From: a virus
Virus record (IMG/VR): IMGVR_UViG_3300019360_000004
Span: 1 to 53,840 of that record
DNA length: 53,840 nt
Direction: 5' to 3' (one strand)
Part shown: positions 1-53,840 of the stretch, piece after piece
Numbering within the stretch: position 1 is the first letter of the stretch
How the letters are laid out: each line of letters starts with the position of its first letter
The notes under the pieces: model-generated
Database searches by the model: none
The model's input: only the letters and a program-made list of their open reading frames with translations
What the model was told of the DNA's origin: nothing
Program-made: the position numbers and the translations under genes

Positions 1-123
1 AACCAAAATGCATGATGAGTGTACCCCCGGCAGTGAGGCCGAGCAGGTCTATTGTGCGGCCAAGGCCTTCGACGGGTGGGATCTGGCGAGTGTGTTTGTC
101 ACCTTAGATCCGCCGTTGCGCAC
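1..123. repeat. Left copy of 123-bp terminal direct repeat
   Basis: Bases 1-123 are identical to 53718-53840 at the other end of the window. Such an overlap arises when a circular or terminally redundant phage genome is assembled and opened at an arbitrary point. The repeat lies inside a small coding gene, which argues for an assembly overlap rather than a biological cohesive or terminal repeat. Confidence 0.95.
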
Positions 124-163
124 AGTGTACTATTGGGAGAAAGACGGGATTTATAGTCTATAG
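1..163 (+). CDS. C-terminal part of a 61-aa protein that crosses the contig junction
   Basis: Joined to the part at 53695-53840, this encodes a 61-residue protein that begins MAKVMTIETK, contains FDGWDLASVF and ends KDGIYSL, with a TAG stop at 161-163. It is acidic and small, with no recognised domain. It is the first gene after the strong promoter at 53598-53627 and lies directly upstream of the small terminase, so it is the leader gene of the late operon. Function unknown. Confidence 0.8.
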   Translation, partial: TKMHDECTPGSEAEQVYCAAKAFDGWDLASVFVTLDPPLRTVYYWEKDGIYSL

Positions 164-187
164 CATGTTTATTTATTACGAGGACAT

Positions 188-736
188 ATGATTCCCAATA
201 ATGGGAGTGGCCCCGGTATTACCGCGATGGCACAGCGGCGTGAGGAGATTGCCCGCCGGTATTTACAAGGGCAATATCAGTCACAAATTGCGCGAGACAT
301 GGGCATCACCCAATCGGCGGTGAGTCTGGCGCTGAAGAAGATTCGCGCGGAGTGGTTGGCTTCGTCCCTGCGTAACTTTGACGCCCTCCAGGCCGAGCAG
401 CTCGCGAAGATCGATCTCGTCGAGGTCGCAGCGTGGGAAGGGTGGGCGCGGAGTCTGCTTCCCCGCGAGGTCTCGGTGACGGAAGCAACCGAGGGGAAGG
501 CGCAGCCGACCGTCCGGAAAGCGAGTCTGCGTCGGGAAGGCCAGGCGGGTGATCCACGTTTCCTGGTTTGTGTACAGAAATGTATCGATCAGCGTATTGG
601 CATTTTGGGCCTGGGGGCGGAGCAGGAGGCGTTGCAGCAGGCCGCACAAGGGATTTCCGTCGTTTTGGAGCAGGCACGGCAGCTGGCGGCAAAGCCCGTG
701 GCCACGTCCCCAACACCACCAATGGCAGAGGCATAA
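188..736 (+). CDS. terS: Terminase small subunit
   Basis: This 182-aa protein probably recognises phage DNA and hands it to the large terminase for packaging. Residues about 15-55 form a helix-turn-helix (QIARDMGITQSAVSLALKKI), typical of small terminase N-terminal DNA-binding domains. The rest is helical and Ala/Gln-rich, as expected for an oligomerising region. The start follows ACGAGGAC at a good distance. The large subunit follows three small genes later in the same operon. The assignment rests on the HTH plus position; other HTH proteins are possible. Confidence 0.72.
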   Translation: MIPNNGSGPGITAMAQRREEIARRYLQGQYQSQIARDMGITQSAVSLALKKIRAEWLASSLRNFDALQAEQLAKIDLVEVAAWEGWARSLLPREVSVTEATEGKAQPTVRKASLRREGQAGDPRFLVCVQKCIDQRIGILGLGAEQEALQQAAQGISVVLEQARQLAAKPVATSPTPPMAEA

Positions 737-738
737 AC

Positions 739-1101
739 ATGGCCACACGTATTGTCGCTTGTGTATTCGATCAGGCTGAGAAAAAGGAAGGGGTGCGGAA
801 AGATAAAGATCAGGCATTGATATTTTGGACGAAAGCTTATCCTCTTGGATTGGTTTCTATGGATTGTGAAGGGGAAATCTGTATTGAATGGGTAGGCCCT
901 CTTGGGGAAGTGAGACTTATTTTGCCTGTATCAGACAGTCTTGTCCCCTATGTGTATTATGCATCTGGATCAGCGTATGGTATTGATAACCTTGATGATC
1001 CTCAGAAACTTCGCGCATTGCTCAAAAGTATGACTGCGAATGATTTTGATTCTGCCACGTTTGTGTCCTTGTGGCAGCGTTGGCAAGAATTAAATGGATG
1101 A
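739..1101 (+). CDS. Hypothetical protein between terminase subunits
   Basis: A 120-aa protein starting MATRIVACVFDQ. The ATG at 739 follows AGAGG and lies two bases after the terS stop; an upstream in-frame extension is only out-of-frame terS sequence. It shows alternating hydrophobic strands and an aromatic C-terminus (WQRWQELNG). No family recognised. Its 3' end overlaps the next start by 8 bp, indicating translational coupling. Confidence 0.65.
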   Translation: MATRIVACVFDQAEKKEGVRKDKDQALIFWTKAYPLGLVSMDCEGEICIEWVGPLGEVRLILPVSDSLVPYVYYASGSAYGIDNLDDPQKLRALLKSMTANDFDSATFVSLWQRWQELNG

Positions 1102-1471
1102 TGACCATTCGCAGCATTCAACCATCGCAAAAATGTTGAGTTTTCAACAGTTGCCGGTCGGCTGGCATTATGGCGAAGGTCGTCCATGTGTCGTGGTTGC
1201 CTTATTGCAAGCTCTTTACCTGCATCGCTATGCGCAAATACTTGGTCTCACTGAGACAGATGCCTTTCCTGGCATTGACGGTGCGCTTTTGTTGACGGTC
1301 TATGATGGGGATGACACGCTTGCGTTTCAGTGTGAATTAGATGGCTCTATTAGCTATGTGTTGGAGAGAAATGATCTCGAGGTAGCCGAGACAGAAGACC
1401 TGACGATGGCGCAAGCGCGGACCATACTATATGCCCATGTCATGCAGAAAAGCTGCCCAGGCTCGTACTGA
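1094..1471 (+). CDS. Hypothetical protein
   Basis: A 125-aa acidic protein (MDDDHSQHST...) whose ATG lies within the last codons of the preceding gene. There is no clear Shine-Dalgarno sequence, so it is probably translated by coupling. Residues 60-110 look like a beta-rich small domain. No known family recognised. Its position between terminase genes is typical of poorly conserved phage accessory genes. Confidence 0.6.
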   Translation: MDDDHSQHSTIAKMLSFQQLPVGWHYGEGRPCVVVALLQALYLHRYAQILGLTETDAFPGIDGALLLTVYDGDDTLAFQCELDGSISYVLERNDLEVAETEDLTMAQARTILYAHVMQKSCPGSY

Positions 1472-1487
1472 CGGAGGAATACATCCT

Positions 1488-1868
1488 ATGGTTGAGATGC
1501 GGATATTCTCTCTGGGGGCTATTGTAGCCTATAGTCCTGCCTGTTTTACAGATGGTGATATGTCCGTACCGGATGTCGACGACTGGCGGGTGGTCGCCAT
1601 CGGGATGCATTGGCGAGACGTCGTGAAGCGGTGGCCGAAGGAAAGCGAAAGAAAGTCGTTGTCATGGACCTATTTGTTACAGCCGCTCGATGGTGATCGT
1701 CGTCGTCAGGTATGGGCAGATGCGGATCATGTATTCCAATGGGATATTGCTGAGCGAGCGTCTACCGTATTTTATCTTCGTAAAGACCCATTGCCCCCGG
1801 TAGTATGGAAATGTGCCGTTGATACGGGGGAAGGGGATGACGATGCATCAAAAATGTTTTACTCGTGA
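1488..1868 (+). CDS. Hypothetical protein
   Basis: A 126-aa protein starting MVEMRIFSLG. The start at 1488 was chosen over an upstream in-frame ATG (1431) because GGAGG lies 10 bases before it. It is Trp- and Asp-rich (DDWRVVAIGMHWRDVVKRW) and ends with TGA immediately followed by TAG. Function not recognised. Confidence 0.6.
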   Translation: MVEMRIFSLGAIVAYSPACFTDGDMSVPDVDDWRVVAIGMHWRDVVKRWPKESERKSLSWTYLLQPLDGDRRRQVWADADHVFQWDIAERASTVFYLRKDPLPPVVWKCAVDTGEGDDDASKMFYS

Positions 1869-1874
1869 TAGAAT

Positions 1875-3413
1875 GTGTACACTATGCAGATGATTCCCGC
1901 CGCCGGGTTGCGTCGTCAACGGGCACGGGTGACGTTCTCACCACTCTATCAGGCGCATCTCCACACCTATGCGGCATTGCGGGAGATGTGGCGGGATAAT
2001 CCCATATTTTATGTGCGGTGGCGCTTTGGGATTGAGCCTACGTGGCAACAGGCGCAGATCCTGCAAGCCATTGTCCCGCCAGGGAGTAAGGTCTCAGTAC
2101 GGTCAGGGCATGGGATCGGCAAAACGACGGCGGCGGCCTGGGCGCTGTATTGGATGCTGGAAACACACGACTATGCCAAGGTGCCGTGCACTGCGCCGTC
2201 CTCGCATCAACTCCGTGATATTCTGTGGGGCGAGCTCAGCAAATGGCGACGTATTGCCGATGCAATGAGTATGCAACGCAGCGAGCATTCCACGGTGACG
2301 TTGGGCAAACTGTTTCGGCTGGTGACAGATAGTCTGTATGATCCGAGCGCACGCGAATGGGGGGCCTTTGCGCGGACGGCTCGCAAGGAAAATCCTGAGG
2401 CATTACAGGGGTTTCACGCAGAGCATTTATTGTTCGTGGTAGACGAGGCTTCGGGTGTTCCCGAAGAGATTTTCGAGGCAGGAGAAGGGGCATTATCGAC
2501 ACCCGGTGCGCGGGTGCTCTTGCTTGGAAACCCGACTCGCACGCAGGGGACGTTTGCTGCCAGCCATCTTCACAATCGTGGGGACTATACGACGCTGCAT
2601 TTTCGCTCCCAGGATTCCCCGCTGGTGCACGGAGGGTATCGTGAGCAATTGGTGCGAAAATGGGGTGAGGGGAGTAATATGGTACGGGTCCGCGCGGATG
2701 GGGAGTTTCCGCGCCAGGACGATGATGTATTGATTCCCCTAGACTTAACTGAACCATGTCTCATGCGTGATTCGGTCGAGGGGGTAGGCCCGCGTTGTCT
2801 TGGTGTGGATGTCGCGCGTATGGGCGCAGATCGTACGACGCTCGTGCTCCGTCAGGGGGCTCTGGTGACACATATAGCGATCTATGCGAAGCAGGACACG
2901 ATGCAGACGGTCGGCCAGATTGTGGGAGTGTTAGACCGATGGGCAGTGGATACTGTGATGGTTGACGTGATCGGGTTAGGAGCAGGCGTCTATGATCGCC
3001 TGGTGGAGTTAGCCCGCCAGGGGGTGGTGAAAGTGCCCATAGTTGCCGTCAACGTAGCGATGGCGCCTCCACGTCAATCATTGGTGGGAGAGGCACGGCC
3101 GCGGTTACTGCGGGATTATCTTTGGTTGGCGATGGCCTGCTGGCTGCGGGATGACGCGCCAGTGTTTACCGCACCTGATCGCCAGGCATGTGAAGACCTC
3201 GCGGGGGAACTGGCGAGCGTGCATTATCGACTGGACAGTAGCGGATGTATCGTGGTCGAGGACAAAGATACTATGCGGAAACGCCTGGGACATTCACCCG
3301 ATTTGGCCGATGCGTTAGGGTGTACGTTTGTCCCCCAGCGGGAGTCCTTGCCTCCGATGAACTTGGGCGCGGTATTGGAAGATTTATCACAGGTGAGTCG
3401 CTGGAGGGAATAA
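1875..3413 (+). CDS. terL: Terminase large subunit (packaging ATPase and nuclease)
   Basis: This 512-aa motor drives DNA into the prohead and cuts it into genome units. The ATPase domain shows Walker A GHGIGKT at residues 78-84, Walker B LLFVVDEA at 185-192 with Asp190/Glu191, and a coupling motif GNPTRTQG at 218-225. The C-terminal RNase H-fold nuclease shows acidic residues in LGVDVAR (D312), VMVDVIG (D364) and HSPDLADAL (D476, D479). All expected motifs are present and the length is normal. The start at 1875 has a weak ribosome binding site; 1884 is an in-frame alternative. Confidence 0.93.
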   Translation: MYTMQMIPAAGLRRQRARVTFSPLYQAHLHTYAALREMWRDNPIFYVRWRFGIEPTWQQAQILQAIVPPGSKVSVRSGHGIGKTTAAAWALYWMLETHDYAKVPCTAPSSHQLRDILWGELSKWRRIADAMSMQRSEHSTVTLGKLFRLVTDSLYDPSAREWGAFARTARKENPEALQGFHAEHLLFVVDEASGVPEEIFEAGEGALSTPGARVLLLGNPTRTQGTFAASHLHNRGDYTTLHFRSQDSPLVHGGYREQLVRKWGEGSNMVRVRADGEFPRQDDDVLIPLDLTEPCLMRDSVEGVGPRCLGVDVARMGADRTTLVLRQGALVTHIAIYAKQDTMQTVGQIVGVLDRWAVDTVMVDVIGLGAGVYDRLVELARQGVVKVPIVAVNVAMAPPRQSLVGEARPRLLRDYLWLAMACWLRDDAPVFTAPDRQACEDLAGELASVHYRLDSSGCIVVEDKDTMRKRLGHSPDLADALGCTFVPQRESLPPMNLGAVLEDLSQVSRWRE

Positions 3414-4766
3414 ATGGCTGAGATACGCCGTAATGGAAGCACTACACATGGTCTCCCAACTAATTTGATGATGGAGTTGGGGACTACTGGCCTCCGGCGG
3501 TACGGTGGGTACATTCGTGAGCAGTACCTCCCAGCGCTTGTCGGTTTGCAGGGTGTGCGTACCTTCAAACAAATGGGCCGCGATTCTATTCTAGGTGGTG
3601 TGCTCTATGCCAATGAAACGTTGATCCGGCAAGCAGGCTGGCGAGTAGACCCTGCCGATCACTCGAATCTAGCCCAGGCACATGCCGATCTGGTTGACAG
3701 CATGCTGTTCCAGGATATGAGTCAGTCCTGGCCGGTCTTTCTGAGTGAGGCGCTGAGTTTTCAGCTCTATGGCTGGGCATATCATGAGATTTGCTGGAAG
3801 CGTCGCTTAGGCGAGATACCACCGTCGGGATATGATCCGACGAGTCCCGAGTGGGATTGGTGGGCGACCAGTCAGTATGATGATGGACTGATTGCTCCCC
3901 GCAAATTGCCGATTCGGTCGCAGGATACGTTGCTGCAATGGGAGTTTGACCGCAGTGGTGGCGTCCAGGCCATGGTGCAGCAAGATCCCATCGTCGGGAA
4001 ACAGGCGACCATTCCGATAGACAAGGCCTTGCTCTTTCGCCTTTTCTCGGAAAAGGCGAACCCCGAAGGACGGAGTTTGTTTCTTGCGGCGTATGATGAT
4101 TGGTATGCTGCGAAACATATTAAGCGCATCGAAGGGATTGGGATTGAACGCGACCTTGCGGGGATGTTTCACGCGCGGCTTCCGCCGGAATATCTGAGTG
4201 CCAATGCCTCCCTCGAGGAGGCAAATATCCGCGAATACGTCAAGAAAATGGTCACGCAAGTACACCGCGATGAGCTGGAAGGTTTGGTCACGCCTCTGGC
4301 GTATGATGCGAATGGCAATGAGTTATTTCAATTTGAACTTTTGACGACTGGGGGCACGCGGCAATTTGATACCACCGCGATCATTCAACGTTATGATACT
4401 CGTAAGTTACAAGCGGTATTAGCGAATATCCTGATGGTAGGGATGCAAGGCCGTACGGGAAGCTATAGTCTTGGTGAGACGCTGAGTGATCTGTACATGG
4501 CGGGCCTGACCGCCATTGCGCATAGTTTGACAGAGGTATTGAATCGCCATCTGCTCCCCCGGATCTGGGCACTGAATGCGTTACCGCGTGCGACCATGCC
4601 GCGTGTGGTGCATGGGCACTTGAAACAGGTCGATTTTGATAAATTTACTTCCGGAGTGCTACGGCTCAGTCAGGCTGGGATGGTATTAACGCCCCAGGAT
4701 GAAATCCATATTCGCATGGAGTCCGGCTTTCCGCACGTCGTCCCTGATGCACAGGAAGAGATCTAG
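3414..4766 (+). CDS. Portal protein, DUF935 (Mu gp29-like) family
   Basis: This 450-aa protein would form the dodecameric portal at one vertex of the head through which DNA enters and leaves. Family-type stretches include the N-terminal GGYIREQYLPAL region, the GWAYHEICWK segment near residue 122, and the central helical block AAYDDWYAAKHIKRIEGIGI near 222-242. It begins on the base after the terL stop, behind GGAGGGAATAA, and its TAG overlaps the next start by one base. Position directly after terL supports the call. Confidence 0.85.
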   Translation: MAEIRRNGSTTHGLPTNLMMELGTTGLRRYGGYIREQYLPALVGLQGVRTFKQMGRDSILGGVLYANETLIRQAGWRVDPADHSNLAQAHADLVDSMLFQDMSQSWPVFLSEALSFQLYGWAYHEICWKRRLGEIPPSGYDPTSPEWDWWATSQYDDGLIAPRKLPIRSQDTLLQWEFDRSGGVQAMVQQDPIVGKQATIPIDKALLFRLFSEKANPEGRSLFLAAYDDWYAAKHIKRIEGIGIERDLAGMFHARLPPEYLSANASLEEANIREYVKKMVTQVHRDELEGLVTPLAYDANGNELFQFELLTTGGTRQFDTTAIIQRYDTRKLQAVLANILMVGMQGRTGSYSLGETLSDLYMAGLTAIAHSLTEVLNRHLLPRIWALNALPRATMPRVVHGHLKQVDFDKFTSGVLRLSQAGMVLTPQDEIHIRMESGFPHVVPDAQEEI

Positions 4767-5656
4767 TGCCTTTTATCGTTACGTTTGGGCATCAGCGTTT
4801 GAGGAAAGCGCACGATCAGCGTTCATCACTCGAACGGCTCATTGAGGATACCGTGCCACGGATGCAGGCTGATGTGCTTATTGTCCTCGCCGGTACTGGT
4901 GCAATGCTCGCTCGTGAGACGATTGGTCGCCTACTGACATTGGGTGACGATGTCACGTTGACCGCGGTTCTGAGTCGGGACTGGGACGATAATGGAGAGC
5001 AGGACTTACGGGATGCGCTGATTGCCGCCATGGTGGGCCTGGGCTTAGCGGCCGTGCGTGTGACTCCAGGTCCTGAGGGCGTGTCGTCTGCGCCAGAACT
5101 GGCATTGGAAGCACTGCTGATGCAGTACGCCACGATGGAGATCGATGCGCTGACCCTCACAACCCGCGCCGCAATCCCTGACATCCTAGCGATGGCCCAC
5201 GCCTCCGAACTTCCACTGGCGGATCAGATTGATCTAGTACAGAATACCTTGGGACTTACATCGCGCCAGGTGCAGACGATAGCACGGTACCGGGCGGGTT
5301 TGGAGGCCGCTGGGGAATCCTCGCAACGTATCAGTGCTATGCTAGCGCGTCGTATCACGGCATTGCGACAACAGCGGGCAGAGACGATTGCGCGGACTGA
5401 AGCGCAAAATGCCGTGGTCCTGGGACAAGAGGCGGTCTGGCAGGATGCAGTGCAGCGTGGCCTCGTGCAGGCGGGCGATATCCGGCGCTATTGGGTCATT
5501 GGCGCCGGGGCATGTCCGACCATCTGTGCATTAATTCCCGGCATGAATCAGGAAGGCCGGGGTCTGGAGGAGCCGTTTGAAACACCAATTGGACCGATTA
5601 TGCGTCCTACAGCCCATCCCAACTGTAAGTGCAGTCTTGCAGGACGATGGATCTAG
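4766..5656 (+). CDS. Head morphogenesis protein (SPP1 gp7 / Mu gp30-like)
   Basis: A 296-aa minor head protein that probably sits with the portal inside the prohead. The conserved C-terminal part has the family arrangement: a helical RAETIARTEAQNA stretch at about 210-222, then WVIGAGACPTICALIPG, and a closing HPNCKC near the C-terminus. It starts with GTG, whose G is the last base of the portal TAG stop, implying coupled translation. The N-terminal half is helical and less conserved. Confidence 0.8.
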   Translation: MPFIVTFGHQRLRKAHDQRSSLERLIEDTVPRMQADVLIVLAGTGAMLARETIGRLLTLGDDVTLTAVLSRDWDDNGEQDLRDALIAAMVGLGLAAVRVTPGPEGVSSAPELALEALLMQYATMEIDALTLTTRAAIPDILAMAHASELPLADQIDLVQNTLGLTSRQVQTIARYRAGLEAAGESSQRISAMLARRITALRQQRAETIARTEAQNAVVLGQEAVWQDAVQRGLVQAGDIRRYWVIGAGACPTICALIPGMNQEGRGLEEPFETPIGPIMRPTAHPNCKCSLAGRWI

Positions 5657-5690
5657 GGATCGCAGGGGTACTCTGAGAGGATCATCCTAC

Positions 5691-5885
5691 ATGTCTTCCC
5701 GTTCAGCCATTACTCTCTTAGATATTCTCCAACGGCATGGGCTGTCGATTGCAGTGTTAGAGCTGTGGGTTCAGCATTGTGAACGGAAGCGCACGGGCTT
5801 TTTTGGCTGTCATACGGTTCATGGGGAGATTGAACTGTATGAGGCATGTTGTAAGGAAAAGGTGAAACATCTGGAGGAGGCTTGA
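5691..5885 (+). CDS. Small hypothetical protein
   Basis: A 64-aa protein starting MSSRSAITLLD, preceded by GAGAGG at 5675-5680. Longer in-frame ORF upstream is out-of-frame head-protein sequence, so 5691 is the likely start. It has several Cys residues (WVQHCERK, YEACCKEK) and a helical Lys/Glu-rich end. Function unknown. A candidate promoter begins over its stop codon. Confidence 0.55.
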   Translation: MSSRSAITLLDILQRHGLSIAVLELWVQHCERKRTGFFGCHTVHGEIELYEACCKEKVKHLEEA

Positions 5886-5910
5886 CAAACGTCTAACACT
5901 AGTGTACTTG
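5882..5910 (+). promoter_or_regulatory. Candidate promoter inside the head operon, with an inverted repeat
   Basis: TTGACA at 5882-5887 is followed after 17 bp by TACTTG (5905-5910), a perfect -35 box with a weak -10. The -10 region overlaps the palindrome ACACTAGTGT (5896-5905). A 7-bp inverted repeat, GTCTAAC (5891-5897) and GTTAGAC (5920-5926), brackets it, so a regulator could bind here. It reads toward the terminator at 5992-6035. Confidence 0.45.
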
Positions 5911-5991
5911 TTCTAGTCAGTTAGACATTTTTGTCCATCCGACACCATAGATGCCAGCATATACATGCTGAGCGGGCCAACGCACACACGA

Positions 5992-6035
5992 GTCCCACCC
6001 TCCTGACCGGCAGGTCAGATGGATGGGGCTTTTTT
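5992..6035 (+). terminator. Intrinsic terminator before the protease/scaffold genes
   Basis: A GC-rich stem has a perfect inner arm CTGACC/GGTCAG closed by a GGCA loop, a 2-nt internal bulge, and an outer arm GTCCCACCC/GGATGGGGC, followed directly by six T residues. It lies within the rightward operon and 15 bases before the next gene, so it may act as an attenuator or end a short transcript started at 5882. Confidence 0.75.
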
Positions 6036-6050
6036 ATTTCGGGAGTTGTG

Positions 6051-6446
6051 ATGCCGTCCCTTTCTATCCCTATTACCAAGGCTGATGATGTGACCCAGTG
6101 TGTGTTTGGTTGGGCGTCCATCGCAGTCACGAAAACCGGGGAATCCCTGGTGGATTTGCAGGGCGATGTGATCGATATCTATGACCTCGAGCAGGCATTC
6201 TATGAGTATGTCAAAGCATCAGGCGAGTTGAACTTCCATCATACCGGTGCAATCCGAGGCCAGCTCATTGAAGCGATGGTGTTCACTCCTGAAAAACTTA
6301 CAAAAATGGGTATCCCTCCTGGTATGGTGCCGCTGGGGGCCTGGGTCGGCTATCACTTACCGGATAGGGCGGATTATCAGCAAGCACGAGAGGAAGGCCT
6401 GCTTATGTTCAGCATTGAGGGCATGGCTGAGCGGGTGGAGGTGTAA
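6051..6446 (+). CDS. XkdF-like prohead serine protease domain protein
   Basis: A 131-aa protein resembling the XkdF/Peptidase_S78_2 family, thought to process or assemble the prohead. Family-like stretches are FGWASIAVT, DLQGDVIDI, ELNFHHTG with a histidine pair near residue 63, and GAWVGYHL. The start at 6051 is favoured because the longer ORF would translate through the terminator at 5992-6035; GGGAG lies just upstream. It is followed after 2 bp by the gene that completes the protease/scaffold unit. Confidence 0.7.
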   Translation: MPSLSIPITKADDVTQCVFGWASIAVTKTGESLVDLQGDVIDIYDLEQAFYEYVKASGELNFHHTGAIRGQLIEAMVFTPEKLTKMGIPPGMVPLGAWVGYHLPDRADYQQAREEGLLMFSIEGMAERVEV

Positions 6447-6448
6447 GC

Positions 6449-7831
6449 ATGGCTACACGTCTCACAAAATTGTCCATCGGTAAAGTGGCGCTGGTGCCAA
6501 AAGGGGCGAACCAGGAAGCTTATGTCTTGCTCTATAAGATGGACAAAGCGGAGTGGACCACGGCGACGGTCAACAATTTTCCCGATAGTTCATTCGCCTA
6601 TGTCGAGCCGGGTGATAAGGATCCGGACGGGAAGACGACTCCACGCAGCAAGCGTCACCTGCCCTACAAGGATGCGGCTGGGAAGCCCGATGCCGCCCAT
6701 ACACGCAACGCCCTTTCGCGGCTTCCGCAGACGAACATTTCGGCCAGCGCGAAAGCCAGCGCCAAGCGCAAACTTTTGGCGGCCGCACGCTCGTTGGGGA
6801 TTAACGCCACTACTAATACACAAAAGGATCTAGGGATGGATGATACGGCGATGGCGATGGATGAGGAGCGAGAATCTCCGCCGATGACGTTAGAAGAACG
6901 GCAGCAGGCGCGCCAGCTCTATGCGCAATGGGGGCCTCTCTGGCGTGATTTCTGCGCGACTGTTAACGAGATTATGGACTGGGACGATGACGATGCGCAA
7001 TATGCCGACATTCTGATGCAGTCTATTGAGCAATTCTCGACACAGGCAACTGCCATCTTGTCCGACCTGGGCCTTCTTACCAAAGCTGCCCCGCTATTTG
7101 CCGTGCTGAATGAGGTGACGAAGGCCGGGGCCGTAATGAGCGGAGCCCGTCGAGCGCGTTTACAAGCGGCGATTGGGGCCTTACAGGCTATTCTGGATGA
7201 AGCGAATCCACAAACGGGTGGAGAAACGACCACCCCAGCGACGAAAGGAGTCCGCATGACTGTGACTGTTGATGAAATAACCAAACGGGCTGAAACCGCT
7301 GAGGCTCGTGTGCATGTCCTCGAAGCGGAATTGCTCCAGGCGAAAATGTCGCCTGAGGAACAAGAAGCGGAATACCTCAAGAATTTGCCCGATGCGGTGC
7401 GGAAGCAGTACACAGCCGATAAGGTGGAAAAAGCTGCCCTGCGTGAGGAACTGCGAATTGAGAAAGAGGCGCGGCAGCGGCAGGAGTACATCGAAAAGAC
7501 GGTGACGTATCGCCTCGTTGGGATGACACCCGATCATTGGAATGTGCTAAAGGCGATTGATGGCCTGCCGCAGCAGGAACGTGATGAATTGCTCCGCATG
7601 TTGGCCAGTGCCCATGAGGTGATCAAAACGTCTGGGCTGTTGAAAGTCCATGGGAAAGACGGTGTTGCCCCTGTGATGGGAAGCGCCCTCGAGCGCATCG
7701 AAAAAATGGCACGCGAGCGTGCGGCCGCAAGTGAGGGCAAGCTCACCTATGAGCAAGCCTATGATCGGATCAGTAGCGAACAACCGACGTTGTTTGCTGA
7801 GGCTCGGAGCGAGCAGCGGAGGGTGGCATAA
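6449..7831 (+). CDS. Prohead assembly protein with DUF6582-like domain and C-terminal scaffold
   Basis: A 460-aa protein. Residues 30-112 resemble the DUF6582 phage domain (PDSSFAYVEPG, HLPYKDAAGKPD, HTRNALSRLPQT, then a Lys/Ala helix). The middle is acidic. Residues 270-460 are charged and coiled-coil-like, as in capsid scaffolds, and have their own ribosome binding site (see 7256-7831). Placement between an XkdF-like gene and the decoration and capsid genes matches a protease-scaffold module. The TAA overlaps the next ATG by one base. Confidence 0.65.
   Translation: MATRLTKLSIGKVALVPKGANQEAYVLLYKMDKAEWTTATVNNFPDSSFAYVEPGDKDPDGKTTPRSKRHLPYKDAAGKPDAAHTRNALSRLPQTNISASAKASAKRKLLAAARSLGINATTNTQKDLGMDDTAMAMDEERESPPMTLEERQQARQLYAQWGPLWRDFCATVNEIMDWDDDDAQYADILMQSIEQFSTQATAILSDLGLLTKAAPLFAVLNEVTKAGAVMSGARRARLQAAIGALQAILDEANPQTGGETTTPATKGVRMTVTVDEITKRAETAEARVHVLEAELLQAKMSPEEQEAEYLKNLPDAVRKQYTADKVEKAALREELRIEKEARQRQEYIEKTVTYRLVGMTPDHWNVLKAIDGLPQQERDELLRMLASAHEVIKTSGLLKVHGKDGVAPVMGSALERIEKMARERAAASEGKLTYEQAYDRISSEQPTLFAEARSEQRRVA
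7256..7831 (+). CDS. Nested in-frame scaffold protein
   Basis: Inside the 6449-7831 gene, ATG 7256 is in the same frame and is preceded by AAAGGAG at 7244-7250, a near-ideal ribosome binding site inside coding sequence. The 191-aa product starts MTVTVDEITK and is almost entirely charged helix (EEQEAEYLKNLPDAVRKQY, EELRIEKEARQRQEY). It corresponds exactly to the scaffold-like part. Lambda C/Nu3 is the known precedent for this arrangement; that this start is used is inferred. Confidence 0.6.
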   Translation: MTVTVDEITKRAETAEARVHVLEAELLQAKMSPEEQEAEYLKNLPDAVRKQYTADKVEKAALREELRIEKEARQRQEYIEKTVTYRLVGMTPDHWNVLKAIDGLPQQERDELLRMLASAHEVIKTSGLLKVHGKDGVAPVMGSALERIEKMARERAAASEGKLTYEQAYDRISSEQPTLFAEARSEQRRVA

Positions 7832-8223
7832 TGGCCTTTGAATATCCACGCTTTGTGCGGACGTATAAAGCAACCGCCGATCTGTCGGCGAAACAATTCT
7901 ATCATATCAAATATGATGCCACCGGTGATGGAGTGACCGCCATTACCGCAGATACGGATGTGCCATTTGGGGTGTTACAGAACAATCCGGGAAATGGTGG
8001 GGCTGCGGAGGTTCTCCATCATGGGATCAGTAAAGTGTCCGCTGATGCGGCTATTACACGAGGCGCTGTTATAGGGACCTCTGCTGATGGCCAGGCGATT
8101 ACACGTGCGATTGGTACAGACACGACGAAATACGTTTCTGGCGTTGCCCTGCAAACCGCAAGTGGGGTGAATAGTCTTATTGCGGCCATGATTAACTGTA
8201 TGGATCCTCATCGGGCTGCATAG
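7831..8223 (+). CDS. DUF2190-type capsid decoration protein
   Basis: A 130-aa small beta-rich protein likely to coat or stabilise the capsid. It has the DUF2190 pattern of an early YHIKYDATGDGV segment, DVPFGVLQNNPGNGGAAEV, and a C-terminal GVALQTASGVNSLIAAMI strand. It sits directly before the major capsid gene, the usual place for this family. The ATG overlaps the preceding TAA. Confidence 0.75.
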   Translation: MAFEYPRFVRTYKATADLSAKQFYHIKYDATGDGVTAITADTDVPFGVLQNNPGNGGAAEVLHHGISKVSADAAITRGAVIGTSADGQAITRAIGTDTTKYVSGVALQTASGVNSLIAAMINCMDPHRAA

Positions 8224-8236
8224 GAGAATATAGACT

Positions 8237-9214
8237 ATGCCTCAGCCATCCTTTTTAGATGTGCATGTGGATGTGCCGCTGACCAATATGTCAGTCGCGT
8301 ACATCCAAAGCCAGGACATGTTTATCGCCACCAAGGCCGCTCCGATTGTCCCTGTGGACCACAAGTCTAATAAGTATTATGTATGGAACAAAGACGATTG
8401 GTTCCGGGATGAGGCACAACTCCGGGGCGACTCTGAAGAGTCGGCCGGCGGGGGGATGCGGCTTTCCACGGATAACTATTCCTGCGACGTTTTTGCTTTC
8501 CACAAAGATGTGGGGCATTTGACGCAGGCTAATCAAGATCCGCAGGTGAATATCGATCGGGCCTCGACGTTGCTCGTGACGCAGCGTATGCTCCTGCGTC
8601 GGGAGAAACAGTGGGCGACGGATTACTTCACCACGGGCGTGTGGGCGACTGATCGTACGGGTGTCGCCTCCTCTCCATCGGCAACGCAGTTTGTCTATTG
8701 GTCGGATTACAGCGTGTCTGATCCGATTAATGATGTTGAGACTGGGAAAAGCACGATCCTGCTCAATACCGGATTTATGGCGAATACTCTGGTATTAGGC
8801 TACCAGGTTTTTGCTAAATTGAAACAGCATCCGGATCTTATTGATCGGATCAAATACACCCAGCGGGGTGTCGTGACGGAAGAAATCATGGCTGAGGTGT
8901 TCGGGGTACAAAATCTGTTGGTCGCCAAGGCGGTGCAGAACACTGCGGATGAAGGGCAGACCGGCTCGTATAGTTTTGTGCACGGCAAAGCGGCCTGGTT
9001 GGGCTATGTGAATCCGGCGCCGGAAATGATGGCCCCAAGTGCGATGTACACGTTTGGCTGGACTGGCGTGAGTGAAGGCATGGGGGCCACGATTGGGGTC
9101 GCGAACTTCTACCTCCAACATCTCAAAACCTGGCGCTACGAGGCTGAGATGGGATGGGACAATAAGGTTGTTGCGACTGATCTGGGCTATTTCTTTGCCT
9201 CTGCTGTTGCTTAG
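8237..9214 (+). CDS. Major capsid protein
   Basis: A 325-aa protein expected to build the head shell. Size, position after decoration and scaffold genes, and a well-spaced TAGGAG before the ATG support the call. Stretches such as MFIATKAAPIVPV at the N-terminus, RREKQWATDYFTTG in the middle and GATIGVANFYLQHLKTWRYE near the end are typical of HK97-fold capsid proteins of DUF935-portal phages. No propeptide cleavage site is obvious. Confidence 0.82.
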   Translation: MPQPSFLDVHVDVPLTNMSVAYIQSQDMFIATKAAPIVPVDHKSNKYYVWNKDDWFRDEAQLRGDSEESAGGGMRLSTDNYSCDVFAFHKDVGHLTQANQDPQVNIDRASTLLVTQRMLLRREKQWATDYFTTGVWATDRTGVASSPSATQFVYWSDYSVSDPINDVETGKSTILLNTGFMANTLVLGYQVFAKLKQHPDLIDRIKYTQRGVVTEEIMAEVFGVQNLLVAKAVQNTADEGQTGSYSFVHGKAAWLGYVNPAPEMMAPSAMYTFGWTGVSEGMGATIGVANFYLQHLKTWRYEAEMGWDNKVVATDLGYFFASAVA

Positions 9215-9226
9215 TAAGAAGGGTAT

Positions 9227-9436
9227 ATGCAATACGAAGTGCTGCGACCTTTTGAATGTGCTGGAGTGCAACTTCAGCCTGGAACGATTGTGGATGTCTC
9301 CACCTGGCGCCCGCGATGTGTCGAGGGCCTGATCAGTGATCGGCGCTTACGCCCGGTGAATATGCCCGCAGGCTTTGACGTGAAACTGGAACGCCGGAGC
9401 GGCAAGACCGCGCCTCTGTTCAGGGAGAAAACATAA
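9227..9436 (+). CDS. Small head-region hypothetical protein
   Basis: A 69-aa basic protein (MQYEVLRPFE...) preceded by AAGAAGGG. Short proteins of this pattern (CAGVQLQPGTIVDVSTWRP, DRRLRPVN) are common immediately downstream of capsid genes, but no function is established here. The TAA overlaps the next ATG by one base. Confidence 0.6.
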   Translation: MQYEVLRPFECAGVQLQPGTIVDVSTWRPRCVEGLISDRRLRPVNMPAGFDVKLERRSGKTAPLFREKT

Positions 9437-9936
9437 TGCCGAATTATTTGTTGCAAGCCGGCTTTCAGACAAACGCGATAGCGGCCGCTGTCATCGATGC
9501 GGCTGCTATCGAAAAAGTGCATACCGGCATTCGCGTTGACCGTGTCGCTGGCGCCTTACCAGCTACGACCACCCTCAATATTTTCAGTGTCACTGGGACC
9601 GTCTTGTTGACCGGCTTTCTGGGGGTCGTTGGCACGGTCATTCAGACGCAGACCTGTAACCTGAAGGTCTCTCTGATTGATACCCTTACCAGCACCACTA
9701 CCGATATATGCGCCAACCTCAACGTGAGCGCGAAAGCGGCGGGATCGCTGTTTACGATTACTGGTACGCTGGCTACAGCGTTGCAGAGTGGGCTCGTGCT
9801 TCCAGCGCAGGCCGCTCCTGTGATTCTCGTCCCGGGCACAGTGATACTGACGACGTCAGCAACAAATACGGGAACAGTTGCGTGGTCGGTCTGGTATCAC
9901 CCGCTGACCACCGGGGCCTCGATGACGGCTCTCTAG
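9436..9936 (+). CDS. Putative virion structural protein
   Basis: A 166-aa Thr/Ala-rich beta protein with repeated short strands (TTTLNIFSVTGTVLLTG, LFTITGTLATALQ). No catalytic motif. Overlaps its upstream neighbour by one base and sits between capsid and connector genes, so a head surface or decoration role is likely but unproven. Confidence 0.6.
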   Translation: MPNYLLQAGFQTNAIAAAVIDAAAIEKVHTGIRVDRVAGALPATTTLNIFSVTGTVLLTGFLGVVGTVIQTQTCNLKVSLIDTLTSTTTDICANLNVSAKAAGSLFTITGTLATALQSGLVLPAQAAPVILVPGTVILTTSATNTGTVAWSVWYHPLTTGASMTAL

Positions 9937-9945
9937 GAGGCGACG

Positions 9946-10374
9946 GTGCTGTTTCCTAACCGACAATATACGTTGCTTGCGACGGGCACCATCAGTGCAG
10001 CACAGAGCAACCAGCTTTCCCCTGTTGCGTATGATCTAGCTGGCATGATTGTGCTTATCTGTCAGGCCGGATTTCTGTATGGCTCAGGAGGTACGTCAGT
10101 CGATGCCTATGTCCAGACGTCGTTTGACGGCGGGACAACCTGGGTGGATATCATGGAGTTTAGCTTTACGACTAGCGCTGCAACGCGCTTGCATAGTGTG
10201 CGCGTTTATACTGCCGTTGCGGCGAACTATACGCCTACCGATGGGACGCTGACGGCCAATACGATTAAGGATGGCCTGCTCGGAGCGGCCCTGCGGGCAA
10301 AGTGGAGCAGCGTAGGAACGTATGCTGGTGCCACAAGTTTGACGATAGCGGCCGTCGTGAAAGGGCTCCGATGA
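9946..10374 (+). CDS. Putative virion structural protein
   Basis: A 142-aa protein starting with GTG after AGGAGG (9935-9940). It has beta-sandwich character with Ser/Thr-rich loops (AYVQTSFDGGTTWVDIMEF), similar in style to phage proteins of Ig-like or BNR-like folds. No specific family assigned. The stop overlaps the next start (ATGA). Confidence 0.6.
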   Translation: MLFPNRQYTLLATGTISAAQSNQLSPVAYDLAGMIVLICQAGFLYGSGGTSVDAYVQTSFDGGTTWVDIMEFSFTTSAATRLHSVRVYTAVAANYTPTDGTLTANTIKDGLLGAALRAKWSSVGTYAGATSLTIAAVVKGLR

Positions 10375-10793
10375 CCTGGACGTATAGCGGCAATCCCAGT
10401 GCTTCGACGCTCGATCAGGTGCGGTATCTGTGTCAGGACACAGATAGCACCGAGCAGCTCTTGCAGGATGCCGAGGTGACGTTTGAAATTGCGCAAAATC
10501 CCAACCCTTATCTGGCAGCAGCGGCCTGTGCGGAACGACTTAGTCTTAAGTTTGGTCGAGACGTGACCTTCCGCGTTGGGGATACCCAGGTAAACTATGG
10601 GGAGCGTGCGCGGGAGTATCGCCTACTAGCTACGCAATTGCGTCAACGGTATGCACTTCGCAGTGCGATGCCGTATGCTGGCGGGTTGAGTATCAGCGAA
10701 AAACAGACGATCTTAGCAGATACTGATCGGGTGGAACCTGCGTTTCATCGACAAGAGCCGGATGATACACCCGTCTGGGGGAACAGCGAGTGA
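10371..10793 (+). CDS. Head-tail connector (gp6-like adaptor)
   Basis: A 140-aa helical protein with the usual adaptor pattern: TLDQVRYLCQDTDSTEQLLQ near residues 14-33, then AAAACAERLSLKF and REYRLLATQLRQRY helices. Such proteins bind the portal ring once DNA is packaged. Starts inside the preceding stop (ATGA). Its TGA is followed by 13 sense codons leading in the same frame into the next gene. Confidence 0.65.
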   Translation: MTWTYSGNPSASTLDQVRYLCQDTDSTEQLLQDAEVTFEIAQNPNPYLAAAACAERLSLKFGRDVTFRVGDTQVNYGERAREYRLLATQLRQRYALRSAMPYAGGLSISEKQTILADTDRVEPAFHRQEPDDTPVWGNSE

Positions 10794-10832
10794 TGGCAAC
10801 CGGCGACGAGTGAGCTTGAGGAGTGGCGAGTA

Positions 10833-11180
10833 ATGGCTCTCTCACAGGCCATGTTGACGCGTATGGCCCGAACGGTCATGCGGGCGGAAGGCAGCCTTGT
10901 TGAAGTGGTGACCTATGTGTGGCGTAGTACGCCTGATGCCATGCCAGTCCAATATCCTGACCTTCGAGCCCTCATCACGGGGTATCAATATTGGCAGATT
11001 GATACCATGATTATTCAGCGTGAGGACCGACGCTTACGACTTCCAACTGCTGATGTGCTCTGGGTTCCAACTCCACTAGATACTGTTCTCCGCGCTGATA
11101 ATTCGTTGTGGCAGGTATTGACGGTTTCAGGGGGGCTGGCTGAGCCGTTTACGTTTTTCCAACTGCGACATATTGGGTGA
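10833..11180 (+). CDS. Head closure or head-tail joining protein
   Basis: A 115-aa protein beginning MALSQAMLTRMARTVMRAEG, with a central beta region (IDTMIIQREDRRLRLPT, VLWVPTPLDTVLRADNSLWQV). Size and position between the adaptor and the virion morphogenesis protein match a stopper/closure protein. The RBS is GAGGAGTGG upstream. Assignment by context. Confidence 0.55.
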   Translation: MALSQAMLTRMARTVMRAEGSLVEVVTYVWRSTPDAMPVQYPDLRALITGYQYWQIDTMIIQREDRRLRLPTADVLWVPTPLDTVLRADNSLWQVLTVSGGLAEPFTFFQLRHIG

Positions 11181-11198
11181 GACATTGAAGAGGTCTGA

Positions 11199-11465
11199 AT
11201 GATTCGTCGTGTACTATATTTGGCGGTGTTTCCTGTCTGTATGGGTGTGATAGTCGGATTTTTCGTATTTAGATTTCTTGGTTTTTGTATAACGCAGACA
11301 TCTATCCCTTCACCAATTTATAAGCAACATCTAGCTACTGATCATGACCATCGAACGGATGATGATTGTATGACTAAAGTCCAGAAAGAACAAATTCGTG
11401 CATGCTATGAGGCACAAATTAAAAAGTTTCAAAAACAATTGGCTGAGATACAAGGAAAGAAATAG
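11199..11465 (+). CDS. Small membrane-anchored hypothetical protein
   Basis: An 88-aa protein with one N-terminal membrane segment (residues about 6-32, VLYLAVFPVCMGVIVGFFVF) and a charged, lysine-rich, coiled-coil-like C-terminus. An N-in anchor with a periplasmic tail resembles an inner-membrane spanin, but it lies away from the lysis cassette. Function unknown. Confidence 0.5.
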   Translation: MIRRVLYLAVFPVCMGVIVGFFVFRFLGFCITQTSIPSPIYKQHLATDHDHRTDDDCMTKVQKEQIRACYEAQIKKFQKQLAEIQGKK

Positions 11466-11472
11466 AATAGCT

Positions 11473-11982
11473 ATGATCCGATTGACACTTCAGACAGGCG
11501 ATACAGTACGTATATTCGCTATTCTTACCACGCATTTAGGCGATTTGAGTCCAGTTATGGCGCAAGCGCGGGATCTGTTGTTGCGCTCAGTGCGGGAGAA
11601 TTTCGCACAAGGCGGCCGGCCTTCCTGGCGACCCCGTCGGCCTCCGCGCCAGGGTACGCCCCTGGGAGGTGTGAGCAGTCGTCTGGTCAACAGTATTACG
11701 TCGACCACAACTCCCACGAGTGTCACGCTCACGAGCAGTCTCCCCTATAGCGCGATTCAACAGTATGGCGGGACGGTGCATCTGCCGGCCATGGTTGCCG
11801 CACCACATCGCGCCTTTCGTTTTGTCACCGCAGATAACACCGTGGTCTTTACGAAGCGCGTGCGAGCACACAGTGTCACGATCCCCGCGCGACCGTATCT
11901 GGTGGCCCAACCCGAAGATGAACGGGAATTAGTGCGATTGACTGAGCGCCATCTTGGCCAATCTGTCGAGACGGCGAGATAG
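11473..11982 (+). CDS. Phage virion morphogenesis protein (tail completion family)
   Basis: A 169-aa protein of the P2 gpS / Mu gpG-like type that joins or completes the tail. Recognisable parts are RENFAQGGRPSW (residues about 41-52), GVSSRLVNSI, YSAIQQYGGTVH and the closing IPARPYL before a helical end. The start at 11473 was chosen over longer in-frame sequence that overlaps the previous gene. Confidence 0.72.
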   Translation: MIRLTLQTGDTVRIFAILTTHLGDLSPVMAQARDLLLRSVRENFAQGGRPSWRPRRPPRQGTPLGGVSSRLVNSITSTTTPTSVTLTSSLPYSAIQQYGGTVHLPAMVAAPHRAFRFVTADNTVVFTKRVRAHSVTIPARPYLVAQPEDERELVRLTERHLGQSVETAR

Positions 11983-12058
11983 CCTTGAGACAGGTGCAGC
12001 GCTCTGGGCTCAGAAGCTCTGGACTCCGAGGCTGTCTCGCTTCCTATACGGGGGAACC

Positions 12059-12406
12059 ATGCGTCATTTGTGGCATGAAATTCTGCGTATACGTTGGATG
12101 CTGATGATCGCGCTCATCATGATTGCGTTACGTAGCCAGCAATGGCTCCCCGACATGTCTCTGTGGGCACTCGTCGTTCATAAGCCTGCGCTGGCGGCGC
12201 TAGGGTTTATCGCGGCGCACATTGCCTACCAACAAGCGTTTCCCTATCTTGATCAGCGACAAATATATGAGCAGGCTTCCATTATACGCTATGGCCAAGC
12301 CACTGACCCAGCCGCTCATAGAGCAGCGTATCTTTTTGTGGGCCTCTGTGTCATGCGTGGACTGATCTATGCTTCTTTTGTGCTGGGGGTGAGCCTTGGT
12401 CTCTAA
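12059..12406 (+). CDS. Putative holin (three membrane segments)
   Basis: A 115-aa protein (MRHLWHEILRI...) with hydrophobic stretches at about 12-28, 42-62 and 90-113 and short charged turns, fitting a small holin. It starts at 12059 behind GGGGGAAC; the longer ORF extends into the preceding gene. It lies just upstream of a lysozyme-type gene, which supports a role in pore formation for lysis. Confidence 0.55.
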   Translation: MRHLWHEILRIRWMLMIALIMIALRSQQWLPDMSLWALVVHKPALAALGFIAAHIAYQQAFPYLDQRQIYEQASIIRYGQATDPAAHRAAYLFVGLCVMRGLIYASFVLGVSLGL

Positions 12407-12905
12407 TAATTGCGATGAGTTGACGTTATTCTGCTCACAATATAAAACCTTGCGCCATTGCGAGACGGTGCGTAATTACCTCAATGCCTGCATAATTGAG
12501 CTGCTTCGTCGGGGTGAACAGCACGACCAGTCGAAATTGCAGGAACCGGAACTGTCAACCTATGCTACGGTGATGGGCAAATTGCAGAGGCTCACCTATG
12601 GCTCGCCAGAGCATCAGGCGAATCTTCAACAGCTTGGTTCGGCGTTGTTGCATCACTATGAGAGCAATCGACATCATCCAGAGCATTTCAAGCATGGTAT
12701 TCGTGAGATGACCCTGCTTGATCTCATAGAGATGCTGGTGGATTGGCAGAGCGCTACAATACCTCACAGTGATGGAAACATTCACAACAGTATTGCGATC
12801 AATCAGCAACGGTTTGGTTATGGTGATGAACTGGCACAAATTTTTCGTAATACCGCCGTCTGGCTCCTCCATCAAGACGTGTTCCACCATGCGGAGGAGT
12901 CCTAA
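12396..12905 (+). CDS. DUF5662 family protein
   Basis: A 169-aa protein with the DUF5662 pattern: HDQSKLQEPE near residue 43, then HHYESNRHHPEHF and MTLLDLIEMLVDW, ending in helices. The His/Asp arrangement recalls metal-binding HD-type folds; no activity is established. It starts with TTG inside the holin 3' end, behind GGGGGTGAG. It separates holin and lysozyme, so may be an inserted cargo gene. Confidence 0.65.
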   Translation: MVSNNCDELTLFCSQYKTLRHCETVRNYLNACIIELLRRGEQHDQSKLQEPELSTYATVMGKLQRLTYGSPEHQANLQQLGSALLHHYESNRHHPEHFKHGIREMTLLDLIEMLVDWQSATIPHSDGNIHNSIAINQQRFGYGDELAQIFRNTAVWLLHQDVFHHAEES

Positions 12906-12906
12906 A

Positions 12907-13554
12907 ATGGCCTTGTGTCTATGGCTCATCATGTATGCACTGTGGTGTGGTCTGCCTACCTGGGCGCTGGCGCAGCTCCCCGCCGGTATGCCTCCTGGCG
13001 TATTGCGCTACCGTGCCCAGGTGGTGCGCGAGGTGCACTTTACATGGGGGGTCCAGCAACCTGTCGCAGTCTTTTTTGCGCAATTGCATCAGGAATCGGC
13101 GTGGCATGCTGCGGCACGCTCACGCTATGCGAGCGGTCTAGCGCAGTTTACGCCGGGCACTGCTCGTGCCGCACAGACACGCTTTGCCACTTTGCAGACC
13201 CTTTGCGCTGATGCGGCAGGATGTCCCTTACAGCCGGCCTGGGCAATACGTGCCCTGGTGTTGTGGGATCGATTCCTCTATCAGCATCGCAACCTCGTGC
13301 AGCAAGCAGAAGAACGGTGGGGGTTTACCCTCGCTGACTATAATGGGGGACCTGGGTGGATTAATCGAGAAATCCTCTATTGTCGGCAGTTTGGAACTTG
13401 TGATCCAACACGGTATTTTGGGGAGGTGCAGTGGGCGTGTGGACGCTCTACGCCCGCCCGGGTACCATGGGCCTGTGCCGAGAACCGGCAATATCCTGCG
13501 CAGATTCTATATCGATGGCGGCCGTTATATACGCGGTGGTTAGCGAGTGGATAA
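12907..13554 (+). CDS. Secreted lytic transglycosylase / lysozyme-like endolysin
   Basis: A 215-aa cell-wall hydrolase. A signal peptide covers residues 1-23 (hydrophobic LWLIMYALW, ending TWALAQ). The lysozyme-like fold follows, with catalytic Glu63 in QLHQESAW, then YASGLAQFTPGTA (about 74-86) and DYNGGPGWINRE, the GH23-type order. Six or more Cys in the C-terminus suggest disulfides in the periplasm. GGAGGAG precedes the ATG at 12907. Being Sec-exported, it would rely on membrane collapse rather than a large holin hole. Confidence 0.8.
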   Translation: MALCLWLIMYALWCGLPTWALAQLPAGMPPGVLRYRAQVVREVHFTWGVQQPVAVFFAQLHQESAWHAAARSRYASGLAQFTPGTARAAQTRFATLQTLCADAAGCPLQPAWAIRALVLWDRFLYQHRNLVQQAEERWGFTLADYNGGPGWINREILYCRQFGTCDPTRYFGEVQWACGRSTPARVPWACAENRQYPAQILYRWRPLYTRWLASG

Positions 13555-13573
13555 CACAGGGAAAAGACAACTC

Positions 13574-13795
13574 ATGATATGTCGTGTTGGTATATTGCTG
13601 GGGAGTCTGATGCTGCTGGGCTGTGCCTCTATTACTGCGCCGGAATTTATTCAGGCGTTAAATGCGGCACATGTCGCGCATTGTGTACAGATCAATGCCG
13701 CCTTCCCCCCCTATGGCAATGCTGCTATCTATGCTACAGCAGGTGAGTTGGATTGTCTTACGCTCTGGAAGGCGCGTATGCAATTAGGACAATGA
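13574..13795 (+). CDS. Small lipoprotein, possible outer-membrane spanin
   Basis: A 73-aa protein beginning MICRVGILLGSLMLLGCAS, a clear lipoprotein signal with lipobox LLGC. The mature part has two further Cys. Placed right after the endolysin, it is a candidate o-spanin that helps disrupt the outer membrane. An alternative GTG start at 13547, overlapping the lysin stop, adds nine residues. Confidence 0.6.
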   Translation: MICRVGILLGSLMLLGCASITAPEFIQALNAAHVAHCVQINAAFPPYGNAAIYATAGELDCLTLWKARMQLGQ

Positions 13796-13800
13796 GTTCT

Positions 13801-13923
13801 ATGGCTGATGATGCCCATGATGATCTCGTGCGCTGGCGTGTGCGCGTGGAGGGACGGCTCGAACGTCTTAAAGAGTTAGTGGGGGACATACGAGAGACGT
13901 TACACGGGGTCCAACAAGTGTAA
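13801..13923 (+). CDS. Truncated paralogue of the downstream XhlA-like protein
   Basis: A 40-aa protein whose body (LVRWRVRVEGRLERLKEL, IRETLHGVQ) aligns with residues 18-55 of the protein at 13995-14279 (LRWRVRIEARLERVEEL, MRETLHTVQ) but stops before the membrane segment. Its ATG aligns with internal ATG 14046 of that gene. It is either a soluble regulator or partner, or a duplication remnant. Confidence 0.5.
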   Translation: MADDAHDDLVRWRVRVEGRLERLKELVGDIRETLHGVQQV

Positions 13924-13994
13924 CAAAACGGTGGCTCATAAGCGAATAATGCACAAACTTGTTGATCTCTCTTGCGGAGGAGAGGAAATACAAG

Positions 13995-14279
13995 ATGGTC
14001 TTATTTCTTGATGAGGTTATCGGTCATGTAGACCGGAAAGGCACCATGGCAGAAACCGCTCGGGATGAAATGCTCCGATGGCGTGTACGTATAGAAGCGC
14101 GTCTGGAACGTGTGGAGGAACTAGCGCGTGAGATGCGCGAAACGTTGCACACTGTGCAGCGAGAACAAAATGTTGGTGCGCAGTGGCAAAGTAAGATTGT
14201 TGGTATTGGTATTGCCAGCATGGTGATTGTTTCAGTTTTGTTTCAGTTGCTTACGTTATGGTTCAAAATAAATAAATGA
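13995..14279 (+). CDS. XhlA-like coiled-coil membrane protein
   Basis: A 94-aa protein with a charged coiled coil (about residues 25-60) followed by one C-terminal membrane segment (KIVGIGIASMVIVSVLFQLL), the layout of XhlA/hemolysin-type lysis helpers. GGAGGAGAGG precedes ATG 13995. Internal in-frame ATG 14046, behind GGAAAGG, matches the start of the short paralogue at 13801, so two products are possible. Confidence 0.6.
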   Translation: MVLFLDEVIGHVDRKGTMAETARDEMLRWRVRIEARLERVEELAREMRETLHTVQREQNVGAQWQSKIVGIGIASMVIVSVLFQLLTLWFKINK

Positions 14280-14584
14280 ACGAATTACTCCAACTATGTT
14301 CAGACATATTCACCGGGGCGGGGATCGTCTTATATGGATTTCTCGTATGGGTATTTGGCAGTCAGCGGAATGGGCTATTTGCTTTTTTCGTCTGTTTTTT
14401 CATTATGTTTGTAGGTTTGGGGATTTTTGATTTTGTCTATCTTGGGGGCTGGCTGACTCTTTATCAACAGAGTCTCTTGCGTCGATTGTGGGGCCGGGGA
14501 CTTATGGTCCTCGGAGGGAGCCTTTTAGTCGCCAGTATTTGTGTGCAGCGACGAAGACAGAAACCATTGATTACTATGAAGTGA
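14276..14584 (+). CDS. Small multi-pass membrane protein, second holin candidate
   Basis: A 102-aa protein with hydrophobic segments at about 13-30, 36-58 and 76-90 and a basic C-terminal tail (QRRRQKP). Its start overlaps the XhlA-like stop (ATGA). Proteins of this size paired with an XhlA-like partner often act as holins; whether this or the 12059 protein is the holin cannot be decided from sequence. Confidence 0.55.
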   Translation: MNELLQLCSDIFTGAGIVLYGFLVWVFGSQRNGLFAFFVCFFIMFVGLGIFDFVYLGGWLTLYQQSLLRRLWGRGLMVLGGSLLVASICVQRRRQKPLITMK

Positions 14585-14588
14585 GACG

Positions 14589-15125
14589 ATGGCAACAGGA
14601 ACGATTCTGCTGTGGCCCGGAGAAGTGACCCTGCCAGATGGTACATCAGGGAATGTCTTCGCCCAGGCGCAGATTTTCAAATCCACTGGCACGGCGCCAA
14701 CCAACGGGCCGGTGTTGTTTGGGACGGAACTGCTCTTTGATGGCACGACCGACGAGCATGTGTTTTTCGCCTTTGGCATGCCCCAGGACTATGCATCTGG
14801 TGGTACGTTGTACATCAACTGGAAGCGGGCCTCTGGTACTGGTGCCGCAGATGTGGTGTGGAAAGGGGCAGTAGCCGCAGTGACGCCGGGTGGGACGGAA
14901 GTTCCGAACACGAAAGCACTCAATACCGTGGCAACTACTACCACAAACGCAGGCACAACGAGTCAAGCTCTACAACAAACAACCATCACTCTCACGATGG
15001 ACAGTGCCGCGGCACGGGATAGCGTCTGGGTCATGTTGGGTCGTGATGCCGACAACGCCGCAGACACGCTGAATGTTGTGGATGCCCAGGTCACGAGTGT
15101 GTGGCTGGAGTATACGACTACGTAG
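14589..15125 (+). CDS. Putative tail or fibre structural protein
   Basis: A 178-aa Thr-rich beta-sandwich protein (TDEHVFFAFGMPQDY, GGTLYINWKRASGTG, VWVMLGRDADNAADTL). Such jelly-roll proteins are found as fibre tips or capsid decorations. No Cys and no catalytic motif. First gene after the lysis cassette in a block of fibre-like genes. Confidence 0.5.
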   Translation: MATGTILLWPGEVTLPDGTSGNVFAQAQIFKSTGTAPTNGPVLFGTELLFDGTTDEHVFFAFGMPQDYASGGTLYINWKRASGTGAADVVWKGAVAAVTPGGTEVPNTKALNTVATTTTNAGTTSQALQQTTITLTMDSAAARDSVWVMLGRDADNAADTLNVVDAQVTSVWLEYTTT

Positions 15126-15133
15126 GAGACGCT

Positions 15134-15331
15134 GTGCAGACGTTTTATTTTCTGGGTTTTGTCCTTCTACGCAACGGGAGTTTACATACGCTACCACTGA
15201 CCATTCAAGCAACTGATATGATTCATGCTGAAGCGGCTGCGATGCAGCAATGCGAGGACGAGGCGCGAATCAAATACGGCAAGCGAGTCATGATGGTGAC
15301 TGTGCAGCAGGCGGTCTTTGTAGGAGAATAA
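15134..15331 (+). CDS. Small hypothetical protein
   Basis: A 65-aa protein starting with GTG (15134) behind TAGGAG; the longer frame overlaps the preceding gene and is unlikely. Short beta strands precede a helix (DMIHAEAAAMQQCEDEARIK). Function unknown. Confidence 0.5.
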   Translation: MQTFYFLGFVLLRNGSLHTLPLTIQATDMIHAEAAAMQQCEDEARIKYGKRVMMVTVQQAVFVGE

Positions 15332-15333
15332 CC

Positions 15334-15561
15334 ATGGCGGATTATCTTTTTCAGTTCACCGTCTTACGCAGTGATGGATCAACATATGTTGCGACCATTG
15401 ACGTTACTAATAGCAAATCTTTGGCACAAGCAACTGTCGATGCGAATGACGCTATCAGCCGAAACGCAGACCGATATGGCGACGGGAAAAGCATTACAAG
15501 TCTCTCTGTTCTTCAAGCTACACGACCGACAATAGGAATAGTTGATGCCCCTGCTCTTTGA
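15334..15561 (+). CDS. Small hypothetical protein
   Basis: A 75-aa protein (MADYLFQFTVLRSDGSTYVA...) similar in layout to its upstream neighbour: an N-terminal beta hairpin then an Ala-rich helix. ATG follows TAGGAGAATAACC. The 3' end overlaps the next gene by about 17 bp. Function unknown. Confidence 0.5.
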   Translation: MADYLFQFTVLRSDGSTYVATIDVTNSKSLAQATVDANDAISRNADRYGDGKSITSLSVLQATRPTIGIVDAPAL

Positions 15562-16312
15562 TGGGATTGACGATAGAATCAATGCAGCAAATACGGGGAT
15601 TCCTGTAGCATATCCCATTACAGCCATGGCATTGGTTCGTCCAGGTAGTGTTAGTGTATACCAAAGTATTTTTCAGGTTGATAGGGCTCGTAGCGGAAAC
15701 GGCGAATGGCATCTAGAGATTACTGATACGGGAAAAGTAGAATGGGGTGCGAATAATAGTGGAACTCTATCTGTAACTGGTTCAATAAGTGCGAATCAGT
15801 GGCAGTTGATAGGTGTTGCAAACGCCTCTGCGACGGCTCGACGGTTTTTTTCTTGGAATTATGAAACATTGACATTGGCTATTAACGAGAGTGACACTAC
15901 AAGTAGGCCTATATCCGGCAGTCTCGCGGATGATGTCAAGATTGGGACATTTGAATTGGCGGACGGAGTTTATGCTGATTTTTTCACTGGTCATATTAAT
16001 TGGATAGCTATCTGGAATGTTAATCTGGACCTGGATGGTATGATGGCGGTTCAGTATCTTGGCCCACTTGCCGTGCGCAGGCCAACACATTTTTGGCCGT
16101 TTTGGGAGAATACTGGCACTACGGTGCAAGACATTATTAACGGCAATACCGGCACCATGACCAACTTTCCCGCCTCGCCGTGGGAAGCCACCAGTCTACC
16201 GGGGCCGTGGTGGGCGCGTAGTCCACACCGAGTGATTCGGCGCCAGGCCGCCGTTCCTCCTCCGGCTGGCTTACCAACAGGTCAGATGATGCGTACAGGC
16301 GTAGGAAGATAA
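15545..16312 (+). CDS. Concanavalin-like lectin/LamG domain fibre protein
   Basis: A 255-aa protein with a LamG/concanavalin-like jelly roll: FDGIDDRINAAN at the start, TAMALVRPGS, WHLEITDTGKVEWG, QWQLIGVANASATARRFF, and DFFTGHINWIAIWNVNLD. This is the classic order for sugar-binding phage tail proteins. A basic Pro-rich tail follows. Likely a receptor or capsule-binding fibre component. ATG 15545 is preceded by TTG 15542 as an alternative start. Confidence 0.7.
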   Translation: MPLLFDGIDDRINAANTGIPVAYPITAMALVRPGSVSVYQSIFQVDRARSGNGEWHLEITDTGKVEWGANNSGTLSVTGSISANQWQLIGVANASATARRFFSWNYETLTLAINESDTTSRPISGSLADDVKIGTFELADGVYADFFTGHINWIAIWNVNLDLDGMMAVQYLGPLAVRRPTHFWPFWENTGTTVQDIINGNTGTMTNFPASPWEATSLPGPWWARSPHRVIRRQAAVPPPAGLPTGQMMRTGVGR

Positions 16313-16333
16313 GGAGATAGGAGATAATGTCGT

Positions 16334-17869
16334 ATGGCTGACAACATTACCCTGAATTCTGGTGTTGGTGGTGCAACACTGGCGACCGACGATATTAGTG
16401 GTACACATTACCAACTGGTGAAAGTCGTTTTTGGTGCGCTTGATAGTGCCACACTTGTTTCGACATCCAACGCTATGCCAGTCGATCTGCGGACGAATAA
16501 CCTCTCTGGCAACCTAAACGTTAACATTGCTGCGTCTGCGGCCACGGTCACGGTCTCGGGAACGATTACCGCCAATGCTGGCACGGGGACATTCACAACC
16601 CAAGATACCGCGTCACTCGTGGATGATGCGGCTTTTTCTCCGGCCTCCTCACGGGTGCTCCCCGTGGGCTTTACGTTTGACGACGTAACCCCAGATTCTG
16701 TGAATGAAGGGGACATTGGGGCCGCTCGTATGTCAGCCAATCGCAATGTCTATGTCACGTTGCGTGATGCGGCCGGCAATGAGCGGGGCCTCAACGTCGA
16801 TGCGGCCGGGGCCATTGCCGTGACCGATGGCGCAGGAAGTTTGACCGTTGATAATACGACACTCTCTGTAACAGGCGGCGGGGTAGAGGGGACCGCGCTG
16901 CGTGTGACCATCGCGAACGATTCGACTGGTGTACTGAGCGTAGATGATAATGGCGGATCACTGACTGTGGATGGCACTATTACTGCGAATGCGGGCACCG
17001 GCACCTTTACAACACAGAGTACCGCCTCGATTGTTGATGATGCTGCATTTACCCCTGGCACAGATCGCATTTTAATGATGGGTGCCACCGCAGATGAAAC
17101 AGCACCAGATAGTGTGAATGAGGGTGATGGTGGTGCATTGCGGATGTCATTAAACCGTAACCTCTACACGGTCCTTCGTGACGCCGCAGGCAATGAGCGT
17201 GGAGCCAATATTAATGCGAGCAACCAACTCAGTGTGAGCGTTGATAATACCGCCACTGTGAACATTAATTCCATGCCTAACGAAGGCCAGCAGACGATGG
17301 CCAACAGTATCAGTGTAGCTATCTCGTCTGATCAGAGTAACGTACCGGTATCGCAAGCTACAGCGAGTTCGCTCAATGCCCAGGTAGTCGGCAATATAGC
17401 CCATGACGGTGTTGATTCTGGGAATCCCGTCAAGATCGGTGGGATTGCAAGGACGACAAATCCAACCGCTGTCGCCGCGGGCGACCGGGCGGATTTATTT
17501 ATGGATGATCTTGGGAAGGCGATAGTCTATCCAATTGCTCCGCGGGATCGCATTGTGGCGGGCGGGAGAATTTCGCTCACCTCTACGACAGAAACGACCT
17601 TGATAGCCGCCGGCGGTGCTGGGGTGTTCCGTGATCTGGTCATGCTCATGATGTCCAATGAGGCCGCGACGGAAGTCCGCGTGGATTTCCGCGATGCAAC
17701 AGCAGGCACGGTGCTGTTTTCAATCGATCTTGCTCCTGATGGAGGCGGTGCGATTGTGCCATTTCGGGTGCCATGGCCCCAAGCAACAGCCAACGGGAAC
17801 TGGACTGCACAGCTTTCAGCTGCTGTGAGCACGGTGTACATCACGGCCTTGGCGGTGGAGAATAATTAA
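16334..17869 (+). CDS. Repetitive beta-rich fibre or tail structural protein
   Basis: A 511-aa acidic, Thr/Ser/Gly-rich protein with no Cys. It contains two copies of a module of about 85 residues (near 75-158 and 215-296), each with TITANAGTGTFTTQ, DDAAF, DSVNEG and LRDAAGNERG. A distinct C-terminal domain (ISLTSTTETTLIAAGGAGVF, VYITALAVENN) ends the protein. The arrangement suggests an elongated fibre or a capsid-surface protein. Confidence 0.6.
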   Translation: MADNITLNSGVGGATLATDDISGTHYQLVKVVFGALDSATLVSTSNAMPVDLRTNNLSGNLNVNIAASAATVTVSGTITANAGTGTFTTQDTASLVDDAAFSPASSRVLPVGFTFDDVTPDSVNEGDIGAARMSANRNVYVTLRDAAGNERGLNVDAAGAIAVTDGAGSLTVDNTTLSVTGGGVEGTALRVTIANDSTGVLSVDDNGGSLTVDGTITANAGTGTFTTQSTASIVDDAAFTPGTDRILMMGATADETAPDSVNEGDGGALRMSLNRNLYTVLRDAAGNERGANINASNQLSVSVDNTATVNINSMPNEGQQTMANSISVAISSDQSNVPVSQATASSLNAQVVGNIAHDGVDSGNPVKIGGIARTTNPTAVAAGDRADLFMDDLGKAIVYPIAPRDRIVAGGRISLTSTTETTLIAAGGAGVFRDLVMLMMSNEAATEVRVDFRDATAGTVLFSIDLAPDGGGAIVPFRVPWPQATANGNWTAQLSAAVSTVYITALAVENN

Positions 17870-18048
17870 TGGCTGAAGAAATCACGATTCGTTCACGCAA
17901 TAAGGCAACAGTGCAGGCAGAACTGCGAGAGTTTATGCTCTCGCAGTGTGACGAGGATATTCGCGACCTTTTTACTATGCATTTTTACACACTGGAACCG
18001 CTACTGATACAACTCATTCGTGAGATCAAAGCATTACGAAAGGTATAA
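17869..18048 (+). CDS. Small helical hypothetical protein
   Basis: A 59-aa protein (MAEEITIRSRNKATVQ...) whose ATG overlaps the preceding TAA by one base. It is helical and charged, ending LIQLIREIKALRKV. Function unknown; possibly a small tail accessory. Confidence 0.5.
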   Translation: MAEEITIRSRNKATVQAELREFMLSQCDEDIRDLFTMHFYTLEPLLIQLIREIKALRKV

Positions 18049-18049
18049 G

Positions 18050-18229
18050 ATGCAAATTAGCCATATGGATTTAAAAGTACTCTATGGTCTGCTTAATAAT
18101 CAACAGCAGGAAATTTGTGATCTCTCTGAGAAATTATTGCGGATGGAGCAAGAACTCTACAAACTCCGCCCATTGGCAGCTCAAAATGGAGAATATGACC
18201 ATGTCCATTCTTCTGCTCCAAAATCTTAA
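18050..18229 (+). CDS. Small coiled-coil protein
   Basis: A 59-aa protein (MQISHMDLKVLYGLLNNQQQ...) with heptad-like leucines through QEICDLSEKLLRMEQELYKL. ATG 18050 is 2 bp after the previous stop with AAAGG upstream. Function unknown. Confidence 0.5.
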   Translation: MQISHMDLKVLYGLLNNQQQEICDLSEKLLRMEQELYKLRPLAAQNGEYDHVHSSAPKS

Positions 18230-18359
18230 TATGGGCGGGACTGAAACCAGTCCGCCAGTTGGTCCTGGGGCTGATCGTGCACTGATGCTGGTTTCTGTTG
18301 GACGGTGTCTCATTGGAGCAATGCTGGGCGTTTTGTGTGCGGTCCTCGGGGGTGGCTAA
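18201..18359 (+). CDS. Small membrane protein
   Basis: A 52-aa protein with a C-terminal hydrophobic segment (ALMLVSVGRCLIGAMLGVLC) and a Gly-rich end. ATG 18201 is chosen for its spacing from GGAG (18188-18191); 18231 is an in-frame alternative. The TAA overlaps the next ATG. Function unknown. Confidence 0.45.
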   Translation: MSILLLQNLNMGGTETSPPVGPGADRALMLVSVGRCLIGAMLGVLCAVLGGG

Positions 18360-18865
18360 TGCTGGGGTGGGTGCTGAATCTCGGCTTCGCTGGTTCGCCA
18401 GTACTCGCCGCCAATGCAACATTGGCGATTCTCGCTGCCGTTGTTGCCAAATTGGGAGCCATACCAGGCGTGCAGCGAGTCTATACCTACCGACCGGTGG
18501 CGACTGCGCCTGGGAGCATTCCCAGCGTGATGGGGCCATCGACGGCCGTCGACTATTGGACAGTACGTTTTCAGTCCAGTACGGCCACACGGGAGGTCGG
18601 CTATGTCGTAATTAAGCAACATATTATTCAATTTGAGCACTATTATTCAGTAGGGGTCCCAACAATCACAACACCCCTAGTCGATGCTCTTATTACCGCC
18701 GTCATCAATGCGTTTAGCCTGGTATTTTCCATCACGCCATATGCGGAAGTCACAGGACCGTTATCAGTAACCTCGTGGGCTCACGAGGTGTGGTTAGCAG
18801 ATGTCTTTTTGACCTATCGAACGGAATATCAATTGCCAGTGCAGGAGTATCTTGTTGTCCAGTGA
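18359..18865 (+). CDS. Putative tail terminator/completion protein
   Basis: A 168-aa protein with an Ala-rich N-terminal helix, then IPGVQRVYTYRPVATAPGSIP and LVDALITAVINAFSLVF, followed by strands ending VWLADVFLTYRTEYQ. This helix plus beta-sheet order and placement just before tail tube-like genes fit a tail terminator. Assigned by pattern and context. Confidence 0.5.
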   Translation: MLGWVLNLGFAGSPVLAANATLAILAAVVAKLGAIPGVQRVYTYRPVATAPGSIPSVMGPSTAVDYWTVRFQSSTATREVGYVVIKQHIIQFEHYYSVGVPTITTPLVDALITAVINAFSLVFSITPYAEVTGPLSVTSWAHEVWLADVFLTYRTEYQLPVQEYLVVQ

Positions 18866-19061
18866 GCCGGCGTCATATACTACAACGCATGTCACATCTA
18901 CTACTATAGGTCAAACTCGTTTGGAACTCATGCAAGATCTCATACAGGCGTGGGCGAAGGAAATGGGACAACATGAGGTGGGATGCTTAGAACTCCACTT
19001 TAGTGGACAGCAGGTCAAAGCCGTACTCAAAGTAAGTCTAGGGATGAAGAAAAACCCCTAA
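18852..19061 (+). CDS. Small hypothetical protein
   Basis: A 69-aa protein starting with TTG behind GCAGGAG inside the preceding gene's last codons. It has a helix (ELMQDLIQAWAKEMGQHEV) followed by a beta hairpin (CLELHFSGQQVKAVLKVSL). Function unknown. Confidence 0.45.
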   Translation: MLSSEPASYTTTHVTSTTIGQTRLELMQDLIQAWAKEMGQHEVGCLELHFSGQQVKAVLKVSLGMKKNP

Positions 19062-19145
19062 TTGCTCGTCGCCTATCCGAATGAGGACGGTGCTCGATGC
19101 CCACTCGCATAGCGCTAGCGTTGCTAGCCGGGAAAGGTGACGATC

Positions 19146-20543
19146 ATGGCGGAAGGTGTAGCCTATCTTGCAGTCAGTGCAGTCGGAGAGGAAACGACTC
19201 CGAATATTGCGGTGAATGCCACCCAGCGTATCCCGTATCTCGAATGGGCGGCGACGCCGGAAGTGCAGCACCTCATGGATATGGCGCTCCAGGGACAGAT
19301 TGCCCAGGCCACCCCTGAATTAGGATTTTTTGATATCCGGGGGACGTGGCGTTGCAACGCCACGTATACCCAAAATAATCTACTCCTCAAGCATTTTATC
19401 GGATCACTCGCATCAAATACGTACACATTTGTGGATTCCCTGGTCGGGAAAGCCCTCACATGGCCCATCGACAAACAGGTTTCAATCTGGGAACTCTCGG
19501 GCGTGAAGCTCCCACAGTTGGTTCTCAATTGGGGACCGGATGGAGTCAGTTATTCAGGCACGTCCATTGCGCAAGGGATTGCATTTAACTCTCTTACGTA
19601 TACCGCAGGGACCATCAGTGCAGATAGCACGGACAACTCCATTAATGACAGTGCGACGTCTTTCCCCGCCTTTGTTGCTGGCGACAAAATTACAATTCAA
19701 GGGTTTACCGGGTCGACCAGTAACAACGGGGTGGGGATTGTGGTATCCCGCACGACCGCGAAGATTGTGATTAGTGAGTTGACCTTGACGACAGATGCCG
19801 CAGGGGAATCGGTCACCATTTATGGTGGCCAGAATACCGCCGCAGAGTTGGCAGCACTCCTCCCCAATACTGATACCCGCATAAAAATTGCCCCTGATCT
19901 CAACACCCGTCTGGGCCTTTATAGTGCTGCTCTGGGTGTGGGGGATGAGATTAAAGCTGTCGAGGGGACGCTGACGCTGACGCGTCCAATGGTTGAACAG
20001 CACGTGAGCGGGCAACGGGGAATACTCGAGCCCGCCCCGAACAACTTCGTCGCAGGGATCTTTTCTCTCACGTTGTCCAGGTTTAGTACGAATCAGTATG
20101 AATTGTGGAAAATCACACGGCAACGGTTGTCCCTGCGAGTCTATTTTAAAAAAGAGGGGGGAACAGCCTCGCAGGAATGGATCATGCCGAATGTTGTCCT
20201 AGTCACAACGCCCAGTCCGATCAGTGGTCCTGGGTTTATTCCACAGACCATCACTGGAACTATCCATATCGGACAAGATAAATACGGTCCCAGCACAGTC
20301 ACTTCGGCGAGTACAACGGATGATAGTTTCAATACGACCGCGAATGATTTCCCCATGCTGTATCCAGGCGCGAAGCTCTTTGTCAGTGGGTTTGTCAGTG
20401 CGGCCAACAACGGTGTACACACTGTGGTGAGTCGGACAGTAAGCAAAATCATTGTCACGACCAACCTGACCACAGAAGCAGCGGGGCCTTCAGTAACGCT
20501 GGTTGGGCGTAATCCGTTTGTCATTGTGAACGAAACAGCATAG
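19146..20543 (+). CDS. Tail tube-like major tail protein with two inserted repeat domains
   Basis: A 465-aa protein. The core strands (VSIWELSGVKLPQLVLNWG and IFSLTLSRFSTNQYELWK) resemble phage tail tube proteins. Two homologous domains of about 70 residues are embedded, at about residues 158-230 and 395-462, sharing DFP/SFP, NNGV.T/GIVVSRT, SKI/AKIVI and LTT(D/E)AAG. They look like surface-exposed decoration domains. ATG 19146 follows AAAGGTG. Whether this or the 20900 protein forms the main tube is open. Confidence 0.6.
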   Translation: MAEGVAYLAVSAVGEETTPNIAVNATQRIPYLEWAATPEVQHLMDMALQGQIAQATPELGFFDIRGTWRCNATYTQNNLLLKHFIGSLASNTYTFVDSLVGKALTWPIDKQVSIWELSGVKLPQLVLNWGPDGVSYSGTSIAQGIAFNSLTYTAGTISADSTDNSINDSATSFPAFVAGDKITIQGFTGSTSNNGVGIVVSRTTAKIVISELTLTTDAAGESVTIYGGQNTAAELAALLPNTDTRIKIAPDLNTRLGLYSAALGVGDEIKAVEGTLTLTRPMVEQHVSGQRGILEPAPNNFVAGIFSLTLSRFSTNQYELWKITRQRLSLRVYFKKEGGTASQEWIMPNVVLVTTPSPISGPGFIPQTITGTIHIGQDKYGPSTVTSASTTDDSFNTTANDFPMLYPGAKLFVSGFVSAANNGVHTVVSRTVSKIIVTTNLTTEAAGPSVTLVGRNPFVIVNETA

Positions 20544-20556
20544 ACTTAAAAGAACC

Positions 20557-20883
20557 ATGCCACTAGAAATTGATCTGACTACACAACAACAAGTCCTACT
20601 GAGCGCTATCCCGAAGACCTTAGAGGGATGTCCAGGTGCTTTGGCTGGCCCAGTGGTCTATACGTTAAATACGGGGAATTGTACGCTGGTTCCTGTTGGA
20701 GATGATCGCAGTGTCCTGATTGTTTCTGGGGACCACGCAGGATACAGCGTTATGCTCGTATCTGCAGAGGCAGATCTCGGCAAGGGCGTAGAAACCATTA
20801 CAGATATCGTAGTCGTTCACGTGATAGACGCTCATACGGCCGTTTTGGGTTTAACGGTGGGTACGCCAGAACTCAAAGCATAG
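20557..20883 (+). CDS. Putative Ig-like tail-associated protein
   Basis: A 108-aa beta protein (PLEIDLTTQQQVLLSAIP..., VSAEADLGKGVETITDIVVV) with an Ig/BIg-like strand pattern. Sits between the two large tail proteins. Probably a decoration or accessory tail protein; no clear family. Confidence 0.5.
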   Translation: MPLEIDLTTQQQVLLSAIPKTLEGCPGALAGPVVYTLNTGNCTLVPVGDDRSVLIVSGDHAGYSVMLVSAEADLGKGVETITDIVVVHVIDAHTAVLGLTVGTPELKA

Positions 20884-20899
20884 CGCCGCGGGGCATTAT

Positions 20900-22054
20900 A
20901 TGGCTGATACTCTTGGTCTGAATCTTCGCGCGGGCTTCACACGCGAGGCCATTGTCACGGCTCAACAATGGCCTGCTACTGTAGCTGCTGCCATCACCCA
21001 ACTGTTACCAATTGTGGATGTACAGCCGAATGATGGTGTAACCAAGCAGGGGTATACCACCATAGAGAGCGGTGGCCGTGGTCCCATTGCCTATGATGTG
21101 ATGAGCATCAAACCGACCGTGCAAGTCCCGCTTGTATGTACCTATGAAGGGCTGGAGACACTATGGGCGTGTGCGCTAGGTTATATGGCGAAACGTATCA
21201 GTGGGACTGTCATGCCGGAGCTCGTGACCACTGGCGTCTACCGCCACCTCTATGAGATTGATCCTGGTCTAAGTACTGCCTGGGCCTGGGATGCCACCGC
21301 GGATGGCTTTCTAGGAGGTGAACTGAGTCCTGGTCAACGGAAAGTCCGCCGCGGCACGTTCGCAGTTGATATGACGGACACTGTCTGGGAATGGCTTTCC
21401 GCGATGGTGAGTGCTGTCACGCTGCAATGTGATCTGCAAGGCGTCACGCTTATCATAGACCTTGTATCGCATAGTCTCAGTGATACCTCGAGCATTAATA
21501 CTCTTACGACACTGCGAACAGTATTACCTCTTGTCACACCAAGGGTGTTACCCACACAACTCGTATGGCGTATTGCCCCGTTTTCGACCGGCACACCGCT
21601 GGGCCTGGCTGATGTGGTGAAAGTGAACTCATGGACGTTACGCCTAGAGAATCAGCTTGAGGCAACCCCTGGCCTAAATACCGGCACAGCGCCACTGGAA
21701 TATGAACGAGTCAGAGATTATCCTGTAGTCACAGTGACATTTGTGTTACCACGACACACAGCCAATATATGGCAAACGCGCTGGCGCGCCAATACGGTTT
21801 TAATGGCCGATGCGAAATGGACCAGTGAGGTACAGATCACGAGCGGGCAACCATGGCGTTTGCACGTCTATCTGCCGAGTTGCATTGTCAGCAATGCACA
21901 ACTCCAACCGGCGGGTGCGGGCCTCCCGTCTGACACAGTGCAACTCCTGGCTATCGTGCCGAGTGCTGCCCCCGCGGGGTTCCCGACCACGCGCTTTCTT
22001 GGGGCGCTGGCGGTGGAACTTTATACCCGTGCAAGTTTGCATCCCTTGCTCTAA
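20900..22054 (+). CDS. Second tail tube-like structural protein
   Basis: A 384-aa protein with strands and spacing typical of tail tube folds: VKVNSWTLRLENQLEATPG near 240-258, VTVTFVLPRHTANIWQTRW, then WRLHVYLPSCIVSNAQ and VQLLAIVPSAAP. It is followed by the chaperone pair and tape measure, the canonical position for a major tail protein. Relationship to the 19146 product is unclear. Confidence 0.6.
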   Translation: MADTLGLNLRAGFTREAIVTAQQWPATVAAAITQLLPIVDVQPNDGVTKQGYTTIESGGRGPIAYDVMSIKPTVQVPLVCTYEGLETLWACALGYMAKRISGTVMPELVTTGVYRHLYEIDPGLSTAWAWDATADGFLGGELSPGQRKVRRGTFAVDMTDTVWEWLSAMVSAVTLQCDLQGVTLIIDLVSHSLSDTSSINTLTTLRTVLPLVTPRVLPTQLVWRIAPFSTGTPLGLADVVKVNSWTLRLENQLEATPGLNTGTAPLEYERVRDYPVVTVTFVLPRHTANIWQTRWRANTVLMADAKWTSEVQITSGQPWRLHVYLPSCIVSNAQLQPAGAGLPSDTVQLLAIVPSAAPAGFPTTRFLGALAVELYTRASLHPLL

Positions 22055-22064
22055 GGAAGACGTT

Positions 22065-22247
22065 ATGGCCGGAGAAGTTGCTAACAGTCCCTATCCCCGC
22101 TTGAGTATGAGAAAAACAACTGGAGTTTCCTCAAAAGACTCCAGTAAATCTTACACTAATACACAAACAATTATGCTACCCGAAGATCATAACAATTTGG
22201 ACTATGCATATATTATGATCTTCAAATCAGAACTTATAGATATATGA
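22065..22247 (+). CDS. Small hypothetical protein
   Basis: A 60-aa Ser/Thr-rich protein (MAGEVANSPYPRLSMRK...) preceded by AAGGA at 22053-22057. Its base composition is more AT-rich than its neighbours. Function unknown. Confidence 0.45.
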   Translation: MAGEVANSPYPRLSMRKTTGVSSKDSSKSYTNTQTIMLPEDHNNLDYAYIMIFKSELIDI

Positions 22248-22260
22248 ATAGGAGTATTAT

Positions 22261-22773
22261 ATGAGTTTCCGCTCACGGAGTATGGAAGAACGATTGAGCC
22301 ATGTCTACGAAGGAGCGACGATTTTCTATCATCGCCTTTTACAGGAAGAAAAGGATAAGGCCAAGCATGCGTCAACCGAGCGTGGAGATCTCCACGACTA
22401 TCTGTTTGTCTTGCGGGTCGCTCAACTCGCCGTGGATGGTTGGCAGGAAGATGGTCAGGTACTGAACGCTGATGGTCATCCGATCCCTGTGCCTATAGGG
22501 ACTCGCGAGGAACGTCGTGCTGGGATTATCGCCGAGGTAGCCAAGTGGGATAGCGAACTCCTTCTGCAAATATTCTCCTTGTCTATGGGGAAGGAGGATC
22601 CGGAACAGATAAGAAAAAACTCGCCCGATATCTTTCGCGCCGGTTCGCCCTCACCAGCCGACGTACCGGCTTCGAGCTTACCTGTGGCGAGTGCCGACAC
22701 AGCCGAGGTGCCGACGGACTCCCCATTCCCTGCGATACCGGAGGCTTGGCCGCTTGTCTCTACTGGGACCTGA
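22261..22773 (+). CDS. Tail assembly chaperone (gpG-like, unshifted product)
   Basis: A 170-aa protein upstream of the tape measure. N-terminal helices (MEERLSHVYEGATIFYHRLL, HDYLFVLRVAQLAVDGW) fit a tail chaperone that coats the tape measure during assembly. At codons 118-120 the message contains A AAA AAC in the correct phase for a minus-1 slip, and the downstream reading frame is open and protein-like. The Pro/Ser-rich tail after residue 120 belongs only to the unshifted form. Confidence 0.72.
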   Translation: MSFRSRSMEERLSHVYEGATIFYHRLLQEEKDKAKHASTERGDLHDYLFVLRVAQLAVDGWQEDGQVLNADGHPIPVPIGTREERRAGIIAEVAKWDSELLLQIFSLSMGKEDPEQIRKNSPDIFRAGSPSPADVPASSLPVASADTAEVPTDSPFPAIPEAWPLVSTGT

Positions 22774-23030
22774 TGGATGCCAGCCCGGGTGAGCCAGTGG
22801 ACTATGCGGATGTGCACGCGGTCGAACTATACCAACAGATTCAACGCCACGGCTGGTCCATGGTGGCGGCGCTGGTCCCCTTGCCAGAGAGCGCCGCAGC
22901 ACGTGAGGCATTGTTTATCCGATTAGACTGGCTCACACAGCATTATCCGGCGATGTTGGCGCAATGGCAGGGATCAGCACCAACATCGTCACAGGAGGCC
23001 CCGACGTATGATCAGAATCGATATGGATAA
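22261..23030 (+). CDS. Tail assembly chaperone fusion (gpGT-like) made by -1 frameshifting
   Basis: Reading 22261-22620 and then re-reading base 22620 in the -1 frame to the TAA at 23030 gives about 256 aa with no intervening stop. The shifted part begins LARYLSRRFALTSRRTG, contains CGEC and two more Cys within 20 residues, then helices ending YDQNRYG. A stand-alone start in this frame would need TTG 22746 with no ribosome binding site. The arrangement matches lambda G/GT. Confidence 0.68.
22614..22620 (+). promoter_or_regulatory. Slippery heptamer A AAA AAC for -1 ribosomal frameshifting
   Basis: The zero-frame codons are AGA-AAA-AAC, so the heptamer is in the X XXY YYZ register required for tandem tRNA slippage. 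It lies about 70% through the chaperone gene. A downstream stimulatory structure cannot be confirmed by eye, although the following sequence is GC-rich. Confidence 0.72.
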
Positions 23031-23286
23031 TGCTGGACATATTTGGCGTTATGAGGACGGGATACCTACGGTGGAACTGTATGAGAGTACCCCTGAGGAT
23101 GCAACGATTCTTGGACTTGTGCGGTATGGCGACGGGTATCCCGGCGAACGGTGGGAAGTGGGTGAAGGAGTGACTCCTGCACAGGTGCTTTGTCTCTATT
23201 ATATGCCACCAGTGGCATCCCGTGATCTTATTGAAGAGTTCCTCCCAGAAATGGATGATCCCTTGAAGCCGGGTGAGGGGGCATAA
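23008..23286 (+). CDS. Small tail-region hypothetical protein
   Basis: A 92-aa acidic protein (MIRIDMDNAGHIWRYEDG...) overlapping the chaperone fusion by 23 bp and ending 2 bp before the tape measure. It contains GDGYPGERWEVGEGV and a DLIEEFLPEMDD tail. Function unknown; conserved position suggests tail assembly. Confidence 0.5.
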   Translation: MIRIDMDNAGHIWRYEDGIPTVELYESTPEDATILGLVRYGDGYPGERWEVGEGVTPAQVLCLYYMPPVASRDLIEEFLPEMDDPLKPGEGA

Positions 23287-23288
23287 CC

Positions 23289-26200
23289 ATGCCGATGGTA
23301 GTGCTCGAACTACAGGCGAAAGGCGCGGCAGAAGCGACGCAGGCCGTAAAATCGGTTGGGGATGCGCTGACGCAGTTTGCCACGGTGGTTGCCCGGAGCA
23401 GTGCCGATACGGCGGCGCTCGCGCAGGCCGTTGCCAAAGCCGAAGCCACCATGGGGCAGCTACGTCCAACCACCCAGGCCGATGCTGACAATTTGCGGGT
23501 GTTGCAACAACAAGTGACCGCTGTCAAAGACAGCTTGGGGGCTATGACCACGGCGACACAGCAGACCGCCACTGCAACGCAACAAGGTGCAACGAGTATC
23601 AAGCAGTTTGAACAAACGGTGCAGAGTAGTAGTCAGGCTGTTAAAGGAGCAACTCAGGATAGTCGAACGTGGCAAGTGTCGTTGCTCGATCTTGCCAAAG
23701 CTGGCGCCGTGATGGGTCTCGGCTTTCAGGGGATTTCGACAATTGCAGGGTGGTTTCGGGATGCTATGAGTAGCACCGTACAATTTCAACAGGCAATGGC
23801 CAATGTCAATACGCTTGTTCTCGGCAGTACGCAAGTGCAGGCACAATTACGAACTGAATTGCTGCAATTACCGCCAATCTTGGGCTCTGCTACCGAGTTA
23901 GCGAAAGGATTATATCAGGTACTCTCTGCGGGAGTAGAACCTGCAAAAGCCGTGGCGTTTCTCAAGGAGTCTGCGCTATTAGCCAAGGCTGGCTTAGCTG
24001 ATCTTGACACCGCAACGATTGCCCTGACCAAGACAATGGCGGCCTATAAAATCCCCGTCGAGCAGGCGTCCGCAGTCAGCGATGTATTATTCAAAGCTGT
24101 CGAAGTTGGCCAGGGCACGCTTCAGCAATTTGCCCAGGCGATGCCCCAGGTGACGCAATTGGCTGCGGCAATGGGCGTGAATTTCAAAGATACCGCCGCA
24201 GTGATGGCCACATTGTCGCAGACATTTAAAAGTACTGACACGGCTGCGACCGGCTTCGCATCGCTTCTGCGTCAGCTCTCGCAAAACAGTGCAGAATTTT
24301 TGGCATTAGGCATTGATATCAAGAAAGTGATCAGTGAAGAGGGCATTATTGGGGCTATTCGTATTCTGCAACAGGTCACAGGAGGTAGTTCCGAACGACT
24401 GCGTAAATTTGTCCAAGATGCCGAGGGCGTCAACGCTGCCTTGGCCTTGATGGGACCACAGTTTCAAACACTCATTGAGGCCCAACGGAAAATGGGTGAG
24501 GCCGCTGGCGTGGTAGGAAAAGCAGTCAAAGAACAGACGCAGACCGCAGGCGAAGCCTGGACGGCCCTGGTGAGTAGTCTTGATAAACTAGCACAGCAAC
24601 TTGCCCCGCCGTTTCTTGGGGCATTTGCAGCGATTGTGCAGGGTGCTGTGATATTGATAGAAAATCTTCGCACGTTGACCAAGACCGTCATCAATTTGTT
24701 TACTTTTAAGCCGACCAATGTGCTACCGACGGAAATACAAAAAACGGGTGAAGCTGCCAAGGCCGCCGCTGAAAATGTCAAACTATTGGATGATGCATTT
24801 AGAGACACAACTGATCGAGGTGAGCGAGTGAAACGGGCATTGGAGAATGTAAAGCCAACGCTCGAAGGGAATACCATAGAGTATACCAATCTTGGCACAA
24901 CATTGGGTGTGGTTATACCACAGATGGACACAGTAGCCAAAAAAGCAGAAGCACAGAAAAATGCTTTTGATGAGTCAACTAAAACCCTGACAGGCTTTAA
25001 TACTGCCCTCAATAATATCAAGAAATCTGGTGAGATTGGGCAGATCATTCCTACTGAGGAACTTCAGAAAAACCTGAAAACAGTCATCAACAGTCTTGGG
25101 GAGTTTGCTGAATCCGGCATACTGAGTAATACACAAGTACGTCAAGCGTTTGTACAGACTGAGAAAACCATTCGAGAAACGCAAGGCACGGGCTCCCAGA
25201 CATATCAAGATCTGATCGCCATGTGGAGTGGCTGGGAGGCGCAGGTACGCAACAGTACAGGAGTCGTATCGAAAGAAGTAGCCCAGGCCGCCGCGGTACA
25301 AGCGGCGGCCGCCGCGCAAGCCAAGCAGGCGCTGGAAGGCGAAGCCCAGGCCCGCCTCGCCGAGGCGCAGGTCATGCTCCAGCTCGCCGAGAGCAAGACT
25401 GTTGCGGAGCGCAAGATTGCGCAGGCCGCCGTCGATACCGCGAAACAGGCGGTCCTTAGTGCACGGGAACAGACCCTTGCTGCTGAGCAAGTGGCGCTTG
25501 CGAAGCAAAAGCAAGCCGTACAAGCGGACCTTACCGTCAAAGTGGAGGAGCGTAACGCCAGACTCATTGAGATCAATGCCAAGATGGAAGCGAATGCCGT
25601 GGAGCAGGCGGCCTTGGCTCACATCAGGGCCGGTGAGGCCGCGCTCGCCGCGGCACGACAGAAGCAAGTTGCCGCTGAAACTGCCTTGCGACTCGTTGCG
25701 GCGCAGCGTGAAGAAGCGCAAGCAGTCGTGCAGGGCGCGCAGGCGGTCGTGGCTGCGGCAGAGAGTCGGCTACAAGCCGCGTTGGTGACGAGTCGCGGGG
25801 TGATCGATGCCAATGTCCGCATGGCACAAGGGGACGTGGAAGCGGCGAAACAAGCCCTCTTTGCGGCGCAGCAGAAGGAACTGGCTGCACAACAAACCGC
25901 ATTGGCCTATAAGCGCGTTGAAATTGCCTCTGATACCAGTACGAGCACAGAGGTACGGAATCAGCAGTTGGCAGCGAACGCAGCGCAACAAGCCGCACTA
26001 GCCAGAGAGAAAGGCGCCGCGCAGGCGGCGGAGGGCTACCGCCAAATTCAGCAGTCAAGCCAGACAGCGGGGAAATCGGAGAGGGAACGCATAGATGCCC
26101 TCCGAGAGGGCTTCACAGACACGGAGAGCGGCATCACGAAGTTCAGTGATGGGCTGTCGCTTAACATTAGCAGAGTGAAAGACCTCAGTTTTACGATTAC

Positions 26201-27338
26201 TGGCATGGCGGCATCGGTGGGACTCTGGCTGAGTAATACCCCAGTCATTTGGGAAAAAATGGGATCGGATATCGCCACCGTTACGCGGCAAATGAGGGAA
26301 TTAGAGGCAGCTCAAAGGCGCCTTTATACAGACTTAATACAATGGCAATTCCCTGGCACCGGTGCATTTAACTGGATCAATAAGGGCCAGTTAGAAATCC
26401 TTGGTCAGCTCGGAAAGAGACTGCATGAACTCATGATGCAGTGGGCTAGAGACACGACCGATGTCCAGGCTCTTTCCGTAGCGATGGCTCGTGATGTCAA
26501 CCTGGCCTTCGCCGCACTCGGAATACAGACAGGACAAGCACTGAAAGCCGCCGCTGAGAAGGCGATTGCCGCTTTTCAGGCCATCCAGCGGAGTGGCACC
26601 CTGACCGGCGAAGCGCTGCAAGAACTGTTTGTCCGCAATGTATTACCAGCCATCCAGCAAGCCTATGGCAGAATGACAGGCTCGATCATGGCCATGAATA
26701 TGACGATGGTCGATGCTGTAGCCGCCGCGCTCGATTTCTTAGGTGCCAAATCCGATAAGATGTTGCGAGACGAGGCCGACGCGGCCAAGCGTGCCTTTGA
26801 GATTATCAAAGCGGCAGGTGCAGCCACCGGCCAAAATCTCGAGGATATCTGGACCAACGATGTCCTTCCCAAAATCGAAAAAGCTTACGGCAAGATGGCC
26901 GATAAGATTGTCGACGATAATAAGAAAATCCGTGACAGCGCGATGGAAGCCGCAGCAGCCGTAGGGCTCTTGGTCCCCACGAGTGTTGCTCCGCCCACTG
27001 GCCCTTTCCCTGGACCTCCGTCTGATGTCCCCTATGTTCCGCCATTAGGCCCTGGACCAGCTTCATACCAGCACGGCACCGCCTACGTCCCACGTACCGC
27101 CTGGTACCAACTCCACCAGGGCGAGCAGGTCGTGCCGCGTGGCATGCCCCAAGGGCAACCAGGGCGCGATGTGGCCGGCCCGATTCAGGTCACGTTTGGC
27201 CAAATCACCGTGCAGGTCCAGGGTGACGCCGGTGGCCGGGCCCCACAACAGCTCGGCCGTGACGTGGAAGAAGCCCTGGATAAAGCGATTCGTGCGGGAC
27301 GGTTTACCTACCAGATGAAACGTGCACTAGGATTGTAA
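23289..27338 (+). CDS. Tail tape measure protein
   Basis: A 1349-aa protein whose length sets tail length. Residues about 150-420 carry the TP901-type core: LYQVLSAGVEPAKAVAFLKE, TKTMAAYKIPVEQASAV, VGQGTLQQFAQAMPQV and TGFASLLRQLSQN. A long Ala/Gln-rich coiled coil follows (about 650-920), with two imitating repeats around LTGEALQELFVRNVLPAIQQAYG and QNLEDIWTNDVLPKIEKAYG. A Pro-rich linker and QVPRGMP-type tail end the protein. By far the largest gene in the window. Confidence 0.92.
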   Translation: MPMVVLELQAKGAAEATQAVKSVGDALTQFATVVARSSADTAALAQAVAKAEATMGQLRPTTQADADNLRVLQQQVTAVKDSLGAMTTATQQTATATQQGATSIKQFEQTVQSSSQAVKGATQDSRTWQVSLLDLAKAGAVMGLGFQGISTIAGWFRDAMSSTVQFQQAMANVNTLVLGSTQVQAQLRTELLQLPPILGSATELAKGLYQVLSAGVEPAKAVAFLKESALLAKAGLADLDTATIALTKTMAAYKIPVEQASAVSDVLFKAVEVGQGTLQQFAQAMPQVTQLAAAMGVNFKDTAAVMATLSQTFKSTDTAATGFASLLRQLSQNSAEFLALGIDIKKVISEEGIIGAIRILQQVTGGSSERLRKFVQDAEGVNAALALMGPQFQTLIEAQRKMGEAAGVVGKAVKEQTQTAGEAWTALVSSLDKLAQQLAPPFLGAFAAIVQGAVILIENLRTLTKTVINLFTFKPTNVLPTEIQKTGEAAKAAAENVKLLDDAFRDTTDRGERVKRALENVKPTLEGNTIEYTNLGTTLGVVIPQMDTVAKKAEAQKNAFDESTKTLTGFNTALNNIKKSGEIGQIIPTEELQKNLKTVINSLGEFAESGILSNTQVRQAFVQTEKTIRETQGTGSQTYQDLIAMWSGWEAQVRNSTGVVSKEVAQAAAVQAAAAAQAKQALEGEAQARLAEAQVMLQLAESKTVAERKIAQAAVDTAKQAVLSAREQTLAAEQVALAKQKQAVQADLTVKVEERNARLIEINAKMEANAVEQAALAHIRAGEAALAAARQKQVAAETALRLVAAQREEAQAVVQGAQAVVAAAESRLQAALVTSRGVIDANVRMAQGDVEAAKQALFAAQQKELAAQQTALAYKRVEIASDTSTSTEVRNQQLAANAAQQAALAREKGAAQAAEGYRQIQQSSQTAGKSERERIDALREGFTDTESGITKFSDGLSLNISRVKDLSFTITGMAASVGLWLSNTPVIWEKMGSDIATVTRQMRELEAAQRRLYTDLIQWQFPGTGAFNWINKGQLEILGQLGKRLHELMMQWARDTTDVQALSVAMARDVNLAFAALGIQTGQALKAAAEKAIAAFQAIQRSGTLTGEALQELFVRNVLPAIQQAYGRMTGSIMAMNMTMVDAVAAALDFLGAKSDKMLRDEADAAKRAFEIIKAAGAATGQNLEDIWTNDVLPKIEKAYGKMADKIVDDNKKIRDSAMEAAAAVGLLVPTSVAPPTGPFPGPPSDVPYVPPLGPGPASYQHGTAYVPRTAWYQLHQGEQVVPRGMPQGQPGRDVAGPIQVTFGQITVQVQGDAGGRAPQQLGRDVEEALDKAIRAGRFTYQMKRALGL

Positions 27339-27340
27339 AC

Positions 27341-27712
27341 ATGGCGCTGACACTGACCAAGAATGCATTGTCGGTGACATTCCCTCGTGGCCGGATTTTC
27401 CCGACGACGACAGGCTACCGGATTAACCAGGTGCTCGAGGAGTCTGAAGACTTGACACCGCAGGCCACTGAGCTAGGCGGCACACTGACGGAGTACCAGG
27501 TCGAGCTCCTCGGCGTGGATACGACACTCGAAGCAAGTTTTCGCACCTTCTTCGAAGACGCTAGCGTACGCTGGGCGCTCAACACCATTACGCTCACCCT
27601 AGAGGACGCGACGACTTTTACCGGGCGCTGGTGGGGGCCGCTCAGTCATCAGCCTACGCAATATACGGCGGGGCTCTTTCGTATTAGCTTTTTCTTTCGC
27701 GTGGAGATTTAA
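27341..27712 (+). CDS. Distal tail-type protein
   Basis: A 123-aa protein two bases after the tape measure. The pattern RINQVLEESEDLTPQATELGGTLTEYQ and a strand-rich end (TFTGRWWGPLSHQP, ISFFFRVEI) fit a distal tail or tail-tip ring protein. Assigned mainly by order. Confidence 0.5.
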   Translation: MALTLTKNALSVTFPRGRIFPTTTGYRINQVLEESEDLTPQATELGGTLTEYQVELLGVDTTLEASFRTFFEDASVRWALNTITLTLEDATTFTGRWWGPLSHQPTQYTAGLFRISFFFRVEI

Positions 27713-27716
27713 GATT

Positions 27717-28205
27717 ATGGCTGGTGTCTACACCATTAATTCCGGGGGTGCACTCACGTTGGTCAACGCGGCATGTACCGTGGTGTTTCTCCATGCGAGT
27801 GCGACTCAATCGTTACAAGTCCTGCGGTGTTATCTAGCGCAGACCGGGACGACAACAATTGAGATGGTCCCGGTCCAACTCAGCACCCAGGTCAGCGCTT
27901 TCCCCACGCTTACAAGTGCCACCCCACGCGCACATGATGGCTGGTCTACCTCGCAAATTGTCGGCGGAACCGCAGGCGCTGCCGGGACGTGCGGCGTCAA
28001 CGCCAGTGCTGAAGGCGGGGGGGCACGTACGATTCGATGGGAAGGGGCCTTCCAGAATACCCTCGGTTGGGAATGGAAGCCCAACACGGAAGACGAGATA
28101 TGGACACTCCAGGCCAACGGAGCATCGGGCTTCGGCGTGCATATTCCCGCAGCGCTGACCGGGCGTACCGGGTGGCGTGTTTCGCTCACCTTCCGTGAAT
28201 TGTAG
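27717..28205 (+). CDS. Tail-tip structural protein
   Basis: A 162-aa beta protein (NSGGALTLVNAACTVVFLHA...) with a Trp-rich centre (GWEWKPNTEDEIWTLQANG). It is similar in style to small carbohydrate-facing tail proteins. No definite family. Confidence 0.5.
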   Translation: MAGVYTINSGGALTLVNAACTVVFLHASATQSLQVLRCYLAQTGTTTIEMVPVQLSTQVSAFPTLTSATPRAHDGWSTSQIVGGTAGAAGTCGVNASAEGGGARTIRWEGAFQNTLGWEWKPNTEDEIWTLQANGASGFGVHIPAALTGRTGWRVSLTFREL

Positions 28206-28209
28206 CCAT

Positions 28210-29679
28210 ATGAGCATTGTTTCCCTCTTGCGGAAAGACACAGATGGGGCAGGCCGCCGGCGCATCTTACGCCCGATTATGCGGGCACCCACCGGTGCAC
28301 CCATTACGGCCTCGCCGCATCTGGCCTTAGGTCGGCAACCCGTGTGGCTTGTAGAAATCCCGGGCGCCTCGCAATATCTCGCCACCCGTGAGATCACACT
28401 TGAGGGACGGAGCTATCTTCCGATCCTGGCGCCTGGCGGGATTGCGGATATTACCCGTGAACTCCTCACCGGGGATGTGCCTCGCGTCAGTAATGCGACA
28501 ATCCAAATTGTGAATGCGACGCTTTACTCTGGGCTCATCAATTCGTACCAGCTCGACAATCAGCCCATGCGTATTCTCGCAGGATTTCTTGGCTATCCCT
28601 ACGAGCAATATCGCGTACTGTTTACCGGCCCACTCGATAACTGGCAGGCCCAACGCCGGCGATTTCAACTTGAAGCGCTTGACGGAACCTTCCAACGCCA
28701 TGTCACGCTTCCGGCGATTGATGGGGCGACGTTCGGTACCCTCACCAATCCTGCCGATGTCATCCAATACCTCGCGCAAACCTATGTACCCCTCCTCACC
28801 CTCAACGTCGATAGCGTGGCACGGTTCAAGGCTGCCCGGACGGCCTGGACCTTCCAAGGGAGTGTGGATGAAGGAACCAACAGTTTCGATCTCTTCGTCC
28901 GCATGGCGCACCAGGCGCAAGGCCGATATATTGAGTCACCCAATGGGGAGGGGCAACTCATCCCACTAGAGTCGTCTACCCCACCATTGCAGACGTTTAC
29001 CGCCAGTGAGATTGCCCCGGACTCTGTGACGCTTGGGCGCTCTGCAGAATCGGAAGTCTATACCGACATTTACGTATGGTATGGCCGTGATCCTACGCTG
29101 GGGACTGCGAGCAGTGTAACCGCCTATGCCGGGGCAGTGGTGGCCACGCCGGATGGTACGACACATCCCACTGACCCACTCCATGTGCTCTGTCAGCTGG
29201 CCTCGACAGCACTCAATGGCATCAGCCACCGACTGGATTATCTAGCAGACTGGATCGGGAGTGCCACTGAGGCTCATCGTTTGCTCAAGTTCCTGGTTAT
29301 CTGGCATACGCAACGGCGGCATGTGGTGCACTTTAGCACCTGGTCACAGGCGTGGCAACGCGATGTCACGGACGCGATTACCGTGATGCATGACCTGGTG
29401 CCCGCACAGGTGCAGACGTTCGAGATTGTCGCAACCACTAACCGGGGACCGCATAGTGAGGTAGTGACTCAGGAGTTGGATCATCCCTATTGGCATGCGT
29501 GGGTTGAACATTGGGGCACCGTGACCTCTGGAGCCAATCCCTTACCACCCGGCGTTGATCCTGCACCGATTGCTGGTGATCCGTGGGACCCGACAATCCA
29601 GGAGACATTGATTATTAGTGAGGATTGGGAACCAGGCATCCTCGAACTGTTGATTCTGCGTGAGACGTGGGAGACTTGA
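28210..29679 (+). CDS. Baseplate hub-like tail protein
   Basis: A 489-aa protein. The N-terminal third has EIPGASQYLATREITLEGRSY and later GDVPRVSNATIQIVNA, FTGPLDNWQAQRRRFQLEALD, the pattern of tail-tip proteins that nucleate tube assembly. The C-terminus ends in two short repeats, ETLIISEDWEPG and ELLILRETWET. Start 28210 has AGCC before it and a weak site. Position after the distal tail genes supports the role. Confidence 0.55.
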   Translation: MSIVSLLRKDTDGAGRRRILRPIMRAPTGAPITASPHLALGRQPVWLVEIPGASQYLATREITLEGRSYLPILAPGGIADITRELLTGDVPRVSNATIQIVNATLYSGLINSYQLDNQPMRILAGFLGYPYEQYRVLFTGPLDNWQAQRRRFQLEALDGTFQRHVTLPAIDGATFGTLTNPADVIQYLAQTYVPLLTLNVDSVARFKAARTAWTFQGSVDEGTNSFDLFVRMAHQAQGRYIESPNGEGQLIPLESSTPPLQTFTASEIAPDSVTLGRSAESEVYTDIYVWYGRDPTLGTASSVTAYAGAVVATPDGTTHPTDPLHVLCQLASTALNGISHRLDYLADWIGSATEAHRLLKFLVIWHTQRRHVVHFSTWSQAWQRDVTDAITVMHDLVPAQVQTFEIVATTNRGPHSEVVTQELDHPYWHAWVEHWGTVTSGANPLPPGVDPAPIAGDPWDPTIQETLIISEDWEPGILELLILRETWET

Positions 29680-29682
29680 GTT

Positions 29683-30360
29683 ATGGGATTAACCAATTGG
29701 GAAATCACAACCTCAACAATCCCCTCTGGTAGTACGTTAACGGTAAAAGAGACTGTGGGCAGCATTCGGGGATTTGGGAGCCTCTATTATAACGGCGATG
29801 CTGTTAGCAGTACTTATAGCACCATAGGTTATTATGGAGCAACGGCCCGGTTGAGTAGTACATACACACGGGGCTTGACGAAAGGGCGTATACGTTTCCT
29901 GCAACGTCAGGATCTAGCCACTACTAATCAGTATCAGGGTATAGTGCTCTTTATGAGTACGGCGAACGTAACAGATACCAGCGGTAGTTGTTATATCCTT
30001 GGCGGAGATACGTTGCAATGGGCCCTCCTTAAAACAACTACGGGAATGCGTAATCTTGCCATCATTGCATCCTCAGTAACTGGGCCACTCCCCACAACAG
30101 CAACGCCATATGCGATGGAAATACATTGGGCTTCTGATGCCACGCAATATGGTGGTACCTCTATTGCTCTTTTTGCTGGTACAACGCTGAATTTTACTGA
30201 TCTCACCTTGCGACTCAATTATACAGATACTTCTAGCCCACTCAGTACCAGCGTAGGGGAAGGGCCAGCCTGGATATATCGTGTTGGTACCACAAGTCCT
30301 TTTTCAGCAAATCTTGGACGTAATGTCCAAGATAATCACAACATTTATCAATGGCAATAA
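29683..30360 (+). CDS. Putative tail-tip adhesin 1
   Basis: A 225-aa beta-rich, Ser/Thr/Tyr-rich protein that shares its C-terminal pattern (TDTSSPLSTSVGEG, then an aromatic and a Gly/Ser-rich end) with the next gene. The shared layout resembles concanavalin-like domains. Last large genes of the tail module commonly bind the receptor, so a receptor-binding role is likely but inferred. Confidence 0.55.
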   Translation: MGLTNWEITTSTIPSGSTLTVKETVGSIRGFGSLYYNGDAVSSTYSTIGYYGATARLSSTYTRGLTKGRIRFLQRQDLATTNQYQGIVLFMSTANVTDTSGSCYILGGDTLQWALLKTTTGMRNLAIIASSVTGPLPTTATPYAMEIHWASDATQYGGTSIALFAGTTLNFTDLTLRLNYTDTSSPLSTSVGEGPAWIYRVGTTSPFSANLGRNVQDNHNIYQWQ

Positions 30361-30369
30361 GGTGCTGGA

Positions 30370-31059
30370 ATGCCCTCTGTCGCCCTCGCCGCTAACAGCG
30401 CCTGGACCTTCTACGTCACTGACGTGGGTATGTCTGCCGCGCTCAGTGCCAGTAACCCCATTCTCGGCACCAGTGCGCTGCGTATCGCCCGCAACGCCGT
30501 GGGCACCAGCAACATTAGCGCCCATGGTGCCCTCATCACCTGGTCTCATGGCTGGACCCGTGGCCGTATGCGCACCGCCTACCGCCTGGACACACATACC
30601 GCAACTACAGATCATGGCATGGGCCTCTACTGCCTTGCCTCCCAGGCAGACCTGACGGCGGGCGTCGGGGCCTGCTATGCCCTCGCACTTCGCACCAGCA
30701 CAACCGGGGGCACCATCGATAGCCTGCGCCTTGTGAAGTACAGCGCTGGCCTCGCGGCGCCCACCGGCGGCGTAGTGCTTGCGACCTATGCAACCGGCAA
30801 TATTGTGCTGGGAACCATCGTATGCATCGAACTTGAATGGCGCGTCGATCTGACCGCACTCGGCGGCGTGGCACTCACTGGTCGGTATGCGACCGGTTTC
30901 GTCTTACCAGCCCAACCTACACTGCCCACGGTACTCACCTATACGGACACCAGCAGTCCATTGACGAGCAGTGTGGGCGAGGGCGTCTGGATATTCGCCA
31001 ACGGCACAGGTGATCACACAAGCACATTTGGGGAGACCGCAGGCTTCCACCTGCCCTAG
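30370..31059 (+). CDS. Putative tail-tip adhesin 2, paralogue of adhesin 1
   Basis: A 229-aa protein sharing YTDTSSPLTSSVGEG near its end and the R(I/M)R entry to the central domain with the preceding gene, but with very different loops. Its base composition is noticeably more GC-rich than adhesin 1. Tandem diverged copies fit alternative receptor-binding tips. Confidence 0.55.
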   Translation: MPSVALAANSAWTFYVTDVGMSAALSASNPILGTSALRIARNAVGTSNISAHGALITWSHGWTRGRMRTAYRLDTHTATTDHGMGLYCLASQADLTAGVGACYALALRTSTTGGTIDSLRLVKYSAGLAAPTGGVVLATYATGNIVLGTIVCIELEWRVDLTALGGVALTGRYATGFVLPAQPTLPTVLTYTDTSSPLTSSVGEGVWIFANGTGDHTSTFGETAGFHLP

Positions 31060-31069
31060 AGGGCCCCTT

Positions 31070-31273
31070 ATGCCACCTGTGACGACTGCGCTCCATATCG
31101 CATTGACACGAGGACGCCTCCCCGCCTGGATAGTTCTCGACATATTGCAGCGCCAAGGGTATAGTGAATTTGAAACCCTCACGACGCTATTACTCGAAGT
31201 GCAATGTGGGAGTATACAGGTAGATCCACGGGGAAGATTATCTCTTCAAGAAGGGACATTATGCAGTCTATAA
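31070..31273 (+). CDS. Small hypothetical protein
   Basis: A 67-aa protein (MPPVTTALHIALTRGRLP...) with a helical centre (WIVLDILQRQGYSEFETLTTLLLEV). ATG 31070 follows GAGGGCCCC. Overlaps the next start by 13 bp. Function unknown. Confidence 0.5.
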   Translation: MPPVTTALHIALTRGRLPAWIVLDILQRQGYSEFETLTTLLLEVQCGSIQVDPRGRLSLQEGTLCSL

Positions 31274-31515
31274 GCACATGCGACTATGAGGAGAAAATTA
31301 CGCTTGTACGAGCACCTACCCCTACCAAGGAAACCCGTGTTGTGGATGTCGGTCCTATCACGCGGGTACGCTGTCCTGGCTGCGGCCACACCGTGACCGT
31401 GGGTTATGCCCCTGGCGGAAGCGGGGCGTCACACTGTGGGCTAGTATTTCGCATCGAAGTGCGGCAGCTCGATCTCCTCGTGCGCCATCAGGGACAGCCC
31501 GTTGCCCGTTCATGA
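31261..31515 (+). CDS. Small zinc-ribbon-like protein
   Basis: An 84-aa protein with CPGCGHTVTVGYAPGG and a later Cys in SHCGLVF, a short metal-binding pattern. AAGAAGGG precedes ATG 31261. Its stop overlaps the next ATG (ATGA). Function unknown. Confidence 0.5.
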   Translation: MQSISTCDYEEKITLVRAPTPTKETRVVDVGPITRVRCPGCGHTVTVGYAPGGSGASHCGLVFRIEVRQLDLLVRHQGQPVARS

Positions 31516-31751
31516 GGGAGCATGCCGTGAATATCGAAAATCGATGTCTACATCCCATCACGACGACTCGCACGGTGCCAATTGAGCGGTATAATCGCGA
31601 TGGCACAATGAGACGCCGTGTGCCTGCGGCACAATGGCATACCTGTGTAGGTTGTGGCGCGTCCTTTTATCAGGAGGCCACCCTGCAACAAGAGGGGTAT
31701 GCAGTGCAGCCAACGCCCCCGCCCGCACAAGCGAACGACGTGTACTGCTAA
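31512..31751 (+). CDS. Small Cys-containing protein at the end of the late operon
   Basis: A 79-aa protein with RRRVPAAQWHTCVGCGASFYQEA, a single CxxC knuckle, and a Pro-rich tail. A second possible start is GTG 31527, which is better spaced from GGGAG. It is the last rightward gene before the convergent leftward module; no clear terminator is seen between them. Confidence 0.5.
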   Translation: MREHAVNIENRCLHPITTTRTVPIERYNRDGTMRRRVPAAQWHTCVGCGASFYQEATLQQEGYAVQPTPPPAQANDVYC

Positions 31752-31772
31752 GAAATAAACACTGTGTAAATC

Positions 31773-32006
31773 CTAGTGTCGCCCTACCGAAATCACTCGG
31801 GGCAATGCTGTCCCATCGCCCATGATCGTACATCCCGCCAACGGCCACCGCATATGCAGTTGCATCAACGCCCGCGCAGCAAGACTGTCGATGAGAGTCA
31901 ATGAACCTACAAACGGCGTCAGTGTCATATCAAGCAAGTGTGGAATACGTATCCCACAAGGAGCATCCTGTGGGTTTAATACCACAATCTGTGTTAACGA
32001 CGCCAT
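31773..32006 (-). CDS. Small hypothetical protein
   Basis: A 77-aa protein starting MASLTQIVVLNPQ behind GGGGGGT on the minus strand; the longer frame to 32057 lacks such a site. Contains APCGIRIPHLLDMTLTPFVG. It overlaps the upstream secreted-protein gene by 13 bp. Function unknown. Last gene of the leftward module. Confidence 0.45.
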   Translation of the reverse strand: MASLTQIVVLNPQDAPCGIRIPHLLDMTLTPFVGSLTLIDSLAARALMQLHMRWPLAGCTIMGDGTALPRVISVGRH

Positions 32007-32281
32007 GGATACCCCCCATAAGTGTGCCAAGGCCATAGAGTAGGCCAATGCGTCCATAAGAGAGGCTGAGGCGCTATAACCACAACTGGCGGGGGTGGTG
32101 CAGGCCGCTCAGGTAATGGGGTATGCACTACTCCAAGAACAGTGCCAGAAGGACATTCCTGATTCGTAAGCAGCGCCTGCCCTGAGGCCAGATGACAGAT
32201 ACGAAGGTCTGGGGCCGCGTCCCCGCCTTCGGCCAGAAACAGCAATCCGAAACCCACAAAGCACAATACCATAGCAAACAC
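31994..32281 (-). CDS. Small secreted protein
   Basis: A 95-aa protein with an N-terminal signal sequence (FAMVLCFVGFGLLFLAEG, cleavage near GGDAA), a Cys pair (DLRICHLASGQALLTNQECP) and a Pro/Trp-rich tail. GTG 32281 is preceded by AAGGAG with 6 bp spacing and is preferred to TTG 32311. It could act in the host envelope, for example in exclusion of other phages; inferred. Confidence 0.55.
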   Translation of the reverse strand: MFAMVLCFVGFGLLFLAEGGDAAPDLRICHLASGQALLTNQECPSGTVLGVVHTPLPERPAPPPPVVVIAPQPLLWTHWPTLWPWHTYGGYPWRR

Positions 32282-32337
32282 GGTTCTCTCCTTCTTACGG
32301 CCAGTCACCAAATGCAGGGACTGCCCACCAGTGGCCT

Positions 32338-32721
32338 CTACGGTTGGAGCGTACCACGCAAATTTTGGATCTTGTCCGGTTGTCGCAGTTGAAACATGAC
32401 CGTATTCGACGGCACACTCTCCATTCCAGCCGCATCAACGGCAGTCACGTACCAGCAATAGATCCCATTCAGCGTCACGGCACTATCCGTATAGTCACTC
32501 GAGGTGATCGGCAACGGCGTTGGTGTCAACCGGGGGAAATTGGCAGGGACTCCGATAGGACACGTCGCATTTAAGCGATAGACATGGACACCAATGGCCA
32601 AGTCCGCTCCTTGTACATACGTATCCCATGCGAGCTTGACAGAGAGAGCATAAGCAGGGATTTGGAGGATGCTCACGAGAAGCCCGAGTCCAAGTATACT
32701 ACTCCACAGTTTTCGTTCCAT
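32338..32721 (-). CDS. Secreted fibronectin type III-like protein
   Basis: A 127-aa protein with a signal peptide (ILGLGLLVSILQIPAYALS) and an Fn3-like domain: VKLAWDTYVQGADL, IGVHVYRLN, SSDYTDSAVTLNGIYCWYV, TAVDAAGMESVPSNTV. ATG 32721 follows GGAAAGGAT. It is probably exported to the envelope or cell surface; partner unknown. Confidence 0.65.
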   Translation of the reverse strand: MERKLWSSILGLGLLVSILQIPAYALSVKLAWDTYVQGADLAIGVHVYRLNATCPIGVPANFPRLTPTPLPITSSDYTDSAVTLNGIYCWYVTAVDAAGMESVPSNTVMFQLRQPDKIQNLRGTLQP

Positions 32722-32764
32722 TGCTGTATCCTTTCCTCTCATTGTCTGAAATACCAAGTCATCA

Positions 32765-33289
32765 TTATCGCCCATACGGCAATACTCGGACCGCCCAGCG
32801 GATGAAGTACGCGCCATCGGCTCGCGGGATCGTCTCAGTAATACACGGGCGTACTTCAGTTTCCCACCACTGCTGAGGAACCCAGCCGCCTTGTGAGACG
32901 TGATTAACCTTGGCATTACAGTCGTAGAACATCATCCCGTGCTCGGCCGTCAACGCGACGCCGACGGTGTGGGTCTGCCGATAGGCCCAGCGGACATTCA
33001 TGGCGTCGCGCGACTGACACCAGGGACCGGTCCATTGCAGAAAGGCCAGGCCATAGTCCGGCATGGCCGCGGGGGTGCGGCGATAGGAGGCGTGAGCCGC
33101 TTCGAGCGCGGCCAATAATTGCGACGGGTTCATATAGCCTCGGCGCTCGAAGCCCTCCAGTAGCGGGCGTAACGTCATCACCGGGCGCTGGAGAATAGCG
33201 GCTAGAGCACAAGGACCACAATTAGCCCCGAACGCCTCAAAGGCATCGTGGACATCCTGGGGGGTGTAGAGTTGACTGTACAGCAGCAT
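32765..33289 (-). CDS. Papain-like cysteine peptidase candidate
   Basis: A 174-aa protein with GANCGPCALAAIL (Cys near residue 24-27 at the head of a helix) and a later LTAEHGMMFYDC carrying a candidate His, followed by an aromatic VPQQWWETEV. This Cys-helix then His-on-strand order is that of papain/C39-like peptidases. ATG 33289 is 3 bp after the upstream stop. No export signal was seen. The role is unknown. Confidence 0.55.
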   Translation of the reverse strand: MLLYSQLYTPQDVHDAFEAFGANCGPCALAAILQRPVMTLRPLLEGFERRGYMNPSQLLAALEAAHASYRRTPAAMPDYGLAFLQWTGPWCQSRDAMNVRWAYRQTHTVGVALTAEHGMMFYDCNAKVNHVSQGGWVPQQWWETEVRPCITETIPRADGAYFIRWAVRVLPYGR

Positions 33290-33291
33290 AG

Positions 33292-33501
33292 CTAAATCCG
33301 TTTCTCCGTCCAGGCCGACAATGTGACCACAGGATATTTGGCGACTCGGGGAACCCGCACTTTCCCCACATCTGTGTGCGGACGGTCCTGCAATACACCA
33401 ACACGGTCCGCAGGTGCAAGCGGCTGACGAGCTCGCCGCACTTCCTTCGACAGGGGAACCAGATTTCTCGACGTAGAAATGAATGATGAAGATTCTTCCA
33501 T
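33292..33501 (-). CDS. Small hypothetical protein
   Basis: A 69-aa basic protein (MEESSSFISTSRNLVPLSK...) behind AAGGAGAT. It is immediately upstream of the peptidase-like gene and probably co-translated. Function unknown. Confidence 0.5.
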   Translation of the reverse strand: MEESSSFISTSRNLVPLSKEVRRARQPLAPADRVGVLQDRPHTDVGKVRVPRVAKYPVVTLSAWTEKRI

Positions 33502-33625
33502 ACCAATCGATCTCCTTCCTCGGTTCACCCCAGCCCCGCTCTATGGCCATTTCACTAACCCCAGAGTCGAAAGAACAGCTCGGGGCACGGGTATCCCGTG
33601 TGGCCGCTGGGAGTGGAACCCTACG

Positions 33626-33922
33626 TCAATGAGATTTTTCATCGGCGTCTAACCAGCCAATACGCTGACCCACCGCCTCCGCTTCGCGTTGGGCGGCCGC
33701 AATCTCTTCCGCCGTCCATCGTGCGGCCGCGCGTCGCTGCCGCCAGGGTGTCTTCGTTTTACGAGATAATGGTCGCGTCGGACGTTCGGACGACGGCTTC
33801 CGCACCCGTTGCGTCGCGGTCCGGCTACGAAGATCCAGCAACCGCTGACGCATCAATACGCGGTCCAGAATATGGATAGCAAGGAGGTAGAAGGGGTCAT
33901 CTGCAGGAGGATGTTGATTCAT
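33626..33922 (-). CDS. Small basic hypothetical protein
   Basis: A 98-aa protein (MNQHPPADDPFYLLAIHILD...) with a strongly basic middle (SRKTKTPWRQRRAAARW) and an Ala/Glu helix at the end, suggesting nucleic-acid contact. ATG 33922 follows GGGGATA. The 125-bp gap to the next gene holds a small hairpin, CACGGG-TAT-CCCGTG, at 33586-33600. Confidence 0.45.
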   Translation of the reverse strand: MNQHPPADDPFYLLAIHILDRVLMRQRLLDLRSRTATQRVRKPSSERPTRPLSRKTKTPWRQRRAAARWTAEEIAAAQREAEAVGQRIGWLDADEKSH

Positions 33923-33935
33923 AGAATATCCCCTA

Positions 33936-35186
33936 TCATGAGTATGCAACAATGCGTTGGGCAATCCACTCCACTACGGGGAGACAGACGCTGTTGCCCA
34001 GCAGGCGATAGCGTGCGCTATCGCTGATTGCCCGGCCATCGTCACCATAGGCGGTCCAGTTTTTTGGATAGCCCTGGAGCCGCTCACATTCCCCCGGTGT
34101 CAGGCGCCGGATTCCGAACGTTCTCCCTATTGGGCAAACAACCGCCACCTGTCCGCCACGATTGATGTGGCTTGTATCAAAGTTCATCGCTCGCAGCGTC
34201 GGCGCAATGTTTTCCTGGCTATCCTGGCCAGCGTCTTTCGAGGAAAACGCGACAATGGGTGTTCCTCTCCCTGTGCCGTCCTCGCTGGCGTCTGCCCCTT
34301 CAGCGGTGAGCGCGTGTGCAATATGTGGGTGCACCACGAATGTCTCACTCTCGAAATCGAGCCGCCCGTGATGGGCATTGCAGGCAGTGCTCACGTCAAG
34401 CGGGCCATTGGTGTTGTTCCCGCCAAACGTGATGAGTCCTCCTCCACAATCAAAGTCTGTTCCGAGTCCGCCACCTGCTTTGGCAAGATTGATCACATTG
34501 CGCTCATCCCAAGTAGTGACTACAAGATGTCCGGCCTGGGCTTGATTGTCATCTGCGCCACATGTTCCAACGCCATTTGCAGTAAGGGCGGCAACGCTCG
34601 CCCCCTCTTCACGGCGCGGCGGAGGATTCCACGCGCTGCCGTCGCGCTCAAAGAGTATTTCGACGGCGCCACCGTTTCCAAGACTTGCGACAAGGAAGAC
34701 ACGCTGGCGCCGCTGTGGTACACCATCGAATTGAGCGTCAAGCACCCGCCAGGCGACGCAATACCCGAGTTCGACCAGCCCGCGAAGGATGGTGGCAAAG
34801 TCTCGTCCGCCGGCGCTGGATAGAAGACCGGGGACATTCTCGATGACAACCCATCGCGGGTGATACAGGCCAACAGTCCGTACAAACTCGAACCAGAGCC
34901 CTGACCGCTCGCCAGCCAGTCCCGCGCGGCGTCCAGCCATTGAGAGATCCTGGCAGGGAAATCCACCGGTAAGAAGGTCAATTGGTCTTCTGCCAAAGGT
35001 TTTGGCTGTGATTGATCTGACATCGTTGACAATCTCCACGCCTGGGAAATGGCGTCGCAAGACGCTTCGTGCCTGCATCTCAATCTCGCAGAGACCTATC
35101 AGGTGAGCACCAGCACGCCGGAACGCTTCCTCGAAGCCACCAATGCCACTAAAAAGACCCACATATCTCAATGGTAGCGCTGGCAT
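33936..35186 (-). CDS. C5-cytosine DNA methyltransferase
   Basis: A 416-aa enzyme that transfers a methyl group from S-adenosylmethionine to cytosine C5. All key motifs are present: FSGIGG (12-17), PCQ with catalytic Cys78, ENV (116-118), QRRQR (158-162) and LLGNSV near 400. A target-recognition region of about 180 residues separates motifs VIII and IX. AGGAGACGTT precedes ATG 35186. No matching restriction endonuclease is adjacent, so it is probably an orphan protecting phage DNA. Confidence 0.93.
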   Translation of the reverse strand: MPALPLRYVGLFSGIGGFEEAFRRAGAHLIGLCEIEMQARSVLRRHFPGVEIVNDVRSITAKTFGRRPIDLLTGGFPCQDLSMAGRRAGLAGERSGLWFEFVRTVGLYHPRWVVIENVPGLLSSAGGRDFATILRGLVELGYCVAWRVLDAQFDGVPQRRQRVFLVASLGNGGAVEILFERDGSAWNPPPRREEGASVAALTANGVGTCGADDNQAQAGHLVVTTWDERNVINLAKAGGGLGTDFDCGGGLITFGGNNTNGPLDVSTACNAHHGRLDFESETFVVHPHIAHALTAEGADASEDGTGRGTPIVAFSSKDAGQDSQENIAPTLRAMNFDTSHINRGGQVAVVCPIGRTFGIRRLTPGECERLQGYPKNWTAYGDDGRAISDSARYRLLGNSVCLPVVEWIAQRIVAYS

Positions 35187-35452
35187 AACGTCTCCTGGAG
35201 CCCAAAGAATCGACCACAGTGTGGACACGTCCACGGCATTGCCGTGATATCATGCCAGGCCCCACAGCAGGCGATCTGGAACGATGGCGTTAGAGGCCCT
35301 GGCTTGAATCGATTGGCATAGACTCGGTCTCGTGCCCTTTTTAGACAGACGACACAGTTTACATACCATGGAACTGCGGGGATATTTTTATGGTTTGGAC
35401 ACAAGCTAGCGGTCTTCCGTTCAGCATAAGAGGGGCGGTTGTAGGGAATCAC
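35168..35452 (-). CDS. Small double zinc-finger-like protein
   Basis: A 94-aa protein with NCVVCLKRARDRVYANRF and later CCGAWHDITAM and CPHCGRFF. Starts with GTG overlapping the upstream stop (GTGA), behind AGGGAG, and overlaps the methyltransferase start by 19 bp. A DNA- or RNA-binding accessory is possible. Confidence 0.55.
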   Translation of the reverse strand: MIPYNRPSYAERKTASLCPNHKNIPAVPWYVNCVVCLKRARDRVYANRFKPGPLTPSFQIACCGAWHDITAMPWTCPHCGRFFGLQETLCQRYH

Positions 35453-35823
35453 GTATTTGTTTCTCCCTCATATTCGGCTCTAAGTTCCTCAGATCCTTCT
35501 GCCAAGGGCTCTAAATATCGCACGGGTTTTTTATGGACCTGTGCATAGTGAATCTCGCTCCTTGTGGATTCGCCAATATATCCATAGACATTCAGCACAA
35601 GGATCTCATCCGCGAGGTCAATCTTCCGTTTATGGAGTTCATCCAATTGATCTTTGACGGCCGGAGAAAAATGGAGAACATCATCACTCTGCGTATCACA
35701 ACCTACCGTCAAAACAATCCTCCCCAGCAACGTTTGTTCAAGGTTCGCCCGACGAAAGGCATCGCCGAACCGTGTCGAGCCACAAAGACAGACTATTATC
35801 GGACGTGCTATCGGTCTATTCAT
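35449..35823 (-). CDS. Nucleoside 2-deoxyribosyltransferase-like protein
   Basis: A 124-aa protein beginning with a Rossmann-like strand-loop VCLCGSTRFGDAF, then RIVLTVGCDT, DLADEILVLNVYGYIG and STRSEIHYAQVHKKPV, the pattern of DUF4406/deoxyribosyltransferase-like phage proteins. These may act on modified nucleosides or NAD-like ligands. Coupled to both neighbours by 4-bp overlaps. Confidence 0.7.
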   Translation of the reverse strand: MNRPIARPIIVCLCGSTRFGDAFRRANLEQTLLGRIVLTVGCDTQSDDVLHFSPAVKDQLDELHKRKIDLADEILVLNVYGYIGESTRSEIHYAQVHKKPVRYLEPLAEGSEELRAEYEGETNT

Positions 35824-36224
35824 AACAATGGCCTCTCTATTCGTTGATCACTATCCCCTTCGAGATCTACACATCGATCCCAGCCATTGAGGGAAGAACC
35901 ACGCTTCCACACCTCTAACACCCTCAGATCATCACAATTCATGGTCTCTCCAATACAATGAGGACCATGCCGTGGAGGATCTCCATAATGCAACATCTTG
36001 GGATGTCGCGTATCACTCATAGGGGTAAAAATACCATAATGCATTTCCACACAAAAATGTTCTTCGCAGTCTTGGCAAGCAATTTCCAGTAACACAACCA
36101 CCTCGGCATAAATATCAGGACACAAACATGGCTGAAATGGGTCAAATCGTGGCACCCCATTTTGATCCCACCACAATGGAGGATCACTGATACGACTGAG
36201 AATATCGTGATAACTCGCGTGCAT
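35820..36224 (-). CDS. Hypothetical phage protein, Cys/His-rich
   Basis: A 134-aa protein with DPPLWWDQNGVPRFDPFQP, LLEIACQDCEEHFCVEM and CIGETMNCDDLRVLEVWKR. Many phages encode proteins with this order, but no function is known to me. The Cys residues suggest a metal site. Start 36224 near the upstream gene. Confidence 0.6.
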   Translation of the reverse strand: MHASYHDILSRISDPPLWWDQNGVPRFDPFQPCLCPDIYAEVVVLLEIACQDCEEHFCVEMHYGIFTPMSDTRHPKMLHYGDPPRHGPHCIGETMNCDDLRVLEVWKRGSSLNGWDRCVDLEGDSDQRIERPLL

Positions 36225-36244
36225 ACTATACTCCTAGGAAAAAA

Positions 36245-36679
36245 TCACAACGCATATAGTTCCTGCCATTGTGATGGCAGATAGCGCCTGACCAGTTCCC
36301 ACCGCGTTCTTGCCTCTGGCGTGCCGCGTATATCGAGTACGGGACCGACAGACGAAGCTTCCGTCAACGTCAGACGGCGCCGCAGATGGACTGCAAGCGG
36401 CCGTCGCTCGATCCATTCGCCTAACGTAGTATCTCCTACATCACGTAGAGCATCATACACGGCTGTTTCTATCAATGCCGGGTGTGTGCGTAAATGTCCT
36501 AGCCGAGCAACTGAGGCGTGCCAGACTGGCCCCCCAAAACCTGCTTCTAATCATTCATAACCGGCATCGACTGTCACAATAATACTGAAACCATTGATCT
36601 GCCGGTGGAAACGAGGATGCATCGTCTCACATGCCAGATAACAATAATGCAGAAGCGCCGTGCGTTGCTGTCCCGTCAT
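36245..36679 (-). pseudogene. Gene with in-frame TGA: phage protein split at codon 43
   Basis: Starting at ATG 36679 behind AAGGAGACACAAT, the frame encodes MTGQQRTALLHYCYLACE... to DAGYE, then TGA (36551-36553), and continues in the same frame LEAGFGGPVWHASVARLGH... to WQELYAL (stop 36245-36247). The GFGGPVWHAS and GDTTLGEW stretches look like one conserved phage protein across the stop. The downstream part has no ribosome binding site of its own. Nonsense mutation, readthrough or sequence error are all possible. Confidence 0.6.
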
Positions 36680-36695
36680 ATTGTGTCTCCTTCAA

Positions 36696-37073
36696 TCATA
36701 TTTTCGATAAACGAGTCACAATGGCTGGCCAGTCGCTAGGCCGCCACACTGCGCACTCTTGTCCTGCATGTTCCAACAAGGTCAGCCAGCGCGCCTGCGC
36801 CGCAGTTAGCTTACCGGTCGCCGTTTTCAGCTCGACAAACAGCACGCTTGTGCCATTGGTTAACACAAGGTCGGGGAACCCCTCAGGGCTGCGACGCGAA
36901 TCATGCGTGTGGTACGCCAGCCAGCCGTAAGATTTGGCGAGTGCAAGCACTTCATTCAGCAACTGCACTTCAGTCTGTGTCACAGGCAGCGAGGTCTCGA
37001 GGAGCGTTGGCCGGGGAATGCGCGCTAACCAGGCTGTATACTCGGCATCGCTCCAATGCAGACCGGGGCTCAT
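36696..37073 (-). CDS. VRR-NUC domain nuclease
   Basis: A 125-aa PD-(D/E)XK-type nuclease of the VRR-NUC class, which cuts branched or recombining DNA. The catalytic line is visible: GFPDLVL (Asp68), then VELK (Glu81, Lys83) and TGKLTAAQARWL. GGAGGAGAAAC precedes ATG 37073; the longer frame is not supported. The single-domain length is typical of phage versions. Confidence 0.8.
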   Translation of the reverse strand: MSPGLHWSDAEYTAWLARIPRPTLLETSLPVTQTEVQLLNEVLALAKSYGWLAYHTHDSRRSPEGFPDLVLTNGTSVLFVELKTATGKLTAAQARWLTLLEHAGQECAVWRPSDWPAIVTRLSKI

Positions 37074-37242
37074 TGTTTCTCCTCCCAGAATCCTAATTGT
37101 GGACTCTCGACCAATCGCAAGCAATGTGGCGACAGCCATAGACGCTCACGGTGGGCTTGATGCCCCTCTGCGCCACGTATGCCACCCCGGAGAAAGCCCT
37201 CGTGGAACTACTCCATGACAGCTCATCCATGCGTCTCCGCAT
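37070..37242 (-). pseudogene. Small gene with a frameshift near its start
   Basis: AAGGAG is followed by ATG 37242 (MRRRMDELSW), but the protein-like sequence FHEGFLRGGIRGAEGHQA and RERLWLSPHCLRLVESPQLG runs in another frame to a TGA at 37070 that overlaps the next ATG. The switch must fall near 37208-37216. The overlap with the VRR-NUC start supports the 3' frame. Confidence 0.45.
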
Positions 37243-37351
37243 CACGTCTCCTTCTGCGGTCACTCCATCATCTGATCGTCAGTCCACAACCAGACAGCGC
37301 CAATTGTTGAGGCCGGGCGCACGATGCAACGCAGCCCCAAAGGCGAATGGC

Positions 37352-37681
37352 TCATCTTGTTGTGTATTCTGAATCGACATGGCCATTAGGCCGATAGCGC
37401 TTTGTGCGTGGGTGTCGATTCCACAAGTGTGGTTCCCCTTCCCCTTCATAGGCCAGCGCCGCTGCCAGAGCGACGTAGGGGTCATTGTATCACCACTCAT
37501 CCACGGTGCCGAAATCATCTAGACTCTCGCTTACTGTGATGCGCGCTCTTCCAAACGTGAGGTGGATCACGTCGAGTATTTGGCCATTTGCCAACTTCCT
37601 AGTTAGATAGGCATGACGCTTATTCAACGGGAAGAGTGGCTCAAATACGTTGTTTGTAGCCATTTCGGTTCGACCGGCCAT
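37352..37681 (-). pseudogene. Gene with in-frame TGA after DDFGTVDEW
   Basis: ATG 37681 follows AAGGAG with 8 bp spacing and encodes MAGRTEMATNNVF... to GRARITVSESLDDFGTVDEW, then TGA (37490-37492). The same frame continues YNDPYVALAAALAYEGEGEP, LWNRHPRTKRYRPNGHVDSEY and stops at 37352. As I recall this common phage family, a Cys or Trp stands where the TGA is. The 37279-37518 reading of the second half is in a different frame and less protein-like. Confidence 0.6.
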
Positions 37682-37686
37682 TCATC

Positions 37687-37891
37687 CTACTCCTTGTCAT
37701 AGGGGGTGGCTGTAATCTGTTCCGTCTCTGTCAGCAACCCGTAGCCTAGTTTAAGCAGCGGTTGTGTACCAGGATGGCCCTCACAATGTGTCCGCCACAC
37801 CAGTGATAGGGTACAGCCTCCGGACTCTCACAAACCCAGCCCGCCGCGATAAGCATGCTCTCCAAGCCTGCATGTAGCTCGGCAAGATCAT
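37687..37891 (-). pseudogene. Frameshifted small gene
   Basis: TAGGAGGG precedes ATG 37891, but the protein-like stretch DDLAELHAGLESMLIAAGW and CESPEAVPYHWCGGH lies in a neighbouring frame, and the end CEGHPGTQPLLKLGYGLLTE in a third frame runs to TAG 37687, inside the next gene's ribosome binding site. Two indels would restore one Cys/His-rich protein. Confidence 0.4.
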
Positions 37892-37903
37892 CGAAAAGCC
37901 CTC

Positions 37904-38533
37904 CTAGACATATTCATGAGGAAACTCCTGTACGCGCAGGTCGTACGGCCACTCGTGTGGATCACTCCCGTTACGATCACGCCAGTGATACAGGACATTA
38001 CACACCACTGGCTCATGCGAATCATCTAAGACTATACATTCTCCGACGCTACAGTTCCCCAACTGTTTGACAAACACGGGTACACGCGCTGCCTGACACT
38101 GCTGCACGACGCTGCGGAGCCAAGAAATGTTACATGGGCGAGCGTTGGGACCACTTTCGCCGCCCATAATGACCAAGTCGAGCCGGGTGTGATGATCCAC
38201 ATGGCCAACGGCTATATCACAGTAAGAACCACACAAACCAAGCGGTTCGCCATACTGTCCATGAGGGACTCCATCAATATCGAAACGAAAATCAACTGCA
38301 TCCAACGGCTCATAACTGACAAAGTGTATCGCGGCCGGCGTCTGCAACAACCAGGGCATGCGGGCATCAGCCGTAGCCTGATTTTCGATGCTGACACCCA
38401 CCCAGACCCACGGCATGCCCTCGCAGCCATGCCCGCCCATCAGTCGATAGCCTGGCCCATCAGCAGCGTCCGCAAGCCATAGAAGTCCATTGAAAGGATT
38501 CCAGATACAATGTGTCCAACGGATGTTTGTCAT
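37904..38533 (-). CDS. Shortened DUF5131 (Gp37/Gp68) family protein
   Basis: A 209-aa protein starting MTNIRWTHCIWNPFNG and continuing VWVGVSIENQATADARMPWLL, FVSYEPLD, LDLVIMGGESGPNARP and VPVFVKQLG, all DUF5131 features. The usual N-terminal Cys-rich stretch and about 80-100 residues between WNP and the WVGVS strand are missing and replaced by a short Gly-rich segment. GAGGA precedes ATG 38533. Confidence 0.7.
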   Translation of the reverse strand: MTNIRWTHCIWNPFNGLLWLADAADGPGYRLMGGHGCEGMPWVWVGVSIENQATADARMPWLLQTPAAIHFVSYEPLDAVDFRFDIDGVPHGQYGEPLGLCGSYCDIAVGHVDHHTRLDLVIMGGESGPNARPCNISWLRSVVQQCQAARVPVFVKQLGNCSVGECIVLDDSHEPVVCNVLYHWRDRNGSDPHEWPYDLRVQEFPHEYV

Positions 38534-38557
38534 GATTGTTGTCCTCATAGTTCCTCG

Positions 38558-38791
38558 TTAAAAAGGGATCGAAAAGCGCAGAGCCTTATAGCGCGCTAAC
38601 AGTTTTTCAATGCTAGGCGCTGTAAGCCCATGCCCAAGTCTGCCAGGACAATAGGTTTCGACAGTCCCCACAACGGTACGACGTACGGCGGCAAGATGTA
38701 CATACTGTTGTGAGGTTTCCGATTGATCGATTATTTGTCCGATCTCTCGGTCTCTCGATTGCAACCGCACATACTGTCGATAGACGATCAT
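38558..38791 (-). CDS. Small hypothetical protein
   Basis: A 77-aa helical protein (MIVYRQYVRLQSRDREIGQI...) behind GGGAGG. The C-terminus SIEKLLARYKALRFSIPF is basic. Function unknown. Confidence 0.5.
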   Translation of the reverse strand: MIVYRQYVRLQSRDREIGQIIDQSETSQQYVHLAAVRRTVVGTVETYCPGRLGHGLTAPSIEKLLARYKALRFSIPF

Positions 38792-38814
38792 CTATGCCTC
38801 CCATAGTGTTGTCC

Positions 38815-39072
38815 TTATTGTGGTTCTACCACGCAATACCCTAGCGCTTCCAGCGTTGTCGTGCTTACCGTTGAATGTCGTGGATGTCCTGGAATATCGT
38901 GCGTCACATTCCACAACCCCACGGGGGGTGAACCACCAACACGAGGTTGCCATCCTACCCAGACGGCGGGTGCTGGCAGTCGCGGACAACGTGTTGCTCC
39001 AACAATGAGCAGACACGTCAGCAAACCGACACTCCCGAATATCACGAGGAGCATGAGGAGAGCAAAAAACAT
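38815..39072 (-). CDS. Small membrane-anchored protein
   Basis: An 85-aa protein starting MFFALLMLLVIFGSVGLL, a strong N-terminal membrane or signal segment, followed by a Pro/Trp-rich soluble part. Start 39072 follows GGAGAAGGAAAA. Function unknown; might alter the host membrane. Confidence 0.5.
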   Translation of the reverse strand: MFFALLMLLVIFGSVGLLTCLLIVGATRCPRLPAPAVWVGWQPRVGGSPPVGLWNVTHDIPGHPRHSTVSTTTLEALGYCVVEPQ

Positions 39073-39161
39073 AGATTTTCCTTCTCCGTCGAATAGCTTG
39101 AAGTTGGACGATATGCTGCCGCTACCCAGGATCACGTCTCCTTCCCCTCGCCTCCTCATTA

Positions 39162-39457
39162 TCACCGGCCCTGGACGACTTGTGCCCGTTCATGCGCCAC
39201 CACGGCGGCGTACTCCTGTACGCCAGGCAACTACTGGCGTAGAGTATAGACGGCCTCGAATTACTCATCAGTCCACTCCTCCTGGGGACACGTCCAATCT
39301 GTCGCCTGGGTGAGCCGCTCGAGCCATGGGAGAGCCTCCCGCTTCAGCCGAAAATGGGCAGCGGCAGTTCCCGAAACGTGCCGGTAGCATCGACCTGGCC
39401 GAGGCGCCAGGGATTGCGACTATACGAGCAGCGGCGAAGCGTGAGCGGAGCGGACAT
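39162..39457 (-). pseudogene. Gene broken by a frameshift, an in-frame TAA and an in-frame TAG
   Basis: ATG 39457 overlaps the upstream stop (TGATG). MSAPLTLRRCSYSRN... reaches LPLPIFG, then TGA at 39344-39346. In the next frame LKREALPWLERLTQATDWTC and PQEEWTDE run to TAA (39261-39263), then FEAVYTLRQ to TAG (39231-39233), then LPGVQEYAAVVAHERAQVVQ to TGA (39162). Gln at both stops (CAA, CAG) would restore a plausible protein. Confidence 0.5.
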
Positions 39458-39762
39458 CAGCAATACTCCTCTCTATGCCGTACCAGCACCAACCAGGGCT
39501 GTGTATGGTTGCGAAGTAAGGGTTCCTCATATAGCGTCCCGTCCGGCGACACCTGATATATAAGCTGATCTAGCCATCGCCCCAGAGGCGCGGGTGCCTC
39601 GCGAGCCTGAATCGCATCCAACACATACCAGTCTGGGAAAGCCAGGGTGATCGTCTGCAGGAGTTCATCCCTGGTTACTGTGGGATCCGTCGCGACTTTA
39701 TACGCATGCACGCCATCCTGACAATAATATGAGCATTCGTGTCCCCATTGATCTTGCGTCAT
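39457..39762 (-). CDS. Hypothetical phage protein
   Basis: A 101-aa protein (MTQDQWGHECSYYCQDGVH...) with GGAGG before ATG 39762. Acidic helix TRDELLQTITLAFPDWY and LDAIQAREAPAPLGRWLDQL follow. Function unknown. Confidence 0.55.
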   Translation of the reverse strand: MTQDQWGHECSYYCQDGVHAYKVATDPTVTRDELLQTITLAFPDWYVLDAIQAREAPAPLGRWLDQLIYQVSPDGTLYEEPLLRNHTQPWLVLVRHREEYC

Positions 39763-39788
39763 GAGTATCCTCCTAAGCATGGTCATCC

Positions 39789-39968
39789 CTACCTATACAG
39801 CCTCTCATGAGGATCTTCGTTGGTAGGATAGCGAGTATGAGGAGCCCTACGACAGACAATCCTCGCAATATCCCAGGCCGTCCGCACCGAGACGCGGACC
39901 ACTCTTCCCTGTACCGTACCATGGTGCCGGCCGACCAACTGCGCAAAGAAGAGCAGTCTACGTAACAT
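39789..39968 (-). CDS. Small basic hypothetical protein
   Basis: A 59-aa protein (MLRRLLFFAQLVGRHHGTVQ...) behind AGGAG, overlapping the upstream gene by 11 bp. Arg-rich; ends PTNEDPHERLYR. Function unknown. The competing frame 39773-40075 has no ribosome binding site. Confidence 0.45.
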   Translation of the reverse strand: MLRRLLFFAQLVGRHHGTVQGRVVRVSVRTAWDIARIVCRRAPHTRYPTNEDPHERLYR

Positions 39969-40173
39969 TCTGTCGCTCCTGAAGCAGCCCCCACCAGTGG
40001 CGGCAGGCCACTTTCGTCGCTTCTACATCGCCGCTGAGTGCGGCCGTATCGACCGCCGCTGTGGCCTCGCGCCAAGCGGATGTGTCATAGATGGCAACCG
40101 CCCCGTGGCGAACACGACGACAGATATAATCCCATGTTTGATAAAGGATAATCTGGATGTCAGGCGTCAGCAT
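39958..40173 (-). CDS. Hypothetical phage protein
   Basis: A 71-aa protein (MLTPDIQIILYQTWDYICRR...) with GAVAIYDTSAWREATAA, AALSGD and CRHWWGLL. AGGAGAACGAGC precedes ATG 40173. Conserved-looking but of unknown function. Confidence 0.55.
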   Translation of the reverse strand: MLTPDIQIILYQTWDYICRRVRHGAVAIYDTSAWREATAAVDTAALSGDVEATKVACRHWWGLLQERQNVT

Positions 40174-40188
40174 GCTCGTTCTCCTCGC

Positions 40189-40935
40189 CTAGAAGGGAGG
40201 CGCATTATCGTTGGCGGCCCGCCGCTTTTGATCGGCCATCCCGTCAGCGCCCATCGTAGGGACCGCCCGCCCTGGGGTCATGGACCGGAAGAGCGGCGGC
40301 GCATGCAGCGGGGCGCCGGCCTCGTACCAGGCGGCTTCCGCAAGCCAGTCCTCCCGATCCTGCGGATAGCGCGTGGCATGAAGTCGACAGACCTCGGCCG
40401 CACGGCGGTCTTGTTCTTCCGGAGGGAGGTGTTGGATGGCGAAGAACAGTTCGATATGCCCCGATGCCCAGGGTGATTGCTCTGCCTTGGCCGCCTGAGT
40501 GAGGGCAGTCCCTACCGCGAGGCCCTGGGCGCGTTGTTGCCGTTCCTCCTCCGCACGTTGAGCGATCTTGTCATACGCCGCGTGCATCGCCTGGATACCC
40601 TGTCGTCGTCCTTCGGCCCAACTGAGTAGGGCCCCCGTAGTGGCATCGGCCATGCCGCTATAGGTGCTGATTTGCTCGTAGACCCAACTCAGGACGCTGC
40701 GAATCGTCTCGCGCGCACGCTCGGGATCGTTCGGTAACCACCGATGCAGATAGGTGGTCAGATGGGCTTCTAAGGCTGGGACACCTTTCTGTTCAGCGAG
40801 CGCGAGATAATGAGCGTGTCGTGCGCGCGCGCCGGCGGGACTGAGCGTCTCTGGTGTTTTGATACACAGCAGACAGTCGTCTGGTATACTCAGCGTCGAT
40901 CCTACGGCGTGATTATTGTCGGTGCGTTGAGGCAT
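40189..40935 (-). CDS. Helical protein downstream of the replication initiator
   Basis: A 248-aa protein (MPQRTDNNHAVGSTLS...) rich in helices, with YLALAEQKGVPALEAHLTTY, ETIRSVLSWVYEQISTY and EEERQQRAQGLAVGTA. Size and position directly after an O-like gene would fit a helicase loader analogous to lambda P, but no motif proves it. AAAGGAG precedes ATG 40935. Confidence 0.5.
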   Translation of the reverse strand: MPQRTDNNHAVGSTLSIPDDCLLCIKTPETLSPAGARARHAHYLALAEQKGVPALEAHLTTYLHRWLPNDPERARETIRSVLSWVYEQISTYSGMADATTGALLSWAEGRRQGIQAMHAAYDKIAQRAEEERQQRAQGLAVGTALTQAAKAEQSPWASGHIELFFAIQHLPPEEQDRRAAEVCRLHATRYPQDREDWLAEAAWYEAGAPLHAPPLFRSMTPGRAVPTMGADGMADQKRRAANDNAPPF

Positions 40936-41860
40936 GAGTCTGTCTCCTTTGGTATTCGTAGTTACGGTGGAGCCACCCGCGAACAAAGCGTTTCCACCCT
41001 CCGGGACTTGCGGGACGTTTGCGGGGATTCTCACGGAGGTAGGCCGAGAGTTTGCCAAACTCCGCGTTGAGCCAGGGTTGACCAAAGACACCAGCAAGGG
41101 CTTGTGAAATATCTATCCACCAGTCCGCATCATTAAGCGCGTCGAAATCGAGCAATGTATAGTCGAGTAGAAGGGCTCGGAGCCAATCATCTTGGGGAAG
41201 TGGGTTCAATGAAGGGCGGCGAGTGGTGCGGGGGTAGTGCGGTTCAGGCATTTTCATCAGGGGTAGCATAGGCGTAGAGTCTGAAGGGATAGGCGGAATG
41301 AAAGGTTCGTGCCTTTCATCTCCGCCTAAACTCCTGAACGTAGTGAAGGAGTTTTCTTCTTTTTCTAGAAGATCTTCTCTAGAAGAATTCTCTAGAAAGA
41401 GTTCACGTGGTGCACTACGTAGTTCACCAGATGCACTAGGTGGTTCACGTGGTGCACTACGTAGTTCACCAGATGCACTAGTAGTGTTTATACTAGGTGG
41501 TACATCTGGTGTACTACGAAGAGAAAGTTCATCCATTTTCTCAAGGGTTGTGCTCAAGGGGAGCGATAATAAGGTATAGATGTTTTCTTCATGATGTCCC
41601 GCTCTAGCGACACGTTGGCTTTTGGCAAGAAGGTGGTGTACGGTTAAAGTTTCAAGAGTTTTGAGAATGGTGTTGCGTGAGATATGCAGTGTGCGGGCCA
41701 GAGTGGTCAGCGACGGTGTTGCATGGCCCTCGCGATCCGCATAACGAGCGAGGGCGGCATAGACGGCAATGCCATAGGCCCCAATCTGTGGGCCATAGAT
41801 ATCAACGATGATATCATGGATCCAAAACCAATGAGCTTCACGGCGGTCGCGGATTTCCAT
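40913..41860 (-). CDS. Replication initiator-like winged-helix protein
   Basis: A 315-aa protein. Residues about 15-95 form a winged-helix/HTH domain (IYGPQIGAYGIAVYAALARY, LTTLARTLHISRNTILKTLE). The middle has 7-residue repeats alternating SASGELR and SAPREPP, encoded by 21-bp DNA repeats (41401-41481). The C-terminus (WKRFVRGWLHRNYEYQRRQ) is basic. Lambda O has the same plan: N-terminal DNA-binding domain, iterons in the middle of the gene, C-terminal loader contact. GGAGGTCACG precedes ATG 41860. Confidence 0.62.
   Translation of the reverse strand: MEIRDRREAHWFWIHDIIVDIYGPQIGAYGIAVYAALARYADREGHATPSLTTLARTLHISRNTILKTLETLTVHHLLAKSQRVARAGHHEENIYTLLSLPLSTTLEKMDELSLRSTPDVPPSINTTSASGELRSAPREPPSASGELRSAPRELFLENSSREDLLEKEENSFTTFRSLGGDERHEPFIPPIPSDSTPMLPLMKMPEPHYPRTTRRPSLNPLPQDDWLRALLLDYTLLDFDALNDADWWIDISQALAGVFGQPWLNAEFGKLSAYLRENPRKRPASPGGWKRFVRGWLHRNYEYQRRQTHASTHRQ
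41367..41481. repeat. Iteron-like repeats and AT-rich palindrome, candidate replication origin
   Basis: GTTCAC...TGCACTA half-units of 21 bp occur four times in a row from 41401. The 39-bp block 41401-41439 recurs exactly at 41443-41481 (42-bp period). Immediately left lies TCTAGA-rich sequence with the 12-bp palindrome AGAAGATCTTCT (41367-41378). Four iterons beside an easily melted stretch inside an initiator gene is the lambda-type origin layout. Confidence 0.5.
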
Positions 41861-41956
41861 CGTGACCTCCACGCGAACCTGGTGTGCGGGAGTGGCGGCG
41901 CGGCGTGCGGGTAGGTTAGTTCCGCCAGATGCCTCTGTTGCCGCGCCGTGATGAAC

Positions 41957-41988
41957 AGCCGTTGCTGTCCGGGCGAACAGCAACGGCT
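41957..41988. promoter_or_regulatory. Perfect 11-bp inverted repeat, candidate operator
   Basis: AGCCGTTGCTG (41957-41967) and CAGCAACGGCT (41978-41988) form a perfect inverted repeat with a 10-bp spacer. It lies between the divergent initiator and csf operons, overlapping the predicted start of the leftward transcript. The XRE protein at 42072 is the obvious candidate binder. Confidence 0.55.
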
Positions 41989-41991
41989 CTC

Positions 41992-42020
41992 AGTATAGCA
42001 CGCCAGGTGAGGAATGTACA
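41992..42020 (-). promoter_or_regulatory. Candidate leftward promoter for the replication module
   Basis: On the minus strand, TGTACA (42015-42020) is followed after 17 bp by TATACT (41992-41997), which is preceded by TGC, an extended -10. It would drive the initiator gene starting at 41860. Confidence 0.5.
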
Positions 42021-42039
42021 TGTTTTTGCCGAAAAAAAA

Positions 42040-42048
42040 TGCTAGACT
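42040..42048 (+). promoter_or_regulatory. Candidate extended -10 promoter for the csf operon
   Basis: TGCTAGACT at 42040-42048 matches an extended -10 (TGn plus TAGACT). No good -35 is present; the spacer is A-rich. The first gene starts at 42072, behind AGGAGG. Overlap with the leftward promoter region implies shared control. Confidence 0.35.
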
Positions 42049-42071
42049 TGTGTAGGAGGTGACGATGAGTA

Positions 42072-42344
42072 ATGAGTGAGATAGAGATTTTCTCGAATCT
42101 GGATATGCGGCAATTCGCGGCGCGATTGCGCGCCGCTCGGGAGCGAGCGGGCCTGACACAGACCCAGGTCGCGCTGTTTGCGGCACTGAATCTGGGCAAT
42201 TATAATGAGCTGGAATGTGGCCATAAGCCTGGCTTGCGTGCGACGACGCTCTACCGGCTTTGCCAGGTATTGCGCGTCAGCGCCGATGATCTGCTCGGGT
42301 TTGATCTGCCCATGGCGGCGCTCGCGGGGGAGACTGAGGCATGA
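42072..42344 (+). CDS. XRE-family regulator leading the csf operon
   Basis: A 90-aa helix-turn-helix protein: RLRAARERAGLTQTQVALFA, then LNLGNYNELECGHKPG and LYRLCQVLRVSADDLLGFD. The stop overlaps the Csf1 start (ATGA), so it is translated as part of the csf operon and is a candidate autoregulator at 41957-41988. AGGAGG is 13 bases upstream, so the start is slightly uncertain; ATG 42105 is an alternative. Confidence 0.8.
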   Translation: MSEIEIFSNLDMRQFAARLRAARERAGLTQTQVALFAALNLGNYNELECGHKPGLRATTLYRLCQVLRVSADDLLGFDLPMAALAGETEA

Positions 42345-43237
42345 GCCCGTTGCATCAGCAAGTCAGCGCTGCCGTGTCTCTGCTCCCTCCCATCAGTCAT
42401 TTTTTGGCCCCTGATGCGCCAGCCGGCCCGGCGACGGGCCAATGTGGCGTGTGTGGGGTCACCACAGCGGGTATGTACCCGCGCGCCACGGTGCTCGATA
42501 CGACGGGGAGCAATATCACCACCCTCTTTCCCCACAACACGCCTTACATGTGCCGCCATTGTACCGCGCTGTGGAAACGGCCCAAGCACTGGCATCGAGG
42601 GATCTTTGCGACGGCCGAGACCACCTATTTCCCGCTGATTGCCGACAATGAGCACCGGAGCGCAGACCGCCCGCTTTGGCGCGATCTCCTCTGCACGCCC
42701 GGTTGCTGGCATGAGAGGCCCCGCGCCTGTGTCCTGACGACAGACCCCAAAAAACGTGTCTGGCCACACGCGCGGGTCTCGCAGGGGGCACGGCTCCTGC
42801 TCTATCTCCATGATCCGACTCGCGGTGTCAGTGGCAATCGGTGGGTCACCTGGGAGCGCCTGGCACAAACCCTCGCGCTCGTCGAGCAGGCATATGCGTT
42901 GGGCGCAGCCAAGGCGCAGATTGCCGAGACGCTGTATACGCCTAGGCTCCTGAAAGCCCACGGCTTGGCCCCGTTGCAGACGCTGGAAGTGGTGCTCCGG
43001 CAGGTCCGACATCTGCCGGAGTTTCTCCCGGCGCTGATTGTGGCGCAAAAACCTCCTGAGGAGACCCTGCATGCTGATACGTCCGCAGACCGACCGCATA
43101 CTGCTCCACCTGGAGTTGACCACCAGCTTGGCACACGGCGAGGCTGGTGCCAATCGCGTGGGGCCGAGCAACTTGAGCTTATTGCACCGGCAGCTCGCGC
43201 TCCTGCCGGTGAGTGCGAGTGCGAGCCTGGCGGGTGA
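42341..43237 (+). CDS. csf1: Csf1-like zinc-finger subunit of a type IV-B CRISPR-like complex
   Basis: A 298-aa protein with a four-Cys zinc site, C35-x2-C38 (QCGVCG) and C71-x2-C74 (MCRHCT), then DRPLWRDLL with further Cys at 118, 122 and 130, and a helical C-terminal half (WERLAQTLALVEQAYALG). This is the Csf1/Cas8-like signature gene of type IV systems. It overlaps csf2 by 167 bp, and the last 55 residues have unusual composition, so the native end may be near the csf2 start. Confidence rests on the zinc pattern plus csf2-csf3-cysH behind it. Confidence 0.8.
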   Translation: MSPLHQQVSAAVSLLPPISHFLAPDAPAGPATGQCGVCGVTTAGMYPRATVLDTTGSNITTLFPHNTPYMCRHCTALWKRPKHWHRGIFATAETTYFPLIADNEHRSADRPLWRDLLCTPGCWHERPRACVLTTDPKKRVWPHARVSQGARLLLYLHDPTRGVSGNRWVTWERLAQTLALVEQAYALGAAKAQIAETLYTPRLLKAHGLAPLQTLEVVLRQVRHLPEFLPALIVAQKPPEETLHADTSADRPHTAPPGVDHQLGTRRGWCQSRGAEQLELIAPAARAPAGECECEPGG

Positions 43238-44507
43238 CCCCCTCCTTCGCATTAGCGCAACGCTCAACCTCTTCCTGGTCGGTGATCAGGTGTTGCCCTT
43301 TCTTGATGCGCTGGATGGCCCCCAGGTGCTCGCCTGCCTGCTCGTCAGTCTGTTCCCCCAGATATACAGCGGCGAGGATGGCGAGGGCGTGGGCCTGTTT
43401 AGCGGGATGCAACGCTATCAATACCTAAGCACGCGACTCGGGGACGCTGTGGTCTCGTGCACCACCCTGGGCGAGTTGTGGGCGGTCGTGAGTCGCCATC
43501 TAGGCTTGCCGCATCCGGTGGAGGAGTGGCACGCGCCGCTGCTCGCCTTGTGCACGCTGCTGCCCCAGACACAGGCGGCAGTCATGCACGCGCTGCGACA
43601 GACGTTGCCGCTCCTCATGATGGGGGGGCGGGAAATCGCCGAGTCCGTCAAGTGCTGCAATCCTCGCTATGCCACCCGGGCCTCCAGGCCCCTGCAACAG
43701 GCCGTCGTTCCCACGCTTTCCGATGCCCAGCGTGCTACGTTTCAGCAGGCCCTGCCTGAGCGGCAGGCCGTCCTCCTGCCAGCGCTGAGTGGGAATGCGT
43801 TGCGCCATGTGCTCCTGCGGGCACCCGGCGCCGTGCGGCTGCTTCAGGCCCTAGGATTGGATCCGCAGCACGACGCCGTGCCGGTGGGCGTTGAGCGGTT
43901 CCTGTTTGGCGGCGGCAACACGGCGGCCAAAGTCAGCACGCCGAGCAACGCGGATCTCCTGGAAACGACCGTGCGCGCCCGCTATCCATTCGTGGATGCC
44001 CTGGGCGGGGCCGTGGACCGTTTCTTGTTCAGCCGCAGTCAGGTGGCCATCGCGAGTTGGATCGTCTGTCGCGAGCACAATGCGGCTACCGAGGAGATTG
44101 CCGGACTCACATCGCAGGTAAGTCTCCTTGATACGATCTACGAGGAGACCCGCACACGGGCCGGGATTGGGGGCAAGGATGCTGCGAGTGGCCAGATGAT
44201 TTTTAGCTACGAGGTTTTGCCCCTCGGCACACAGGTCCTGGTCGAGATCCGTTTCCAGCCCTGGACGTCGCCACGCACGAAGGGGGCTATGCAGCAGGCC
44301 GTGCAGGATTGGTACGCCAGCGGGGCGTGTCTCGGAGCCAAAAATGCGCAGGGACATGGCGTCTGTCGAGTGCTCCGCGCCGAACTTCCCTATGCGCAGG
44401 AGGCCGCAGACTATCTCATCTCTCTGGAGACCGAGCGGGAGGCGTTGGCGGCAGGTCTCCGAGATGCCACGTTTGGCACAGGAATGGTGTTATGCGCCCA
44501 GATCTAG
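43071..44507 (+). CDS. csf2: Csf2 (Cas7-type RAMP backbone protein) with a large insertion
   Basis: A 478-aa Cas7-group protein, the subunit that polymerises along guide RNA in type IV complexes. The first RAMP strand and loop are at 8-44 (ILLHLELTTSLAHGE, NLSLLHRQL). The family motif PALSGNALRH is at 247-256, RFLFGGGN at 276-283, and the Gly-rich LGAKNAQGHGVC at 421-432. Between residue 48 and 245 is a mostly helical insert not expected in a standard Csf2. AGGAG precedes ATG 43071. Confidence 0.85.
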   Translation: MLIRPQTDRILLHLELTTSLAHGEAGANRVGPSNLSLLHRQLALLPVSASASLAGDPLLRISATLNLFLVGDQVLPFLDALDGPQVLACLLVSLFPQIYSGEDGEGVGLFSGMQRYQYLSTRLGDAVVSCTTLGELWAVVSRHLGLPHPVEEWHAPLLALCTLLPQTQAAVMHALRQTLPLLMMGGREIAESVKCCNPRYATRASRPLQQAVVPTLSDAQRATFQQALPERQAVLLPALSGNALRHVLLRAPGAVRLLQALGLDPQHDAVPVGVERFLFGGGNTAAKVSTPSNADLLETTVRARYPFVDALGGAVDRFLFSRSQVAIASWIVCREHNAATEEIAGLTSQVSLLDTIYEETRTRAGIGGKDAASGQMIFSYEVLPLGTQVLVEIRFQPWTSPRTKGAMQQAVQDWYASGACLGAKNAQGHGVCRVLRAELPYAQEAADYLISLETEREALAAGLRDATFGTGMVLCAQI

Positions 44508-45229
44508 CCCATCGTGATCCCCTCGATGCCTATGGCGCGCTGTGCGCCACGTTGCCGCATACGCCCCTGCGCGTAACCGTGCAGACGCTGACGCCGGTGG
44601 TCAGCCTTGATCTGCTCAATTTCGATGGCCTTCTGGCCAAAGCGATGGTCCTTGCCACCTGGGGCACGGGCGTGTTCCCCGCCTCGGAGTCCCCTTACTG
44701 GCTCCCTCTGCCGCTGGCATACACGGAGCATGTCGGGCTGCCTCTGTGGCACGCCACCACGCTGTTCCGGGTAGGCGGGGCGGAGGGTGCGACGCATTAC
44801 CATAAGCGCACCGAGGACAATCCATACAGCCTTCTGGCGATCCGCCCGGCGCTTGGGCAGCGCCGCCCACGCCGGCAGCCCTCCACCGCGGCAGGGCAGT
44901 ACATGAATTACCGCATTCCTGAGCCCTATCAGGTGGCGGAGTATTGGGAGTGCCTGTGTCTGGGGCATGCCGGGGAGCTTGCGCGCTTGCTGCCGTATCT
45001 TCAGGGGATCGGGAAAGATTGTGCCCAGGGCTACGGACGTATCCTGGGATGGACCGTGGAGCCGCATGACGGGCCGCTGGCCCCTGACGACACCGACGAG
45101 GTCTGGCGGCCTACACCGACGACCACAGTGACTGGTGTCCTGAGCGGGTGGACGCCTCCCTATTGGAGACGCGATCTATGGTTGCCTTGCCGTGTACCCT
45201 CGCTGACTGGGCCGCCCTGGGCATCATAG
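44492..45229 (+). CDS. csf3: Csf3 (Cas5-type RAMP protein)
   Basis: A 245-aa Cas5-group protein that would cap the 5' handle end of a guide RNA. Visible Csf3 features are the N-terminal strand with TPVVSLDLLNFDGLLAKAM (34-52), a basic HYHKRTEDNPYSLL segment (102-115), the Gly-rich loop GIGKDCAQGYGRI (172-184) and the closing PPYWRRDLW. It starts inside csf2 (16-bp overlap) and overlaps the CysH-like start by 52 bp, so translation of the set is coupled. Confidence 0.85.
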   Translation: MRPDLAHRDPLDAYGALCATLPHTPLRVTVQTLTPVVSLDLLNFDGLLAKAMVLATWGTGVFPASESPYWLPLPLAYTEHVGLPLWHATTLFRVGGAEGATHYHKRTEDNPYSLLAIRPALGQRRPRRQPSTAAGQYMNYRIPEPYQVAEYWECLCLGHAGELARLLPYLQGIGKDCAQGYGRILGWTVEPHDGPLAPDDTDEVWRPTPTTTVTGVLSGWTPPYWRRDLWLPCRVPSLTGPPWAS

Positions 45230-45999
45230 GGCAGGTGCATTATGGTCAACCGGCGCGTGCCCTGCCGTATCGGCGGGTCATTGAGTGTAAGACCTCGGCG
45301 GCGGTGGCACTGATTGCCGACTGGTGGGACAAGGTAGAGGGTCACGGTTATGTCGCTCTCTCCTTTGGCAAGGATAGTCTCGTGACTTGGCATCTGGCGC
45401 AACAGGTGGCGCCGATTCCGGCCGTGTTTGTGGCTCTTGGGCCGTTGGGCGACTGGCCCGACTGTTTGCAACTCAAAGAGGTGCTGCGTGCCGAGCATGA
45501 CTTGTCCGTGATCGAGGTTCCGGCGGTCCCGAGTCATTATGACCGCCTAGTCTTGCAACAGCGCTCTGGCCATCACCAGGGCTGGTCGACGTGTGCCGAA
45601 ACGACGGAGCGGTTTCACCACGAGCAGCCGCAGTGGCGCGGACTCCTTTGGGGCTTGCGTGGAGTCAAAGAGCCGCATCGAGAGGGTATCCATCGTGAAA
45701 TCCTTTTTCACACCCATGGCCTCCTGTACCAGCGCGCCTCGGATAGGCGGTGGGTGGGGGCACCGGTCGGCTGGTGGAAGAACCCCGAGATCTGGGCGTA
45801 CATTGACCTGCATGGGTTACCGTATCCGGCCATGTATGATGTTGATCGGGCGCGGATTCGGAATGGACCGCCTTTCACATTTCCGGGGGAAGCTGTCGGG
45901 CGGATCCGGAACATCCGCCGAGCGTTTCCCGAGATCTTCCGGATCGTCCTCAGTCTGGTACCTGCCGACTATGCCGCGCGGCTCTCACGACAGGCCTAA
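45178..45999 (+). CDS. cysH-like: CysH-like PP-loop protein of the type IV-B module
   Basis: A 273-aa PAPS-reductase-family protein. The ATP-pyrophosphatase PP-loop SFGKDS is at 62-67, followed by CAETTERFH, LLWGLRGVKEPHREGI (147-161) and a C-terminal AMYDVDRARIRNGPP. CysH-like genes are a known companion of type IV-B csf operons; their activity there is unresolved and need not be sulfonucleotide reduction. GGAGACGC precedes ATG 45178; the upstream in-frame ATG lies within csf3. Confidence 0.88.
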   Translation: MVALPCTLADWAALGIIGQVHYGQPARALPYRRVIECKTSAAVALIADWWDKVEGHGYVALSFGKDSLVTWHLAQQVAPIPAVFVALGPLGDWPDCLQLKEVLRAEHDLSVIEVPAVPSHYDRLVLQQRSGHHQGWSTCAETTERFHHEQPQWRGLLWGLRGVKEPHREGIHREILFHTHGLLYQRASDRRWVGAPVGWWKNPEIWAYIDLHGLPYPAMYDVDRARIRNGPPFTFPGEAVGRIRNIRRAFPEIFRIVLSLVPADYAARLSRQA

Positions 46000-46147
46000 G
46001 CGTTGGAGGGCTCCAGGATGGATGACACGAGCGCGGCATCCGCCGTCATCGTCAACTGCTGTTTCGGCGTAGCCCTCCACGTCTCCCCGTGACGGACCGT
46101 CACCAATTTGCCACCCCATCGACATTGGTTGCTGTAATAGATTTCAT
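45996..46147 (-). pseudogene. Frameshifted small gene convergent with the CysH-like gene
   Basis: AAGGAGG precedes ATG 46147 (MKSITATNVDGVA), but the frame hits TGA after 15 codons while VTVRHGETWRATPKQQLTMT and ADAALVSSILEPSNA continue in another frame to TAG 45996-45998, overlapping the CysH stop. The RHGETWRATPKQ part duplicates a segment of the 46158-46370 gene (33 of 37 bases match between 46060-46096 and 46249-46285). Confidence 0.45.
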
Positions 46148-46157
46148 GGAGACCTCC

Positions 46158-46370
46158 TTAGGGTGTAAACAGCCGCTGTTGGCTGAGCCATTCAGCAACG
46201 AGCGCGGGATCGAGATATTTGTCGGCCATCCGATGGAGAACGACCCGTTGTTTTGGTGTGGCCCTCCACCTCTCCCCGTGACGGAGGGTCGATTCGAGAA
46301 AGTCGATCTCCCAATCTGTGAGTGGGATAGCAACATTGTCGAGCTCTTGTAAGAGGTCATGATCGGTCAT
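46158..46370 (-). CDS. Small hypothetical phage protein
   Basis: A 70-aa protein (MTDHDLLQELDNVAIPLTDW...) with FLESTLRHGERWRATPKQ and a helical end (PALVAEWLSQQ). The pattern of a short helical protein with a TPKQ turn is common in phage early regions. It is the last intact leftward gene before the csf module. Confidence 0.55.
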   Translation of the reverse strand: MTDHDLLQELDNVAIPLTDWEIDFLESTLRHGERWRATPKQRVVLHRMADKYLDPALVAEWLSQQRLFTP

Positions 46371-46755
46371 TTGGGGTATCTCCGACTGGTGTGATGCGAC
46401 ATGCGGTCAGTAGTAGTTGCCGATACGCGTACATCGTCGGCCAAACGCTATCGGCGCGATCTGCTGCACGGATAATCATGCGTGCAGCGACGTAAACGTC
46501 GCTTGTGTCGCTATGAATGATATCTATGAAGGCCGAATAGACATGATTGTTACTGATCCATATACTGCCCCCTTCATGCCAGTACTGCGCAATAATGGGG
46601 CAGATGGGCCATTGAAGGTCATACGAGGTTGGTATGGTCCGAATGAGGACGCCATTCTTCTGCCAAGGAAAGGCGAGGGCGGCACCCTCGCGGAAACGGT
46701 CGAGGAAGTCGAGCATTATCTGCTCAGCAGAAGTTCTAGGGTCAATAGAAGTCAT
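46357..46755 (-). CDS. Hypothetical protein
   Basis: A 132-aa protein (MTSIDPRTSAEQIMLDFLDR...) with a Trp/Tyr-rich middle (WPICPIIAQYWHEGGSIWIS) and a helical end. AGGGAAA precedes ATG 46755. Overlaps the next gene by 14 bp. Function unknown. Confidence 0.55.
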   Translation of the reverse strand: MTSIDPRTSAEQIMLDFLDRFREGAALAFPWQKNGVLIRTIPTSYDLQWPICPIIAQYWHEGGSIWISNNHVYSAFIDIIHSDTSDVYVAARMIIRAADRADSVWPTMYAYRQLLLTACRITPVGDTPNDRS

Positions 46756-46839
46756 TGTGTTTCCCTTGTTGTTGCCTGCTGAGCGGAGTATGCTCTGCTC
46801 CGTGTGGGGTCCCTGTGTCTCGTCTGGTGTTTCCTGCCT

Positions 46840-46869
46840 GTGCCCGTCTGGGGTTTCTCAGACGGGCAC
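46840..46869 (-). terminator. Perfect 11-bp stem-loop embracing a stop codon
   Basis: GTGCCCGTCTG (46840-46850) and CAGACGGGCAC (46859-46869) form a perfect stem with an 8-nt loop. The TGA of the 46858-47559 gene falls in the stem. No T-run follows on the minus strand, so it may protect or process mRNA rather than terminate. Confidence 0.5.
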
Positions 46870-47205
46870 ATCTCCTCTTCGTGTCCGCGTTCCATATAAC
46901 CGCTCGTGGATTTTCGCGGCGTATTCCCCCGTGAATCCGAAATGCCGCCCAATTGCGGCAAATGAGCGGCCGTCCTGTACCATTTGATGGAATTGTCGTA
47001 AACTCTGGCGACCATATTTCTGCGTAAAATGCCGTGCAAATTTATCACTCCGTTTATATCCTAAAGCATTGCACCAACAGATGATACGATATGAGCTAAT
47101 GCGAATACCGAGTCGCTGCGACATGGCGATAGCGATCTCCTTATAGGTGAACCCTCGATCGAGCCTTGCACGGAGGTGCCGTGCAATCTGTTCATTGAGT
47201 TTCAT
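46858..47205 (-). CDS. Nested in-frame product: double-HTH domain alone
   Basis: ATG 47205 (MKLNEQIARHLRARLDRG) is in frame inside the larger gene and is preceded by AAAGGGAGGG, a much better ribosome binding site than that of the long form. The 115-aa product would contain only the two HTH units. Use of both starts is inferred. Confidence 0.45.
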   Translation of the reverse strand: MKLNEQIARHLRARLDRGFTYKEIAIAMSQRLGIRISSYRIICWCNALGYKRSDKFARHFTQKYGRQSLRQFHQMVQDGRSFAAIGRHFGFTGEYAAKIHERLYGTRTRRGDVPV

Positions 47206-47559
47206 ACGCCCTCCCTTTCGTTGCTCCATACGCTCTCTCTCTATCTCCATCCACGCATTCCATGCCTGGTCGAGGGTACACGTTATGAGTCTGTCTCGAA
47301 TCTGTCGCTCCATAAGAGCGTCAAACGGCTCACTCCAAATATCCAGCTCCCCACTATACCCCGATGCATACTGGATGACGATTCCAGAGGTATCGACGCT
47401 AACCTCAGGATAGAGGGCCGTAATGGTCTCTGTGACCGACTGGGCCAGGAATTGTCGGAACTGTTCGGCAGCCCGAACAGGGTTCAGCCATGCCTCGCCC
47501 ATGTTCTCGGTGAGGATAGAGTAATATACATCCACTCGCGGATGATTATGCTGCGTCAT
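46858..47559 (-). CDS. DNA-binding-like protein with a nested internal start
   Basis: A 233-aa protein (MTQHNHPRVDVYYSILTE...). The N-terminal half has an acidic mixed domain (YPEVSVDTSGIVIQYASGYS). The C-terminal half carries two HTH-like units (RGFTYKEIAIAMSQRLGIR and DGRSFAAIGRHFGFTGEYAA) in a basic context, and has its own strong start at 47205. It probably binds DNA; target unknown. Confidence 0.6.
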   Translation of the reverse strand: MTQHNHPRVDVYYSILTENMGEAWLNPVRAAEQFRQFLAQSVTETITALYPEVSVDTSGIVIQYASGYSGELDIWSEPFDALMERQIRDRLITCTLDQAWNAWMEIERERMEQRKGGRMKLNEQIARHLRARLDRGFTYKEIAIAMSQRLGIRISSYRIICWCNALGYKRSDKFARHFTQKYGRQSLRQFHQMVQDGRSFAAIGRHFGFTGEYAAKIHERLYGTRTRRGDVPV

Positions 47560-47797
47560 GTGTGTCGTTCTTCCAACATGCAGGTGCCGGAACTCCGGCC
47601 CAGCGCCAACCCTGGCCGGTTGCGATACAGCGATGATATTCGACTTGCAACGGGCCGTCGTCGGGGACATCGAAACGGAGATGCCCATCCCAGACATCCC
47701 GACGGGGGAGGCACGGCACCGGTGTGCCATCTTTCAGGCGCGCCCGGCCGGTGAGGCCGTGCATGCTGACGGTCCATGGATGGATGTCGATGATCAT
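47546..47797 (-). CDS. Small hypothetical protein
   Basis: An 83-aa protein (MIIDIHPWTVSMHGLTGRAR...) with DGHLRFDVPDDGPLQVEYHR, a small beta domain, and a Cys/Trp-rich end. AGGGAGCAACAC precedes ATG 47797. Overlaps the next gene by 14 bp. Function unknown. Confidence 0.5.
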   Translation of the reverse strand: MIIDIHPWTVSMHGLTGRARLKDGTPVPCLPRRDVWDGHLRFDVPDDGPLQVEYHRCIATGQGWRWAGVPAPACWKNDTHDAA

Positions 47798-47962
47798 GTG
47801 TTGCTCCCTTCAAGGAGTCTGTCGAGGTGCTCGTTGATCCATTGCTCGTTGATCCATTGCGCGAGCATCTCGCAGTCGGTGTCAGTCGGTTCGTGTTCGT
47901 CTTGGTGGAAGTCCTCACCCATCCATTCGATGGCTGCGCCGCGGGAGAGAGTTGAGTTTCAT
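47794..47962 (-). pseudogene. Frameshifted small acidic gene
   Basis: GGAGG precedes ATG 47962 (MKLNSL), which stops after 15 codons. In the adjacent frame, AAIEWMGEDFHQDEHEPTDT and MLAQWINEQWINEHLDRLLE run to a TGA that overlaps the next ATG (ATGA). One extra C in the CTCTCCCGCGG tract would explain it. A 15-bp tandem repeat encodes QWINE twice. Confidence 0.45.
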
Positions 47963-48046
47963 ACGTCCTCCATCCCGAGTTGTGAGTTAAGCCCATAGCG
48001 CTCAACTCGTTCAACCCTGTGCGCGGCTATGGCGCGTCGACGACGG

Positions 48047-48670
48047 CTAGGCCCATTCAGGCATGGGCCGCTCAATCACCCGGACGACGACCACGGGGCC
48101 GCGTCCATAGTAGTACCGCGAACCGGACTGGAAGCGGGACTCGCGCCGCCGCTTCTGCGCCTCGGCCTCCGCGGCCTCCCGGGAGGTGAACTTGCCGATA
48201 AGCTCGGCTTCCTCCTCTCCCCAGCCGCGGTCGGCTGTAACCACCACGACCTCGTAGCGGTCAAGGCGAACCTCGCGGAGGATGCCGAGATGGGCCCGGA
48301 GGTACGCCCTCTCATGAACACAGGTACAGATGTACTCTGTCCTGTTTTCAAAATATGAGAGGGCGTGTACCCCGGTGCCGCGGCAGCTCTGGCAACGCGG
48401 GTGGGCGCGGGCGAGTACCGCGCGGTCCACGGCACTGTAACTCATCCAGTGCCCGTGGCCGTAGGTAATTTCCTTCCCAGTGGAGGTCAAGACGACAAAG
48501 TCGTCATCCGGCAGCACCAGCTGCCGGGGGGTGCTCGGCTTCATCTCGCGGATGAAGCTGGGGCCCGTGGCGAGGTTGTGCCTCCACCAGAGAACCTGCA
48601 CCCCGATATGCCTCCGAAGAGCATCGACGACTTTTTCGCTGACTTGCGTCCCGTTTGCATACGTGGCCAT
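48047..48670 (-). CDS. Hypothetical Cys-rich protein
   Basis: A 207-aa protein (MATYANGTQVSEKVVDALRR...) with RQLVLPDDDFVVLTSTGKEI and a zinc-like CQSCRGTGVHA then YICTCVHERAYL. The C-terminal part is charged and helical. GGAGGCCAAT precedes ATG 48670. Function unknown. Confidence 0.6.
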   Translation of the reverse strand: MATYANGTQVSEKVVDALRRHIGVQVLWWRHNLATGPSFIREMKPSTPRQLVLPDDDFVVLTSTGKEITYGHGHWMSYSAVDRAVLARAHPRCQSCRGTGVHALSYFENRTEYICTCVHERAYLRAHLGILREVRLDRYEVVVVTADRGWGEEEAELIGKFTSREAAEAEAQKRRRESRFQSGSRYYYGRGPVVVVRVIERPMPEWA

Positions 48671-48738
48671 ATTGGCCTCCTGTGTGGCGATTGAGTTGGA
48701 CGTTCTACGGCGTCAGTCACGTACGTATCTCCTGCCTC

Positions 48739-48765
48739 GCTCGCTCCAGACAACCGGGAACGAGC
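48739..48765 (-). other. Intercistronic hairpin
   Basis: In the 160-bp gap between two leftward genes, GCTCGCTCC (48739-48747) and GGAACGAGC (48757-48765) pair in 8 of 9 positions around a 9-nt loop. No T-run follows. The rest of the gap holds GCGCATGCGC (a palindrome) but no convincing gene. Confidence 0.4.
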
Positions 48766-48831
48766 GCATGCGCGTGAGTGATTCGCCGCCGACACGCCAC
48801 CGTAGCGTCAGCGCCCGCTTGGTTGGTATCC

Positions 48832-49164
48832 CTAGCGTTGGACCGAGCCAATAGGCTCACCTCGACAGGGTATCTGTCGAGAATGAATGGCCGTTTTGTA
48901 GCCGGCATAGACCTCTGCCGCCTCGACGGCAGAGCTACAGACGTAGCGGCGACCTACCCACGCTGGGGTGTCTAGCCGGTCGCGAAACGGATTGTATCCG
49001 TAGGAACTCGGATCATCGTCGTAGGTCTCCGGAACAACCCAGCCACATTCCACCACGAGCCCCTCTAGGGGACGGTGACAGATAAGCGCATAGACATCTC
49101 GCCGCCGGAAGCCAAATGATTTGCCTACCGGAAGAGCGCGGACAGTGTCCAACGTGGTGCTCAT
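48832..49164 (-). CDS. Hypothetical protein
   Basis: A 110-aa protein (MSTTLDTVRALPVGKSFGFR...) with a Tyr-rich acidic centre (PETYDDDPSSYGYNPF) and a helical VEAAEVYAGYKTAI end. AAGGGAG precedes ATG 49164. Function unknown. Confidence 0.55.
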   Translation of the reverse strand: MSTTLDTVRALPVGKSFGFRRRDVYALICHRPLEGLVVECGWVVPETYDDDPSSYGYNPFRDRLDTPAWVGRRYVCSSAVEAAEVYAGYKTAIHSRQIPCRGEPIGSVQR

Positions 49165-49231
49165 TTTCTTCTCCCTTGCAGTGATGATTGGATGCGCGGG
49201 GGCACTCGCTGTCCCCGCACTGGTGAACTAA

Positions 49232-50101
49232 TTAGGTGATGTGTTGTGTCAGGTAGGCATCCACGGCCTGGGCCGTAGGATCCTTGTCGTAGAGCCAACG
49301 ACCTACGCCGAATTTTGCCGCAGCCCGTTTAAAGGCCATGGCTTCGGCATTTGACGTTGAGTCTCCGTAGCCGTCAACCTCCTCCTCTTCCTGCCCCGTG
49401 GCTTCGCGGACAATCAGGCCCTCGAGACAAGGAATGGTGAGCCGATAGGTAATCACACAAGCAGTCCCAACACGCTCGATACGCTCTACGGTGCCTTGCC
49501 AGCCGGGCGCGTAGGCATCGAGTACTTTGGCGACGGTTGTCCAATGCAGATATGCAATTTGTGCGGATTTGCCACTTTTTGCCCGGAGCGTCTTCGTGGC
49601 GATACACGCGGCGGGTAAAGGACGGCTGAGGTCGGTCACAATGGTACGAATACTGCGATGATTACTGCCCCATGCGGCGTGAGAAACGTTGGGCGTGGTG
49701 GGTGGTGGTGACGTGAGTGGTATAGACGTCGGGTCTGGCTCAGAGAGCGGGGTTTGGCCATTGATCGCATGCGGGGTTTGTTGTTGCTGCTGGAGAAAGA
49801 CATGAGCATGCTTATACAGCCCCGCTGCGATGCGATGGGCGCAGCGGCCCGCCGGTGCCTGATACCGTGCGTCGTCACACAGACACGATCCGTCCGGACG
49901 GATCGTGTGAAACTTGCCGGGTTCGGAGCGACTGGCGACCACCAGCTGCTCATCGGCGTTTTCTGCCACCTGGCCATCACGCACCAGGACAATGGCCGAT
50001 TCCATGCGATCCCCGACTAACTCGGGGAATCGCTGTTGGAGCGTGCGAGCACACGCATACACGGCGTGCTCCCAGCGTTCAGTCGGAGTTGCGATTGCCA
50101 T
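49232..50101 (-). CDS. SWIM zinc finger fused to a Rad52-type annealing domain
   Basis: A 289-aa protein for single-strand annealing recombination. Residues 60-95 are a SWIM finger with C73-x-C75-x11-C87-x-H89 (SCLCDDARY, RCAHRIAAGLYKH). After a Pro/Thr-rich linker, residues 145-289 resemble Rad52/Rad22: YLHWTTVAKVLDAYAPGW, VITYRLTIPCLEGLIVREAT and SNAEAMAFKRAAAKFGVGRW. A 26-bp palindrome lies over the finger codons. It would act in phage DNA replication or repair. Confidence 0.7.
   Translation of the reverse strand: MAIATPTERWEHAVYACARTLQQRFPELVGDRMESAIVLVRDGQVAENADEQLVVASRSEPGKFHTIRPDGSCLCDDARYQAPAGRCAHRIAAGLYKHAHVFLQQQQQTPHAINGQTPLSEPDPTSIPLTSPPPTTPNVSHAAWGSNHRSIRTIVTDLSRPLPAACIATKTLRAKSGKSAQIAYLHWTTVAKVLDAYAPGWQGTVERIERVGTACVITYRLTIPCLEGLIVREATGQEEEEVDGYGDSTSNAEAMAFKRAAAKFGVGRWLYDKDPTAQAVDAYLTQHIT
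49883..49908. repeat. 26-bp perfect palindrome inside the Rad52-type gene
   Basis: ACACGATCCGTCC is followed with no spacer by its exact reverse complement GGACGGATCGTGT. It lies within codons for the SWIM finger (TIRPDGSCL). Perfect symmetry of this length in coding DNA is unlikely by chance. Confidence 0.85.
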
Positions 50102-50119
50102 GGAATTACTCCTGTGTTT

Positions 50120-50146
50120 CTAGGCTCCACGCCGCGTGGAGCCTAG
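50120..50146 (-). promoter_or_regulatory. 12-bp intercistronic stem-loop upstream of the Rad52-type gene
   Basis: CTAGGCTCCACG (50120-50131) and CGTGGAGCCTAG (50135-50146) form a perfect 12-bp stem with a 3-nt loop, ending 19 bases before the start codon at 50101. It could control translation or mRNA processing. No T-run follows. Confidence 0.5.
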
Positions 50147-50161
50147 GTATTCTCCGATCTT

Positions 50162-50611
50162 TTAATAAATCGTTGTGCCATCTGCACGGTGTATTCTCAC
50201 CCCTACTACGCACTCCATGCCACCAAGGTTTTCAGCGGTCATAGTGCAGGCATGCCCTTGCACCTCGATGGCAATAACGGGGGCGATGATCTGTGCGGTG
50301 GGGGCATCGATGGATGCCACCCCATACGTCACCGCGTCCAGAGGATATGACGCGGTCGCGACACGGCATTCTGCGACACAGTCCTCGCACACGAGGATCT
50401 GCATGTCAGGCTCCACCGTGTAGGAAGCCTCGCAGAGCCGGCAATCCCGGGTGACCCACGTATGTGGGTCTGTGCAAGCGCGCCAGTCCATCGCCACGGG
50501 GGACCACCGTTGCCACCGGGTGACCTCCCGGGAGGTCACCCGACCATTCCAGGTATAGTCCACATGTTCCACCACGGAGCGAAACTGCTGGCCGTGCATC
50601 TCCATCGTCAT
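50162..50611 (-). CDS. Small zinc-ribbon-like protein
   Basis: A 149-aa protein (MTMEMHGQQFRSVVEHVDYT...) with CRLCEASYTVEPDMQILVCE followed by DCV, a two-CxxC zinc ribbon at about 73-95, and a beta-rich C-terminal domain (IIAPVIAIEVQGHACTM). AAGGGGGGG precedes ATG 50611. A 26-bp palindrome lies in its N-terminal codons. Confidence 0.6.
   Translation of the reverse strand: MTMEMHGQQFRSVVEHVDYTWNGRVTSREVTRWQRWSPVAMDWRACTDPHTWVTRDCRLCEASYTVEPDMQILVCEDCVAECRVATASYPLDAVTYGVASIDAPTAQIIAPVIAIEVQGHACTMTAENLGGMECVVGVRIHRADGTTIY
50517..50542. repeat. Second 26-bp perfect palindrome
   Basis: CGGGTGACCTCCC is followed by its exact reverse complement GGGAGGTCACCCG, centred on CCCGGG. It is the same length as the palindrome at 49883-49908 but different in sequence, and again lies inside a coding region. 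Confidence 0.85.
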
Positions 50612-50621
50612 CGTCCCCCCC

Positions 50622-50951
50622 TTATCGTAGTGCATCAATCTTTACGACCATGGTCGTATCGTAAGCATTGGTTGGGGTTCTCCCAGCCTGTGTTGTGGTG
50701 TAGTAGGTAGGGATTTGTCGTCCCCACGGATCATACAGAGGCTCAAGGAGTTCTTCTGCCCCAGCAACCGCTGCCATTTTTGTGCGATAGACCTCCTGCG
50801 GCAGGGCTTGTCGCCCGCTCCCGGTATCGATCACCCAGGAGAGCCGTTCGCCATACTCATTCAGTGTTCCCTCGAAATGCCCCGCCCGCCGGATGGTGAT
50901 CCCGGCGGCCTGGAGGCGCTGTAATCGTTTATACATCGACAACGGTTTCAT
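50622..50951 (-). CDS. Hypothetical protein
   Basis: A 109-aa protein (MKPLSMYKRLQRLQAAGITI...) with an N-terminal helix that may bind nucleic acid and GHFEGTLNEYGERLSWVIDT, EVYRTKMAAVAGAEELLEP. AAGGAGAT precedes ATG 50951. Function unknown. Confidence 0.55.
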   Translation of the reverse strand: MKPLSMYKRLQRLQAAGITIRRAGHFEGTLNEYGERLSWVIDTGSGRQALPQEVYRTKMAAVAGAEELLEPLYDPWGRQIPTYYTTTQAGRTPTNAYDTTMVVKIDALR

Positions 50952-51045
50952 AATCCATCTCCTTGGCGCATCTCCTCTCAGGAGAGGATGCATGCGGTGT
51001 CCGTCTGATCATGCTGTATGAGATCACTCGCCGTTTGGCATTGCT

Positions 51046-51387
51046 CTAGAGTCTCAAGAACTCCACAAGTTTCTCTGCCCCACTTGTGTGTAGGGCTTTG
51101 GCAATTTCCCCCCTATACTGCTCAGGAATCGCGACCGGCTGTCGATTCACCACCAGCGGAATCAGTTCAACCTGTCCCAGTGCCCGGCGGCAGGCGATTT
51201 CTTCTGCCTCCCGCTGGGGACCAAAACTGAGGCGCGTGATGGCGGGCATTCTACGGAAATCAAGGATCAGCTTCCGTTCGATACTGATGCTCTCGTCCGG
51301 CAGGGGGACGAGGGTCCACAGAAAGACTGCCTGGGTCTGTGGTGTGTTGTCCGCGAGGATTTTTCCGTCCTGTATCGTCCATTCCAT
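51046..51387 (-). CDS. Hypothetical protein
   Basis: A 113-aa protein (MEWTIQDGKILADNTPQTQA...) with a beta-rich first half and a helical second half (REAEEIACRRALGQVELIPL, YRGEIAKALHTSGAEKLVEF). AGAGGAAC precedes ATG 51387. Function unknown. Confidence 0.55.
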   Translation of the reverse strand: MEWTIQDGKILADNTPQTQAVFLWTLVPLPDESISIERKLILDFRRMPAITRLSFGPQREAEEIACRRALGQVELIPLVVNRQPVAIPEQYRGEIAKALHTSGAEKLVEFLRL

Positions 51388-51399
51388 TGCGCGTTCCTC

Positions 51400-51825
51400 T
51401 TACGCCTCTCGGAGGGCGGCCAGGAATCCACCGCGTCGGGCAATCAGCGCCTTCGCTTCCCGCAGGTAGGGAGCGAGTGGCTTCTGGGTCGTCGTGTTGA
51501 TGTGCACGATGATCGCGGTGGGCAGTACTTCGTGGTCGAGGTACGTCGCCACGTCCGCCGCGAACTGCTCCCAGGGCCGGTTGCCACGGACGCTATTGCA
51601 GTGGTGACAACACGTCACCAAGTTTTCGGGGCCATTGTCGCCGCCGTGGCTGTGCGGGGTCAGGTGGTCGAGGGTCAGTTTGATGCCGTCCTCGATGCCC
51701 TGGCCGCAATAGGCGCAGGCGAGGCCGTCGCGGAGGTAAATGGCTAATCGTTTGCCTGGCCGAATCCAGTTCATCCCTTGACCCTGTCCGTTGCTTTTCT
51801 GATGACGATCCAGTATGCTATGCAC
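51400..51825 (-). CDS. HNH endonuclease
   Basis: A 141-aa HNH nuclease. The metal-finger is complete: CAYC at 37-40, LDHLTPHSHGG with the catalytic DH at 53-54, ENLV, and CCHHCN at 72-77. GTG 51825 is preceded by AGGAGAAACAATC; ATG 51774 is an alternative start that keeps the whole domain. Phage HNH proteins often act in packaging or homing; neither is proven here. Confidence 0.85.
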   Translation of the reverse strand: MHSILDRHQKSNGQGQGMNWIRPGKRLAIYLRDGLACAYCGQGIEDGIKLTLDHLTPHSHGGDNGPENLVTCCHHCNSVRGNRPWEQFAADVATYLDHEVLPTAIIVHINTTTQKPLAPYLREAKALIARRGGFLAALREA

Positions 51826-51866
51826 GATTGTTTCTCCTGTGCTTTCAGAGGGAATGTGAGACTCAG

Positions 51867-51897
51867 GAGCCCTAGGTACTGTCCCTACCTGGGGCTC
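51867..51897 (-). other. Intercistronic hairpin embracing a stop codon
   Basis: GAGCCCTAGGTA (51867-51878) and TACCTGGGGCTC (51886-51897) pair at 11 of 12 positions around a 7-nt loop. The TAG of the 51885-52046 gene overlaps the right arm, as in the hairpin at 46840-46869. Confidence 0.45.
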
Positions 51898-52046
51898 TCC
51901 TGTGTGTGCTGTCCGACAGGTTGCTGCGGCGGGCGGGCCGCCCATTCCGCTTCGATCCTCCGGATGTGTTCGTCCTCGATGTGCTTATACCAATCGCTGG
52001 CGCCCTTCCGTTCCTGCTTGTGGCCGGTCACGTGGCCATGCTTCAC
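51885..52046 (-). CDS. Small charged hypothetical protein
   Basis: A 53-aa protein (VKHGHVTGHKQERKGASDWY..., read with Met at the GTG) behind GGGAGGAAA, the best ribosome binding site in the area. It contains HIEDEHIRRIEAEWAARPPQ. Function unknown. Confidence 0.5.
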   Translation of the reverse strand: MKHGHVTGHKQERKGASDWYKHIEDEHIRRIEAEWAARPPQQPVGQHTQESPR

Positions 52047-52308
52047 GGTGTTTTCCTCCCTGCGTGTTTCGCCTGTGCTCAGGCTGAGCTGCATCCTAGC
52101 AGCCTCATCAGGGGGCGAGCGTTACGCCCCGACACGGTGTGTTGTGATGCCGGCTCGCTGTGCTATGCGTTACGCTGCGCGGGTGCCTCCAGGGTGGCCG
52201 CCGTGTGTGGCGGGCTCCCTTCGTCCCAGGGCTTGCTGTCGGGTTACGGTGCCCGGCGTCGTCTGCCTCGTGCGTCCGACCTTGCTGGTCTCGCGCTGTG
52301 CTGTTATC

Positions 52309-52328
52309 ATTTACTGTCTGTAGTAAAT
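52309..52328. promoter_or_regulatory. Inverted repeat upstream of the second XRE gene
   Basis: ATTTACT (52309-52315) and AGTAAAT (52322-52328) form a 7-bp inverted repeat with a 6-bp spacer, 50 bp before the XRE gene, in an AT-rich stretch with a TTATCA...TATACC promoter-like pair. Candidate autoregulatory operator. The rest of 52047-52371 holds a GGGGCG/CGCCCC hairpin (52112-52130) and no convincing gene. Confidence 0.45.
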
Positions 52329-52377
52329 ATACCATGGTGTTCATAGAAACACAAGTCTGTTTTCCCAGGAGGTGCGT

Positions 52378-52602
52378 ATGCCACCCTTCCCGGATACTAC
52401 GTTAGGTCTGCGGGTCCGTGCCGCCCGTCTGCAGGTGGGTATGAGCCAGGGCGATCTCGCCCGGCGGATTGGCATGACCCAGGCAAATCTCTGCATGATC
52501 GAGCAGGGAGATACACAAAATCCCGGCGCCGGCCGGATCCGCGCGATTGCGCAGGTGCTGCATGTGAGTGCGGATTATTTGTTGGGATTGTCGGATGAGT
52601 GA
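52378..52602 (+). CDS. XRE-family transcription regulator
   Basis: A 74-aa Cro/CI-like HTH protein: LGLRVRAARLQVGMSQGDLA, RRIGMTQANLCMIEQGDTQN, then RIRAIAQVLHVSADYLLGLS. AGGAGG ends 5 bases before ATG 52378. It is the only rightward gene in an otherwise leftward module, so it may set the early/late or lysis/persistence switch. Confidence 0.82.
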   Translation: MPPFPDTTLGLRVRAARLQVGMSQGDLARRIGMTQANLCMIEQGDTQNPGAGRIRAIAQVLHVSADYLLGLSDE

Positions 52603-52616
52603 TGAGAAGAAAGGGG

Positions 52617-52649
52617 GGAGCCCCAGGGTCACCGTGGGCTTAGGGCTCC
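52617..52649. terminator. Hairpin between convergent genes
   Basis: GGAGCCC (52617-52623) and GGGCTCC (52643-52649) bracket a smaller nested stem. It sits between the XRE stop and the stop of the leftward 52650 gene, a normal place for a bidirectional terminator. T-runs are absent. Confidence 0.35.
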
Positions 52650-52907
52650 TTACTCACAATGCTTTGGTTCAAACAGGACGCACCCGAAGGTAGGGAGCAC
52701 CCGCAGGCGTGCGGCAAAGCCGCTTCCATCTGTGACGACGGCAGGCTCCTGGAGGGCAGCCATCGTGTGCTCATGCTCGTGCGCATTGCCGTGGATGATC
52801 CGCGCGCAATAATGGTGCTCGGATTCATAGACCTCGTTCTAGTCTGTGCTATGCACATAAATCCCTTCATGGGCTCCAAAGAAACGACAGTCAACACACT
52901 GCTGCAT
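52650..52907 (-). pseudogene. Gene with in-frame TAG at codon 23
   Basis: AAGGAGTAGGCGC precedes ATG 52907. The frame encodes MQQCVDCRFFGAHEGIYVHS-TD, TAG (52839-52841), then NEVYESEHHYCARIIHGNAH, AALQEPAVVTDGSGFAARLR and VLPTFGCVLFEPKHCE to TAA. The Cys/His pairs on both sides of the TAG make one zinc-site protein, and CAG (Gln) at that place would restore an 85-aa protein. Both flanks look under selection. Confidence 0.62.
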
Positions 52908-52911
52908 GCGC

Positions 52912-53130
52912 CTACTCCTTAGGTTCTTGTGTGTGCGGGCGACAGCGGGGACAGGCCGTGCGATGAATCCTCAGCACGGCCTGGCAGCTAAACACCTGCG
53001 CAAGCGTCACCGCTTCCATGAGTTTCCACCGCGCCAGCGGGGTCCAGTGCCCCGGCGTGCGGACTTTGGTTCTCAGGGTATATCCTGGGGGGACCCACGC
53101 CAGCTCGTGGTCCGGACAGTAGTCAAGCAT
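52912..53130 (-). CDS. Small Cys-containing hypothetical protein
   Basis: A 72-aa protein (MLDYCPDHELAWVPPGYTLR...) with RWKLMEAVTLAQVFSCQAVL and a CPRC knuckle near the end. The TAG stop is within the next gene's ribosome binding site. It is the first gene of the leftward early module; a short upstream coding stretch ending NAIEVTYA may overlap its start. Confidence 0.55.
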   Translation of the reverse strand: MLDYCPDHELAWVPPGYTLRTKVRTPGHWTPLARWKLMEAVTLAQVFSCQAVLRIHRTACPRCRPHTQEPKE

Positions 53131-53367
53131 AGGTCACTTCTATCGCATTCCGTGCTGCACTCCAGCGGCAACGACGTTTCATCGTGGCGGCAACGACATC
53201 GCTATGCAGGATGGAACAGTTGGGATGGAGCCAGGGAGGAGCCGAGGGACGGGAGGCAGGGAACGATTTTTCCCTGGCGCTTCGCTTTGATTTTATAGGC
53301 AGGAAGGAAAATGTCAAGGAAATTGCCGCCGATGTTTTGCGCAAGGAACGACGTAGACTGCTTCTCC

Positions 53368-53567
53368 AAAGTTTACATAATATCGGATCGCGAAGTTTAC
53401 TAGTGGTAGTTTATGCTGGTCTACATGCATGGATTATCAAAGTTTACATAATATCGGTGTTTCTCTGAAGTCTTTTTCTTTCAAGAAGTTGTAGACGGAA
53501 AAAATGCGCATTATCAGAAGTTAAGTATTTTGCTGGTGGTTGACAGTTTCGCGTATTATCAGAAGTT
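53368..53567. repeat. Direct repeats in the late-operon control region
   Basis: AAAGTTTACATAATATCGG occurs at 53368-53386 and 53439-53457. ATTATCAGAAGTT occurs at 53510-53522 and 53555-53567, with a variant ATTATCAAAGTTT at 53433-53445. The AT-rich stretch 53131-53694 holds these but no convincing gene. The sites look like activator or repressor operators, or an origin. Confidence 0.65.
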
Positions 53568-53597
53568 GTGAATTGTCTTGACATCCATGAAGAGGGT

Positions 53598-53627
53598 TTG
53601 ACAGGCGTTTCTCTGTGTGTGTACACT
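53598..53627 (+). promoter_or_regulatory. Strong late-operon promoter
   Basis: TTGACA (53598-53603), an 18-bp spacer and TACACT (53622-53627) form a near-consensus sigma-70 promoter, about 70 bp before the first late gene (53695). A second TTGACA at 53578 has no matched -10. The upstream repeats suggest regulation. Confidence 0.7.
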
Positions 53628-53694
53628 AGGAGCATTGTTGTTGTAGTTTGTAGGGTATGCGATGCCCGTTCTCTCGTAGTATATAGGAGGTTGT

Positions 53695-53840
53695 ATGGCG
53701 AAGGTGATGACGATTGAAACCAAAATGCATGATGAGTGTACCCCCGGCAGTGAGGCCGAGCAGGTCTATTGTGCGGCCAAGGCCTTCGACGGGTGGGATC
53801 TGGCGAGTGTGTTTGTCACCTTAGATCCGCCGTTGCGCAC
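53695..53840 (+). CDS. N-terminal part of the junction-crossing 61-aa protein
   Basis: ATG 53695 follows AGGAGG (53685-53690). The frame continues without interruption through the repeat and resumes at bases 124-163 after circularisation. It leads the late operon behind the promoter at 53598-53627. No domain recognised. Confidence 0.8.
   Translation, partial: MAKVMTIETKMHDECTPGSEAEQVYCAAKAFDGWDLASVFVTLDPPLR
53718..53840. repeat. Right copy of 123-bp terminal direct repeat
   Basis: Identical to bases 1-123. Removing one copy leaves 53,717 unique bases in a closed circle. Confidence 0.95.

Follow-up and report, generated by a model that had tools for sequence, protein, structure and literature searches.

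A phage-borne type IV-B Csf operon whose Csf2 very probably combines Cas7 with a nested Cas11 domain

The DNA analysed here, referred to as the window, is a virus contig of 53,840 nt. It carries a 123-bp direct terminal repeat and genes for a terminase, a portal, a head maturation protease, a major head protein and a tape measure protein, which identify it as a tailed-phage genome, probably a complete one. For the major head protein the nearest matches are in Arthrobacter phages (50%), and for the terminase in other phages (<40%). On the + strand, positions 42072-45999 hold an operon with the gene order XRE, csf1, csf2, csf3 and cysH. A previous examination of this DNA, the sequence-only reading, had described a phage-carried, type IV-B-like set of Csf1, Csf2, Csf3 and a CysH-like protein with an XRE gene as first cistron. 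The five open reading frames that it called are all present, with every frame intact in the window, and PADLOC, NCBIfam and Pfam profiles agree on the gene set. Its placing of the XRE gene is borne out by a Pfam match at the head of the operon, and the phage carrier by the structural genes and terminal repeat given above. The features of the locus are as follows.

41984..42071, no strand: short gap separating the operon from the replication-initiation gene, which runs leftwards from 41983
42072..42344, + strand: XRE/Cro-CI family regulator, 90 aa, first cistron (Pfam HTH_31, 2.3e-8)
42341..43237, + strand: Csf1, the Cas8-like large subunit of type IV, carrying two CxxC pairs (PADLOC typeIV_Cas8, 3e-11, residues 22-241)
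43071..44507, + strand: Csf2, 478 aa, read as a composite Cas7 with a nested Cas11 domain (profiles, splicing test, AlphaFold2 model)
43071..43208, + strand: N-terminal part of Cas7, residues 1-46 (modelled as two strands; splicing test)
43209..43757, + strand: probable insert corresponding to the Cas11 small subunit, residues 47-229 (helices over ~57-226; BLASTP, 7JHY, PADLOC, hhalign)
43758..44504, + strand: remainder of Cas7, residues 230-478, with PALSGNALRH (PADLOC; structural matches to type IV-A Csf2)
44492..45229, + strand: Csf3 (Cas5-type RAMP) with the Gly-rich loop GIGKDCAQGYGRI (PADLOC, 2e-32; NCBIfam cas5_csf3, 4.6e-12)
45148..45999, + strand: CysH-like PP-loop protein with SFGKDS (Pfam PF01507, PAPS_reduct, 5e-8)

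The neighbours on both sides of the csf operon are opposite-strand genes, and the divergent replication-initiation gene lies 88 bases away. Within the intergenic region AGGAGG can be read ahead of the XRE start, and no convincing + strand sigma-70 promoter was found there. The XRE gene and csf1 share 4 nt, but no XRE homologue was found at the loci of relatives with a nested Csf2. An alignment of relatives shows that csf1 conservation stops near 43070 and that its last ~57 codons, which overlap csf2, are not conserved. The stop position used by csf1 of relatives is lost in the window.

Csf1 is matched weakly by NCBIfam cas8u_csf1 (0.0068, under NCBI's equivalog cut-off), and its cysteines C35, C38, C71 and C74 are invariant among the aligned relatives. 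None of the operon proteins had a Cas10 or HD match in Pfam or PADLOC; type IV-C, which has a Cas10-like large subunit with HD instead of Csf1, was rejected on this result and on the Csf1 profile match. The NCBIfam match of Csf3 is also under NCBI's equivalog cut-off, and the Csf3 family profile matches the PDB Csf3 chain 7xfz_B at 1.3e-23. As the sequence-only reading had expected, the products starting at 43071 and 44492 fall in RAMP families, and the motifs that it cited (two CxxC in Csf1, PALSGNALRH in Csf2 and GIGKDCAQGYGRI in Csf3) are present. The true start of cysH may be the ATG at 45178. Its product is 42-43% identical to the CysH of nested relatives, and the family profile matches a solved PAPS reductase in the PDB (8e-16). 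The translation does not show the catalytic Cys motif that PAPS reductases have at the C-terminus. Where the PP-loop of the window reads SFGKDS, that of the closest relatives reads SFGADS or SFGVDS, and the chemistry of CysH is therefore uncertain.

A ribosome-binding site, GAGGAG, lies just upstream of csf2 at 43071. The encoded protein has 478 residues, compared with about 270-410 for most uninterrupted Csf2 proteins of relatives. On the intact protein, the PADLOC typeIV_Cas7 match (4.6e-21) starts at residue 230, which corresponds to profile position 40. After in-silico excision of residues 47-229 the match is collinear, covers positions 5-272 of the 280-position profile and scores 86.4 bits instead of 73.3, and this gain was repeated in relatives L063 and L059. 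Searched alone, the excised insert matches PADLOC type IV Cas11 at 4e-5; the L059 insert reaches E = 0.05 and the L063 insert gave no match in the same search. Residues 61-193 share 31% identity with the stand-alone Cas11 of the Mycobacterium plasmid pMYC1 (BLASTP, E = 4e-11), Csf2 as a single sequence matches the Cas11 chain of PDB 7JHY (E = 1e-3), and hhalign relates the family's insert to stand-alone Cas11 proteins with 91.6% probability. The Csf2 family profile also matches the Cas7 (Csf2) chain of 7JHY at 4e-36, far better than type IV-A chains, and one Csf2 polypeptide thus matches two different chains, Cas7 and Cas11, of a single structure. The same profile scores a chain named Cas7c (11fs) about equal to 7JHY Csf2, so Cas7 alone cannot separate Csf2 from that group.

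An AlphaFold2 model of Csf2 (25 sequences, mean pLDDT 82.8) has one strand at residues 9-16 and another at 38-46, continues with helices over residues 57-226, and then completes the Cas7 fold. In Foldseek the model matches type IV-A Csf2 at 2.5e-7 and 7JHY Csf2 more weakly, at 1e-3; the type IV-A Csf2 structures 8rc3 and 7xg1 are the best structural matches to the Cas7 part. Profiles and model therefore uphold the earlier naming of Csf2 as a Cas7-type protein with a Cas7 fold, which had overlooked the composite with an inserted Cas11. We consider it very probable that Cas11 is inserted in a loop near the Cas7 N-terminus, within one polypeptide. Since the single-sequence profile matches to Cas11 are weak, the identity of the insert rests on several independent weak-to-moderate signals taken with the model and gene order. 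In canonical operons Cas11 immediately precedes Cas7, so an ordinary end-to-end Cas11-Cas7 fusion would be easily reached; such a fusion, or a chimeric assembly error, is extremely unlikely here, as residues 1-46 align to the Cas7 N-terminus, removal of the insert restores a collinear Cas7 match, and the nested architecture is present in nine other contigs.

Relatives of the operon were reached by alignment-based queries only. A Csf3 alignment search found 24 viral contigs with csf3, and a nested-Csf2 alignment search found nine (L057-L065, 44-49% identity), the same nine being returned by a second scan. Two more distant contigs, L066 and L067, proved to be the contigs of L006 and L005. Single-sequence searches with Csf2 in IMG/VR, and with Csf2 and Csf3 in GenBank phages, returned nothing, and plasmid and GenBank phage records contained no match over the length of the nested Csf2. 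The insert is carried by L057-L065 except L064, whose start is truncated. Most complete nested loci keep the order csf1-csf2-csf3-cysH; L061 and L062 have the cysH-like gene ahead of csf3, and a ~600-base gap separates csf3 and cysH in L059. Nearly all loci retain the cysH-like gene. A separate ORF of 118-171 aa lies between csf1 and csf2 in 14 other loci (which include two plasmid reference loci and some near-duplicates) and in none of the nested loci; a separate cas11 gene is lacking because Cas11 sits inside Csf2.

A second nested group consists of L021, L023 and the Bacteroidales MAG contig L033, the last being the only nested case among seven loci found by a Csf3 scan of a genome collection. 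In L021 the PADLOC Cas11 match occupies Csf2 residues 46-155, before most of the Cas7 match. A tree of the Cas7 core unites the window, L057-L065 (minus the truncated L064) and L005 in one clade (100/100), and the best tree places the L021/L023/L033 group apart from it. An AU test did not reject a single nested clade (p 0.44). Cas11 was perhaps nested independently in the Bacteroidales-linked group. At another locus, L022, where the order is csf2-csf1-cysH-csf3, Csf2 (867-2264) has an N-terminal extension of ~170 residues; an end-on Cas11 fusion was considered and rejected, the extension having no significant Cas11 match. One viral locus, L012, contains a tandem pair of csf3-like ORFs (9296-11329).

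The four csf and cysH genes are under strong purifying selection, with dN/dS between relatives of 0.02-0.18 for all four and 0.02-0.10 for cysH. The GC content of the operon is 63.5%, compared with 54.5 +/- 2.2% (maximum 59.7%) in same-length stretches elsewhere in the phage. The operon of L063 lies between a terminase (phrog_38) and a portal (phrog_145), and that of the window beside a replication gene. Being GC-rich for its phage and found at different sites in different phages, the operon behaves as a mobile cassette; the terminase and portal of L063 belong to other families than those of the window, and the cassette therefore moves between unrelated phages. Foreign base composition and loss of the relatives' csf1 stop position would also suit a decaying, functionless passenger. 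This reading is very unlikely, since the reading frames are all intact and the relatives' four genes are strongly purified by selection.

We found no array-like repeats in the whole window or near the operon of relatives. Two candidates in the window were rejected as arrays: a tandem 42-nt repeat at 41401-41481 (SASGELRSAPREPP), which is coding sequence within the replication-initiation protein, and a pair of copies at 46060 and 46249, one of them in a downstream ORF, spaced much too widely to form a repeat-spacer unit. Near the contig end are two intergenic pairs of direct repeats, one of identical 20-nt copies (53367-53386 and 53438-53457) and one of 24-nt copies at 83% (53506-53529 and 53551-53574); these are probably operators or, less probably, a minimal repeat-spacer unit. 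Rfam and tRNA scans of the window were empty. Cas6 had no match among the ORFs scanned, which include part of the small ones, and the operon has no recognisable nuclease.

The operon is almost certainly a type IV-B Csf system. It combines a small Cas8-like large subunit with zinc-finger cysteines (csf1), a type IV csf2, a Cas5-type csf3 and an adjacent cysH-like gene without the catalytic Cys, and it has neither a CRISPR array nor, among scanned ORFs, a Cas6; the Cas11 small subunit is found as a Csf2-internal domain instead of the usual separate gene. The type IV-B systems of Mycobacterium sp. JS623 (7JHY) and actinobacterial megaplasmids such as pMYC1 have csf1, a Cas7-type csf2, a Cas5-type csf3 and Cas11 in common with it, pMYC1 likewise encodes a CysH-like protein nearby, and in all of them the operon is without array, Cas6 and nuclease. 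They differ in having a separate cas11 and a plasmid carrier, where the window has a nested Cas11 and a phage carrier. Type IV-A, in contrast, has DinG, Cas6 and an array, and no Cas11. The sequence-only reading was fair in calling plasmids the main known carriers of type IV-B, but there were already reports of type IV-B in viruses (PMC10848311) and of type IV in prophages and phages (PMC11656645). The Fuxivirus type IV-B of Bathyarchaeia viruses resembles the window in its virus-borne csf1, csf2, csf3 and cysH and differs in its archaeal virus and its mini-array; the available portion of that account describes no nested Cas11 (PMC10848311).

Cas7 and Cas11 domains also share a polypeptide in Cas7-11 (type III-E gRAMP) and Cas7-11i (subtype III-I). 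Those proteins have tandem Cas7 domains with Cas11 as one domain, use crRNA and have known or predicted RNA cleavage, whereas the window has a single Cas7 interrupted by Cas11. Assignment of Csf2 to type III-E or III-I was rejected, each Csf2 having one Cas7 fold and not several in tandem. The 2025 classification lists tandem Cas7-11 proteins and a Cas11-nuclease fusion, and its available sections make no mention of Cas11 nested in a single Cas7 (PMC12669027). A literature search of incomplete coverage found no nested Cas7-Cas11 fusion.

The gene set, nesting, conservation, selection, presence in different phages and lack of any array sign are computed results. We read them, with a probability of about 0.6, as a phage-carried mobile type IV-B Csf variant that has Cas7 and Cas11 in one polypeptide and acts as an array-free RNP. 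In Mycobacterium the type IV-B complex (7JHY) forms on RNA that is regular in length but heterogeneous and mostly non-CRISPR, and its Cas11 occupies the Csf2-Csf2 interfaces (PMC7937560); by analogy the Csf proteins of the window probably form an RNA-bound RNP. In such an assembly each Csf2 copy would supply one backbone and one belly unit, at 1:1, and the copies would polymerise on host or phage RNA, not on RNA from an array of their own. The filament would be capped by Csf3 and Csf1, and the substrate of the CysH-like PP-loop protein would be the bound nucleic acid or a nucleotide. With no recognisable nuclease in the operon, the RNP would act through binding. Asp42 of 7JHY Csf2, putatively catalytic, aligns with Ser33 in the window and with Asn in most nested relatives, which together with the missing nuclease makes binding likelier than cutting.

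Type IV-B has been proposed to act, among other ways, as a sponge for guide RNAs or through modification that depends on CysH (PMC8175902). As the most likely role we tentatively favour a protective one, in which the RNP would sequester small RNAs, host guides for example, to the benefit of the phage; the conservation of CysH is not explained by this sponge hypothesis. Somewhat less probable is an RNP guided by host crRNAs or a cryptic phage mini-array, which would act without cleavage to silence defence genes of the host, plasmids or rival phages. Nuclease-free repression of targets is known for type IV-A (PMC11656645), the Fuxivirus locus has a one-spacer mini-array (PMC10848311), and the Cas5-type subunit Csf3 is well conserved; yet the operon and its relatives have no array-like repeats nearby, crRNAs were not enriched in the solved type IV-B complex (PMC7937560), and the repeat pairs at 53367-53574 resemble operators more than an array. 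Comparably speculative is the idea that CysH is the working end, with the filament bringing in a PP-loop enzyme to adenylate, or modify in another way, a nucleotide or the nucleic acid that the filament binds, so that phage molecules would be marked as self or a host signal disarmed. It would account for the near-universal and strongly selected cysH-like gene and accords with the proposal that CasCysH proteins lacking the catalytic Cys are ATP alpha-hydrolases (PMC8175902). Against it, the PP-loop Lys of the window is replaced by A or V in the closest relatives, and the activity may therefore vary or be lost.

More speculatively than the sponge role, the array-free RNP could represent a distinct, self-contained phage lineage derived from type IV-B, with its own small subunit at a fixed 1:1 ratio, which would coat RNA by length and not sequence and serve, with CysH, as a counter-defence or competition machine; Cas11 may have entered the same Cas7 loop twice, in the lineage of the window and in the Bacteroidales-linked one. 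A phage type IV-B with inseparable backbone and small subunit amounts to a simple system of three proteins (Csf1, fused Csf2 and Csf3) plus CysH, which would allow direct testing of assembly, bound RNA and benefit to the phage. The nested Cas7-Cas11 would also be a further route to compact multi-subunit CRISPR effectors, beside tandem Cas7-11.

Several other genes were observed around these loci. In L058 (11061-13003) and L065 (12551-14190) the csf operon has as neighbours a ParB-like gene and a second gene of the PAPS-reductase family (phrog_2302). L003, an archaeal plasmid operon, is likewise followed by PAPS-reductase and ParB-domain genes, and L005 has a PAPS-reductase gene downstream. In the window itself, the early region contains HNH endonuclease and DUF5131 genes (51400-51945 and 37904-38548), and a second XRE-type regulator at 52372-52602 is related to the first gene of the operon (1e-5).
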